A stretch of DNA of 64,000 bases from Rugalucina vietnamica. Lineage: Eukaryota > Mollusca > Bivalvia > Lucinida > Lucinidae. The DNA is taken from assembly GCA_964017185.1 (NCBI GenBank), contig OZ024875.1:25429456-25493455 (forward strand), in the 5' to 3' direction. The notes below the pieces were generated by a model that saw nothing but the letters and a program-made list of their open reading frames with translations, made no database searches and had not been told where the DNA came from. Position 1 is the first letter of the stretch, and each line of letters starts with the position of its first letter. This document shows positions 1 to 64,000 of the stretch, piece after piece. The translations under genes and the position numbers were made by a program.

Positions 1-352
1 AATCGAATTTCTGATATCAAGAAATCGAATTTCTGATATCAAAAAATCAAAGCGATTTCTTGATATCAAAAATTCGATTTTCTGATATCAAAAATTCGAT
101 TTTCTGATATCAAAAAATCGAATTTCTGATATCAAAAAATCAAAGCGATTTCTTGATATCAAAAATTCGATTTTCTGATATCAAAAATTCGATTTTCTGA
201 TATCAAAAAATCGAATTTCTGATATCAAAAAATCAAAGCGATTTCTTGATATCAAAAATTCGATTTTCTGATATCAAAAATTCGATTTTCTGATATCAAA
301 AAATCAAAGCGATTATTTGATATCAAAAATTCGATTTTTTGATATCAAAAAA
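1..352. repeat. GATATC satellite array, block 1
   Basis: Tandem units of about 20-23 bp, each centred on the palindrome GATATC and joined by A/T runs with either ATTCGATTTT or ATCGAATTTC. A variant unit containing TCAAAGCG recurs at about 47, 140, 233 and 304, giving a 93-bp higher-order period for the first repeats and a shorter last one. The array runs off the left edge of the window, so its full length is unknown. No coding potential. Confidence 0.92.
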
Positions 353-424
353 TCTGGAAAATTTTCCATCTAAGAAATGATGGCTCCCTAACAAGAAACA
401 ATTAGAGTAGTTTCCCATGTAAAA

Positions 425-545
425 TAAACAGTTTATGGGTTAGTTCGGGTGGTAGCTAGTGTCACGCTAGTCAAGTAGATAGCTTTTTCGCTTTGCAACC
501 GAGAGGTTGGCTGTTCGATTCCCGATCGGCCGTAAAGGCATTTTA
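425..545 (+). repeat. possible tRNA-derived SINE head
   Basis: A short segment with a good RNA polymerase III B-box-like match (TGTTCGATTCC near 510) inside a stem-like GGCTG...CGGCC context, preceded by a poor A-box-like GGTTAGTTCGGGTGG. It does not fold convincingly as a full tRNA, and no polyA or SINE tail could be assigned, so this is a weak call. Confidence 0.35.
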
Positions 546-1065
546 TGTCGGTGATAAATGTTCATCCTCACTAATGAAAGGCAACTCGCTCAACTATCTG
601 TCCCATAGTTTGACTGTTTGACTTTTCCCGAAACGCTCTGTACCAGTCGCACCTCGTGGCATCCACGTGGTTCCTTTACCGGATGGACCTTACTGCTGTG
701 TATAATTCAACGTAATTGTGTAGTATTTCATATGCATAAAAATACAAGTATCAGATGTGTTTCATTTAAACATAATAAAATTAACCTGCAGATGCGCATT
801 GGGTTACGGATGACAGAAGAAGGTGGAGGGGGAATAATTGTTAGAATTTTAACGCTGATTCAACGTTTCTTCGATCAAAACTACAACCAGACCTCATATC
901 AGGGGTTGTCAACGTGACGGTAGTCTTTAGGGACACAAGCATAGGCAATTGATGTCAGCTAGACCCCCCATCGTACGCCGCAGCACACACTTGTATGGTA
1001 CTTATATCAGGCTGATAATAACAATAATTATCTTTATCTATATAATATTAAACATATGAGTCTGT
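546..1065. other. no recognisable feature
   Basis: AT-rich sequence between the SINE-like head and a MITE copy. A 99-codon open frame at 618-917 has no recognisable domain and atypical composition, and is not considered a gene. Confidence 0.5.
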
Positions 1066-1275
1066 GCGTGAGAAAAACAACAATTTCAGTTCCGACCAAG
1101 TCCTGTACAGCCAAAGAAGCATGCTAGAAACTTGGAATGTCAGATCTAGAAAGTATTGAAACTGATGATGTACTATCCGTGTAGCGAAAACGAAGGCGCT
1201 GATCAGATACGCGGTTACTGCGAAGCTGATCCTGCGCCTTTGTTTTCGCCTATGCAGATTGTTAGTTTCCTAATG
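1066..1275 (+). mobile_element. AACCAACAAT-family MITE, copy 1
   Basis: About 210 bp bounded by imperfect inverted ends (AACAACAATTT left, CAGATTGTTAGTTTC right). It contains the family hallmarks GTACTATCCGTGTAGC, GGCGCTGATCAG and the hairpin core GTTACTGCGAAGCTGATC. Other copies lie at 12,465, 17,205, 53,712 and 56,176. The reading frames through it come from the repeat, not from a gene. Confidence 0.7.
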
Positions 1276-1587
1276 CGGCGGCTCTTATTCTGTTCTGCTA
1301 TCAAAGTACCCCACGATACATACGAGTGTCCAATAATTATAGGCACATTCCGGCCCATTTCAATAAAGAAACGCATGGGAAACCGTGTATATTCTGCTGC
1401 GCATGTTTCAAGTTTGACCATGCCGCGCAATTTATCGGTAATTTTACTGAACATACACAGCGGATTTCAAGTAGATTTTCGCGAAAACTATAGTGACCAT
1501 AGTTAAACACCTGAACTCAGCCCATGCAAGCCTATAAATAATTTTGAGGGATCTATCATTTTTTCTCAGCAAAGGAAGGCCTAAAGG

Positions 1588-2085
1588 ATTTTTTGATATC
1601 ACAAAATCGAATTTTTGATATCAAAAAATACTCTCCATTTTTTGATATCAGAAATTCGATTTTTTGATATAAGAAATTCGATTTTCTGATATCAAAAAAT
1701 AAGCCTGATTTTTTGATATCACAAATTCGATTTTGTGATATCAAAAATTCGAATTTTTGATATCAAAAAATCGAATTTGTGATATCAAAAAATCAGGCTT
1801 ATTTTTTGATATCAGAAAATCGAATTTCTGATATCAAAAAATCGAATTTCTGATATCAAAAATTCGATTTTCTGATATCAAAAAATAAGCCTAATTTTTT
1901 GATATCACAAATTCGATTTTTTGATATCAGAAATTCGATTTTCTGATATCAAAAAATCGATTTTTTGATATCAAAAAATATTTTCTGATATCAAATAATA
2001 TTTTCTGATATCAAAAAATCGAATTTCTGATATCAAAAAATAATTTTTGATATCAAAAAATCGAATTTCTGATATCAAAAAATCG
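1588..2085. repeat. GATATC satellite array, block 2
   Basis: Same GATATC-centred unit family as block 1, about 500 bp. Units here vary more (TTTTGTGATATC, AAAAATAAGCCTGATTTTTTGATATC) and alternate in orientation. An open frame within it on the minus strand is only the translated satellite. Confidence 0.92.
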
Positions 2086-3002
2086 GGATTTTATAGTAAA
2101 ACGGCACCCCATATATACATGTTTGTGTTGGATAGGGTCGAAAACGTTTGAGATAGGTTTTCTCAAGACACGGCGTATCGATGTCCTAGCAAGTTGCAAT
2201 TATAAGTCCGACTCGTATTTTCTTTTCCATGTCAGTCGTTTCCCACTTAGTCGCATTCCCCACTTAGTCGCATTTCCCATTTAAGCGCCTGACGGACGGT
2301 TTCCTAGATAGTCGCAACTTTTTTCCTACTTAAGCGCATTTCCCACTTAGTCGCCTAACACACGTTACAAGTTTATTTTCTCAACCTCTCTATTATTGGT
2401 GATTTTGCAACATCTGTTACATCTAACTGACCCATAAACTATCATTTCTGTCTTATTATAGGAAATGATTCTTCTGAGAAACGATATAAGAACTCCATAA
2501 AATGCACCCGAATAATCAGGGGCGCATAGTTTCTTTAAGTCATTTTCATTTCTTTTCACTTTTTTGCTGGATATAATTATGTTTGACTCGCTTTTTTGAC
2601 GAACGACGTGTTCGTTAGAAGTACGCTACGTTTGGAATACGGTCTGAAGTGCGTTGTACATATGCTCCGAGCAGCAAAGTAGATAACGCTGCGAACTGTG
2701 TATGTATGCACGATTTTTTCGCTCAGTACGAATAAAAAAAATCGGACCTGTCTGTGCGTACATATGCGTACTATGTACGCAGTAAAAATCAGTGGTACGC
2801 AAACAGGTTTCATTTCTATGCATACTCAGATAAAATACCCTTAAAATTGTCAGAAAACGACAACTTTTCAACTTTTGGTCTGGCTGCTCTGTCCACAAAC
2901 GAAAAGGAGTTACAATATTAATCAGTATAACGTTAGCTGCTGATCGCTCCATATTACATATCGTGCAATATATTATGTATCTTCAGTATCTATACCATAT
3001 AT
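2086..3002. other. no recognisable gene; short internal repetitions
   Basis: Contains a cluster of CCCACTTAGTCGCATT-like motifs (about 2,240-2,355) and a segment rich in TACGCA/GTACGT words (about 2,580-2,800). The two overlapping open frames here have no recognisable domain. Confidence 0.5.
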
Positions 3003-4330
3003 CACGGCTAACAAACCTTTAAATGCGTAACCGCGGTTAAGAAAAGAAATCCGATTCACGCCTTTCCGGTTAAGCATCAGATGACCAACAAAAGGTAAAC
3101 AAACTTTTGCAACTCGTGTTTCCGAGTAAAATATTTTGATTCGAAGACAGATATGATAATTCTCTCAATGCTATTTTATCAGTTAGACATTGCAATATTT
3201 GGATCCCAAAGGATTTCCAGAAACTTTTCTTTATAATCGTGATTTTTATTCCCTCCTTCAAATACATGTTGGGATTGCCTTGTACATGAAGAAAATGTGG
3301 GTCAGTTGCAGGGATATTTTTTAGATATCCGCCAATTACGTCCATATTAACGGCTAGCAATACAGCGTGCAGATGATTTTAACATTGTGCGAGGTCTGTT
3401 GACAGTTTTGTTGCCTCTGGCCACTGCATTCTATGCATATGTGATTAAAAGCTGTGTCAACACTTTGGTTACGAATTTAATCATTAGAATGATAGCAATA
3501 TAATCAACATAAAACACATGTATAAAAGTGTTTGTTATTGTTAATAGTTTTACGCTCAAGTTTTATTTGTCACATTCTCTCGTCCTCTCTGAATGGGTTC
3601 TAACTCAAATTGGTGTGTTTGTGATATTTGCAGTGAAAATGTTTGATATGAAATAATACAAACAGTCTATGTAATAGAATAATTCACATGCATGATAATC
3701 CTGTTCATGACGACGATTTTACAGCATTATGTATACTTTATTTGCTTTTTCCTGGTTTTATGTCATTCAAAACGCTTTACAGAGAAAATTAAATAACATA
3801 ATTTGAACCGGTGGAGGTTTCTAAAATATCTTGAAATAATATCATTCATATTTTAATGATTAAATGCGTAACCATCTTTTCCTTCCCTTCAAATCGATAA
3901 TACCAGGCACTAACACAACGAAATTTTGGCACAGACATCAGTTGCAATTTATTTAATATATATATCTGTAAATTTGTCGTGGAACAATCACTAAAATTCG
4001 ATATTTACCAGCAAATTGTCCAATTTTCAGTTGTATTTCGCCGACTTTGGCCTTGTTGTAACACCAGGTTCGAAGGAGGGAATAAAAAACTCAAAGACCA
4101 TCAAATTATTTTGCGACCTACTTTGGTGCTGACTAACAATAGTAAATAAGTGACAAAATAGCATTCATAGATAATCGATACATTTCTGTACTAAAATATA
4201 ATCATCAATTGATCCTAGTAGTGTATGTTTTGTTTACCTTTTCTTGGTCCGCATATGCGTAACCGGAAGGGCATGAATCGGATTTTCTTTCTTAACCGGC
4301 GGTTACGCATTTAAAGGTTTGTTAGCCGTG
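3003..4330. mobile_element. non-autonomous DNA transposon with ~100-bp TIRs
   Basis: Starts CACGGCTAACAAACC and ends GGTTTGTTAGCCGTG. The inverted match continues for about 100 bp with few differences (ATGCGTAACCG, GTTAAG, ATCCGATTCA, AAAAGGTAAACAAA on both sides). Both flanks read TATAT, compatible with a TA or TATAT target duplication. The word ATGCGTAACC also occurs internally near 3,862. A 96-codon minus-strand frame inside (3,070-3,360) has no recognisable domain, and no transposase is present. Confidence 0.85.
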
Positions 4331-4508
4331 TATATGATACGTGTCAGACAAATTGTTTACCAAAGGTTTATTAATGAAGTTTAATGGTAGTGTGTCACAG
4401 ATTTATAGTATAGGCATTTTGCATCAGTTTGATCATTAATTTCAATTTAAAACTTTACTTGGTGTATTCCATGTTCTTTATCCCAGTTTATCATGTTTTC
4501 CTCATTTT
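4331..4508. other. AT-rich spacer
   Basis: Nothing recognisable between the TIR element and the next repeat. Confidence 0.5.
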
Positions 4509-4509
4509 T

Positions 4510-6194
4510 AGCTCACCTGAGCTGAAGGCTCACAAGGTGAGCTTATAGGATGGCCATGATCCGGCGTCCGTCCGTCGTCCGTCGGTCCGTCCGTCCGTCG
4601 TCCACAATTTCAAAGATCTTCTTCTCTGAAACCGCTTGGCCAATCAAAGTGAAATTTTATGTGGAGCATCCTTGGGTAATGGCATTTCAAGTTTGATCGC
4701 GAGATCCAGGTCACATGACCAAGATGGCCGCCACGCCCATATATGGTAAAAACCCTTCAAAAATCTTCTTCTTCAGAACCGGTGGGCCGATTTCCACGAA
4801 ACTTGGTATGTAGCATCGCTGACCTCAGCCCATCATAGTTTGATAAAATGATGACCCTTGGATGACCTTGACCTATTTTACGGCAAGGTCAAATTTGGAA
4901 ACATAGGCTTTTACATGGGAAAAAGTGAAAACTATGGATTTTTTAAAACTATTGCAGCCTGATGCCTGAAAAGTGGTAGATGCAAACAACTAATGGAGTA
5001 GATGAAGGTATGAGATTAATGTAGGTCAAGGTCATCTCTTGACCTTGGCCAGTCTGTCGTCCATACACACTTTTCAAAGATCTTCTTCTCTGGAACTGCT
5101 GGGCCTACAAAGTAAAATTTTATGTGGAGCATCCATGGGTAGGGGAGACGAAAGTTTGATCGCGAAATCCAGGTCACATGACCAAGATGGCTCCCACGCC
5201 CATATATGGTAAAAACCACTCAAAAATCTTCTTCTCCAGAACCGGCAGGCCAATTTTCATGAAACTTGGTACGTAGCATTTGGGACTCCAGCCCATCATA
5301 GTTTGATAAAATGATGACCATAGGATGACCTTGACATATTTTACGGCAAGGTCAATTTTGGAAACATAGGCTTTTACATGGGAAAAAGTGAAAACTATGG
5401 ATTTTTTGAAAACTATTGCAGCCTGATGCTTGAAAAGTGGTAGATGCAAACAACTGATGGAGTAGATGAAGGTATGTGATTAATTTAGGTCAAGGTCATC
5501 TCTTGACCTTGGCCAGTCTGTCGTCCATACACACTTTTCAAAGATCTTCTTCTCTGAAACTGCTGGGCCAATCAAAGTAAAATTTTATACGAAGCATCCA
5601 TGGGTAGGGGAGACGAAAGTTTGATCGCGAAATCCAGGTCACATTACCAAGATGGCCGCCACGCCCATATATGGTAAAAACCCTTCAAAAATTTTCTTCT
5701 CCAGAACCGGCAGGCCAATTTTCGCGAAACTTGGTACTAGTATGTAGCATTTGGGACTCCAGCCCATCAAAGTTTGATCAAATGATTACCATAGGATGAC
5801 CTTGACCTATTTTACGGCAAGGTCAATTTTGGAAACATAGGCTTTTACATGGGGAAAGGCGAAAACAATGGATATTTTGGAAACTGTTGCAGTCTGAGTT
5901 GCTTGATGCAGACAACCAATGGAGTCAATGAAGGTAAGTAATTAATGAAGGCCAAGGTCATTTCTTGACCTTGACCCAAGGTCATTTAAATATCAAAATT
6001 AAAATTATAGTTTTCTCATAAATCACTGGGTTTGGAAACTGTTGCAGCCTGAGACCTGAAACTTTGCAGATGCAGACAACTGATGAATTCAATAAAGGTG
6101 TGTGAGTATTCATGGTCAAGGTCATTTCATGATGACTTAATACTCCAAGATCAGGCTTCAGGTGAGCGTTCTCAGGACCAATGGTCCTCTGGTT
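4510..6194 (+). mobile_element. GCTCACC repeat, forward copy
   Basis: Begins with the family hairpin (GCTCACCTGAGC, a GAAGGCTC loop arm, then AGGTGAGC), a CCGTCCGTCGTCC run, and internal tandem units of about 460-480 bp. Each unit starts AAAGATCTTCTTCTCTGAA and includes GACCAAGATGG and TGACCTTGACCTATTTTACG. The right end is AGGTGAGCGTTCTCAGGACC then AATGGTCCTCTGGTT. Open frames in it are translations of the repeat. No transposase or RT is visible. Confidence 0.85.
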
Positions 6195-7163
6195 CTCTTT
6201 TTATTTTTGCAAGGGGCAAACATATGGTTTAACATGCTTAAATGATAAAATAGCATGTAATTACAGGATTTTCAACCAGTTTACTTAAATTTTCATACTT
6301 GAATAAATGGTCTTATCCATACGTGTACATAAATCTATCTATAAGTTTGATTTTGGATGTGAGATTAGAATAAGAATCCTTAGAAAACGTGTACAAAGTT
6401 GTATTGATGGGCGTACGCTGTTATACGCTTTTATAAGTCATGCTACGCCAGGAATACGTTGCATATGAATAAGCTACTAGTAAATACGCTAGACATATGC
6501 ATACGCTTTGTATAAGTTAAGAGAGCGCCTTTCCCGGATTTTTAACAGAATTAACAGCGTATAATAACGTTCAACAATGTACTGGATACTTTTTCATACG
6601 TTGGCCAATACGTTTTGGTGAGAGCGGGTCTTAAGCGTATACAGAATATCCCCAGATGGCGGCGTCACATTTGGGTTTGTCCGAGGACGCCAGGCTTATA
6701 TGAGTTAATACAGGTGTTAGTGTCTCTACGGGTTACTCTGGCTTATGCCCTTACTCAGCGATAGTTCAGCTACTCAGCGATAGTTTGAAGCGATAGTTCG
6801 TTTCGATATCGGTTGAAAGGTCAGGAATAAATGTTAATAAATTATGGGTTCATTTCATGTAGGTGTAAAAATCAATGGCATTAGTTTTGGAACCTGGAAT
6901 AGGGTCTTATTATATACATTTTAGAAATCCCATTTAAAGGATGTCTCGACATCCATGTATTTGGGAAAACATTATCGCTAATCGAAAGAGTAACACAGAC
7001 TCCACCTTTTTTTTTTTTCAATAACTTGACAACTTGCAGAACTAGTCACCAAACTGTAAATAATATAACCCATACCCTATGGGTGGTTTGCCAGATGAAC
7101 AATTTGTCACCAGCATGTACCGGCCGGGTATCGAAACCTAAAACATCCGGATTGAATCACGTC

Positions 7164-7208
<45 letters not shown>

Positions 7209-7611
7209 TTTCAGTGTAATTTAGCTTGGTTTAGTAAGATATCATGACTTACATGCGGACATGGTTATCAGGCCAGCATTCCTGTGTGATCAGGCTGTCT
7301 AACACATCACACGAAACATTCCCTAAACGGGGCAAAGAATGGCCCGCCTCTGAAACAGTTACAGAAGTTATGTCAGTATTAGCCTGCGCTTCAATGTTCG
7401 TGATAAAACAACAAACATAATGATTTTCTGGCCAGCAAATGCTTAATACACATGTGAATTTGCAAAACTGTTACGTGTATTTGTGACATGGCCAACTTTT
7501 AAATAAAACAAAAATAAGACGTAACCATATACATAACATTGATAATTGATACCATTTGATGACTTGATGACGATGACTTCAAGATCAGGGTTACTACTAA
7601 GGTATTCTGCA

Positions 7612-7663
<52 letters not shown>

Positions 7664-7744
7664 GTATATAGTGTCATGAACATAAAATATAGTGAATGGA
7701 TCATATGCGTAAGGACTATCGTCCCTTTGTCTTGTTGATTACAG
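6195..7744. other. gene-free region with simple repeats
   Basis: No coding exon recognised. It contains a T-run of about 39 bases (7,168-7,206) and a (CT)n microsatellite of about 40 bp (about 7,618-7,657) less than 100 bp upstream of the carboxylesterase exon. The missing first exon and promoter of that gene could lie here or further upstream, but no initiating exon could be assigned. Confidence 0.5.
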
Positions 7745-8076
7745 GCTGGCTATCTTATGCCTTATTGCCCTAGGTGACGTCACAACAACATCAACTATAC
7801 CGACTACAGACGGCAATGTTGCTGGCAAAAACCTCACATATAACGGCATCACCGTCACGCAGTACTTGGGCATTCCATATGCCGCCCCACCCCTCGGTGA
7901 TCTTCGGTTTAGACGCCCAAGACCCCACCCGGGATGGAACGGGACTCTCCGAGCTACACAGTTTGGACCATCTTGCATGCAGTATCTATTGGGAAATGAT
8001 GAGTGGCTTATACCAAACAAAAACGTTTCAGAAGATTGCTTGCAGCTGAACGTTTTTATTCCACATATTGAAAACG
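7745..8076 (+). CDS. carboxylesterase exon with signal core and Cys loop
   Basis: Acceptor ...GATTACAG/GCTGGC and donor AAACG/GTATGA. It encodes the end of a signal peptide and the N-terminal part of the fold: GIPYAAPPLGDLRFRRP and the cysteines of the first disulphide loop (PSCMQ and SEDCLQLNVF). The latter matches the type-B carboxylesterase signature around EDCL. Confidence 0.88.
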
Positions 8077-11000
8077 GTATGAGAGTCACTTTAACGTCAT
8101 TTCAGTTTCCTATATAGTCGTTAAACGTTCTCCTAGAAAAAAGTCATGGTCTTCAAAAGCTTTGTAACGACATATCCAGCATCAAAACAAGCAAATTAAT
8201 GTTATTTTCGTTTCTGTCTCATGATGAGTGGCAACAGCCATTTTCCCCTTATATTTGTCACTGCAGGTACTATAAGAAAGTCTGTGATGGTATGGATCCA
8301 TGGTGGTGGATTCACAGCAGGACAAGCAACGCTATTTGATGCATCCTATCTTGCCATTCAAGGCGACGTGATTGTCGTCACCATTAATTACAGACTAGGT
8401 ATATTTGGATTCTTGTACACTGGCGACAAAAACGCTCCTGGTAATTATGGCCTATTCGACCAACGGTTGGCCATTCAATGGGTAAAAGACAATATAGAAA
8501 ACTTTGGTGGTGATGCAAGGAATATTTGCATTTTCGGCGAGTCTGCCGGTGGGGTGAGCGTTGGATATCATTCTTTATCGCCACTGAACAAGGGATTATT
8601 TCAAAGAGCGATATTCGAAAGTGGCACAATCGTCTGGTCAAAAGACTTAGAGGTTAAAACTGCAGACGTTGCTGTAAAACTGGGACACTTTGTAAACTGC
8701 AGCTCAACAGATGCCACTGGCAAACGTAACTACAAAAATCTCGTAGAATGCTTAAGACGCGTTCCCAGTGAAAAACTGTTGGCAGAGCAAGGACCTGCTT
8801 CCAGCAGTAGCAAAGACGCATCGTTTCAGAGTAGAATGGGACCGGTTATTGATGGTGAGTTTGTAACTGGTAATCCTATGAGCGTCATAGCGAACGTATC
8901 TTCTCCTGCCTACGGCATGTTCACAAGCATCGATATACTTGCAGGTACAAATAATGCAGAGGGAGGTCTTATGTTCTTCATGCTCTTGAGCTACCAGACA
9001 AAGTACAATTTCAATGCTAGTGTTAGTATTCCAGTTCGTGTTCTGTGTGACCTTGTTGCACCGGCACTCGCTAGAGATTACTATGGCAACAACACGAACG
9101 TCTCAGCAGCCATTTGTGACCAGTATAAATTACACGGATCTTCACCAGCAGACCAGTCCAGAAGCATCGTTAATGTATTTGCAGACCATGAGTTTATAGT
9201 TCCAACAGTAATACTGCTACAAGCTCATTCTCGAGGAAGTGTGAACAAGAACACCTACCATTATCTGTTCTCCCATCAGCCATCAGACCCATGGATTCAG
9301 ACCAGACCACCTTGGCTACTGGGCGCCAACCATGCAGGGGAGCTCCCATTTGTATTTGGGTTAGATGCCATGTACCATCCTACCGTACCAAGACCCAAGG
9401 ATGAGATGACCCTGTCAACCCAGTTCATGAAGTTCTGGTCAAACTTTGCCAAGCATGGGTAAGTGTATAGTACTTTATATACACCATTTGCTGAAAACTT
9501 TCTACTTACTAATAATCAATTTCTGATCATTATAATTACTGTACCTCGTTTTCTCATTATATTACATTATGTTTCCCAAAAGTCACATTTTTACGGTGCC
9601 ACAACAATATTCAAATAGGTTCCTACATCAAAATTTTATGCCCGAGGTTAGAAATTTAGACTTAAACATAGACAAGGCATAAACCCAGAATTAAAAAAAA
9701 ACAAGTAGCCCAAGGGCAACGATCGCTCACCTGAGAGTCAACAAGTACAGTCACTGGACAGAGAATTTTTTTCTTCTTTTTTTACCCTAAATGGGTATGA
9801 CGGCCATCTTGGTAATGTTTCAGGTCTATGGCTGCAATAGTTACCTTAGGCTCATTGGTCCTGTAAACGCTTACCTGAGACCTAGTTGTCACTTTTCTCC
9901 ATGTTTCCATGTTTGCCTATGCTTCCAAAATTGATCTTGACCTAAATTAATCACATACCTTCATCTACTCTATTAGTTGTTTGCATCTACCACTTTTCAG
10001 GTCTCAGGCTGCATTTAGTTTACAAAATATCCATTGTTTTCACTTTTTCCCATGTACAAGCCTATGTTTCCAAAATTGACCTTACCGTAAGATAGGTCAA
10101 GGTCATCCTAGGGTCATCATTTTATCGTGAAAATCGGCCTGCCCGTTCTAGATTTCGGGATCAAACTTTCGTTACCCCTACCCAGGGATGCTCCACATAA
10201 AATTTCAGTTTGATTGGCCATGCGGTTTCAGAGAAGAAGATCTTTGAAAAGTGTGTATAGACGACAGATCGGCCAAGGTCAAGAGATGACCTTGACCTAA
10301 ATTAATCACATACTTTCATTAGTTGTTTTGCATCTACCACTTTTTGGGTCTCAGGCTGCAATAGTTTTCAAAAAATCCATATTTTTCACTTTTTTCCATG
10401 TAAAAGCCTATGTTTCCAAAATTGACCTTGACGTAAAATAGGTCAAGGTCATCCTAGGGTCATTATTTGATCAAACTACGATGGGCTAGAGTCCCAAATG
10501 CTACATACTAAGTTTCATGAAAATCGGCCTGCCCGTCCTGGAGAAGAAGATTTTTGAGTGTTTTTTACCAAGTATGGGTGTGGCAGCCATCTTGGTCATG
10601 TAACTCAGATTTTGCGATCAAATTTTCATCCCCACTACCCAGGGATGCTCCACATAAAATTTCACTTTGATTAGCCAAGCGGTTTCAGAGAAGAAGATCT
10701 TTGAAAAGTGTGTATGGATGACAGACCCTTCAAGGTCAAGAGATGACCTTGGCCTAAATTAATCACATACCTCCATCTACTCCATTAGTTGTTTGCATCT
10801 ACCACTTTTCAGGTCTAAGGCTGCAATAGTTTTCAAAAAATTGCAATTTTCCGCTTTACTTCTTAATTTTAAGTCAATGGAAACTTTAAGTTGCCATAGC
10901 AACCAAAGTAGTGGGACAAGGACAATAAAAAACACAAACTTTGTAGAGGCTAATATCATAAGCATGTATGCAAAGTTTCAGCTTCATCCGCCTTACAGCT

Positions 11001-12021
11001 TCTGAGAAGAAAATTTTTGAATATTTTTTCGAAAATTTACCCTTTACATTGCTATAGCAACCAAACGAATAAAGCGATTTTGACAAAACTTGCCTAAAAC
11101 GGGGAGGACTACTCAATAAACATTTATGTAAAAACAAAATTTCAATATCCTCAATGAAACGGCAGAAATTGCAAATTTCCACTTTTTGCCTTATAAGTCA
11201 ATGGAAACTTCAAGTTACCATAGCAACCAAAATAGTTGGACAAAGACAATAAAAAACCCAAACTTTGTACAGGCTAATGTCATAAGCATGTATGCTAACT
11301 TTCAGCTTCATCCCCCATACGGCTTCTGAGAAGATTTTTGAATATTTTTTTCGAAAATTTACCCTTTATGTTGCTATAGCAACAAAACAAATACAGTGAT
11401 TTTTACAAAAGTTGCCTTAAACATGAAGGACTACTCAATAAACATTTATGTAAAAACAAAATTCAAATATCTCCAGCCTGACAACGGAAAATGCCAATTT
11501 CCACTTTTTCTCCATACAAGTCAATGGAAACTTCAAGTTGCCATAGCAACCAGAGTTCTTATCCGAACTAATAAAAAACACAAATATTCGTTCCCCCTAC
11601 CTGTAAATGCTATATGTGAAATATGAAAAGATTCGGCCTAGCAGCTTCAGAAGAGAAGTCGTTTGAAAATGTTGATGACGACGGACGACACACGGACGAC
11701 GGCTCGACTACTATACTATAAGCTCACCTTGTGAGCCTTCGGCTCAGGTGAGCTAAAAATGCTGTGCTGACTTACTCAGGTAAGTTGTTTGTAAATACTA
11801 AATAAACTGTAAATGTTTTGTATTTTAGTGACCCTAACGGACCAGGGGTACCTCAGTGGCCCAGCTATGAAAACAATAAAAAGGCTTACATGGACCTTAA
11901 CATTCCAGCCACAGCAAAAGAGAATTTATATGCTGACAGGATGAACTTTTGGATACACAAAGTTCCAAATATAACTAATTATCAACCTGGGTATCAATCT
12001 CCAATAGTTATAATTGGGTGA
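7745..12021 (+). CDS. carboxylesterase/cholinesterase-family enzyme (three exons)
   Basis: Coding exons 7,745-8,076, 8,267-9,458 and 11,829-12,021 join in frame (phases 1 and 2, all GT-AG) to give an alpha/beta-hydrolase of the type-B carboxylesterase family. These enzymes hydrolyse esters and are usually secreted or membrane-anchored. A hydrophobic signal-peptide-like start (LAILCLIALG) opens the first visible exon. The oxyanion motif HGGGF, nucleophile motif GESAGG (Ser codon 8,542), acidic residue in NNAEGG (Glu codon 8,959) and GANHAGE (His codon 9,331) form a complete triad. No Met precedes the signal core in the exon, and the frame is closed by TAA at 7,710, so a 5' exon is missing. The short C-terminus has no obvious GPI or tetramerisation signal. 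Exact substrate unknown. Confidence 0.9.
8267..9458 (+). CDS. carboxylesterase catalytic exon
   Basis: Acceptor ACTGCAG/GTACTA and donor CATGG/GTAAGT. The long exon carries HGGGF, NYRLGIFGF, the GNYGLFDQ and NIENFGGD segments, the GESAGG nucleophile elbow, the catalytic Glu and the HAGELPFVFG histidine segment. A start at 8,221 would read through the intron; the true exon begins after the acceptor because the joined codon (G plus GT) gives Gly and restores family similarity. Confidence 0.93.
9459..11828 (+). other. carboxylesterase intron 2
   Basis: A 2.37-kb intron from GTAAGT to TATTTTAG. About 2.05 kb of it is an antisense GCTCACC repeat (9,701-11,754), so the intron was probably only about 300 bp before that insertion. 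Confidence 0.85.
9701..11754 (-). mobile_element. GCTCACC repeat in carboxylesterase intron
   Basis: Starts ACAAGTAGCCCAAGGGCAAC and ends with the family hairpin (AAGCTCACCTTGTGAGCC then TTCGGCTCAGGTGAGC), so it lies in reverse orientation. Internal tandem units include GATCTTTGAAAAGTGTGTAT and TGACCTTGACCTAAATTAAT. Its distal part (about 10,840-11,650) carries a second unit type with GCCATAGCAACCAAA. Confidence 0.85.
11829..12021 (+). CDS. carboxylesterase terminal exon
   Basis: Acceptor TATTTTAG/TGACCC. The first base completes a Gly codon from exon 2. It encodes DPNGPGVPQWP, a conserved C-terminal segment of the family, then YADRMNFWIHKVP and a stop TGA at 12,019-12,021. Confidence 0.88.
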
Positions 12022-12464
12022 TTCCAGTCATAGATGTGATCAACATATTTAAATCAAACTTCTTGCAATGTTTACTGGTGTATCAAAGGTGACATGGGAT
12101 GGCTACAGGAACCGGTAAATGTGAAACTGCAGTTCATGTGAAGACATTAATATTTCTAGGTATTTTAACCCCCCCCCCCTCAGTGTTATAAACATGCTAT
12201 CAAATGCTAACAATATTGCACAACCATGCCATCTGCTTATTATATAATACAATTATCATTGTTGCTTTTCAGTGTCAAGTCAATCTCTGTGTAAGTCACC
12301 CTGTTGGGATGTAAAGATAATAAAACATTTTGATCCAAACATTTATTGAAACCATTGATATGTTTTGAGATCAAACTTTTCTTATATTGAGGTCCTATAT
12401 GCTGTATTGTACTGTTCACACAAAGTAGGCAATTTTTACATCCATGAGGTGTAAATTATTTGAG
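12022..12464. other. 3' flank of carboxylesterase gene
   Basis: Contains a C-run near 12,170 and AATAAA-like words (GATAATAAAACA near 12,317) that could act as polyadenylation signals, about 300 bp past the stop. No other gene seen. Confidence 0.45.
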
Positions 12465-12665
12465 CCGCGTTGTGAGAAAACCAGATTTTTGCCTATGCAA
12501 AAACAAAGACGCAGATCAGCTGTGCATGATCAGCGCCTTTGTTTTTGCTACTCGGATAGTACAATACCTCTTCTTCTTAAATCCATAATTTCAAGCTTCT
12601 AGCTTTCTGCTGTGACTGTACAGACCGGTTTGTGTCGGACCTGGATGAAACCCCTGTTGTTGTTT
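12465..12665 (-). mobile_element. AACCAACAAT-family MITE, copy 2 (reverse, rearranged)
   Basis: Reverse-complement family hallmarks are present (GCGCCTTTGTTTTTGC, GGATAGTACAAT, ACAGACCGGTTTGTGTCGGA). The end joining at GAGAAAACCAGATTTTTGCC shows that the left part is rearranged. Confidence 0.65.
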
Positions 12666-12729
12666 GTTGGGTTTTTTTTTGCGTCACGGCTCATTTAATC
12701 CAAGCTAACTAGAAATGCGTGTTTGTAAA

Positions 12730-14766
12730 ACATTATGCCCCCAACTGTATGCTTGTCCCTAAACCGGCAGCCTGTATGATTCATTTATTTCATTTGAATG
12801 ATGTGAAATTTAATTTCCTAAAGAAGCTGTTCGGTTGCCTGTGTTTTTAACCTCGATCCAGAAACAGAATGTAAGCTTTTTGCATACAAGTTAGAAATGG
12901 AGTAAAAATTTCAAAATGGAGTTATTATGTCAAAATTTGACGGAAAGTCCTAAAAAATTAATCAGGTGATCTTCTTTTCAGCCCCAACCAGTATACCAAA
13001 TATGAAGGCTCTAGCTTAAATACTTTTTCAGGTATCTTGCACACAAGATTTTCAAATTTTGTTTTAAAAGGGGCATAACTCCAAAAAGGCGCATAACTTG
13101 AACATGAAAAAAGTACGGGTCAACTATTTTTTCATGAGGAATTTGTATATGAAATTTCAAAACCCTGACATTCACCGTTCAAAAGTTTCAAATTTCACCG
13201 AAAAGTGGAAAAATCAATCAAAATTTCAAAATTCTGTATTTTTGTCAAAATTTGACGGAAAGTTCTCAAAAGTTGATCAGGTCATCTACTCATCAGCCCC
13301 AACCAGTATACCAAATATGAAGGCTCTAGCTTAAATACTTTTTCAGATATCTTTAACACAATATTTTCAAATTTTGTTTTCAAAGGGACATAACTCATAA
13401 AAGGGGCATAACTTGGACATGAAAAAAATACGGGTCAACTTTTTTTATGAGGAATCTGTATACGAAATTTCAAAACCCTAGCATTATTTGTTCAAAAGTT
13501 TCAAATTTCACCGAAAAGTGGAAAAATCAATCAAATTTTCAAAATTCCGTATTTTTGTCAAAATTTGACGGAAAGTTCTCAAAAGTTGATCAGGTCATCT
13601 ACTCATCAGCCCCAACCAGTATACCAAATATGAAGGCTCTAGCTTAAATACTTTTCGAGATATCTTGCACACAAGATTTTCAAATTTTGTTTTCAAAGGG
13701 AAATGACTCAGAAAAGGGGCATAACTCAAACAAGAAAAAAAATACGGTTCAACTATTTTGTCATGAGGAATCTGTATATGAAATTTCAAAACCCTAGCAT
13801 TCACCGTTCAAAAGTTTCAAATTTCACCGAAAAGTGGAAAAATCAATCAAAATTTCAAAATTCCGTATTTTTGTCAAAATTTGACGGAAAGTTCTCAAAA
13901 GTTGATCAGGTCATCTACTCATCAGCCCCAACCAGTATACCAAATATGAAGGCTCTAGCTTAAATACTTTCTGAGATATCATGCACACAAGATTTTCAAA
14001 TTTTGTTTTCAAAAGGGAAATAACTCAGAAAAGGGGCATAACTCAGACAAGAAAAAAAATACGGGTCAACTATTTTTTCATGAGGAATCTGTATATGAAA
14101 TTTCAAAACCCTAGCATTCACCGTTCAAAAGTTTCAAATTTCACCGAAAAGTGGAAAAATCAATCAAAATTTCAAAATTCCGTATTTTTGTCAAAATTGG
14201 ACGGAAAGTTCTCAAAAGTTGATCAGGTCATCTACTGATCAGCCCCAACCAGTATACTAAATATGAAGGCTCTAGCTTAAATACTTTTCGAGATATCTTG
14301 CACACAAGATTTTCAAATTTTGTTTTCAAAGGGAAATAACTCAGAAATGGGGCATAACTCAGACAAGAAAAAAAATACGGGTCAACTATTTTTTCATGAG
14401 GAATACACACATGAAATTTCAAATCCCTAACATTCACCATTCAAAAGTTAACACACACACACACACACAGACAGACAGACAGACAGACAAGCCGAAAGCA
14501 ATATGCCCTTCCAACTTTTTCAAAGTTGGGGGCATAGATTTTCAAATTTTGTTTTCAAAGGGAAATAACTCAGAAAAGGGGCATAACTCAGACACGAAAA
14601 AAAATACGGGTCAACTATTTTTTTATGAGGAATACACACATGAAATTTCAAATCCCTAACATTCACCATTCAAAAGTTAACACACACACGCACACACAGA
14701 CAGACAGACAGACAGACAAGCCGAAAGCAATATGCCCTTCCAACTTTTTCAAAGTTGGGGGCATAA
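12730..14766. repeat. ~315-bp tandem array with CCCCCAAC ends
   Basis: Five tandem units mark themselves by AGCCCCAACCAGTATAC at 12,981, 13,296, 13,609, 13,925 and 14,242 (period 313-317 bp). Each unit also holds TTTGACGGAAAGTTCTCAAA and AAATTTCACCGAAAAGTGG. It ends with two copies of a (CA)n(GACA)n stretch followed by a hairpin CAACTTTTTCAAAGTTGGGG. The left side begins near ATGCCCCCAAC, which is inverted to the right terminus GTTGGGGGCAT. Open frames here are translated repeat units. Confidence 0.85.
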
Positions 14767-17204
14767 AAATTACATGTATAGGATACTCAATATAAGTTTG
14801 AACAAAAATATAATGAGAGCTTCACTTTATGAAATAGATACAAATTTCCTCAGATTCCTTTGCAAACCTATGCAAAAGATGAACCTTTCAATTGTGTATG
14901 GTCCTGATATTAAACTTAATAAGATAGGGAAAGATCAAAATAAAAATGTAATTAAACAAAATTTATTAAAGAATTTTGACTGCATTTTCCTTTATTCGAA
15001 TATTCCACTCAGTAACATATGAACCCTGAAAAAGAGAATAGTTTTCTTTAGAGATCATCATTCTAGTTGTAGTACCGGTAGGTATAAATTTAATGTCCAA
15101 ACATCCTCCACATTGTGTGAACAGTATACATGTACAAGTATATAATTGTGTGAACAGTATACAAGTATACAACTGTGTGAACAGTAAACAAGTTTAACTA
15201 TGAGATGAAGGTTTATGTTACTAAGGCGATGAGCTTCAAAACATCTAAAGAAAAATTCAACATGTCTGGGAGCTGACAGTTAAATATGGTTTTCTGAATT
15301 GGAATTGATGAAAAATTGGCCATGTATTCTTGGAGTATATAATACATCAATAACACACATAAGCTGATTAAAGCAATAGCACCAAAAATTAAATTACGCA
15401 CCTTTGTATGGCAAAATGTAAATGCAGTGTATAATGTTGATTCATGTAAGTTGTCTTTATGATGTCAAGAACAATGGTTGGACAATGAGGAAACATTTAT
15501 TTTAAGATGTCTTAGATGGCAGGGGATGGGTTAGAGTGGCCATAGAAATCAGACTATAACAGTTAAAGTACTTAATGTTGATTAGTTTACCAATAATCCC
15601 AAGATTCTGTGTTGTCACACAAGTTAAACAAGTTAATCTCCCATTGTCTGTACAGGTAAAGTGGTTGGTTGATGCTCTATGTATTTTGTAAACAGCAACG
15701 ATATTGCCATGACCATCAGATATATTTTAATTACCAAAGTAAATCAGATAGTTGACCATAGTTGTACTTTCACAAAGATTTTAACAATAGGAAATACAAA
15801 TACTATCCATTCAAACAAGTAAAATGTCACTATGCATTTACATGTATAAAATTCATCATATAGGATCTCAATATTAGCACAAATAGAACAACAATAAAAC
15901 AAATAACCATTTAACTTTAAACATACAAGTAACAATAATAAATGCTCTAACAATTAATGCTGCTTGTCACTTTGAAGACATGTTCCCGACAGTTTTGAAC
16001 AAAGCTTTGTCTCTGTTCTGCTGACAAGACTTATGTATAGCTACCCAAGAGGTGCCAGCTGTGTATCAAAGCTGCAAAGTGAGATGTGGAAAAATACATG
16101 AAGCACATTACAAAAACACACTCACAGCTGTTTATGAACAACTCAATAAAAAATAAATGCAAACTTGAAGTCTTTGTCTGGTCTATACAGGTGTTAGTAA
16201 TTCTGTATTAGCAAGAACTTTGAATTCATGAGGCAACAAATTCGCGAATATTTGTGAAAATATAGTTTTCGTGAACACTTCCAAACTTAAAGTTTAGTTT
16301 AAGTTTAATGATTTCTGAAAAACTCTTACAGCCCATGTCAATGAAAATATACAATGTGAAGAAATACACTAAAATAGGCCCAAATATCTTATCCAAACAG
16401 TAGCACTTTTGGTTTGTGTAGATTGTGGAAATCAAAAAAGATGCATATATATAATACACGCAACAGGTGTTTATTATATACCTAAGTTTCATTGCTGAAA
16501 ACATTGAATATTTTTCCATATTCAATAGTTTAGAATGTTAGAACTTGTGCCATATTCAATAGTTTAGAACGTTTCTATGGAACGTTTTTGTCATGGAAGC
16601 ACGTTCACGGCAGGAATACTTTCGCTAGTAGGGTGCCATTGAAAAAATATCCGGCAGCCATTTGCCATTTTCCTTTTCCACCTCAACTTAATGAACGACA
16701 TACACATCTAAGGACAAATACCTCAAAGTTTGAAAGTAAAATAAAGTGTTTGCACTCAGAATTTCTAACATTTGCATGAAATTTCCAAACACAAAGACGT
16801 CTAAAAGTCATGTCGACATCATCAATTTTGATGCAATGTCATGGTTCTCGCTAAATGTTGTTTTCCATTTTCTGCCAAAGGCGGTGCTCTGAGTGTGTAA
16901 TAATATGGTGATAAGTCGTTAGAAACGATACATTCACATAATCTGTGGCCAAATGAAATGTCTATCAGGCCTGGAGATGCCAGGAATAAGCATTTACAAA
17001 CCTTCCACTGTGTATTCAAGGGTACACAATAAAAAGGTTATTATATGGATATCGTAAAATATTCGGAACTCATTCATATGACGGAGACGCACTTGCAAGC
17101 TCGTGCGTCCTAGCCATATGAGGTCGTTCCATATATTTCAAGATATTCATTCAATAACCTATAAGTATTAAGAAAAAAAAAGTGGCTGATTGATCAGACA
17201 TTTG
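14767..17204. other. gene-free region
   Basis: No coding exon recognised. It holds short direct repeats: TGTGTGAACAGTATACA near 15,115-15,190, and CATATTCAATAGTTTAGAA near 16,519 and 16,551. Confidence 0.5.
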
Positions 17205-17418
17205 AGCCTGTGCGTGAGAAAACCAACAATTTGGGTTCCAACCAGGTCCGACACAAACCGGCCTGTAGTCACAGAAGATGATTAGATGCTGGAAATTTTG
17301 GATCTAGAAAGTAGAGGAATTGTACTATCCGTGTAGCAAAAGCAAAGGCGCTGATCAGCTTCGCAGTTACTGCGAAGCTGAACTGCACATTTGTTTTCAC
17401 CTATACAGATTGTTGGTT
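17205..17418 (+). mobile_element. AACCAACAAT-family MITE, copy 3
   Basis: Best-preserved copy. Ends are AAACCAACAATTTGGG (left) and CAGATTGTTGGTTT (right). The internal hairpin CAGCTTCGCAG/TTA/CTGCGAAGCTG is intact. A (GT)n tract follows the right end. Confidence 0.75.
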
Positions 17419-17854
17419 TGTGTGTGTGTGTGTGCTGCCATAAATACATAGCTTTTTAATGCTCATTACCGATGCCACACAAAGCACTCTCTAAATTATG
17501 AATAACTGAACTTGGCCCAAAACAAGCATAATTGTGAAAACCTAAACCCAATATATCAAAAAGTGATGAGGCTACTGGTGTGCCATTATTTCCATAATTT
17601 TTTGCAGTGTTTGCTGATTTTATTTAAGACCGTAACAGCAACATGATTTTATTATTCATTAACATTCGCAAGGTCAATCGGTTTTCAACACTACCCAAGG
17701 GACCTAGCGAATGCTAATTAATGGAAAATCCTCTATTATATGTACTTGAATTTTTTTTTCTAAGATTTTATTCCTAGATTTCAAAGTTGCCAATATTTTG
17801 GTTTCAGTGATAACAGATAATGACATGGTAAACTTGTTTCAAAACAGAAATATA
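17419..17854. other. spacer
   Basis: No gene or repeat recognised apart from a short (TG)n tract at its start. Confidence 0.45.
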
Positions 17855-18879
17855 CACTGAAAGAAAGTTATAAGAGGCGGCCGCCTCATATTTTTTCTTC
17901 TCAGAAAGTAAAATACATGTACGATCAATTAAAATTCATTATCATATGAATAAACCAATGTCTAGCAGTGGCTCTGTGACTTTCTGCATTCCAAAATGCG
18001 TGATATGTCTCACACAGACGAAACATGAGTAAAGGTACCCTCTTTTCAAAAAGTCACACTTTATTAACATCAAATTAAATGTCATATGACGTTTTGTTTT
18101 ACATTTTAATTTATTTGCAAGCGCTACTGACTGCCATGTTGCAAGATGAAATTAAGTCAGATGTCCTGCTGCAATAAGAATCTTCGTTTCTGTTTTGTAC
18201 ATGCAAGCAGACAGCAACATGAATACACAGGAATTCAGCTTTTTGCATGCAATTTGCATACAAACTTTGTTCTTCTCCAGTTGCGTTATTATCAAAATTT
18301 TCAGCAATTATTTAGGTCTAATACTAGACTCTGATTAACTTTGAAAATTTTAAAAATCATCCACAAGTTTTGTGATTTTGTAAAAATTGGCATTGAAACC
18401 GGAAGTGTGCGGCAGCCGTGACCTGTTTGTCCTCGAAAATACTCTAAACAGCCCATTCGAGTTATTTCTCTCATTTCCAGGCCTCATCAAGTGAAATTAA
18501 CAGGGATTAACATGTTTAAGAGGCACACTGATGAATTTTCCAAAAAAAATCTCAAAAATAGCGATTTTTAAAAATGCGTAAAAAATCTACCAGTAGAGAA
18601 AATTTGGATGTTTGATGTTTTTCCAAGCCGTAAGGGCCCTTTTGATGACACCTGTTCCTTATTTCAATAAATGTTGTGCTTTATCCAATTTTTTATTTAA
18701 AACATTGATTTTTGCATTTTTACTCCAAAAAGACGTTTAGTGAAAGAAATTATTTCTGAACACTTTGGAACTTTGCTTACTTGAAAGACATGTCTTTAGG
18801 TAAAAAATCGTGCAATTTTGAACATGGCTTAGAAACCAAAAATGAGTTTGAAAAGTGGCCTCATAACTTTTTTTCAGTG
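17855..18879. mobile_element. TA-flanked element with CACTGAAA inverted ends
   Basis: Left CACTGAAAGAAAGTTATAAG and right CTTTTTTTCAGTG form about 25-30-bp inverted ends (both continue into GAGGC/GCCTC) with TA on each side. Length 1,025 bp. No recognisable transposase frame, so a non-autonomous DNA transposon. A right-end-only relative lies at 48,022-48,177. Confidence 0.75.
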
Positions 18880-19850
18880 TACATTACATGTACTTATTTG
18901 TTGATTCACATTCACAAGGTTCTGAAAGACTGAGGAAAATGAAGGACAAAGCCAAAGGTTTTTAGAACAGCCAAGGGTTCAAGTGCATGCTTAAAAAAGG
19001 CAAAAAAGGTGCACTACTGATTCTCCAAAACCATGGCAAATTCACAGATGTAGCCTCACCATGTTGTCTTGCATGTGTAGGCTTTCATAAATCTCTATGT
19101 ATGATTCAGTCCAACTTTAAACTCATAATAGCTATGTGAGGTACAAGTACTTGTATGGACTGTTTTTGAAACTCATTGGTAAAAATTAAACAATTTATAA
19201 AAACTCAATAGAACATATTAAACATGTATTCTGAACAATAATCTATCAAAACAAATATGACTGACAACATATTAAAGAGTAACTATTTAAACATAACGCA
19301 TATAATAAAAAACAAGGTAAATAAATTAAAGACATCATTTAATAAAAGCAGTAAAGAGCAATAAACTAGGGGGGCAGTGGTCCTCCTATAGAACCTGATA
19401 CATGTAAGTTACCAGAGTTCTTATTGAAATACATACAGATGTGGGAAGAATTTGTGTAATACCTTCAGAGTATAAATGGATGGACGGATGCTTGCTTGTA
19501 CTATAAGCTTACCTATTAGCCTTCAGGGGCACAAAATAGCAATCATAATTTGCCTTCGACATTGACATGATTTCTTCAACATCATCTTGAAAATAGACAT
19601 GATTTAATTCAAGAAAATTGCTAATTTGAAGATGCAAATAAAAACATAAATGTGTTTTGATGTCAAAATATTTTGCTGTACTTTTGATGTAATCTCATGC
19701 AAATACATATATTTCGATTTTATTATGACTCATGCAAATATTTTGATTTTGTAATTACTGATTTTGGTAAGTTTTAGTTAAGTTATACATCAACATTAAA
19801 AGTGGCTTTTGATGTCACATAATTTGTTAAACATATTGCACTAAAAACAA
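18880..19850. other. gene-free region
   Basis: AT-rich, no recognisable coding exon or repeat. Confidence 0.45.
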
Positions 19851-20694
19851 ACCAGAGGACCAAATGGTCCTGTAAATACTCACCTGAGATCTGATATATA
19901 TACCAAATGAATAAACATGTTTGAATATTATGGTAATATACAAGTATATAGCCCCAGAGTGGGGGATATGAATCCCTGGGGTCAATTTGTTTTTCAGAAT
20001 CATTAATACTCTGTCCATTTGCCCATTTCCTGCAAGTTTTTCCCTTGAAATGACATTTTAACAGTTTCCCCCCATTCAAATGCATAGGTGACTTATGTTT
20101 ACCTTGCCATAAATTTAATAGGTCAAGATCAAGGCAGGTCATTAATTGTAGTACTCTAGTACCAGATGCTGCATGCCAAGTTCTGTTGAAGTCGGTTCAC
20201 CTGTTCTCTAGAAGAAATTTACAATATATGATCTTGGAGCATTTATTATTATGAAATGACCTTGACCTTGAATAATCTCATACCTTTACTGACTTCATTA
20301 CTTGTTTGCATCTGCCAAGTTTCAGTTCTCAGGCTGCAATACTATAATTTCCAAAACATTCATTGCTTTCACTTTTTCACATGTAAAAGCCAGTTTAAAA
20401 TATGTCAAGGTCATCATTGGGTCATCATTTGTACAAACTATGATGGGCTAAGGTCCCTGATGCTTCATACTAAGCTTTGTGAATATCCGACCACCGGCTC
20501 TAGAGAAGAAGATTTTTGAGCATTTGAGAGCATGGTGGCCATTTTGAGCATTCAACCCAGATTTTGTGGACAAAATTGTTTCATTTCACTTTCATAGGCC
20601 CAGTGATTTCTGAGAAAACCATAATCTTAATTTTGATATTTAAATGACCTAGGGTCAAGGTCAAGAAATGACCTTGACCTTAATAAATTACATA
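19851..20694 (-). mobile_element. GCTCACC repeat I, left part (outermost host of the nest)
   Basis: Reverse-oriented GCTCACC repeat starting ACCAGAGGACCAAATGGTCC. It is cut at ...AAATTACATA by transposon E1 and resumes at 42,103 with TACCATCATTGACTCC. Joining the parts with one TA removed gives the family consensus ATTACATACCTCCATTGACT seen intact at 42,830. Confidence 0.85.
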
Positions 20695-20927
20695 CAGTGG
20701 TGTTATGGCTAAAAACCCAAATTAGCCGTTTTAATGGCTAATTTGTTAACGGCTAATTGTAAAATTTCGCGGCGAAATTGTGTAAAAAATAAATGTTAGC
20801 GCGGAATTTCGCCGCGAAATTTCGCGGCGGAACACGCGAAAAAGTATACCTACTATTAAGCATAAAAATCAATTGACCGGTGTTTCGCGGTCTTTTGCAG
20901 CGAAAAAGATGACACACATTTTTTTTT

Positions 20928-22061
20928 AGCTCACCTGAGCCAAAGGCTCACAGGTGAGCTTATGGTATACCCATGATCCGGCTTCCGTCCGTCGTCCACA
21001 ATTTCAAAGATCTTCTTCTCTGAAACCGCTTGGCCGATCTTGTTGAAATTTTATGTGGAGCGTCCTTGGGTAGTGGCATTGTAATTTTGTTCGCGACATC
21101 TTGGACACATGACCAAGATGGCCGCAACGCCCATATATGGTAAAAACCACTCAAAAATCTTCTTCTCCAGAACCGGTGGGCCGATTTCCACGAAACTTGG
21201 TATGTAGCATCGGGGACCTCAGCCCATCATAGTTTGATAAAATGATGACCCTTGGATGACCTTGACCTATTTTACGGCAAGGTCAAATTTGGAAACATAG
21301 GCTTTTACATCGGAAACAGTGAAAACTATGGATTTTTTGAAAACTATTGCAGCCTGCGGCCTGAAAAGTGGTAGATGCAAACAACTAATGGAGTAGATGA
21401 AGGTATGTGATTAATATAGGTCAAGGTCATCTCTTGACCTTGGCCAGTCTGTTGTCCATACGCACTTTTCAAAGATCTTCTTCTCTGAAACTGCTTGGCC
21501 AATCAAAGTGAAATTTTATGTGGAGCATCCATGGGTAGGGGAGACGAAAGTTTGATAGTGAAATCCAGGTCACATGACTAAGATGGCCGCCACGCCCATA
21601 TATGGTAAAAACCACTCAAAAATCTTCTCCAGAATCGGTGGGCCGATTTCCACTAAACTTGGTATGTAGCATCGGGGACCTCAGCCCATCATAGTTTGAT
21701 AAAATGATGACCCTTGGATGACCTTGACCTATTTTACGGCAAGGTCAAATTTGGAAACATAGGCTTTTACATGGGAAAATGTGAAAACTATGGATTTTTT
21801 GAAAACTATTGCAGCCTGAGGCCTGAAAAGTGGTAGATGCAAACAACTAATGGAGTAGATGAAGGTATGTGATTAATTTAGGTCGAGGTCATCTCTTGAC
21901 CTTGGCCAGTCTGTTGTCCATACACACTTTTCAAAGATCTTCTCTGAAACTGCTTGGCCAATCAAAGTGAAACTTTATGTGGAGCATCCATGGGTAGGGG
22001 AGACGAAAGTTTGATAGTGAAATCCAGGTCACATGACAAAGATGGCCGCCACGCCCATATA
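20928..22061 (+). mobile_element. GCTCACC repeat II, left part (inside E1)
   Basis: Forward repeat beginning AGCTCACCTGAGCCAAAGGC. It is cut at CACGCCCATATA by E2 and resumes at 38,652 with TATGGTAAAAAC. The rejoined sequence with one TA equals the family consensus CGCCCATATATGGTAAAAAC. Confidence 0.9.
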
Positions 22062-22285
22062 CAGTGGTGTTATGGCTAAAAACCCACTTTTGCACAGTTC
22101 GCGCTGATCACTTGTAATTTTTCGCGGCAAAACCACCGCGAAATTTCACCGGCCAAGGGAAAATTTAAACGTTTAATCAGTTAATTTTTTTCGCCGCGAA
22201 AATCCGATTTTCGCGGTGAAATTCCGCCGTGTTTCGCGGCGAAATCTGTTTTTTAACGTTTACAACAGGTAAGTTAAAAGGGCGA

Positions 22286-23019
22286 AGTGCGCTTTTTGGC
22301 GTTTCCGGCCTAACTTTAGCTTGCTTCGAGATTTCGTATATGTTTTCAACAATGTTTCAAGAGAACAAATCCGAAAAAATTAAATGACTACCTCAATTCG
22401 CTTTCTCAAGAGCGTTATTTCTATATACGAGGGGTATGTACATATCGGTGACGTGACGCATGAAATATGACGTCGTCATAATCAATGGCGTCGCGTTATT
22501 ATTTTAATTTCATCCAGCATGTTGTAACGAGTTTTTTTTTTTTTATTTTCGCACACACTTTTACATGGTATTAAGATCTACTTTTTTTAAGTTCAAACCA
22601 TAATCGATGAGGAACTTCAGAATTTCTATCAGAATGCGCATCAGAATAAAGTATTTTGTTACAGATTCTAATCATTTTGAAAAAAAAAGCGTGTTGCGGT
22701 AATTGTTATACGAAAACAGTTCTACTGCTACTAGATTTTACATAAAGCTTTGATTACGTCACAGTCAACAGCTAGGATCATGTCGGGACGCACGATCCCC
22801 ATTTTATAGGATTTCTATCAACGCCGAGATGACCAAGTAAACAACTAAAGTTTAATCTATGGATTGCCGACTTAACCAGTTTCCCTGGGCAGTATCTCGA
22901 TCTCGCATATAAACCTGTACATCGTGTCGACATGCACGTGTCGGAGTGACGGTATGGTCACATATCGGCCTGTCTGAGTGTCGAGTATAGGTCGTATCAC
23001 CGGTTGTGCATAACCTTTT
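22286..23019. other. E2 interior, unassigned
   Basis: No gene recognised. It contains TGACG-rich sequence near 22,445-22,500 resembling E2 sequence at about 35,680-35,770. Confidence 0.45.
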
Positions 23020-24101
23020 TGTCCCCCGCCTTTTCGAAGAAAAGCGGAGGGACATAGTTTTTGGCTTTCCGTCCTTCCGTCCCCCTATAGGAGTATGTAC
23101 CTTGTGTGCGCAACTCCTCCTACAGTTTTATTCCGATTCTTTTGAAACTTTACAGATGTCTTTATCATGCTTTGAAGATGTGCATGTGGTTTGGATATAA
23201 TCCTCAGATTAATTTTGACACTTTTTTCGCAATTTGAACTTAGTCATTTTTCGGGCATTTTGATAATGAAAGTGAATAGACAGTGGGTACCTTGTGTGCG
23301 CAACTCCTCCTACAGTTTTATTCCAATTCTTTTGAAACTTTACAGATGTCTTCATCATGCTTTGAAAATGTGCATGTGGTTTGGATATAATCCTCAGATT
23401 AATTTTTGACACTTTTTTTGCAATTTGAACTTAGTCATTTTTCGGGCATTTTGATAATGAAAGTGAATAGACAAAGGGTACCTTGTGTGCGCAACTCCTC
23501 CTACAGTTTTATTCCGATTATTTTGAAACTTTACAGATGTCTTCATCATACTTTGAAGATGTGCATGTGGTTTGGATATAATCCACAGATTAATTTTTGA
23601 CACTTTTTTGGCAAATTGAACTTAGTCGTTTTTCGGTATTTTGACAATGAAAGTGAATGGACAGTGGGTGCCTTGTGTGCACAACTCCTCCTTCAGTTTT
23701 TAATTCAGATTCTTTTGAAACTTTACAGATGTCTTGATGGTGCTTTGAATATAATCCTCAGGTTAAATCCTTTGAATATAATCCTCATGTGCTTTGGATA
23801 TAATCCTCAGGTTAATTTTTGACACTTTTTCGCAATTTGAACTTAGTCGTTTTTCAGGCATTTAAATACAATGAAAGTGAATGGACATTGTGTACCTTGT
23901 GTGCAAACTCCTCCCTCAGTTTTATTCTGATTCTTTTCAAACTGTACAGATGTCCTGACCATGATTTGAAGATTTGCATGTGGTTTGAATATAATCCTCA
24001 GATTAATGTTTGACACTGTGACATGAAGTAAATGCATGTGATTTGGATATACATTATTGTCAGATATATTTGTGTAACTAAACAATTAAGGCGGGGGACA
24101 T
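23020..24101. mobile_element. ~190-bp tandem repeat element with inverted GTCCCCCGCC ends
   Basis: Bounded by GTCCCCCGCCTT on the left and its inverse AAGGCGGGGGAC on the right. The interior is five tandem units marked by CTTGTGTGCGCAACTCCTCC near 23,102, 23,292, 23,482, 23,674 and 23,898 (period about 190, last about 224). A hairpin CTTTTCGAAGAAAAG lies just inside the left end. Open frames are translated units. Confidence 0.8.
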
Positions 24102-25335
24102 AAATTCTCTGAATTTGCTTGTTTTTTCTATTTACAAACTCTAATGGATTACTCAACGGCGATATCTGCTCGTATTTCCTGCTAGATTTTTAACGTCACT
24201 GTGTGTCATGGCGAAGTCACTATGTGTCTTTGCGGGAATATTTTATAAGTTTTCCTAGGCTTCGAAAATACCGACTAAATAATGCCCCGGGCCAGTACGC
24301 CAATACATACATTTTTTGTATATCCCGGTATATGGCAATAATATTCAAAGATTCTCGTATCTACAACTGCTTTACCAGCCAAATACCATGTGAAGCTTAA
24401 ATATTAGAGGAGAGTTTAGAAGAATTGTGAAAAAATGAGCCACATCTTGAGGAAATGTTTTTGAAGCAACCGATCGATGGAAAACTACAGAAGAAAACTG
24501 ACAGCTTTAAACCCGGATAGACGAATATACAATTTGTGCCAAGTACGAATCAGCTGACCCATTTTCTAACTATTGAAGATCATTGAGAACTTAAATGTTG
24601 ACTAATGTGTGCAAATCCGAATTGTGCTACAATGTATGTTGTGACACAATTATACATGATCGTTCCAAGGCGATACTTCTGTTGTGGTTCTATTTGTTTT
24701 ATGTATTAGAGGCGAATTTTTGTGCTGTTTGAACCTTATGTACGGTTTCATAGTTTAACTGAGTGGTCGCCTACTATGAAAAAGCTGCTCACTCGGCTTA
24801 CGATATGTTTTCTAAGTATGAGTACCTTATTGACCCACCTCAGTTTTCGGAGCGGGAATTTCTTTCTGATTGCGCCTTTTCCTGATCATTGCCTACTTGT
24901 ACCTTTTCATAAAATAAAGATCATGTTCAAAGTCTACTGCCACCACCCAGTTGGTGAGCAGGGGCCAAATAGGTTAATGACCGTTGAATACATCACACTA
25001 ACGGTATTTATTGCATAATTTTATAGCTATTAATTAAACGGAAGGGGTTCCAGATTCTAACACGTTTTTCATTACGAATTCTATGCGTTTTCGTAACAAA
25101 TCTCTGCGCTCTTGATATGGTCATCTACGCTTTCGTTAGACCGAATATTTCCATCGGTATTCCATGGGAGAGGAGCTAGGTCACGAAGTGTATCGGAGTG
25201 CAGGTTAGCCAGCTGATCTACGCTTTCGTCAGAATGTAGAAGATAATTTTATTTTATAAAACATACCATTCGCTAGTGATTTGCATGTCACATAATGGTT
25301 ACCGTACCGTGGCATCTCATGTGACTATACGAGTT
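24102..25335. other. E2 interior, gene-free
   Basis: No coding exon. A segment near 24,825-24,900 (CCCACCTCAGTTTTCGGAGC, TTTCTTTCTGATTGCGCC) matches sequence near 48,270-48,330 and so belongs to a dispersed repeat. Confidence 0.45.
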
Positions 25336-25339
25336 AGGA

Positions 25340-25610
25340 CACAATTCTCAGGCCCCCGTCCATTGGTGCCTAAAGAAATCATGAGACTGTCTAATTTGCC
25401 TCCAGGCAAAGCTTATACGCTATTGACGAGCCTGCCCAGGAAAAGTGGTTAAAGTCAAACCATCCACACATTTATTTATTTTTCGGAAGCACTTTTTGGA
25501 TGTCATGACATCCTTATTTTGGGTACAAGTTCCATAAAATGAAGGCAACTTCCCGACATGACCACAGCTGTTGACTTGGACGATAAGCCATAAAAGATCT
25601 ACGGTAAGAT
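25340..25610 (+). repeat. GTCCCGACATGACC dispersed repeat, copy 1
   Basis: About 270 bp from CCCCCGTCCATTGGTGCCTA through TTGCCTCCAGGCAAAGCTTA, GCCTGCCCAGGAAAAGTGG and CATAAAATGAAGGCAACTTC to CGACATGACC. Related copies lie at 28,000, 36,600 (inverse), 41,322 and 49,968 (inverse). Confidence 0.75.
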
Positions 25611-27040
25611 ATATGAAAGAAATTACGAGGCTACCTTAATTGGATTGGACAAAATTCAGGAAGCTGATTTCTGACGTTCTAGGCCTGAACATGCCATGAC
25701 GGTGGTTTACGCTTTTTGAGTTCGACTTTGACCTCTCTTCTTGAATAGATGGACCATCCGATCACGCACAGTTATGAATATTCAAAACTCTGCCTGCACA
25801 GCAAATGTCAATCCGGCCATAATATCATGAGAAGTTATCTGAAGTCGGCCTCAAAATTTGCGTGATACACGAAACATGACTTTGACAAACATTTTATATA
25901 ATGTATGCCTACAATTGCACATTGTTTGTAACCTCAGCGCTGTACAAAATACAGGTCAGTTTCTTCCAGCAAAGTGAAAAAACAGCGGTCGTTCATTAAG
26001 GACTTATGGGTGGTCACTGTATATACATAATTGAAGATTTACCTGTATAAAAAAGCATTGTTTATTTTGTCAACAATGCTACATTCTTTAGCATGCTTTA
26101 TCATAGGACTATTGAATATGTTGCAAATACATGGATTTGTGTATACATGATTGTGGAATGAGTGTTCAGCTCAGAACAAGTGAGTCATTTTTACTTCCGG
26201 GTTGAAATCGTCGGACCCATTTTTCTTAGCTTTTTGAAAAAAAATAAGACAGATTTTTCGATGTAGTCATTGACTTCAATCATATAAGAACCTGAAACAA
26301 AAGGCATGTCATCTTTCAGCAAACAATAAGCGCATACGAGCCGCCCCAAGTAACCCACTTTCAGAATGTTCCAGAAAAATATGTTTACACTAACTTTTCC
26401 CAGAGAAATACACTTCCATGACCCCAAAATAACCCTTTATTTGTCAGATTATGTATCCTAGACATTTAGGCTATGCGTAATTTTTATTCAAAAGCATTCC
26501 ATTTTCCAGGAAATGGGTCCCACGAAAACCAGTTACATTTCCAGTTTTACACCAAGCTATTTAAAATTTTAAAATAATAACTATATTGAGTCATTCCTAG
26601 AATCAGTGACGTCTATTAGCAATAAATACACATCATCATTTGATAGACAGATTCAAGAAAACAGTAGATTTCTGTTTTACATACCCCACCCACTCATGTC
26701 AATATTGATAAATCCTTAATTCCCAGTTTTCATCGCATGTAGCAAGGATAATATTTTGTGAAAACATTTACTTTTAATTTTTTCAAGGGAAACAACTGTA
26801 AATTATCTGATGAATCCGTGACTCCACACTCATCACATAGTTTGAAATTGTGCTTGTCCAGAATAATTTTCAAATTCAATGACGTGCATTAAATAATTTT
26901 CAAATCTAAATTCAAACCGAAATTCTAATCACTGCAGCTTGTCATTTGTAGACTGCACTACCCACTAATTAAATGAATATTTGTCATTATAAATAAATGA
27001 AATAACTTTTCCTTTTTCTTTTCAATATCATTTAAACACG
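25611..27040. other. E2 interior; first copy of a diverged duplication
   Basis: Segments GCGTGATACACGAAACATGA (25,860), TTTTCAAGGGAAACAACT (26,783) and CATTTGTAGACTGCACTAC (26,943) recur in order at about 27,840, 28,555 and 28,727. This indicates an old duplication, with a MITE and a SINE in between. Confidence 0.6.
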
Positions 27041-27335
27041 AAACAACAAACCCACAAAAAAAAAAAACAACCTCCTATAGTACTGGTCTCGCCCAGGAAA
27101 AAAAAACAAAAAAAAAAAAAAAAAAAAACACACATAGCCTCCGTGGTGCAGTGGTTAAGTCACTCGCCTTGTAAACCAGGGGTCGCAGGTTCGATCCCGG
27201 GCTTCTCCAAAAACTTCCTCCCGGTTGAGCCTTCGGGTGCTCCCGGAACAACAAACCCACAAAAAAACAACCTCAAAAAACAACCTTCTACAGTACTGGT
27301 GTCGCCCAGGAAAAAAATAAAAATACACATAGCAG
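27041..27335 (+). repeat. tRNA-derived SINE head between A-rich repeats
   Basis: 27,137-27,210 has an A box in GTGGTGCAGTGGTTAAGTCA, an anticodon-loop-like CTTGTAAA and a B box GGTTCGATCCC, consistent with a tRNA-derived pol III promoter. It sits between two copies of a segment with AACAACAAACCCAC, AGTACTGGT and TCGCCCAGGAAAAAAA (27,044 and 27,247), i.e. a local tandem duplication or a flanking repeat. Confidence 0.75.
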
Positions 27336-27357
27336 AGTTAGCGACCGAACCATTTAC

Positions 27358-27650
27358 GCACTAAGTCATTTGTTACCATCCCGGAGGAGGGCGGGGGATA
27401 GCCGTGGAAATGAGCGGGGCTTTGACCACAGTTTGCCACGGCAGTGTGGGGAAAATACCTAGGGTATGCTTTATGTACGCAAAAAGGCTGTAAATGAAAA
27501 GATAGCAGGCCGCCCGAGAAAACAGTTTGTTTTACCAACAAAGCTGTCCACGCAGGCTGGGGCTTTTAGCGGGGATTCGCTGGACCAAAAGTCAAAGACC
27601 CGGCTATTCCCGGGGCGGCCTGGGGCCGTGGTTACAAATTGCTAGTGCAT
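27358..27650. mobile_element. TGCACNAGTCATTTGTA MITE, copy 1
   Basis: About 290 bp with inverted ends GCACTAAGTCATTTGTTACC (left) and GGTTACAAATTGCTAGTGCA (right) and a G/C-rich interior (CGGGGCTTT, GGGGCTTTTAGCGGGGATT). Closest relative is at 57,283-57,574. Confidence 0.7.
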
Positions 27651-27999
27651 AATAGTCGAAAGGTCCATCGGGTATTTTTAACTACGCCTACAGTTTCAAC
27701 ACTCCTCACAGGATCTAGCGATAGAAAATCATGTGAACTTTCATCTCTAACTTTCATCTCTATTTTATACCAAAATGAATCTGGCCAGAATACAGGAGTT
27801 ATACATCAAGTCGTACTTTCCACGAGCTAAAGCATACTTTGCGTGATGCACGAGACATGACTTTTCATACCAGAACGTGAACAGCATAATGCTACCCTTT
27901 ATATACGATTCGGCAACTCATTTATGAAATTCATGTGGGGGGTTCCGTTATTGCTGTAGAAACTGTATTTTCGTGTGTAAGGGTGGTCGGGTGGGATAT

Positions 28000-28310
28000 G
28001 GGCCTCCGCCCATTTCGGCCTAGGAGAAATCGATGGGCCGCCTTTGCCTCCAGGCAGAGCTACTGACCGACCATCTGATCACTGGTTAACCGCTCATGTC
28101 TGAGCCTGCCCGGGAAAAGTGGTTTAGTCAAACCATCTAAACATATAAGCCGGCCCGTGTTGGTTTATTTGGGTTTATTTTGAAGCACATTTTGAGTGTC
28201 ATGGCATCCTAATGTTGGGTAATGACATCCTAATGTTAGGTAAAAGTCTCATAAAATGGAAGCAACGTCCCGACATAATCATTGCTGTTGATTGGGACGT
28301 AAAGCATCAA
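28000..28310 (+). repeat. GTCCCGACATGACC dispersed repeat, copy 2
   Basis: Contains TTTGCCTCCAGGCAGAGCTA, CCATCTGATCACTGGTTAAC, GCCTGCCCGGGAAAAGTGG and GCTGTTGATTGGGACGTAAA. The word GACATCCTAATGTT is duplicated near 28,205-28,245. Confidence 0.75.
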
Positions 28311-28879
28311 TTCAAGCACACAAATATTTTGTGTCACGGTGACTGACTCAACTGGGGACTCAACCAACCATTTTTACAGAGAACTTAAATATATTGATAC
28401 ATGCATGCGCAAGCACGGCTTTGGAATCCTGCACATTTTCATTCCGATGTTTGCCGTACCAATTTACGTAATTTAAATGCATGTTTTTGGAATTCGTAAC
28501 AGAAAAAATGTTTTAAACAAAAACCGCGTTCGTTTCCGACCTGCATTCAATCTTTTCAAGGGAAACAACTTATCTTATCAAAATGAAGCTGTTAAATTGA
28601 TCCTAACCTTCCCATTTATCGAATAAATTGACTATTCATGACCGAAATATTTTTCAAATCAAATGGCGTGTACTAAGAGTTTCCTAATTTCAATTCAAAG
28701 CAAAATTTCAATGATTGCAGCTTATCATTTGTAGACTGCACTACACTCTAAATGATTGTTTATTTATCACTATATTTTAGTTAATAAGTGACGAATTAGG
28801 CTAAAATAGGAAAAAAAAAATACAGCAGCAAAGCGGTGACCAGTAACAAAAAAAAAACAAAAAAAAAAAAAAAAAAGAA
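28311..28879. other. E2 interior; second copy of the diverged duplication
   Basis: Gene-free. It ends in an A-rich tract (about 28,810-28,879) immediately before the Ngaro right terminus. Confidence 0.5.
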
Positions 28880-29142
28880 TTTATAGAAAAAAGAACAAGA
28901 TTTGTTTCTATATTTATTTGACATTTGCAATTGGGAACCAGCTCAGCCAATCAGTTTAGCAAAATTAATGGGTTAATAGCTTTAACCCATGCAGTCAAAA
29001 TGTCAATTGTGTCTCGACAATTATTCGAGAATCCTCTAGGCGGAGAATTCTTGAAAGGAAGCCTGGAGACAAATTTTGGTGGAGCCTAAGCAATTGTTCT
29101 GCGAGACTCTGCGGAGACTCATGAACGGTTGCTTGTTGGCCA
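28880..29142 (-). repeat. Ngaro split direct repeat B2
   Basis: 263 bp from TTTATAGAAAAAAGAACAAG to GCTTGTTGGCCA, same as 29,776-30,038. It forms the 3' terminus of the element. Confidence 0.92.
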
Positions 29143-29509
29143 GATCTCCTGTCTCAAGAGCCCTGCGGGGTCTCTTAAAACGGCCCCTTGCTGTGCAATG
29201 AGTTTCTGCGGAAACTCTAGCAAAGCCTGGAGACCTGAGGAACACAGCAGTGATAAATCCGAAGAGGCCTGGTGGTTCATTGGACCCCTTCAGTTAACAT
29301 TTTAAGTCAAATGATTCATTGTTAATATAATTAATTAATTAATTCAGAACCACTCTTATGAAACATGGATTTACCCCAACTGTCATATGGTATAACATTA
29401 TACCTTAGAGTACCAAATAATCAACCAAATAGACTGTATATTGTACTGACTGAGCTGTTTCTTGTAAGGATTGTACTATGACTGGTGGAGCCTGGGGCAG
29501 GATGGTGGG
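29143..29509 (-). other. Ngaro spacer between A2 and B2
   Basis: 367 bp present only once. It holds stem-like GAGAC/GTCTC words (CTCCTGTCTCAAGAGCC, AGCCTGGAGACCTGAGG) similar to words in B, and an (TTAA)n stretch near 29,325. Function unknown. Confidence 0.6.
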
Positions 29510-29775
29510 TATGGTCAAAAATTATGATGTTACTGCTGGCTGACTAAAATAAAACTGAGTGCTGAAGCTGCACCAAAAACAAAGGATGACCTTAGAAGAC
29601 CTGCGAAGTTAAAAATATACCTACTGGGTGAATCTCAGGTCACCAGACAGTTCAAAGACCTCTGGTGGAAGAATTCAGAATTGTAGAAACTCACTTAGAA
29701 GATGTAGTATGCTGGTTGGTGATAAATGCTTATTTCTATAAACAACCTTATATGATTCAATCATATAAGTATCCA
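29510..29775 (-). repeat. Ngaro split direct repeat A2
   Basis: 266 bp from TATGGTCAAAAATTATGATG to ATAAGTATCCA, same as 34,775-35,040. It abuts B1 directly, as expected for a circle-junction copy. It carries the palindrome CTTATATGATT/C/AATCATATAAG at 29,747-29,769. Confidence 0.92.
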
Positions 29776-30038
29776 TTTATAGAAAAAAGAACAAGATTTG
29801 TTTCTATATTTATTTGACATTTGCAATTGGGAACCAGCTCAGCCAATCAGTTTAGCAAAATTAATGGGTTAATAGCTTTAACCCATGCAGTCAAAATGTC
29901 AATTGTGTCTCGACAATTATTCGAGAATCCTCTAGGCGGAGAATTCTTGAAAGGAAGCCTGGAGACAAATTTTGGTGGAGCCTAAGCAATTGTTCTGCGA
30001 GACTCTGCGGAGACTCATGAACGGTTGCTTGTTGGCCA
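29776..30038 (-). repeat. Ngaro split direct repeat B1
   Basis: Second copy of B, downstream of the recombinase ORF and immediately next to A2. Confidence 0.92.
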
Positions 30039-30844
30039 AAACGATGACAGATTAGCTGAGAGGTCCCTTAAACAGCGTATCTGGAAGAGTTGGCTCCCCA
30101 AAATTAATACCAGTCAGGGTACAAAACTTGTGAAAAGTGATACTAAAACTACTCTAGATTAAATGTAGACTAGTGAATACAATTGATTTAATAATGATCT
30201 AAAACAGTCTGTGAGTCCAAGATGTTCTGCACAGCAAACCGCTGTATAAAATGTAAGTGAATTTTCTACGGCAAGCAAAATGTTCTAGTATGTATGGTAC
30301 TTCCTTAACCGTCTATCAAGTATACCAGCTTAAAAGATAGCTGAAAGTCTCAGGTAAATAGCAAAAGTAAATGCATTTCAGCAGTGGCATGCCAGCAATT
30401 ATAAGATATAAAATCAAGAACTAATGTGTGATGTGAAATTAAATGGACTCCTGTGAATGAATCCTTAGGTAGGTATAATCCAACTACATTTAATGAATTT
30501 ATAACACTGCATTATTCCTTGCACTTTCCACTGAATTAAAATTCCAAACAGAACTGCGAATATTGCTCACAAGCATATATATTCTATATTCACCATTTCA
30601 TGGCTGAGCCCAGGAACAGCAGTCTTGAGCAAGTGCAGTGAAGCTCATAAAGCTGCAAATCAAACAGTCAACTACTACAATATTGTAGTTACGGGGCTAG
30701 GATAAGGCACTGACTATCCAAATTAGTTTGGCTAGCCTGAACCACAAGCGGCACTGACCAAGCTCAATCCTGCTATGCCCTGACTTGTGGCACATGACAC
30801 TATAAAACACATGATTCACTGAATGCTACTTGAATACACATTTT
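30039..30844 (-). other. Ngaro 3' untranslated region
   Basis: About 800 bp between the recombinase stop and B1, with no open frame of interest. Poly(A) words on the minus strand are not distinctive. Confidence 0.6.
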
Positions 30845-31867
30845 TCACTTCTCATTTTTATCAACACACATTTGCCTCTGTGCCCTGGATATTGCACTCT
30901 CTGGTGTATGGATATACCGTATGTAACAGTTGGATGACCAACGCCCCAGGGTCTGTATCAGGTGGTCCTCTACCCCGGCGGCACTGCAACTCGTGGCTGC
31001 CCCATGACGGAACGAATGTGATGAATATTGCCGGTTGTCTAGCCCGAGGTGGTCCAATAGTATCTTCAGTTGTACATTAAAGAACTGTCTTGTAAGCGGT
31101 AACAACTGATTATTTAGGAAAAGGGCATTGTCCTTTGTCTTACTTTCTTCTGGTAAGGCTTTCAGGTAGTTGTTTACAGATACTATAGGACATATATAGT
31201 GCCCTGTAGGAAACATCTGAATTGTAATTCCTTTCTTGAATGGATCAGTTTTTGATGCTTTCAGTGTTAATGATAATTTTGACTGATGCTCATGTAATGT
31301 CACATCACCCATTGTCAGATTAATGTTAGGGTCAAAGTTACCTTTACATGTAAACTCTCCACACCTAAGAAAGCCAAAAAAGGCCACACAGAAAGCGGCT
31401 TCTAGCATTAAGCTCAAGAAAGGGGATAAAATACCCTTTCGCAATGCTGCACATAGTTTCAGCAAAATATCAAATGTAATCGGTAACTTGCGTTTAACAG
31501 TTGGCCCTTGCAAGCGCTTGATGGATCGCAGTATTGTATGCAGCCTGGGTAGATGGCTGCTCCCTGCACACAGTACATTGTCAATTCCTATGCGTAGATA
31601 GAAATATCTTATTCCGCTCAAATACAGTTGAATAGTATTGTACCTCAAATGTAAGTTTCTGTAGCAATGTGCTACAAACAACAACAGTATGTCTTCATTG
31701 ACTGTAGGTAAAGTTCCATCTACACTGTAACTATTCAAAGCTAAAAATGTTCGGAAACACTTCATACCTTGATTATATGCTTGCATTGTCCCATCACTAA
31801 TGGCTTTAGTCCACAAGAAGTCTATCACTGAACTTAAGGGTAAATCACTTCCTGATATGGTACACAT
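30845..31867 (-). CDS. Ngaro tyrosine recombinase
   Basis: 340-residue phage-integrase-fold recombinase that would insert the circular DNA intermediate. An N-terminal SAM-like core-binding region spans about residues 10-120 and the catalytic domain about 125-325. Visible catalytic residues are Arg168 (in FLRCGE), Lys206 (in KASKTDPF), His284 and Arg287 (in HSFRHG), Trp310 (in GRWSS) and the nucleophile Tyr318 (in YIRYIHT). The set is complete, so the enzyme could be active. The ATG (31,865-31,867) lies inside the end of the RT ORF (34-nt overlap, different frame), which suggests reinitiation or frameshifting. Length is typical for Ngaro recombinases. Confidence 0.93.
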   Translation of the reverse strand: MCTISGSDLPLSSVIDFLWTKAISDGTMQAYNQGMKCFRTFLALNSYSVDGTLPTVNEDILLLFVAHCYRNLHLRYNTIQLYLSGIRYFYLRIGIDNVLCAGSSHLPRLHTILRSIKRLQGPTVKRKLPITFDILLKLCAALRKGILSPFLSLMLEAAFCVAFFGFLRCGEFTCKGNFDPNINLTMGDVTLHEHQSKLSLTLKASKTDPFKKGITIQMFPTGHYICPIVSVNNYLKALPEESKTKDNALFLNNQLLPLTRQFFNVQLKILLDHLGLDNRQYSSHSFRHGAATSCSAAGVEDHLIQTLGRWSSNCYIRYIHTPESAISRAQRQMCVDKNEK

Positions 31868-33465
31868 GGAACTGGTTCCTTCTCCGCATTTGGGGCTAGG
31901 CGTCGGAAGCGATCCATCTGAAAACGTGAAATCGAGTCACTTATACCATTATCTTCTGATCGAACATGTTCAGCATAGAAACTAAAATTGTTTGTAGCAG
32001 CTAACCATGTTAGTCTTCGCATCAAAAGCATAATGTTAGAACAAGGAGACCTTCCTTTACGGAGAATATAAACACAGCTCAAATTGTCACAATTGAAAAT
32101 TATGCGCTTCTTTGTCCACTGTTTGCCCCACAAAATGGCTGCCATTACAATGGGGTAGAGTTCTAATAAGGCCATTGACAATAATTTATCATTATTGACA
32201 CTCATAGATAGTTCTTCTGGCCACGAGTCTTGAAACCACTTGCCAGCAAAATATCCACCAAATCCTTTTGTGGAAGAAGCGTCAGTATATAGCTCTATAT
32301 CATCATTAGTAACAACACTGTCAATGAAAAAAGACACACCATTCCAATTTTGTAAAAATGACAACCACATTTTCATATCTCTCCTACAATCATCATTGAA
32401 AAATACAATGTCATGATTATTATTTTTTCCCCGAATGAGTTTAAGCAAATAGGACATAAAACTACGTCCTGGCACTACAACCTTTGAAGCAAAACTCATG
32501 TGACCCAGCAAGATTAACATTTTCACCTTTGTACAAGATTCCATTTTTGAATATTTGTGCAGCATTTCTGTTAGTCTCTGAACTTTATCCAATGGCAACC
32601 GAGCTAACATATTCACTGAGTCTAAGATGATACCTAAATATTCCAGTTCTGTCACAGGCCCAACAGTTTTCTTCGCGGATAGAGGAATATGTAATTTATT
32701 GAATATCATTGATAAAACAGCCATTGTTCTATATCCTTTTTCTGAGGCATTGTCAACAGCAAGGAAGTCATCTAATAAATGAATGACATTGTCTACTTTG
32801 TAGTTGTTCATAGCAATCCAACATATAGCCACTGATAGCTGGTCAAATATTTTTGGACTGGAACGACATCCAAAAACTAGTCTCTTGTAGAAATAATACA
32901 GATTTTTCCATTTTATTCCGAACAGATGCCAAACTCCAGGGGACAGGGGTATTAACTTAAACGCGTCACAAATATCTAGCTTGGAGAGCATTGCCCCTAC
33001 CCCTGCTTTTTTAATTAACTCTATAGCATCATCTACTGTCACATATGACAGTGAATGAAGGTCTTTGTCAATTAATTCATTTATACTTGGAATATTTTCA
33101 TTGTCATATGGTGCTGATAAATCCACAATCAAGCGTTTTTTCTTTGAATATTTTCCTTCTGCAATTCCTATTGGTGATATTCTGTAAGTTTCAAAGGGTG
33201 CTTTCTTGAAGGGTCCCAGTAAATAACCTTTTTCAATTTCTGACTGAATTAGTTCTTCTACCACCTGTGGCTGTAATTTTGCTGATCTGTTGTTTCCACA
33301 TTCTAAAGTTCCACTTGGACAATTATCAATGCCAGCATCAAAACCATGAACTAAGCCTGAACACAGTTTTTCAACAAATTCTGAATCAGGATGGTTAGAC
33401 AACTCTAATTTTAACTGTTCAATATTTATTGGGGTAGAAGCCTGATATTCCAGATCACCATGCAG
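31834..33465 (-). CDS. Ngaro reverse transcriptase-RNase H
   Basis: Open from the codon after the gag stop (33,465) to 31,834. There is no ATG near the start; the first codons are CTG CAT GGT, so expression probably needs readthrough of the gag TGA. Numbered from the TTG at 33,402, the RT palm carries Asp143 (KLDICDAF) and the LLDD box (Asp211-Asp212, in place of YxDD). The RNase H shows Asp374 (YTDAS), Glu414 (LLELYP), Asp439 (NCDN) and Asp489 (GISDSISR), all intact. It synthesises and processes the element's cDNA. Length (about 540 residues) fits a DIRS-order RT-RH without extra domains. Confidence 0.93.
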   Translation of the reverse strand: MHGDLEYQASTPINIEQLKLELSNHPDSEFVEKLCSGLVHGFDAGIDNCPSGTLECGNNRSAKLQPQVVEELIQSEIEKGYLLGPFKKAPFETYRISPIGIAEGKYSKKKRLIVDLSAPYDNENIPSINELIDKDLHSLSYVTVDDAIELIKKAGVGAMLSKLDICDAFKLIPLSPGVWHLFGIKWKNLYYFYKRLVFGCRSSPKIFDQLSVAICWIAMNNYKVDNVIHLLDDFLAVDNASEKGYRTMAVLSMIFNKLHIPLSAKKTVGPVTELEYLGIILDSVNMLARLPLDKVQRLTEMLHKYSKMESCTKVKMLILLGHMSFASKVVVPGRSFMSYLLKLIRGKNNNHDIVFFNDDCRRDMKMWLSFLQNWNGVSFFIDSVVTNDDIELYTDASSTKGFGGYFAGKWFQDSWPEELSMSVNNDKLLSMALLELYPIVMAAILWGKQWTKKRIIFNCDNLSCVYILRKGRSPCSNIMLLMRRLTWLAATNNFSFYAEHVRSEDNGISDSISRFQMDRFRRLAPNAEKEPVPCVPYQEVIYP

Positions 33466-33468
33466 TCA
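33466..33468 (-). promoter_or_regulatory. candidate readthrough stop between gag and RT
   Basis: Context AAT AAG TGA CTG CAT. The frame is open on both sides: gag upstream, and 21 sense codons then RT downstream, with no other stop. UGA followed by CU resembles the known leaky UGA-CUA context, so readthrough is a reasonable inference. A simple inactivating substitution of an original sense codon is the alternative. Confidence 0.55.
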
Positions 33469-34686
33469 CTTATTTTGTTTCTCAACCCTTGTTTCTTCAC
33501 CTTTTTTCTCATTTGTCTCTGACTTATCCTTTGGTTTATTTTTACACTGACTTTTTGGATGAGGGCTGTGACAATCATAGCAGAGATGGAGAAATTTACA
33601 GTTTTGTTTCCTGTAACATGTACGCTCATTATAGTTATGGCACAGTTGTATACCTTGAAAGGAAGCATTAGGTCTGTCAGCTTTCTTGATGGTACTGGAT
33701 GATGAATTATTTAAATTGATCCCTGTGTTGTATTGATTCTGACCCTTTTTAAAATTTGGATTGACCAGCATAGGGCAAAACTCTGTTGAATGTGTGATGC
33801 TTGAACAGAGCCCACAGTTATTGGCTTTCATTCCTGCGAAGATGGTGCAATACAAGTTATTGTCTCTGATGGACCAATCTACTTTAACATGGTGTTGCTG
33901 TAACAAAGCTGCTGCCTTAGCCGAAAAGGCCTTATGGTAATCATAGAATCTCGTGCCGCCAAACTGAGTTGCCATTTCTACTATATCTCTCTCATACTGA
34001 TCCAATTCCACCCTTCGGTTAGGCAGAGCTTCGCAAACAATGTTTTTATATTTTGAGAAAGCCATAATAAATTCCCCCAGTGTGAGGCTTTTTGCCAGCC
34101 TTGGGTCTCCAGGTTTCATAACATATTCTATTCCGTCGAAGTCAACTCTTCTGTACTCTGAGGTACTTTCATTGTTTGGTATCAACAGTAAAGCTAGATT
34201 TATGTCCTTACCGGCAATTATTTGGTTGCGCAATTGTGAGGACACCACCTCAACATTCCTGTATCTTTCTGCAGGCACTCCTGGCTGTGTTAGAATCCCA
34301 CCAGCTCCGGTATGAAAATGGGCATTATCTTGAAACACATTTTGTTGCAAAGCAGGAGTTTGTGTTCTAGTGTTGTCTGGTGGGTGTTGACCAATGGACT
34401 GTCCAGTCTGATTAACTACTGTACTGTTCGCCAGCAGGTCTCTTTGCAGAGAGTCTCTTTGCTGGAATGGTGGAGTCTCTAGTGCAGAGTTTATTCCAGC
34501 TGGCACTGTATTTCTGGTGTCCTTATTGTCAGTGTATATCTTCACCAAGTCATTTACTTTCAAACTTGATGGCACTTTAATTCCAATGTTTTTTATTTCT
34601 GCTAATAATTTTTCTTTTGTCCAATTTTTGGGGTTTTCAGTGTCTAATTCAATGGCTACCGAATGTTTTCTTTTCCTAGTTTCCAT
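33466..34686 (-). CDS. Ngaro gag-like protein
   Basis: 406 residues from an ATG at 34,686 to TGA at 33,466-33,468. The N-terminal segment at about 22-54 (WTKEKLLAEIKNIGIKVP...DLVKIY) resembles a SAP DNA-binding motif. Residues 140-290 look like the conserved DIRS/Ngaro nucleocapsid-type domain (FGGTRFYDYHKAFSAKAAAL). Metal-binding motifs follow: C291-x2-C-x4-H-x4-C304, a CCCH-like finger 349-367 (C-x7-C-x5-C-x3-H) and C369-x2-C-x3-H-x4-C381. The lysine/glutamate-rich tail ends at the stop, which is in frame with RT. It probably binds element RNA. Confidence 0.85.
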   Translation of the reverse strand: METRKRKHSVAIELDTENPKNWTKEKLLAEIKNIGIKVPSSLKVNDLVKIYTDNKDTRNTVPAGINSALETPPFQQRDSLQRDLLANSTVVNQTGQSIGQHPPDNTRTQTPALQQNVFQDNAHFHTGAGGILTQPGVPAERYRNVEVVSSQLRNQIIAGKDINLALLLIPNNESTSEYRRVDFDGIEYVMKPGDPRLAKSLTLGEFIMAFSKYKNIVCEALPNRRVELDQYERDIVEMATQFGGTRFYDYHKAFSAKAAALLQQHHVKVDWSIRDNNLYCTIFAGMKANNCGLCSSITHSTEFCPMLVNPNFKKGQNQYNTGINLNNSSSSTIKKADRPNASFQGIQLCHNYNERTCYRKQNCKFLHLCYDCHSPHPKSQCKNKPKDKSETNEKKGEETRVEKQNK

Positions 34687-34774
34687 AATGAATATTTTAT
34701 TGTTTTAGATGTAATACATTTTAAAGTCCAACCAAAAGTCTTATTATATTTCCATTAATACAAAAGTGATCAAA
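34687..34774 (-). other. Ngaro leader between A1 and gag
   Basis: Short AT-rich 5' segment. No clear promoter motif. Confidence 0.4.
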
Positions 34775-35040
34775 TATGGTCAAAAATTATGATGTTACTG
34801 CTGGCTGACTAAAATAAAACTGAGTGCTGAAGCTGCACCAAAAACAAAGGATGACCTTAGAAGACCTGCGAAGTTAAAAATATACCTACTGGGTGAATCT
34901 CAGGTCACCAGACAGTTCAAAGACCTCTGGTGGAAGAATTCAGAATTGTAGAAACTCACTTAGAAGATGTAGTATGCTGGTTGGTGATAAATGCTTATTT
35001 CTATAAACAACCTTATATGATTCAATCATATAAGTATCCA
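34775..35040 (-). repeat. Ngaro split direct repeat A1
   Basis: 5' terminal copy of A. The 23-bp palindrome (11-bp arms around one base) sits at 35,012-35,034, six bases from the element end. Confidence 0.92.
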
Positions 35041-35497
35041 TATATGACAACACCATTTAACCACTTTCCCTCAAAGTAGGCAGTCCAACTTAGGTCCGTT
35101 AGCAGTGACTAAGTTAGATTTGTCATACGAACACGGTAAATGATGCATGTAAGTAAGCCAACCATAATTTGTACACGATGCACAATGAAAAATAAAACTG
35201 CGAGCCGCTTTCGTGAATGGGACAATGTAATAAACTACTACTAGTTACTTGCTGTAATTATTATATAGCGTAGGTGTACATGGCCTTCGAAAAAATGACA
35301 CATTTATTTAAATCTAACAAACATTTCTCTCACAGAAGCAAGTTGAGAATGGTAAAAGTTTATTGTCAAATACTCCGTTGATTTTTGCCTTCGATCTCAG
35401 TTCAGCATTCAACGAATAGATGCGGTATAGGCGAGAAGCAGCTCACTTTTCATGTGGATTCTTGTACAGAAAATATGCGAAAAGTTGATATTTAACT
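35041..35497. other. E2 interior, gene-free
   Basis: Nothing recognised. Confidence 0.45.
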
Positions 35498-35598
35498 GTG
35501 AGGCCACGCAGGTACCAGAATGAAACTTCACTATTTTGCGTATTTCCGTCGTATAAATGTCTGTGCAAAATATCTTTTTGGTACCTGCGTGGCCTCAC
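35498..35598. mobile_element. 101-bp MITE with 20-bp perfect TIRs
   Basis: GTGAGGCCACGCAGGTACCA at the left and its exact inverse at the right around about 60 bp of unique sequence. No clear target duplication was assigned. Confidence 0.75.
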
Positions 35599-35985
35599 TA
35601 TGAAATTTGGAAAAGTTTATGTAAAATCTCTGAATTTCTTGCAAAAGCGCGCCATCATGGCGTCTTGAGTCACTATTGGTGACGTAACGTGACGTTGTGA
35701 CGTCGATTCGAAGTCCATGCGTGAAAGAGTTGACGTCATGACGTCAATCGGCAGCAATGGCATTATTATTCAAGGATTTTATTTTTTTCCAAATTCTTAG
35801 GCCGCTAGATGCCAGACTTGCCTCATGCCCTTTCCCTTTTCGCCGCGAAACACAGCGAAATACGGCGAAATACCTGTAAATGTTAACATAAAATAATTAT
35901 TTTTTAATTTAATGACAACACTATGATTCATCTGTTCCATAGATCATTATTTCATAATATGTATGATTATACATGTATAGAAATA

Positions 35986-36465
35986 TTTACATTTTTATTG
36001 CAATCGCCCTAGATGAAAGTATCTTTCTTGCTGTTCTTCATTTCCCAATGAAAAACATTAAGTCACGTGATCTTAGAGGCTACGCCTATGGGTGGAGCGA
36101 CGTCAAAACAAGCCAGTGACGTTGTTTGTTTACTCTTGTTAGCGTGACGTCGGTCACGTATCGCCATGACGTTAAGCGCGAAAATTTGACGTTTTGGCTA
36201 TTCCAAAATTACGTTAAGTCGGATTCAATGTCAAATAAAATGAAAATGAGCGATGATGTGTGCAATTAAAAATCTGATACTTGATAAATAATATAAAATG
36301 TAAATATAAGTATTGAAATTCAGATTTTAGCTTTCACTGGATGATGAAAAACATTAGTTGTTTTAATGTCTCCGAGAAGCCCTTCGGGCTTCACAGACAT
36401 TAAAACAGCCTAATGTTTTTCATCATCCAGTGAAAGCTAAAATCTGAATTTCAATCCTTAAATGA
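35986..36465. mobile_element. insertion in E2 absent from E1, with long palindrome
   Basis: E2 sequence up to ACATGTATAGAAAT and from GAAAACCGTGCATAACGCGA onward is collinear with E1 (inverse of about 41,715-41,745). The intervening ~480 bp is extra in E2. Its right part (36,312-36,455) is a near-perfect palindrome with arms of about 65 bp (ATTGAAATTCAGATTTTAGC ... inverse) around AAGCCCTTCGGGCTT. Confidence 0.7.
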
Positions 36466-36594
36466 AAACCGTGCATAACGCGACTTTGCCAATGGTTTTT
36501 CGTACGTGGTACGATAGCGAAATCACAGATTGACGAAAATAATTATAACGTAATGCGCCAGCTCGTTGAATCTAACTTTGTTGTTTGTTTGTTT

Positions 36595-36860
36595 GAATAG
36601 ATGCTTTACGTCCTAATCAACAGCAATGGTCATGTCGGGACGCTGCCTCTATTTTATGGGACATGTTTGAAATATAACGATCCCTCTAAGCCAATACTGC
36701 TTATATGTATGGATGGTTTTACCTGAAACCATTTTTCGTAGGCAGACACAGACCTGAGCGGTAAACCTGTAATCAGATGATCAGCCAATAGCTTATAAGT
36801 TTTGCCTGGAGGCACAAGCAGTCTATATATTTGTTAAGGTCCCAATAGGCAGGGGCCATC
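36595..36860 (-). repeat. GTCCCGACATGACC dispersed repeat, copy 3 (in E2)
   Basis: Inverse orientation: CAATGGTCATGTCGGGACGC, GACCTGAGCGGTAAACC, TTGCCTGGAGGCACAAGC. It lies at the homologous position to the copy at 41,322 in E1, so it predates the split of E1 and E2. Confidence 0.75.
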
Positions 36861-37824
36861 TAACTTTGTGCCTTGTTTTGTAGCAGAAAAATTGTCTAAA
36901 GGGTAATGCTAAATAAACAGTTAGATTCCTTACATTCTTTTTTGTAAATTTTCCTGAACTACGATAACTTAATTTGAGCTCAACCATGTAAAAACGACAA
37001 AACAAAAAGAGGCATATTGACATTTGGGTACCCTCTATGATAGCCAGCATAAGACTAATCGCAATCATATCGATCTATACATTATACTTGCCTTGTAGAA
37101 GTACAACTAGCGAAGATCATTTTAACAGTCAACAGTCCCATGGTGACAACACTTTCAGGGTAATACATGTATACCGGTTTTGCTCAGGTACGCCCAACGA
37201 ATATAGGAATCGAACACAGGACATTTAGTTTCCGGTCAATTCCTTAAATCCACCATTAGGCTTCTGCGCTCAACTTTGATCTAATTAATCTAATGCGGCA
37301 TGCGCTCATATTGCCGCGGTGCGTACACGGCCCTTACTGTATATATGTGTTCAAAACTAAACTGAAAACTTCATATACTGACGTCAGTACTTTGTTTTAA
37401 ACATATAATCTTCCCTTTTCTAGTGTATTGCGCCTTGTATACAATGAGGTTTTGTCATTCGATATTCGACGTGTTCCAAGCCATTAGTACATGAGGATTT
37501 TGGAAGGAACACAACACGCTGTTAAACTCAAAACGGTTAGCAAAAATCGACAATTTCGACACAATTTTGTACATGTACGTTTCTGTATTGCTCGTATTCG
37601 ACCGAATATTGTATCGACCTGGTGAAGGTCGTATGCGACCAAATGTCGTTTCGACTAAATTGATTTCACCGAAATGGCATCAACTTGACGTAATCGAAAA
37701 TCATTGAATGATGCTTTTAGCAGTGTCATTAACCACAGGCGATTAAATGTCTAAAACAGAGTTGAAGCCGATTGCTTCATCATGTTGAATTCAAAGACTT
37801 GTATTAATATATGGGATGGGATCG
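36861..37824. other. E2 family body
   Basis: Collinear (inverse) with E1 about 40,530-41,320. Contains TCGACCGAATATTGTATCGA-like and GTCGTATGCGACC words. No coding exon. Confidence 0.55.
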
Positions 37825-38032
37825 CGGTGGCATAGTTGTATAGGTGGCATCAGACTCCGAATCGAGAGGTCCTGAGTTCGATCCGCACTGGCGACACCGT
37901 GTTGTGTCCTTGAGCAAAGCACATTGATTACCCACAGTACTATTAATACCCAGGAAATGGTAGCACCGTCCAGACATGACTAAAAAATTGGTGACTGGGA
38001 CGTCCAGCCTCAATACAAGCAAACAAATCTGT
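37825..38032 (+). repeat. tRNA-derived SINE (in E2)
   Basis: Pol III B box GAGTTCGATCC near 37,875 after a degenerate A box (GGTGGCATAGTTG). The tail GACTGGGACGTCCAGCCTCA runs into ATACAAGCAAACAAAT. The counterpart in E1 is at 40,325-40,535 in inverse orientation. Confidence 0.7.
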
Positions 38033-38399
38033 GGGCAATCATACCATGAAAATTGCTAACGCCGCTATGAGCTTTTGTCTGTTAATTAAGCTAGATAATA
38101 GGATCTAACATTATCGGGTAAGTCTGATTAATCTGAAAAAGAAGCATGAAAATATACACAAAAACCAATAATCAGGGTCTCAGAAACTTCAAAGTAGTAA
38201 AGGCACGAATAAAACACGATGATAATACAAAATTGAAAAGAAAACAAATTTGAAAAGTAATAGATGCATACAAATTAAAATGAAATTTAAACAATAAAAC
38301 TGTTGTGACTGTCGGGACTAAAACGATAATTATACAAAATTGAGACGTAAACAAAATATTGATACAACTTGAAATGAAATAAAAACATCCCATTAAAAT

Positions 38400-38651
38400 T
38401 TTGTAACTGTCGTCTTTTTCGCAGCGAAACACCGCGAAACACCGGTCAATTGATTTTATGCGTTATAACAGGTAAACTTTTTTCGCCGTGTTCCGTCGCG
38501 AAATTTCGCCGTGAAATCTGGAATTTCGCGGCGGAATTTCGCCGCGAAATTCCGCGCTGACTTTTATTTTACACACAATTTTGCAGCGAAATTTTGCAAT
38601 TAGCCGTTAACAAATTAGCCGTTTTATGGGTCTTTAGCCATAACACCACTG
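38400..38651 (-). repeat. E2 terminus with TTCGCGGCGAAA palindromes
   Basis: Closely spaced TTTCGCAGCGAAA, TTTCGCCGTGAAA, TTTCGCGGCGGAA and TTTCGCCGCGAAA motifs followed by the 20-bp terminal repeat. It is the inverse of E1's left end at 20,695-20,927. Confidence 0.85.
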
Positions 38652-39982
38652 TATGGTAAAAACTACTCAAAATTCTTCTTCTCCAGAACCTGCAGGCCAA
38701 TTTTCATGAAACTTGGCATGTAGCATTTGGGACTTCAGCCCATTAATTTAGGTTAAGGTCAAACCTAATGGAGTAGATGAAGGTATGTGATTAATATAGG
38801 TTAAGGTCATCTCTTGACCTTGGCCTGTCTGTCGTCCATACACACTTTTCAAAGATCTTCTTCTCTGAAACTGCTTAGCCAGTCAAAGTGAAATTTTATG
38901 TGGAGCATTCATGGGTAGGGGAGACGAAAGTTTGATAGTGAAATCCAGGTCACATGACAAAGATGGCCGCCACACCCATATATGGTAAAAACCACTCAAA
39001 AATCTTCTTCTCCAGAACCGGCAGGCCTATTTTCATGAAACTTGGCATGGAGCATTTGGGACTCCAGCCCATCATAGTTTGATCAAATGATGACCCTAAG
39101 ATGACCTTGACCTATTTTATGGCAATTTCAATTTTGGAAACATAGGCTTTTACATGGTAAAAGTGAAAACTATGGAATTTTTGAAAACTGTTGCAGCCTG
39201 AGACTAGAAAAGTGGTAGATGCAAACAACTAATGGAGTAGATAAAGGTATATAATTAATTTAGGTCAAGGTCATCTTTTGACCTTGGCCAGTCTGTCGTC
39301 CATACACACTTTTCAAAGATCTTCTTCTCTGAAACTGCTTGGCCAATCAAAGTGAAATTTTATGTGGAGCGTCCATGGGTGTGGAGCGTCCATGGGTAGG
39401 GGGAACGAAAGTTTGATCGCAAAATTCAGGTCACATGACCAAGATGGCCGCCATGCCCAACTATGGTAAAAATCACTCAAAAATCTTCTTCTCCAGAACC
39501 TGGCTGGCCGATTTACGCGAAACTTGGTATGTAGCATTTTGGACTCCAGCCCATCATAGTTTGTTGAAATGATGACCTTAGGATGACCTTGACTTATTTT
39601 ACGGCAAGGTCAATTTTGGAAACATAGGCTTTTACATGGGAAAAGGCGAAAACAATGGATATTTTGGAAACTGTTGCAGCCTGAAACCTGAAAGTTGATA
39701 GATGCAGACAACTAATGGAGTCAATGAAGGTAAGTAATTAATGAAGGCCAAGGTCATTTCTTGACCTTGACCCAAGGTCATTTAAATATCAAAATTAAAA
39801 TTATGGTTTTCTCAGAAATCACTGGGTTTGGAAACTATTGCAGCCTGAGACCTGAAACTTTGCGGATGCAGACAACTCAATAAAGGTGTGTGAGTATTCA
39901 AGGTCAAGGTCATTTCTTGATGACCTAATACTCCAAGATCAGGCTTCAGGTGAGCGTTCTCAGGACCAATGGTCCTCTGGTT
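38652..39982 (+). mobile_element. GCTCACC repeat II, right part
   Basis: Continuation of the copy broken at 22,061. Ends with AGGTGAGCGTTCTCAGGACC then AATGGTCCTCTGG. Confidence 0.9.
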
Positions 39983-41321
39983 GTTTAAATTTAATTTTAA
40001 TTTGGATGCTTTTATATCATTTCAGGTCGTATCAATATTTTGTTTTCGTTTCAATTGTGTATACTTATCGTTTTAGTCCCGACAGTCACAAACGTTTAAT
40101 TGTTTAAATTTCATTTTAATTTGTATGCATTTATTTCTTTTCAAGTCATATAAATATTTGTTTTCTTTTATTTGTATGATAATCGTTTAAGTTACATGTT
40201 ATTTTCATGCTTCTTTTTCAGATTAATCAGACTTACGCGATAATATTAGATCCTATATTCTAGTTTAATTAACGGAACAAAAGCTTATAGCGGCATAACA
40301 ATTTTCATAGGATGATTGCCCACAGATTTGTTTGTTTGTATTGAGGCAGAACGTCCCAGTCACCAATTTTTCAGTCATGTCTGGACGGAGCTACCGATTC
40401 CTAGGTATTAAGTAGTACTGTGTGTAGTTAATGTGCCTAACTCAAGGACACAACACGGTGTCGCCAGTGCGAATCAAACTCATGACCTCTCGATTCGGAG
40501 TCTGATGCACTATAACTATGCTACCGTGATCCCAACTCACAGATGTATAAAAGTCTTTAGATTCAACATGATGAAGCAATCTGCTTCAACTGTTCTTTAG
40601 ACATTTAATCGCCTGTGGTAATGACACTGCTAAAAGCATCAGTGAATTTTCCGATTAAGTCAAGTGGACGCCGTATCGTTGAATTCAATTTAGTCGAAAA
40701 GCCATTTGGTCGCATACAACCTCCACCGGGTCGATACGATATTCGTTCGAATACGAGCAGTACAGCAACGTACATGTACAAAACTGTGTCGAAATTGTCA
40801 ATAATTGTCGAGGTCCTTTTGCTAACCGTTCTGAATTAAACCGCGTGTTGTGTGCCTTCTAAAATCCACATGTACGGATGGCTTGGAACACGTACATGCA
40901 TGTCGAATGTCAAAATCTCATTGTATACAACGCACAATACACTAGAAAAAAAGAGGATATATAAAACAAAGTATTGTAGTTCATACTCGTACACTTGTTT
41001 TGTGTAAGCAATGGGTCATATGATGTTTTCAGTTTCGGAACACATATACACAGTAAGGGCCACGAGTACGCACCGTAGTAATATGATGCTGGTATTCATA
41101 GAGGGTGATCAGAGTGGTAACCAGCAAGCCCAAATGTCAAATTTGAATATGTCTCTTTTTGTTTTATCGTTTTTACATGGTTGATCTCAAATTAAGTTAT
41201 CGTAGTTCACACCTTAAACGCTATGAAGTGAAGAAATCGAGTTAAAAAAGAAATCAAGGAATCTTACTGTTAATTGAGCAATACCCTTTAGACAATGTTT
41301 GTGCTACAAAACACAAAATTA
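39983..41321 (+). other. E1 body
   Basis: Inverse-homologous to E2. Includes the SINE at 40,325-40,535 and no gene. The 74-codon frame at 40,615 is not considered coding because its counterpart in E2 is not conserved as a frame. Confidence 0.6.
40325..40535 (-). repeat. tRNA-derived SINE (in E1)
   Basis: Inverse copy with GGATCACGGTAGCATAG, B-box region GAGTTTGATTCGCACTGGCG and tail words AGACATGACTGAAAAATTGG and TGACTGGGACGT. Same site as the SINE in E2. Confidence 0.65.
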
Positions 41322-41615
41322 GATGGCCCCTGCCCATTGGGACCTAAAGAAACATATGGTATGTTTGTGCCTAAAGGCAAAGCTTATACGCTACTGACTG
41401 ATCATCTGATAACTGGTTTACCGCTAAGGTCTGTGCCTGCCTAGGAAAATGGTTTCAAGTCAAACCATTCAAACATATAAGCAGTATTGGCTTAGATGGA
41501 TGGTTATATTTCAACACTTGTTGGATATCATGACGTCCCATAAAATGGAGGCAGCGTCCCAACATGACCATTGCTGTTGATTGGGGCGTAAAGCGTCTAT
41601 TAAAACAAACAAACA
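41322..41615 (+). repeat. GTCCCGACATGACC dispersed repeat, copy 4 (in E1)
   Basis: GGCCCCTGCCCATTGGGACC ... GCAGCGTCCCAACATGACC, then GCTGTTGATTGGGGCGTAAA and AAACAAACAAACAC. Confidence 0.75.
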
Positions 41616-41849
41616 CAGTTAGATTCAACGAGCTGGCTCATTACGTTATAAATATTTTCGTCTATCCTTGATTTCGCTATCGTATCATGTAATACCAATG
41701 GGAAAGTCGCATTATGAACGTTTTTCATTTCTATACATGCATAAATGTACATGCTATTAATGTGCACGTGAATCACGATTTATACTAGGAACAGATGAAT
41801 CATAGTGTGGTCATTAAATTGAAAATAAATAAATTTTTGTTAACATTTA

Positions 41850-42102
41850 CAGGTATTTCGCCATGTTTCGCGGCGAAATAGGAAATTTAACTTTACCTGT
41901 TGTAAGCGTTAAAAAACGAATTTCGCCGTGAAACACGGCGGAATTTCACCGCGAAAAACGTATTTTCGCGGCGAAAAAATTAACCGATTAAACGTTTAAA
42001 TTTTCCCTTGGCCGGTGAAATTTCGCGGTGGTTTCGCCGCGAAAAATCACAAGTGATAAGCGCGAACTGTGCAAAAATGGGTTTTTAGCCATAACACCAC
42101 TG
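41850..42102 (+). repeat. E1 right terminus with TTCGCGGCGAAA palindromes
   Basis: At least six TTTCGC(C/G)GCGAAA-like motifs in 200 bp, then the terminal repeat. Counterpart (inverse) at 22,062-22,285 in E2. Confidence 0.85.
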
Positions 42103-43257
42103 TACCATCATTGACTCCATTAGTTATCTGCATCTAGCAACTTTCAAGTCTCAGGCTGCAATAGTTTCCAAAATATCCATTATTTTTACCTTTTCCCATG
42201 TAAAAGCCTAAAATAAGTCAAGGTAATCCCAGGGTCATCATTTTATCAAACTATGATGGGCTGAGGTCCCCGATGCTACATACCAAGTTTCGTGGTTTTA
42301 TCAAACTATGATGGGCTGGAGTGCTCAATGCTACATACTGAATTTCGTTGAAATCAACCCACCAATTCTGAAGAAGAAGATATCTGAAGGGTTTTTACCA
42401 TGTATGAACATGGTGGCCATCTTGGTCATGTGACCAAGATATCGCGAACAAAATTTCAATACAACTACCCCGGTACCCAAGGAGGCACCACATAAAATTT
42501 CAACTTGATCGGCCAAGCGATTTCTGATAAAACCATAATCTTAATTTTGATGGGCTGGAGTGCTCAATGCTACATACCGAATTTCGTTGAAATCGACCCA
42601 CCGGTTCTGGAGAAGATTTTTGAAGGGTTTTTACCATGTATGAGCATGGTGGCCATCTTGGTCATGTGACCAAGATATCACAAACAAAATTTCAATACAA
42701 CTACCCTGGAGGCTCCACATAAAATTTCAACTTGATCGGCCAAGCGATTTCTGAGAAAACCATAATCTTAATTTTGATATTTAAATGACCTTGGGTCAAG
42801 GTCAAGAAATGATATTGACCTTAATTTATTACATACCTCCATTGACTCCATTAGTTGTCTGCATCTAGCAACTTTCAAGTCTCAGGCTGCAACAATTTCC
42901 AAAATATCCATTGTTTTCACCTTTTCCAATGTAAAAGCCTGTTTCCAAAATTGACCTTGCCGTAAAATATGTCAAGGTCTTCATTAAAATTTTTATCAAG
43001 CTATGATGGGCTACATACCCAGTCTCATGGAAATCGGCCCACCGGTTCTGGAGAAGAAGATATTTGAAAGGTTTTTACCATATATAATTTAAATTTAAAT
43101 GCTTCTACCCATGGAGGCTTCACATAAAATTTCAACTTGATCGGCCAAGTGGTTTCAGAGAAGAAGATCTTTGAAATTGTGGACAGACGGACGGACAACG
43201 GCCAGATCATGGCCATCCTATAAGCTCACCTTGTGAGCCTTTGGCTCAGGTAGGCTA
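42103..43257 (-). mobile_element. GCTCACC repeat I, right part
   Basis: Continuation from 20,694 to the terminal hairpin GCTCACCTTGTGAGCC followed by TTTGGCTCAGGTAGGC. It contains two local duplications of TGATGGGCTGGAGTGCTCAA. Confidence 0.85.
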
Positions 43258-43345
43258 AAAATTGTGGACAATGTATGACGGGCTGACACTGGGTACCTGC
43301 CTATCCTGTAAGCTCACCTTGTGAGCCTTTGGCTCAGTTGAGCTT
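43258..43345 (-). repeat. extra GCTCACC terminal fragment
   Basis: A second terminal hairpin (GCTCACCTTGTGAGCC then TTTGGCTCAGTTGAGC) with about 50 bp of its inner sequence, next to repeat I. Confidence 0.7.
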
Positions 43346-43551
43346 ACAAACAAAAATTCATCTTACTTTAGTTTTTCATAATTTTTTTTGTACTCAGATG
43401 CTATACTTCATAAATTTCTAAGGTTAAACTTATTCTATCTAAAAGCTAATGACACAGCAGATATCTGGTTTCCAAATGTTTCAAACATGTGCAGGAAGAA
43501 AAGCAATCAACAAAAAATGACATTCTGAGACACATCATGATGTAAACATTC

Positions 43552-44076
43552 TCAAACAGGAACATTGAAAATTGAATTATTGTTAGAAGAGTAACGTGGC
43601 AAGGTTTGAGCCTTAAGATCAGATTCTGTTGATGCCGAACTCTGGCTTTCTATGTCATCCATATCTGCTGCAAACGGCATAACTTTGCTCTGGGGACGCA
43701 ACTTCATACTGGTTAAACTGGCAGTTTTCTTGGACACCCAATCTGTTAACGTCTCTTCTTTTGGCCTTTGATCTAAGGCCTGATGAACACATGCTTTCAT
43801 TATGCGTGGTAAATCTGAAACTTTTGGTTCATTGAGTAGTGAATCTCTAAATGATGAAATAATTTTCCCACATTCTGAGGGTTTGACATTGTAGCAGAGT
43901 TCTTCCAGTTCAAGTCTCTCCAACTGTGGCACTTCATAATGTTTCTGTGGTGAGCTGATGAGCCAGCTATAATCCACCATAGTTTGTTTACGTTTTTCCT
44001 CCAGTTCTCTGTCTCTGTACATTTTCTCCAGATCCCGACACTGACTCTCCAGCTCTAGAACCAAGGACTCCATAAC
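43552..44076 (-). CDS. RD3-family protein, terminal exon
   Basis: Single open exon after an acceptor (TTACTAG/GTTATGGAG) to stop TGA at 43,552-43,554. RD3 proteins bind retinal guanylate cyclase in vertebrates and affect its transport; the invertebrate role is unknown. Counting from the ATG: a coiled-coil-like N-terminus (1-32), VDYSWLISSP at 33-42, ERLELEEL at 52-59, SECGKIISSFRD at 66-77 and the RPQSKVMPFAADMDD C-terminal block at 126-140, all matching the family order. A serine-rich, unconserved tail follows. In the family the Met is usually preceded by a short N-terminal segment (a tryptophan-containing SW region), so an upstream exon beyond 44,076 is expected but was not found. No disruption seen. 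Confidence 0.85.
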   Translation of the reverse strand, partial: VMESLVLELESQCRDLEKMYRDRELEEKRKQTMVDYSWLISSPQKHYEVPQLERLELEELCYNVKPSECGKIISSFRDSLLNEPKVSDLPRIMKACVHQALDQRPKEETLTDWVSKKTASLTSMKLRPQSKVMPFAADMDDIESQSSASTESDLKAQTLPRYSSNNNSIFNVPV

Positions 44077-44099
44077 CTAGTAATCATAAAACACTACAT

Positions 44100-44275
44100 A
44101 AAGCAGAAGCCTGGATGGTGAAGAGGTTAATACCACTCCCCTGGTAAGCCAAGGGGCATCAGTTTGGTCCCAGGATTCTCCATTTTTTTTTTTCAGATCA
44201 GGCTTTAAACTGAGGTCCCATCTCCATATGACCTTAGCTGTTGGGATGTTAAACCCCAAATCAACTTCTCATGTT
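44100..44275 (+). repeat. tRNA-derived SINE, upstream of the RD3 exon
   Basis: tRNA-like head (GGATGGTGAAGAGGTTAATA, CCTGGTAAGCC, degenerate B box AGTTTGGTCCC) and the conserved tail GACCTTAGCTGTTGGGATGT then TAAACCCCAAATCAAC. Same family as 57,628. Confidence 0.75.
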
Positions 44276-44326
44276 TATTTATCGAATCTGGAAAGCAGAT
44301 AAAGTGCAGATAAAAAGCTTTATAAA

Positions 44327-46647
44327 CAAGTAGCCCAGGGGCAACGATCGCTCACCTGAGAGCCAACAAGTACAGTCATTGGACAAAGTAGTTGGGGTTT
44401 TTACCATAATGGGTATGATGACCATCTTGGTCATGTGACCTTGAAACCCTACTTACATCAGCAGAAGAGCTCTTGCCTGTATTGTGTATCCTCTTTTCTG
44501 CCATTTTGGTTCACTTGAAAAAATCATCTAACAAGGTCAGGGTCCTATAATGACCCCCGGGGTTGGGCCATATTTGACCCCAGGGGCAAGATTCGCAGGA
44601 TTTATGTAGAGCTCCACAATGTTGTATATCAAATATACAAGCTTTGTGTCATGCTGTTGCAGAGAGGATTTTTTCATATATTTCCATTATAAGTCTATGG
44701 TAGACAATGACATGCCTGGGGTGTGGCCTGTATGGACCCCAGGGGCACCGTTGGCAGAATTTATAAAGAGGAACACTATACATTGCTACAAACAAAATAT
44801 GAAAGCTCTTGGCCTTGTGGTTTCGGAGAAGATTTTTTTATGTTTTTCCCATGACGCCCCTGGGGCGCGGCCCGTGTGGACCACAGGGGCACGGTTGGCA
44901 GGATTTATAAAGAGGATCACTGTATATTGCTACAAACAAAATATGAAAGCTCTGGGCCTTGTGGTTTCAGAGAAGAAGATTTTTTTATGTTTTACCCATG
45001 ACCCCCCCGGGGTGTGGCCGGTATGGACCCCAGGGGCACGGTTGGCAGGATTTATAAAGAGGACCACTATACATTGCTACTGACAAAATATGAAAGCACT
45101 GGGCCTTGTGGTTTTGGAGAAGAAGATTTTTTATGTTTTTCCCATTGTAAGTCTATGGGAGCTAATGACCCCCGGGGCGGGGCCATTTTTGACCCCAGGG
45201 GCATGATTGGCAGTATTTATATAGAGGACCACTAAACATTGCTACATACAAAATATGAAAGCTTTGGGCCTTGTGGTTTTGGATAAGAAGATTTTTTTAT
45301 GTTTTTCCCATGACACCCCCGGGGCGGGGCCCGTATGGACCCCAGGGGCACGGTAGGCAGGATTTATAAAGAGGACCATTATACATTGCTACACACAAAA
45401 TATGAAAGCTCTGGGCCTTGTGGTTTCGGAGAAGAAGATTTTTTTATGTTTTTCCCATTCTAAGTCTATGGGAGCTAATGACCCCCGGGGCGGGGCCATT
45501 TTTGACCCCAGGAGCATGATTGGCAGGATTTATATAGAGGACCACTAAACATTGCTACACACAAAATATGAAAGCTTGTGGTTTCGGAGAAGAAGATTTT
45601 TTTATATTTTCATCATGACGCCCCCAGGGCGGGGCCCGTGCGGACCACAGGGGCACGGCTGGCAGGATTTATAAAAAGGAACACTATATATTACTACAAA
45701 CAAAATATGAAAGCTCTGGGCCTTGTGGTTTTGGAGAAGAAGATTTTTTTATGTTTTACCCATGACACCCCCCCCCCCACCCCACCCCACGGGCGGGGCC
45801 CTTATGGACCCCAGGGGCACGGTTGGCAGGATTTATAAAAAGGAACACTATATATTACTACAAACAAAATATGAAAGCTCTGGGCCTTGTGGTTTCGGAG
45901 AAGAAGATTTTTTTATGTTTTACCCATGACAACCCCCCCCCCCCCACGGGCGGGGCCCTTATGGACCCCAGGGGCACGGTTGGCAGGATTTATAAAGAGG
46001 ACCACTATACATTGCTACTGACAAAATATGAAAGCTCTGGGCCTTGTGGTTTCGGAGAAGAAGATTTTTTTTATGTTTTTCCCATTGTAAGTCTATGGGA
46101 GCTAATGACCCCCCGGGGCAAGGCCATTTTTGACCCCAGGGGCATGATTGGCAGGATTTATATAGACGACCACTAAACATTGGTACAAACAAAATATGAA
46201 AGCTCTGGGCATTGTGGTTTCAGAGAAGAAGATTTTTTTATATTTTCATCATGACGCCCCCGGCGCGGGGCCCGTATGGACCCCAGGGGCACGTATGGCA
46301 GGATTTATGAAGAGGACCACTAGACATTGCTACACACAAAATATGAAAGCTCTTGGCCTTGTGGTTTCAGAGAAGAAGATTTTTATATGTTTTTCCCATT
46401 GTAAGTCTATGGGAGCTATCCGTTGCCATGGAAACCAGAGTTCTGATCCGACCTGGCCCAAAACCTAATACAACCTTTCCCCCTCCTCAATGATGCTTTA
46501 GATAAAATTTGGTCACGATTGGCCTTGTTGTCTTAGAGATAATGAAGTTTGAAAATGTGGACGGACGCACGGACGGACGGACGGACGGACGCCGGCTCGA
46601 CTACTATACTATAAGCTCACCTTGTGAGCCTTCGGCTCAGGTGAGCT
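44327..46647 (-). mobile_element. GCTCACC repeat with GACCCCAGGGGCA tandem units
   Basis: Begins ACAAGTAGCCCAGGGGCAAC and ends with the family hairpin. The interior is about nine tandem units of 150-200 bp: GACCCCAGGGGCACGG, GGCAGGATTTATAAAGAGG, CAAAATATGAAAGCTCTGGG and GAGAAGAAGATTTTTTTATG. Two C-runs (about 45,770 and 45,932) may be length-uncertain. Open frames in both strands translate the same unit repeatedly and are not genes. Confidence 0.88.
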
Positions 46648-47424
46648 AATTATATACTGAAAGTGCAGATAAGAAGCTTTATTATATATAACTGTAACTT
46701 CTTTTTTGATATTGTGCATAGTCTGTAAACCAACTTTTACATTGACCAGATACAAACACCTTTGATAATAAGGGCATATTAAGATAATCAGTTTAATAAT
46801 TAAGCCAAATGATAAGTTTACAAGTGATATCAGGCATAAACATATAACTCTGCAGAGAAAATTATTGTACAATGTATACTGATGAAATTAAGAAATGCAA
46901 CAACCACTCTCAATATTTATAAGCCTACAATGTAATCTAAATTTGAGGTGTATAGCATCTTATTTCAGGAAATCAGTTTGTAGCCACCATTTTAAACAAA
47001 ATATTTGAGGCATGAGCTGCTACTTGAAAACATGGTCATTTAACAGTTTAAAGAAACTCTTTACCATAACCAAATTTATTGTTTACTGAATTCTAGCAAT
47101 TTATTGCATATCAAAGGCGACCATCAGTTGGTACATGTAACCTTACTTTGTGATTTTGAATTGGCTTCAATATTGAACATTGCTTTGCTCTGTTAAAACA
47201 CATTTTGACACAATTCCATGGGATGGTTAGTACGATATCATTGTTGCATAACACACGTAATGTCACTGGCCCATTGGTCTGATATATGGCATATAAATGG
47301 CAGATTTCCGAACACTATAAAAGACGTACCTGCTTATTTTTCGTCATTCTGCACTTTTACATCTCACAAAAGTGGAACAAGTGAAGGTAAGCTAGCTATC
47401 TAAGCAGTCAAAGCACCTTACAAA
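46648..47424. other. gene-free region
   Basis: AT-rich; no coding exon or repeat recognised. Confidence 0.45.
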
Positions 47425-47640
47425 TTATATAGGCGGCATTGTAGCCGATTGGTTATGGATGCTGATTTCATAATAGCTCTTAACCATTCAATCATCTCAC
47501 CAATGTGTCCAGTGTGGCTGCGAGCCCCGCACAGGGCACATGTGAAGCCAGCCAAGTTCTGCTTGCTGGTGTGCCAGGTGCTTAGTCTGTGGGTAATCTA
47601 GTTTTCACCTCAGCTACTCATTGCCCGTCTCATGTGACAA
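47425..47640 (+). repeat. possible SINE-like segment
   Basis: GGCGGCATTGTAGCCGATTG and GGCTGCGAGCCCCGCACAGG resemble a tRNA-like head with a weak B box. No tail assigned. Confidence 0.3.
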
Positions 47641-47782
47641 GAATCTTGTTTAGGGATTGTAAAACTGAATAAAAATTAATAGTTGCATATCTTTTTTCCA
47701 TAATTATAGAAACAATTTTTTCAAAGTACTTGAAAACTTGTTTTATTGTTTCTGTAAAAGTGCTCGGGTTAATAAAAAAATT

Positions 47783-47870
47783 GGTATGGTATGATGGTAT
47801 GGTATGTGGTATGGTATGGATTTTCATACTATACCCCCATACCATACCATCGTACCATACCATGTTTTAC
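47783..47870. repeat. GGTAT/ATACC inverted microsatellite
   Basis: A (GGTAT)n-type tract (GGTATGGTATGATGGTATGG) is followed after about 15 bp by its complementary (CCATA)n tract, giving a potential hairpin of about 35-bp arms. Confidence 0.8.
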
Positions 47871-48021
47871 CATATGCCGAGAAAACTGAACAAAAATGAA
47901 ACTGACTGTTAATTGCTCTTTTCACAGTCTAAAAAGCTGAAAGCTACAAGATATTTTCTGAGATTTATTACAGGCTCATTCAGCTTCATTGGAGCTATTT
48001 TTTTTGGCGATGGATACAGGA

Positions 48022-48177
48022 GTGTTTAGTGAAAGAAAAGTATTTCTGAACACTTTGAAACTTTACTTACTTGAAAGACACGTCTTGAGGCAAAAAATCG
48101 TGCAATTTTGAACATGGCTTAGAAACCAAAAATGAGTTTGAAAAGTGGCCTCTTATAACTTTTTTTCAGTGTATATA
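48022..48177 (+). mobile_element. right-end fragment of the CACTGAAA element
   Basis: Matches 18,735-18,881 closely, from GTTTAGTGAAAGAAA to CTTTTTTTCAGTGTA. The left end is absent. Confidence 0.8.
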
Positions 48178-48264
48178 ACATGATTTTTCGGCTTTTTCCA
48201 CTTTCTGCTAGTAATGTCAGAATGTTCGAAGGTACATTTTGTCACATTGAGGTTCAATTTGTTT

Positions 48265-48345
48265 TTTCCCACCTCAGTTATTGGAGTGGGAGTTTCTTTC
48301 TGATTGCACAATTTCCTGATCACTGCCTGCTTTTTTCCTTCATTT
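48265..48345. repeat. dispersed CCCACCTCAGTT repeat fragment
   Basis: CCCACCTCAGTTATTGGAGT, GGGAGTTTCTTTCTGATTGC and TTTCCTGATCACTGCCTGC match 24,835-24,895. A weaker copy lies near 48,978-49,035. Confidence 0.6.
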
Positions 48346-48411
48346 TAGTTTGTTGGTCTACAAATTTGAAAAGTGTTTCGTCGAAGTTAAAGCAATTTTA
48401 ACATGCCATAT

Positions 48412-48575
48412 TTTTTTTTAATTCAGTTTTACGTCCCTTTCAGATTATTTCAGCTCATATGAGATGGGCCAAACTGTAGGTGGGACGAAAACGGGAAAAC
48501 CCCGAGAAAAACCACCTGACACACCCTTCACAGCGGTGAGATGAGTGCTCTTAACCGTTCGGCCACGGAGGCCGC
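48412..48575 (-). repeat. tRNA-derived SINE (reverse)
   Basis: Read on the minus strand: GGCCTCCGTGGCCGAACGGT then TAAGAGCACTCATCTCACC (tRNA-Leu-like head with an A box TGGCCGAACGG), a conserved-looking middle (TTTTTCTCGGGGTTTTCCCG) and tail GGGACGTAAAACTGAATT with an A-run. Confidence 0.75.
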
Positions 48576-48591
48576 CGTTAAACATGCCATT

Positions 48592-48636
48592 AATAATAAT
48601 AATAATAATAATAATAACAATAATAATAATAACAAG
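48592..48636. repeat. (AAT)n microsatellite
   Basis: About 14 AAT/AAC units. Confidence 0.9.
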
Positions 48637-49227
48637 AGGGTAATAACATCATCATGCATTTTTACAAACTTACAGTATTACATCAAGTTTTATCTGATTA
48701 ACCAATTCATGCTGCGATACAAGATTTTGTTACACGGGGTACAACATTATACAGTTAGTGGTCATTTTTATGAAGCCATTTCTGAAGTTTTGATATGGTG
48801 ACCATATTTCATTTTTATGAACAGGCTTATCAAAAACTTCCTAGAAAATAGTGTCAGAAAGTTGAGTGAAGCCTATGGGACTGACAAGAATGTAATGAAG
48901 ATCATCCATACTTAAAGTAAATAGCAGTGCATATGTACCACATACAGCCTTATTATATTAAGATGTTGATTGTTTTTCCCATCTAGATAGAACAGTACCT
49001 TTCTCTGATTGTGCCGGTTCCTGGTCATTACTTCATTTGTATATTCTCTGTAGACTAGTATATGCAGTGTACAAGTTTTATTGAAAATGCAAAATTGATT
49101 ACTATAACTTATTAGGTTACATCCCCTGTATAATTGGCTTGCAAAATTGGGATTGATTTATAATTTTGTTAACACATTAGTTTCTGTATGAGAAAACCTT
49201 TCTTCATTAGTCAGACCCTGATAACCA
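48637..49227. other. gene-free region
   Basis: Nothing recognised beyond the weak CCCACCTCAGTT fragment. Confidence 0.4.
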
Positions 49228-49235
49228 CACTGGAT

Positions 49236-51062
49236 CAGGCTTGGGGTCAATTATTTTGAAAAGTAATTAATTGAATTACAATTACATTGGCATTTGATCA
49301 ATTAAATTACAATTACAATTACAAGGCATTTTAGAAAAGTAATTCATTACATACAATTACTTAGCCCAATGTAATTCATTACATACAATTACTTCACATA
49401 GACTGTTTAGACGGATGAAACATCGTGATAAAGAGACCACTTGGAGTGTAAATGACAGATTTATCTGGCAGGAACCTTTTGTACTACTAGTCTTCTTTTT
49501 CTTTTTGCCCCCTATTGAACAGGAATGTTTGAAAATTCTGATGTATACAGAATTAACCATTAAATGATATGGTTATAAGCAGTTTTGACATATGTCAAAA
49601 GATTACTTGTGAATGTAACTACACCTCATATCACTGGTTTATAACTAGGAAGTGGTATATCTCTTCTGACATGACTAAAAATAGTTAACTCTCATGCTAA
49701 AGCACAATATAAATATTTTTTAAAAAATGTACCATGATCATTTTGCTGACTTTGCTGGCTTATTGCTGAAAGAGAAGGTGAATGATCACTCCTGATTTGT
49801 AATGAATGGCAAATGAATCATAAAAAGTGTAAAACATCTAGCGGGTCAAATTTCTGCATGCAGTGTCCTTAAAACTCAGCAAAATGTCAAGAGGCATAAA
49901 ATTGAAAGTCCTGAACAGCTAAAATACTGCACAGGTATTTTACAATCATAGAACATGACAAAGAATTTGTTTGTTTGAATTGATGCTTTATGCCCCAGTC
50001 AACAGCAATGGTCATGTCTGGGTGTTGCCTCCATTTTATGGGACTTTTACCCAACATTAGGATGTCATGACACTCAAAATGTGCTTCATAAATATAACTA
50101 CCCAACTAAGCCAATAAGGCTTATATGTATGGATGGTTTGACCAAACCAATTTTCCTGGGCAGACTCAGACATGAGCGGTAAACCAGTAATCAGATGGTT
50201 GGTCAGTAGATTAGAAGCTTTGTCTAGAGGCACAAGCAGCCCATCTAATTCTCCTAGGCCCAAATGGGTGGGGGCACAAAAATGACAAAGAATGTTTGAC
50301 CAATAATTTCTATCATTTTCCCATTTGGAAAACATGATATTCCAAGTTCACTCACTCCTTAATAAATTAACAATACAAGGGGACCTTGAAAAGAAGCAGT
50401 TTAATTTTGTGACCAAATGACTTTAAAATCTTTAAATAGCCTAAAACTACTATAAACAATATATTTTATTCAATTATGACTCTGTCAGTGAGGTGTGAAA
50501 AACCAACAAGGAATCCTGTGACAATACACCAATCAAGGCACAAAAGAAAAGATAATGATTGTTTGAGTTTTAACACTTTTGCTCAGTTATTGTTTGATGT
50601 CATTTTAAGAGGATAAATAGCTCTTAGGGAATCAGTTAGGAAAGGCTTAAAAGTGCCCAAGAACTTAATTTTGTCAGTAGATGAAGAAACAGTTTTTATA
50701 GATGCATAGACAAATTTTAACAACTGATGTAAATGATGGCTTAGAGAAAATATTTTTATTTGAGTACTGTATAATTTACCATAAACTTCAATGATACATA
50801 CAAGGAAAAGCTTCAACAGGGTAATCTGCAGTGCACTCTTACAATATTTATCTCTAAATATATGTAAGAGATATTTTCTTTAAAGTAATTCAAAGTAATT
50901 CAAAAGTAATTGTTAATTACACCCCTTTTTGACACTGTAATTCATTACATTTCAATTATTGTTATTAAAGTAAAAACTGAATTACAATTATTTTCAATTA
51001 TTTTGAAAAATGTAATTAAATTGCAATTAATTACAATTACAATTTTAATTACCCCAACCCTG
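49236..51062. mobile_element. non-autonomous hAT-like transposon
   Basis: Ends CAGGCTTGGGGTCAATT and AATTACCCCAACCCTG (inverted), followed inward by AATTACAATTAC-rich subterminal sequence on both sides. It is flanked by a perfect 8-bp duplication CACTGGAT at 49,228-49,235 and 51,063-51,070. The 8-bp duplication and CAGG-type end fit hAT. No transposase domain was recognised in its frames. A GTCCCGACATGACC repeat sits inside at 49,968-50,280. Confidence 0.88.
49968..50280 (-). repeat. GTCCCGACATGACC dispersed repeat, copy 5
   Basis: Inverse copy inside the hAT-like element: CAATGGTCATGTCTGGGTG, CCATTTTATGGGACTTTTAC, CATGAGCGGTAAACCAGTAA, CCTAGGCCCAAATGGGTGGG. Confidence 0.75.
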
Positions 51063-51070
51063 CACTGGAT

Positions 51071-51599
51071 GCTGCACAGCTTGAAAGCTACCATTGCTAC
51101 CATTTGTGCTTGGTTTGTTGGTTGAAAAATATAAAGACTATTTAAAAATATAGGAGTATTATTCTATCATGGCAGGAATAGTAAGAACTCAGCTCCAGCA
51201 CATCTGATCTGCACCTGTAATTTTTCACCTACATAATACAAAATGCATGTGCATCGGCTCAGCTTTGATAAGGCAGCTTGCCTTTTTAGCAAACTGGTAA
51301 TACAGACTATATTTCTATACAAGAAAAGATATGACACAAAGTGTCATATCAATTGACTCAATTATGAAAATATGCTGCATTTACTTTTCTATACGGCTGA
51401 AAATAATTAGTCAGGTATCTCCCTTATCTGTTTTATTTGCCACGCATCCGACTTTCATTCTGGATCAAAAATAAAAAAGTGGCATCATTTGTTGTTCTGA
51501 AATTTAAATGTTATTTCATCAGCTTGTCGTAAAGTAGGACATGGTCATTACAGGGTTTCGATTTATATACATAATATTGTAGTATCGAGTCATTATTGC
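51071..51599. other. gene-free region
   Basis: Nothing recognised. Confidence 0.4.
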
Positions 51600-51848
51600 T
51601 TAAGGCCAAGTTTTTTTTTTGAAATCAGTCTACTGGTTTCAGAGTTTTTTTGAAGGGTTTTTATCATTTATGGACATGGTGGCTATATGTTCATATGATC
51701 TGTATTTTTATATACACATTGCTCCCCCCTTCTTAGAGATATGGCTTTACAAGCAGTTTCAGAGATCTTTGTAAGTGTTAACGTAGGATGCATGCCGGTT
51801 CGAGTACCATGCTATAAGCTAACCATGAGCCTTCGGCTCAGGTAAGCT
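51600..51848 (-). mobile_element. truncated GCTCACC repeat
   Basis: Only the terminal ~250 bp of the family is present, ending AACCATGAGCCTTCGGCTCA then GGTAAGC. Confidence 0.75.
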
Positions 51849-52670
51849 AACAAGTAAAGCTTATACGCATGTATGGGTGGTTGAAGAAAATCATCTTGAT
51901 ATGTTAGCGTTTAATCAGTTTTGTCATTTATTGAGTCATAAAGATGTAGGAAATGATGATTCTCTTTAATACAGCCAATGTTTACATTAGGTGGGAAAGA
52001 CGATGTATGTAGCCAGTTAGTTGGCATACTAAATTTTCACCATGTCAGCTGGTGACTTAGTTGAACAAAGAATCGGATAGTTGGTATAAAAACATAACAG
52101 AAGACAATGCTTATTGAATAATTTACTGTCTGTTTTTTAGTCATGAAATGCTAGTCATGGACTTTACAGCTGATGTTGATTCTATTGGGTGCCATGTAGA
52201 ATATGGGTTGTTTTGAATATAAAAATGGTTCAAGGTAGTAATGTTACATTTTTTTCCAAAATTTTCATTAGGTTTGAAATGGAATTAAAATATGAATACT
52301 GGCAGTGAACAGGAATTTTTTATTTTAGGTCTAAATGAGTGTGGAGATTAAATCATCAGCTGTAATGTGACTATGCAGTGGTTACATGAACTGTTTCCAG
52401 ATTATGTATGACATGGAAATTATATAGGAAGTAATGATTAAATTGAAACTGTGACATGGCATAACTACCAAGATAACAAGATGTAGAACACAGGATATAA
52501 ATGCCCATGACTAACTCAGCTAATTTTGAAGTACATGTAACAATAGACAAAGTAAATATGGAATATGTAAAAAAAAGCTGGACATACAAACGTTACATAT
52601 TATGCATAATGACTTTGGCTATGATATACATACTACATTGCTCTAAATCAGACATATGTATATAAATGCA
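51849..52670. other. gene-free region
   Basis: Nothing recognised. Confidence 0.4.
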
Positions 52671-53272
52671 AACCAGAAGACTTATGGTTATGTAAACGCT
52701 CACCAGAGACCGGAGATATATATTAATAAACTAATTTGACTAGAATGGGAATATACATGTATATAAAACTAGGGCAGAGGCAGACAGCCGTCTGGGCCGA
52801 AATATTTTCATAAACATAAACCTTTTGTTCATTTGCTCATTTGCTTTATAGTAAGTTTTTTGCTATTAATTGACATTACCTATTTTTTTTCATTCAAATG
52901 CATGGGTGATCTAAGTTGACTTTGCCTTTAAATAGGTCAAGGTCATCCCAGGGTCATGATTTATACAAACTTTGTAGAGCTCCATTGTTTGATGCTTCAT
53001 GCCAAGTTTCAAAATCATATGCTTTCTGGTTCTGAAGAAGAAGATTTTTAAAGGATTTTTGCTATTTATAGCCATGGCGTTGATCTTGGTAATGTGACTT
53101 GGACTATTATACAATATTTTGTACCCCATTCCTAAGGATGTTCCACATGAAGTTTGGTTTTGATTGGCCAAGCGGTTTCAGATGAGAAAATCTTTGAAAT
53201 TGTGGACGGACGGACGCCGGAGCATGGTTATCCTATAAGTTCACCTTGTGAGCCTTGGGTTCAGGTGAGCTA
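52671..53272 (-). mobile_element. short GCTCACC repeat
   Basis: About 600 bp. Starts AACCAGAAGACTTATGG and ends TTCACCTTGTGAGCC then TTGGGTTCAGGTGAGC. Single internal unit. Confidence 0.8.
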
Positions 53273-53711
53273 AAAAGTGTGTATGGGTGGCAGTTAATGA
53301 AATCTTTACTTAACTTTTTTTTAGAGGTAAAAATTCCAAAGATAGTCTGTAAAAGACCCATTTCAAGAATTAAATTTCTAATGGTTAGCATTATGTATAT
53401 GTGTACTGAATATGATTTTGTGTACATATTTTTGACATGGTGTATGTTGCAATGACTTTGAACACAAGAAAACAACAAACAAGCAACCCGTCATAACAGA
53501 ACTTACACGTTTTGACTGGTTAGATTTCGACTTCTTTTGACTCTGGAAAAATAAATGCGGATACATCGCTCCTTTTAAATTGTTTGTGCTGAGTATCAAA
53601 CATATACCAACTTTAAGTTGAGCATCAGGTTGATTTTTAGTATGAATTTTAGTAGAACAACGTTATTCATAATGTCAAAAGACATAAAAAATAATTTCTC
53701 TTGCATGCTTC
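53273..53711. other. gene-free region
   Basis: Nothing recognised. Confidence 0.4.
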
Positions 53712-53785
53712 TTTGACTGTACAGGCTGGTGTGTGTCGGACCTGGTTGGAAACCTGAAGTGTTGGTTTTCTCACGTGAAGGCTCA
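53712..53785 (-). mobile_element. AACCAACAAT-family MITE, fragment
   Basis: GACTGTACAGGCTGGTGTGT, GTCGGACCTGGTTGGAA and GTGTTGGTTTTCTCACG match one end of the family. Confidence 0.65.
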
Positions 53786-53964
53786 ATTCATACTCAAACA
53801 ACGAAGATACTAATGCTTTTGTTGGGATGGTGACGTCGATGCTGGCTAAACCGCAAAGTCAAAAGATCCCTGGAATCGGTGCTAGATGCTATCTTGCAGG
53901 ATTCAATGTCTTTGACGAAAAGACACCTTAGAGCACAAAATGTGCACAGCGCATGCAGCTAACT

Positions 53965-54783
53965 TTACGACAGAAAAGAATAGAATACAATACAATGGGG
54001 CAGAACAGGGTAGATGAGAATTAGAATAGAATAGAATAGAGTAATTTCAATATCACTAGCTGATCCGACATACAAGTCTGACACAAATGTTATTGGTCCA
54101 TGTGGAGCAATGGCAACCAAGCCCTTGGCTGTATGATGGTTCTTATATGAGCTGAAAAGCACAGATTGTAGCACTAGATTGGATGATGGCTGTTGGAGGA
54201 ATACCTCAGTACAGTCCACAATGCACCGCGTCTGGTCAAACCCTAGGTCCTTGAATGACTGTGGCATCCTTGATTGAATAAGTGACTTAGGTGGCCACAA
54301 GGGTAACTGAGAAAGTACATCTTCCATATGTTTAATCCACTTGCAGAAGATGTCACTCACTGTTGATTGGGAAACACCAAAGCGATGCGCAAGGTCTAGT
54401 TCTCTGTAACCCTGTCTTAACCTACACAGCACAAGGAATACTTGATTTTGAACACTCAACACTGGTTCTCTACCTCTCATTGTGGTGTATGAATCATGGA
54501 TAGGTCTAGTCTGGTAATATATTGAAGAAACACGGTGTCGTTCTGGTTGGAGGAAATCACAAAATGCCAAGAATGTCATATAATCTGGCAGGCCCGTATA
54601 AAAACAGAAGTCGATTGGATTTCCTTTGAATCGATCAATTCCAAACAGTTGTTGCTTGCGACTTTCTTCCAATTCTAACTCGAGCTGTCTACTTTTGGCA
54701 CGCTCTTCATCTAACAGCATTTTCAACTCTTTGATGGTTTCATCCTTTATCACGGGTGTCTTGGTGGTGGTCACTTCAGAAAC
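53965..54783 (-). CDS. DDE_Tnp_4-type transposase domain, truncated (exon 3)
   Basis: Exon after acceptor TTTTTCAG/GTTTCTGAA. A coiled-coil-like start (EERAKSRQLELELEESRKQQ) is followed by GLPDYMTFLAFCDFL, a helix-turn-helix (YRELDLAHRFGVSQSTVSDIF) and the first part of an RNase H-like DDE_Tnp_4 domain with Asp in CIVDCTEVF and Asp in FVSDLYVGSASD. After EIT the frame passes into a GAATA microsatellite and stops, so the third acidic residue is missing. It would cut and paste DNA if whole; as read it lacks catalytic completeness. Confidence 0.8.
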   Translation of the reverse strand, partial: VSEVTTTKTPVIKDETIKELKMLLDEERAKSRQLELELEESRKQQLFGIDRFKGNPIDFCFYTGLPDYMTFLAFCDFLQPERHRVSSIYYQTRPIHDSYTTMRGREPVLSVQNQVFLVLCRLRQGYRELDLAHRFGVSQSTVSDIFCKWIKHMEDVLSQLPLWPPKSLIQSRMPQSFKDLGFDQTRCIVDCTEVFLQQPSSNLVLQSVLFSSYKNHHTAKGLVAIAPHGPITFVSDLYVGSASDIEITLFYSILILIYPVLPHCIVFYSFLS

Positions 54784-55061
54784 CTGAAAAATATTTTACA
54801 TACACATCAGGAGAAAAATTTATACTGTCCTTGCAAAATCATTAGGAAGCAACCTGTTTTGCATTCTGTCTTTTTCAAAAACATAAAAATTAGTAATCCT
54901 TTATATAAATTGATTTTATGTAGTTTTAAAAGGATTTTATATATGCAAATCGATCAAAAGGTAATTTTGTTCTGCATTGTGAACAGACAATGTTGAAATG
55001 CTATTTAAAAAAAAGGTTTCCAAAGGATCGTGTAAGGACAGTAGTTATAAGATTTTGTTCA

Positions 55062-55425
55062 TTAGGCCAAAAAAAAAAAAAATAATAAGAATGTTTCCGG
55101 TAACATGCCAGAAAAAAAAATGGGTCGATAGGTCGGGATTTTTTTTTTTTTTTTTAGGGAAGCCTTATCATGTAAAGTACCTGAACATAGATATACAGTT
55201 TAATCAGAATTAAACTGTTTTCTCGTCCAGTGCACATGCACAGCTTCTAAGTTAAAACTTCAATTCAACATTTGTTATTCTTTTGCCGGTCCGATACTTG
55301 AAAAACATGATCTTTTTCTATTTTCGAGTTTTTATTTTCGGAAAACAGGAAAAAAATATTAGAGTCGGGGAGTTTTTGACAGGGTCGGTCGGGTTACCGG
55401 AAACATTCCTTTTTTTTTTGGCCTT
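55062..55425. mobile_element. TTAGGCCAAAAA MITE in the transposase-gene intron
   Basis: TTAGGCCAAAA ... AAGAATGTTTCCGGTAAC on the left and GTTACCGGAAACATTCCTTT ... GGCCTTA on the right form inverted ends around about 280 bp with GTCGGGATTT and GGGTCGGTCGGG. The A/T runs next to each end may be length-variable. Confidence 0.75.
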
Positions 55426-55978
55426 ACATGACAGTTTGTGTTTTATATTTGCACTGGCCTACATGTTTATAAAGCTTATTATTTTATCCATCTTTGTCTA
55501 GCATCAGATTCACAAAAAACATTTCCCATAGGATTTCTGATCAGGTCCCACACAAACCATGTACAGCTAATGATTTTTTTGGGATTATAAGGTAGATGCT
55601 CAACTGCAAGAAGCAATTTTGATGAACGTCACATGTTATACAATTCACTTAGACTATAATTTCAACATTGTTATATCACTCAAAATGTCGCAAAGCTTTG
55701 AACATGTTGAAGATGGAACAATATGTATTAAAATACATAATTTTATGCATTGTATGTACATGTAGATATTGTATAAATGTATCCTTGTAACATGTACCCC
55801 ATGGCATTGTATTTATTTACCAAAACCTACCGATTGATTTGTCTCTGAGAGTGAAATAATCTTGAAAATGATGTAAAACTGAATTTAATATAGAGTATAG
55901 CCACTGAAAACCAAATAAAGATCATGGTGCGACACAAAACTTACTGACCCATATTGGGTATGAAAGGAGCAAACTTAC

Positions 55979-56140
55979 TCCGTTGGGCTCTTTTCCTATC
56001 TTGTCTTTCATTAAAGATAGCTTCTTGGACCAGGGCGGTGATTTCACTGCAGATTGGACTGTCATGGTTGTAACGATACTCCGCACAGTCGGTGACATAG
56101 CTTCAAGCTCACTGTGTTTACGCTTCACTGCCTCTCGAAC
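55979..56140 (-). CDS. THAP-transposase gene, exon 2
   Basis: 162 bp (54 codons, phase 0 both sides) between acceptor TATTCTAG/GTTCGAGAG and donor AACGGA/GTAAGT. It encodes a basic linker (VREAVKRKHSELEA, then SPPWSKKLSLMKDKIGKEPNG). No domain of its own. Confidence 0.75.
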
Positions 56141-56175
56141 CTAGAATATATGATTATGAATACATTTCATTTTCA

Positions 56176-56392
56176 GAAAACCAACAATTTGGGTTCCAAC
56201 CAGGTCCAACACAAACATGGGCTGTACAGTCACAGAAGATGGTTAGAGGCTGGAAATTTTGAATTTCAGGAAGTAGAGGAATTGTACTATCCGTGTAGTG
56301 AATACAAAGGCTCTGATCAGAATTGCAGTTACTGTGAAGCTGATCTGGGACTTTGTTTTTGCCTATGCAGATTGTTGATTTTCCCTTGCAGT
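56176..56392 (+). mobile_element. AACCAACAAT-family MITE, copy 5 (intronic)
   Basis: GAAAACCAACAATTTGGG at the left, CAGATTGTTGATTTTC at the right, with GTACTATCCGTGTAGTG inside. Sits within the intron between transposase exons 1 and 2. Confidence 0.75.
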
Positions 56393-57282
56393 AGCTCAAA
56401 TTACTTATCAGTCATGTATGAAAATGATTAGTATGAAATTTATTTATCTTTTTTTTTTTTAAATTATTTTCTCAGTAAACAATTTTCAGTTATGATGAGA
56501 CAGCAAATTTAAGCTTTTCTGCATACATGGTATATTAACCAGAAATTACATGTATGCGAATTCAATGCAATTTGCTAAAACACAACCCAGAGCTCCTATG
56601 TGATTCTCTAGGCCACTGCACTCTTATATACTGTTTAACTACATACATGTATATGCACTGTATGACATATTGGATGTTACCATCATGTACTGCTGAAATG
56701 ATATTTTATTTTAGAAAAAAATATAAATTTGAAATTTTTGTTCTACATTTCATTAATCCTTCTAAAAAACCAAAGCTGGTATGCTTTATAACAAACAAGA
56801 AATGTGTTGATGGGCTGTAAACGCCACAATCAAATGACATTTTATGCTGCGGAGTGCTGCCTAGAATGAACTTGCAACAAAAGCACCTTTATCATTTACC
56901 AGAACTAAATGCACATTGTACCAGTCCATTTGCTGATGATTTATACCTGCAGAGTGAATAGCTAGCTGCACAAATATTCCACGATAAAACACCATTGACA
57001 TTTATTTAAACAGCTAAATGGCCATTTGAGTGCCACAAATAAAATAGTAAAATACCATAGCCTATCCAAAGCTCCTTGAAGAAGAGGAACAGTCAAAACT
57101 TGGGCTTTCATTTACATGTTCTTCGTAGGTTTTGTAGTTAAACGTCCAAGTCAACTATTTTTCAGTCATGTTGGCAGTTTAAAATTTTTATATGAAAGTA
57201 AATGTATAAAAATAAGCAATGATCAGGAACTGTCGCAATCATTAATTAGGTGTCCTCGATGACCAATATACATGTACTATTG
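56393..57282. other. intron sequence
   Basis: Part of the 58,076-56,141 intron; nothing recognised. Confidence 0.4.
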
Positions 57283-57574
57283 TGCACCAGTCATTTGTAT
57301 CCCCGGCCCCCTAGGGCCAGAGATAGCGGGGACTCAGCGGGGCTGAAGTGCCAGGTTTTAACATCTGATGAGTCCCATGGATGTGCCGGGGACAACTCGC
57401 AGCTGTTGTTCCACATTATGTCGGCCTCCGGGGAGCCGGGGCTTTTAGCAGGGATTTTACCACAAATCTGGCCCCGCAGTGCTGGGCTTTTAACAGGGCT
57501 TTAAAGATTGAAAAGTTAAAAGCCCCGCTAATCCCCGGCCCTATGGGGAGCCGGAGATACAAATGACTGGTGCA
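57283..57574. mobile_element. TGCACNAGTCATTTGTA MITE, copy 2
   Basis: TGCACCAGTCATTTGTATCC at the left and GATACAAATGACTGGTGCA at the right. The interior is GC-rich with repeated GGGGCTTTTA/CGGGGCT words. Nearly perfect 19-20-bp inverted ends. Confidence 0.8.
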
Positions 57575-57627
57575 TTATGTTCAACAAATGGGCAAAGATA
57601 CAAACACATTTAAACTCTTGACGAAAC

Positions 57628-57785
57628 CACTGTTGTGTAGTGGTTAAGACACTGGCCTGACTAAGCAGGGGTCATGGGTTCGATCCCACCCCGGCTTCAC
57701 TTTTTTCGGCTGGGACTTTAAACAGAAGCCCCTTCTCCGAATGACCTTAAGCTGCTGGTGTGTCGTTAAACCCCAACAAAAACGG
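57628..57785 (+). repeat. tRNA-derived SINE
   Basis: A box region TGTGTAGTGGTTAAGACAC, B box GGGTTCGATCCC, tail ATGACCTTAAGCTGCTGGTG then TGTCGTTAAACCCCAACAAA. Same tail type as 44,100-44,275. Confidence 0.8.
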
Positions 57786-58076
57786 AACCTTTTGATCATA
57801 AGCAGAACATAGCCATGTCTGTGAAATCTTGACTAGCCCGGTTATGAGGCATGTGTTGATTCTTACTGTAACATCCCGGTCAACAATTTTAGTCATGTCG
57901 GGACATCCAAGGAGTCCTTAACTTTAGTATGTAGCTATGTCAGCCATCATGGAGTGTATTGCCCAGACTCAACACAGTGGTGTTGGTTAAAAACTATTTA
58001 TTTTACACGAAATTCAGACATTAACAGATTTAGGGTAGTTCTTACAGAATACAATGAATTAAATACATGTATATAC

Positions 58077-58499
58077 CTCTTTTGGTGGTGTTGCATTCAA
58101 TGCTGACTGGATTTTCAGCAACTTGTCTTTCAAAGGAAGTGGTGTGTGTGGCTGGGAATTAGTGGGTGGGGATTCTTTTGGCTGCTTGGTCGTTGAAACT
58201 GGCGAGGTGAATGGGAGCTTTCTTATGATTGTCCGTCTCATCTTCTGTTCAGGCCAAATCACTTCTTTCTTACTGTTCACTTTAGGAATAATAGTTGGCA
58301 AATTTCGTTTGTCCCCGTCCACGAAATGTCTGCTGCAAATTGCTACATCGTTTATTTGATTTCGGTTGGAAATGTCCGCTCGAGTGCTGAGAATTTTATC
58401 CTTCCAGGCATTCTTCACATTTTCGTCCGTCAATGTCGCTAAATAGAAAAACTTCACGCCGGGAGATTTAGCGTAGCTTTTCTCTGGCTCAGGAATATT
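58077..58499 (-). CDS. THAP zinc-finger exon of the transposase-type gene (exon 1, partial)
   Basis: Open from about 58,499 to donor AAAGAG/GTATAT at 58,077 (phase 0). It contains GVKFFYLATL, a conserved Trp (NAWKDK) and CSRHFVDGD, i.e. the C-x2-H half and core of a THAP DNA-binding domain, followed by a Ser/Thr/Pro-rich linker. The first Cys pair of the C2CH finger is not in this exon; an in-frame TAA lies near 58,505, so it must be encoded further upstream or be lost. THAP plus DDE_Tnp_4 is the known architecture of some Harbinger/ISL2EU-like transposases and of derived host genes. All three exons join in phase 0. Confidence 0.72.
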
Positions 58500-59515
58500 T
58501 TCCCATCTTTATTGGTAGAATTTCACGGATAATCCATTATCTTAATTACATTACGCTTCGATTCACTTGATTAGTCCGCCATCTTGTGTAAAGTTGTACC
58601 CGTGAACGAGACCCGGATGTAAGCTTGATGACGTCATCGCCATCTTTTCCGATAAGCGGAATTGACTAATCCGCCAATTAGTCTGCTATTCACGCTTTCA
58701 AATCCGACATGTGCGCAGTGGAGCAGTCTACAATCTGTACCTTAACAGAACATCGAGTCTTTTCGACCCAATATAATATAAACATTATCACAAAAGGACA
58801 AATAATAGAGCCAACAGTACATCACGAAAAACAAACCATATTAAATAATTATTCTCACGAATAGACAGTCAATTAAAGCATTATAATAAATTGCTGAAAC
58901 ATGAAGTTTGAACATTCTGTAATTATACTTTAGAAAGCAAAACAACAATATGTATCGAAATAAATGGGGGCGAAAAATATACGTCTCCCACAGACCATGA
59001 ACTGAAATGGCTGGACAATTTACGCATTATGGCCAATAATCTCACTTTTCAATTCAAAACTTTAATACCATTCTAATTGTTAAGTAGCACAATTGACCAA
59101 ACAATTGATTTTCATTAATAGAATATAATATAATTTCAAAAAAAAAATAATTTAGACAAATAAACAGTCTTTCAAAAACGGACTATTTTGTCCCTCGGAC
59201 GAATATCTATAGTAAGTTTTGCAAAACATATATGACATCTATAATTATTTAGGGAGTGAAGAGCTTTGAGTCATAAAAAAGAGGCTTACATCTTCTGAAT
59301 CATTGGATATAAATAAGCTTGCTGAGCTGAAGCAGAAGATAGCTCTGTGGCATAGGAGTAGATGAGGTCTATTGCATAAGCATGAAACACTTCTTGAACA
59401 ATTTGACAACAATGTCTGACTTCATCTTGCTTATTTATTTATTTATTTATTTATTCATTTATTTATTTTTGATGCTTTAGACTAAAAATTGTCACTCAGT
59501 GACATAAAGACTTCA
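58500..59515. other. upstream flank of the THAP exon
   Basis: GC-richer start (58,560-58,760) with CGCCATCTTGTG and CGCCATCTTTTCC words, possible YY1-like or promoter sites of the minus-strand gene, though this is weak. The remainder is AT-rich with a (TTTA)n tract near 59,430-59,465. No gene recognised. Confidence 0.4.
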
Positions 59516-59520
59516 CCTAT

Positions 59521-59591
59521 GAAATGTGACAGGCAAACATTGTGACCTTGGTCCTAAGAAATGTGACAGGCAAACATTGTGACCTTGGTGT
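59521..59591. repeat. 38-bp tandem duplication
   Basis: GAAATGTGACAGGCAAACAT then TGTGACCTTGGT occurs twice, 38 bp apart. Confidence 0.85.
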
Positions 59592-60282
59592 ATTGAAAAT
59601 ACAAATTTTACAGTTGCTTTCAGTACATAAATTAAATGTGTTTCTTCAATGGTTTACAACTCTTTAAATACGAATGTATAGATGAAATAATTTCTTGGCA
59701 TAATTAAGTATTTAGTTTGTCCCAAAATGTGCAGCAAACATTTTGAAAATCAGTTGACAAATAAAAAATGTTCTGTCCAAAAATATTAATTTTTTGAATA
59801 GGGATTTTCTGTATAATAAAATTAAAAGTTTGATCCTTAAGACTTTGGTAGTGAAAGGGAGGTAGTATTGGCCATATCGCACAATTTCGGGTACTGAACC
59901 CCAATCAGTGACCCTTTATAAACCGGCGACGATAGCCAGATAAATATGCTGCAATTTCAAAAATTTAATAAGGTAAGTCTAAAAGACACATGCCTAAACC
60001 GGGTCAAATAATTAGAACATTGGCTCTAAACGTAAAATATTAAGACTGAATAATGAATATTCTAACAGATCTCAAAGGATCGAAAGAAATGAATCTCATG
60101 AAAGGGAGGTACAGTACAAGTGCCATGAAGCTTCAATGATCATGCATCGCTCAAGATGTTTTAATCCCTTTCAGAAAAATTTTGCGAGTGGCTTGTGTCA
60201 TCATGAAAACATGTCCGTGCAATAAATACCCCCTTAAACCCCACTTTTATATAGTAAAACTGGGGTTTGCAGGGGTATACCT
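59592..60282. other. gene-free region
   Basis: Nothing recognised. Confidence 0.4.
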
Positions 60283-60396
60283 ATTTTTCTTATTTTTGCT
60301 CCAAAACATAGATTGTGGGTACTCGTTAGAACCGCCTCGGCGAGGCGGTTCTAACGTGTACCCACAATCTATGTTTTGAGCAAAAATAAGAAAAAT
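60283..60396. repeat. 114-bp near-perfect palindrome
   Basis: 57-bp arms: ATTTTTCTTATTTTTGCTC ... AGAACCGCCTCG, meeting the exact inverse with no spacer and only one or two mismatches. The flanking CCCCTTAAACCCCACTTTTA and AAACTGGGGTTTGCAGGGG just left also form a smaller inverted pair. Confidence 0.85.
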
Positions 60397-61218
60397 ATCA
60401 AATTTTTTCCACTGAAAGTATTCATATTTTACAACTTTAAAATCACCGTATATTGCATGGGCATGTTTTCGTAATGTGACGTTTGCGAGCCGTTTGTGTG
60501 TGACTCACAAGTTCTTGCATGAAAAAATTTGCGAGTTGCTCAAATGGTCGTGCATGGTACATTATTTCTTCGCGCAAACTCATTAGATCAGTCTCGTAAA
60601 CTCGCGAGATTGGAAGCACAAGCTCGCAAGTTCTACCTTGTTAGATGAGTAACGTAGAGTGCTCCTACATTTACACTACGATAAATGCCACATTTATTCA
60701 AAAGTACAACAGTTGTTTTTTTTTTTCGTTTTCAAAACGGAAAGCTGTCATTCAATGTTATGAACACTGACAAGCCGACTTTCAAAAGAAAACACGTCGG
60801 TGGATGCTCTGGTAGCGTTGAACAGTATATTCTCGCCATGCGAGCTCATTTTTTAACATCAATGCCGTATTTGCTTTATCATAAGCATGGCTGTTGCGGT
60901 GGATCCCCGTAGGGATTTTGGTAGCTTGAACGCTGGTAGCTATGTCCGTCCACACACCACAACGTTTGACGGTTGTTGCGACAGCTGCTGGTTGGATCCC
61001 AAGGATACCAGTTCTGCCTGCGATTAAATCATTTAGTGAGGGTATAAAATGGAACAAGCAACCAACAACAGTACATTTAACTGTTTGTTTAATGAGATCG
61101 ACGCGTTTCGGTCTTTCAAAGACCTTCATCAGGAAGGTTTGCAATACAGATTTCATTCCCTTTATGAAGTAAAGAATAGCAGTTGTCTTTGGTCATGTGA
61201 TCATACTGTTCTAACTAA
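60397..61218. other. gene-free region
   Basis: A 124-codon minus frame (60,782-61,156) has no recognisable domain. TGAAGGTCTTTGAAAGACCG then AAACGCG near 61,100 looks like a retroelement 3'-end-like word, but no RT or endonuclease frame accompanies it. Confidence 0.4.
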
Positions 61219-63624
61219 AAGGACCAATTACCCAGTAAACGCTCACCTGAGACCTGAGATTATATACCAATAAACTTGTTTGACTATAATGATCATATGC
61301 ATGTATATAGTCCCAGAACAGAGTCAGAATAACCCATGGGGTCCATTTCTTTTTCAAATTCATAAATATTCTGTCCATTTGCTCATTTCCTGAAGGGTTT
61401 TACCTTCAATTACCTTGTAACAATTTTTGTATATGTGACCTATGTTGACCTTGCAGTAAAATCTGTCAAGGTCATCACAGGGTCATGATTTATAAACATA
61501 TTGTAGTGCTTTAGGCTTAATAATTACACGTCAACTTTTGTTGCAACAGGTTCAGCAGTTCCTGAGAAGAAGATTTTTGAAGGCTTTTTACTATATATGG
61601 GCATGGTGGCCATCTTGGTCATGTGACCTGGTTTATTTATAAATACATTGGTTCCCCCTTCATACAGTCTGATACAGATGCTTCCTATAAAATTTGACTT
61701 TGATTGGCCAAGCCATTCTAGTGAAGAAGATCTTTGAATATTATGGTAATGTACATGTATATTGCCCAAGGGTGGGGCCCCTGGTGTCCAATTTTTTTCA
61801 GAATCATAAATCTTCAGTCCATTTGCCCATTTCCTTCAAGTTTTTCCCTTCAAATGACATTTTGACAATTTTCTCCATTCAAATGCATGGGCGACCTGTG
61901 TTGACCTTGGCATGAAATAGGTCAAGGTCATCCAAGGGTCGTGATTTATACAAACTTTGTAGAGCTCCTCTCCTTGGTGCTTCATGCAAAGTTTCAAAAT
62001 CAAAGACCTTCTGGTTCTGGAGAAGAAGATTTTTTAAAGGTTTTTGCTATTTATAGCCATGGCAGCCATCTTGGTCATGTGACCTGGACCATTTAAATAA
62101 ACTTTCATTTGCCCTTCCTAAGGACACTCCACATGAAGTTTGGCTTTGACTGGCCAACCCGTTTCAGAGATCTTTGAATATTATGGTATATACATGTATA
62201 TTGCCCTTGCGTGGGGGCAGACCAGCCCCTGAGGTACAACATTTTTTCAGAATCATAAATCTTCAGTCCATTTGCCCATCTCCTTCAAGTTTTCAACTTC
62301 AAATGACATTTTGACAATTTTCCCCATTCAAATGCATGGGCGACGTATGTTGACCTTGCCGTAAAATAGGTCAAGGTCATCCCAGGGTCATGATTTATAT
62401 GAACTTTGTGGAGCTCCTCTCCCTGATGCTTCATGCCAAGTTTCAAAATCAAAGGCATTCTGTTTCTTGAGAAGAAGATTTTCAAAGGTTTTTGCTATAA
62501 AGCTAAAGCCATGGCGGCCATCTTGGTCATGTGACCTAGACCATTTATATGAACGTTCGTTCCCACTTCGTAAGGATGTTCCACATGAAGTTTGGCTTTG
62601 ATTGGCCAAGTGGTTTCAGAGAAGATCTTTGAATACTATGGTAATATACATGTATATTGTCCCGGGGTTGGTGCAGACCAGCCCCTAGGGTCCAAATTTT
62701 TTCAGAATCATAAATCTTCTGTCCATTTGCCTATTTCCTTCAGAATATTTGTAGAACTCCACTCCCTGATGCTTCATTCCAAGTTTCAAAATCATAGGCC
62801 TTCTGGTTCTGGAGAAGAAGATTTTTAAAGGTTTTCGCTTTTTATAGCCATGGTGGCCATCTTGGTCATGTGACCTGGACGATTTATATCAACTTTTGTT
62901 CCCCCTTCCTAAGGATGCTCTACATGAAGTTTCGCTTTGATTGGCCAAGCTGTTTCAGAGAAGAAGATTTTTGAATATTATGGTAATAATTAAATATACA
63001 TGTATTTACTTTCAATACCCCTTATTATGGATGCTCCACATGAAGTTTGGCTTTCATTGGCCAAGCGGTTTCAGAGAAGATCTTTGAACATTATGGTAAT
63101 ATACATTTATATTGCCCCTGGGTGGGGGCAAACCAGCCCCTGGGGTGCAATGTTTTTCAGAATTGCAAATCTTCAGTCCATTTGCCCACTTCCTTCAAGT
63201 TTTTACCTTCAAATGACATTTTGATAATAATAATTATTTTCCTCATTCAAATGCATGGGTGACCTATGTTGACCTTGCCGTAAATTGGTCAAGGTCATCC
63301 AAGGGTCATGATTTATTTAAAGTATGTAGAGCTCCTCTCCCTGATGCTTCATGCCAAGTTTCAAAATCATTGGCCATCTGGTTCTGGAGGAGAAGATTTT
63401 TAAAGTTTTTTGCTATTTATAGCCATCTTGCGTCAAGTGACCTGGACCATTTGTATAAATATAAACTTTCGTTCTCTCTTCCTAAGGATGCTCCACATGA
63501 AGCTTGGCTTTGATTGGCCAAGCAGTTTCAGAGAAGATCTTTGAAACTGTGGAGGATGACCGACAGATGCTGGAGCATAGCCCTCCTATAAGCTCACCTT
63601 GTGAGCCTTTGGCTCAATTGAGCT
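61219..63624 (-). mobile_element. GCTCACC repeat with ~450-bp tandem units
   Basis: Begins AAGGACCAATTACCCAGTAA and ends GCTCACCTTGTGAGCC then TTTGGCTCAATTGAGC. Units recur at CAGAATCATAAATCTTCAGT-like words near 61,800, 62,250, 62,704 and 63,160, each with CCATCTTGGTCATGTGACCT and AAGTTTGGCTTTGATTGGCC. Confidence 0.85.
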
Positions 63625-64000
63625 AAAAATGTTTAAAAATTTATGGTAAAAACAGACCAAAAAGTGCAAAATATAATCTATCTATGATTTTTCTGTACGT
63701 GACAATGGCAACACCTGTACGATGAATAAAGGATTTCGTCTGTTTTGTTTCTTTAAAGAGAAGACATATGGCTGCTTTCAGAAATAATTTTCCCATCAAA
63801 ATTCTAAAATTTGAAGTTTACTAAATCTGAGGAATACAGGCCTCAACACCCAAAGCCTTTGGGTCAAACTTGGAGTGTTTTACACTATGCCATATGGGAA
63901 TGATATATTGATGCTTATCAAATTGTGAGTAGTAGATATACCTGATATGAAATCTTCCTGATTAAGTAAAAACATTCAAAAAGTGTGCATTTTAATGGTC
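63625..64000. other. gene-free right edge
   Basis: Nothing recognised. Confidence 0.4.

Follow-up and report, generated by a model that had tools for sequence, protein, structure and literature searches.

A conserved UGA-C context at the gag-RT junction of Ngaro-type retrotransposons in Rugalucina vietnamica, with comparative support for stop-codon readthrough

A 64,000-nucleotide stretch of contig OZ024875.1 from the lucinid bivalve Rugalucina vietnamica (the window) carries a minus-strand Ngaro-type element whose gag and reverse transcriptase (RT) genes occupy one reading frame, with a single TGA between them. Comparison with diverged relatives in the same genome makes it very probable that Gag-RT is made by readthrough of this UGA. 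One mRNA would give both products: the majority of ribosomes would terminate at the UGA and release Gag, while a small share would decode it as an amino acid via a near-cognate tRNA, aided by the C and U downstream, and would stay in frame to yield low levels of Gag-RT. UGA readthrough would then determine how much Gag-RT is made relative to Gag, as in MuLV or Tj1. Readthrough itself, how often it occurs, the residue inserted and the use made of the ratio are what we infer from features seen directly, namely the anatomy of the element, the conservation of UGA-C(U), an RT ATG that lies late in most families, and selection ahead of that ATG.

The element and its gag-RT junction

The element reads, on the minus strand, A1, gag, RT, tyrosine recombinase, B1, A2, B2:

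34775..35045, minus strand: A1, the 5' split direct repeat, 271 nt; its partner is A2 (identity 99.6-100%)
33466..34686, minus strand: gag, open frame with ATG at 34686, 406 codons plus TGA
33463..33468, minus strand: junction TGA CTG, candidate readthrough site (TGA at 33468-33466); the same six bases are found in own-family copies
31834..33465, minus strand: RT frame, 543 codons plus TAA (31836-31834); RVT_1 match, E=1.2e-9
30845..31936, minus strand: tyrosine recombinase frame; Phage_integrase match, E=2.1e-8; about 100 nt at its start overlap the last part of RT, in a different frame
29775..30038, minus strand: B1 repeat, 264 nt, 100% identical to B2
29510..29780, minus strand: A2 repeat, pairs with A1
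28879..29142, minus strand: B2 repeat, 3' end of the element, pairs with B1

The assignment to the Ngaro type follows from the order of the split direct repeats (A1 ... B1 A2 B2) and from the presence of a tyrosine recombinase ORF. None of the three ORFs matched a methyltransferase family in Pfam at E<=0.01, which fits Ngaro; at the same threshold no RNase H family was among the Pfam matches of the RT ORF, where RVT_1 was found. The translated gag has a Cys/His-rich stretch in its C-terminal region, followed by a Lys-rich tail, and matched nothing in Pfam above the family cut-offs. The near-identity of the A copies and the identity of the B copies indicate a young insertion.

The junction reads CAA AAT AAG TGA CTG CAT GGT GAT CTG, confirming from the minus strand both the single-frame arrangement proposed in the initial annotation and the end of gag given there (AAT AAG TGA CTG CAT). 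The RT frame begins at 33465, the base right after the TGA, and is in frame with gag. The frame does stay open past the TGA, as had been claimed, but for 543 codons, the entire RT ORF, rather than the 21 originally given. The further statement that RT has no ATG near its start holds as well, the earliest in-frame ATG being codon 159.

At the other end of RT, the recombinase lies in one constant other frame in all ten family representatives compared and opens 85-163 nt ahead of the stop codon of RT; it stays open for 359-383 codons in nine of them and is broken in the F2 copy. The first ATG of the recombinase is scattered from -121 to +104 across the representatives. No -1 slippery heptamer is common to these ten RT-recombinase overlaps, which contain scattered matches only. 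Adjoining the element, positions 35831-41885 form a large inverted repeat with arm pieces at approximately 35.8-38.4 kb and 40.0-41.9 kb; the arms are 82-93% complementary and the centre holds repeats spaced about 330-480 nt apart. Within it, 36304-36463 contains an inverted repeat of 54 nt, 96% complementary, with a gap of 52 nt.

The junction across families and relatives

The host genome (1.09 Gb, 47 contigs) was searched with 601 nt around the junction, giving eight matches at six distinct places, two copies being split by insertions. All six own-family copies that cover the site have TGA CTGCA. These copies are 96-100% alike, so the TGA kept among them is by itself weak evidence. More diverged copies came from a search with RT, which listed 83 matches, scored from the best 80 of 958 candidates. 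Sixty-two loci were read (the 30 first extracted and 32 of the other 53), and at 32 of these the gag C-terminus, the TGA and RT are in line. Three own-family copies found only by the DNA search, together with locus L071 (family F11), bring the junction copies to 36. One own-family place, L027, has a broken RT N-terminus and its site was counted via L003; at L040 and L045 the sequence ends before the junction. Grouping at 80% nucleotide identity gave 11 families, the element's own and ten more with 48-70% RT identity to it; F2, most of F3 and F10 had been dropped from the clustering by an alignment filter and were assigned by eye.

The TGA is present in 36/36 junction copies, and in every one of the 11 families RT continues the gag frame, interrupted by just one TGA, so that the prediction of a conserved TGA in other copies was borne out well beyond the own family. 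Some of these copies have gag broken further upstream, the main gag match lying in another frame in L011, L012, L015 and L029; at least 329 open codons precede the TGA in at least one copy of 10 of the 11 families, the longest such frame in F2 being 181 codons. With one representative per family, TGA is followed by C in 11/11 and then by T in 10/11; the third base is A in seven, G in two, and T and C in one each. Thus UGA-CU is found in 10 of 11 families and UGA-CUA in seven, which upholds the earlier remark that the site is close to the leaky UGA-CUA context. The codon after the stop in the element studied here is CUG, not the consensus CUA; CTG occupies this place only in the own family and F11, while F3 has CUU and F10 has CGC. 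The TGAC columns carry 2.0 bits each, against 0.02-1.15 bits for the flanks, taken as 30 bases on the 5' side and, beyond the next codon, 33 bases on the 3' side.

As a control, the RT terminators of the same elements were compared over ten families. There TGA is used in 5/10, followed by C in 2/10 and by CTN in 0/10; the contrast with the junction is significant by Fisher's test for TGA (0.012), for the following C (2e-4) and for CTN (3e-5), kinship being ignored in these values. Likewise, the leucine codon after the stop is CTA in seven of the ten families that have leucine there, against 12% of 748 RT leucine codons (P=3e-5, again ignoring kinship). Because a stop codon and the C after it (nearly always CU) have been kept across eleven diverged families, the UGA is probably read through on purpose. 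On a tree of 33 RT sequences, eight of them less than half filled, the UGA label requires a single change, with support of 43/42 at deep, poorly resolved forks, which is too little to decide for or against one origin.

Other arrangements exist among the relatives. L016 has no stop between gag and RT, which form a single fused frame; the start of gag lies in another. L039 and L046, from one other family, share a layout in which gag terminates with TAA and RT is in a different frame. A distant clade of 24 loci (L047-L070; 33-35% RT identity) has a long upstream frame that is out of frame with RT in seven of the eight loci examined, L048 being ambiguous. In fish, the proteins P0192 (Danio) and P0193 (Pimephales) run through the junction in a single frame, with Tyr-Leu and no stop. 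The outcomes named beforehand as arguing against readthrough (a sense codon at the site, an ATG start for RT, or a frameshift) are therefore not the rule in the UGA clade but occur beside it, in addition to an ATG at RT codon 3 in F7. The mode of recoding seems to shift within the superfamily.

Among the best 120 of 1139 matches in an RT protein search, 116 are 332-576 aa long and four are longer mussel gene models. In a search with gag-RT (best 120 of 340, with a length filter that excludes RT-only proteins under about 522 aa), the closest matches were RT-only (P0001, 99%; P0002, 73%). Among the matches listed, all seven single-frame proteins of more than 800 aa from ENA contigs (P0181, P0182, P0183, P0184, P0186, P0187 and P0206) have Trp-Leu in the gag-RT linker, at the place of the stop in UGA-CUN families; this W might be encoded by TGG, or by TGA where gene calling applied code 4. 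P0125, one of 60 gag relatives listed, has W at the site and continues in frame into RT. Gag ends in K or Q in 36 of these 60, compared with 22% over the preceding 19 positions, kinship being ignored. In viral and genome contigs the patterns were matched, with no relative confirmed at the DNA level. Taken together, we lean towards UGA-CU readthrough being an ancient, clade-wide Ngaro route to Gag-RT, independent of the Tj1 group, with fusion or frame change confined to side branches and the single-frame Trp-Leu representing either UGA-CUN read as Trp or a UGG relic.

Routes from gag to RT

Six of the 11 representatives have their first RT ATG between codons 159 and 245 (own family 159, F2 161, F3 245, F6 186, F8 186, F10 181) and the others have it earlier (F5a 139, F5b 49, F9 45, F11 52, F4 39, F7 3). 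In ten of the 11 families, F7 being the exception, this ATG lies beyond a conserved HPD-type motif (codons 22-46). Selection on RT codons 1-158 was estimated from 14 pairs of copies; the values are rough, since most of the diverged pairs are close to saturation in dS. Pairs in which both members lack an ATG in this stretch gave dN/dS of 0.17 (own-F2), 0.13 (F6a-F6b) and 0.14 (F6b-F8), and three more diverged pairs gave 0.08, 0.12 and 0.18. The other eight comprise the own-F3 pair, without a finite dS, and near copies that differ little, at 0 to 0.46 apart from one undefined value and one of 1.5 resting on three changes. The codons ahead of the first ATG are thus under purifying selection, which implies that the stretch is translated, by ribosomes that must come from upstream.

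A separate start of RT near the gag stop, whether by termination-reinitiation, an internal ribosome entry site or a non-AUG codon such as CUG, would agree with the CTG that directly follows the TGA in the own family and F11, with the ATG at codon 3 in F7, and with the M found near the RT start in many RT-only proteins of other genomes among the matches listed. Gene callers, however, print M for other start codons too, and the codon after the stop is CTA, no usual start codon, in 7/11 families, for which reason CUG initiation was dropped. Reinitiation needs no common frame, yet the frame is common to all 11 families; together with the late position of the ATG relative to the conserved motif, this makes separate initiation unlikely. 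Less likely still is that the stop is spliced out or that RT comes from a transcript of its own. Some Mytilus gene models (P0037, P0189) do join gag to RT without the junction residues, but gene finders skip residues in such models to avoid a stop, and a stop that was removed from the RNA would have no need to remain UGA followed by CU.

The least probable reading, which we consider most improbable, is that the TGA is a functionless nonsense mutation, inherited or recent, or a selenocysteine codon. A single change turns CGA or TGG into TGA, and P0125 does carry W at the site, but a functionless stop is hard to reconcile with a TGA in every junction copy of 11 families, with the fixed C next to it and with selection that goes on past it. 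Selenocysteine was dropped as a candidate because comparison of 28800-35200 with Rfam gave nothing at E<=1, and hence no SECIS family.

Readthrough of the UGA could in principle be stimulated by structure in the RNA, and folding 3' of the stop had been proposed as a check. No excess structure was found there in 13 representatives (z from -1.87 to +2.52; three windows, 100 shuffles each), nor did folds of the alignment lend support (z -0.55 to -1.12). A 3' pseudoknot or stem-loop as stimulator was dropped on these scores and, since structure is not in excess, the short UGA-C-U context is likely to be the main readthrough signal.

Comparison with known systems

Published systems are described here from the available portions of the papers cited. 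The closest parallel is provided by the Ty3/Gypsy elements of fission yeasts, in which TGA followed by CTA or CTG stands at the gag-pol junction (PMC10085805). In Tj1, whose pol has no AUG, removal of the stop abolished transposition (PMC4600332, PMC10085805). Tj1, Tosmo1-3 and Tcry1 thus share with the Ngaro elements the arrangement gag-TGA-CT(A/G)-pol in one frame (PMC10085805, PMC4600332), but they are fungal LTR elements that encode a protease and a DDE integrase, and the codon before their stop is fixed as GAA, whereas it varies among the Ngaro families. In MuLV and other gammaretroviruses, gag and pol are likewise in one frame with one stop, readthrough of which yields Gag-Pol; there, however, the stop is UAG, accompanied by a pseudoknot and a purine-rich spacer (PMC2194720), neither of which is supported in Ngaro. 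Candida albicans Tca2 has gag-UGA-pol in one frame but differs in its purine-rich 3' context, and its junction gave no readthrough in S. cerevisiae (PMC2194720), a precedent that, by analogy, would count against readthrough in Ngaro.

In animals, the same six-base context UGA CU(A) is found in cellular genes, among them LDHB, MDH1 and AQP4 (PMC4207609, PMC4359377, PMC12233894), where readthrough produces short C-terminal extensions instead of a fusion to a polymerase. In Ustilago the bases UGA CU are sufficient for readthrough, and in mammals termination at this context is leaky (PMC4207609); the human consensus is UGA CUA, and one human UGA CUU context is weak, at 0.27% (PMC4359377). Within the superfamily, the Danio rerio polyprotein P0192 also has gag and RT in one frame but reads Tyr-Leu-Ser-Thr-Pro at the junction in place of a stop.

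The available text on DIRS and Ngaro elements in PMC3266345, PMC3783388, PMC9210276, PMC8547959 and PMC6681497 describes overlaps or frames and does not mention gag-UGA-RT, nor does that of PMC9004415 and PMC10294476. No report of UGA gag-RT readthrough in tyrosine-recombinase elements was found among the papers listed from the searchable literature, which takes in few subscription journals, so an earlier report is possible. How Gag and RT are balanced in tyrosine-recombinase retrotransposons is not addressed in the papers examined; for one animal clade, the junction suggests an answer that can be tested. Gene callers that terminate at UGA will split such gag-RT genes in two. The diverged families also supply naturally occurring variants of a single short signal. 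What appears to be new is a UGA-CU gag-RT junction in a tyrosine-recombinase element; the same solution is already known from the Tj1-type LTR elements, and the minimal signal UGA CU is thus common to Ngaro and Tj1, two classes that are unrelated in their integration enzyme.
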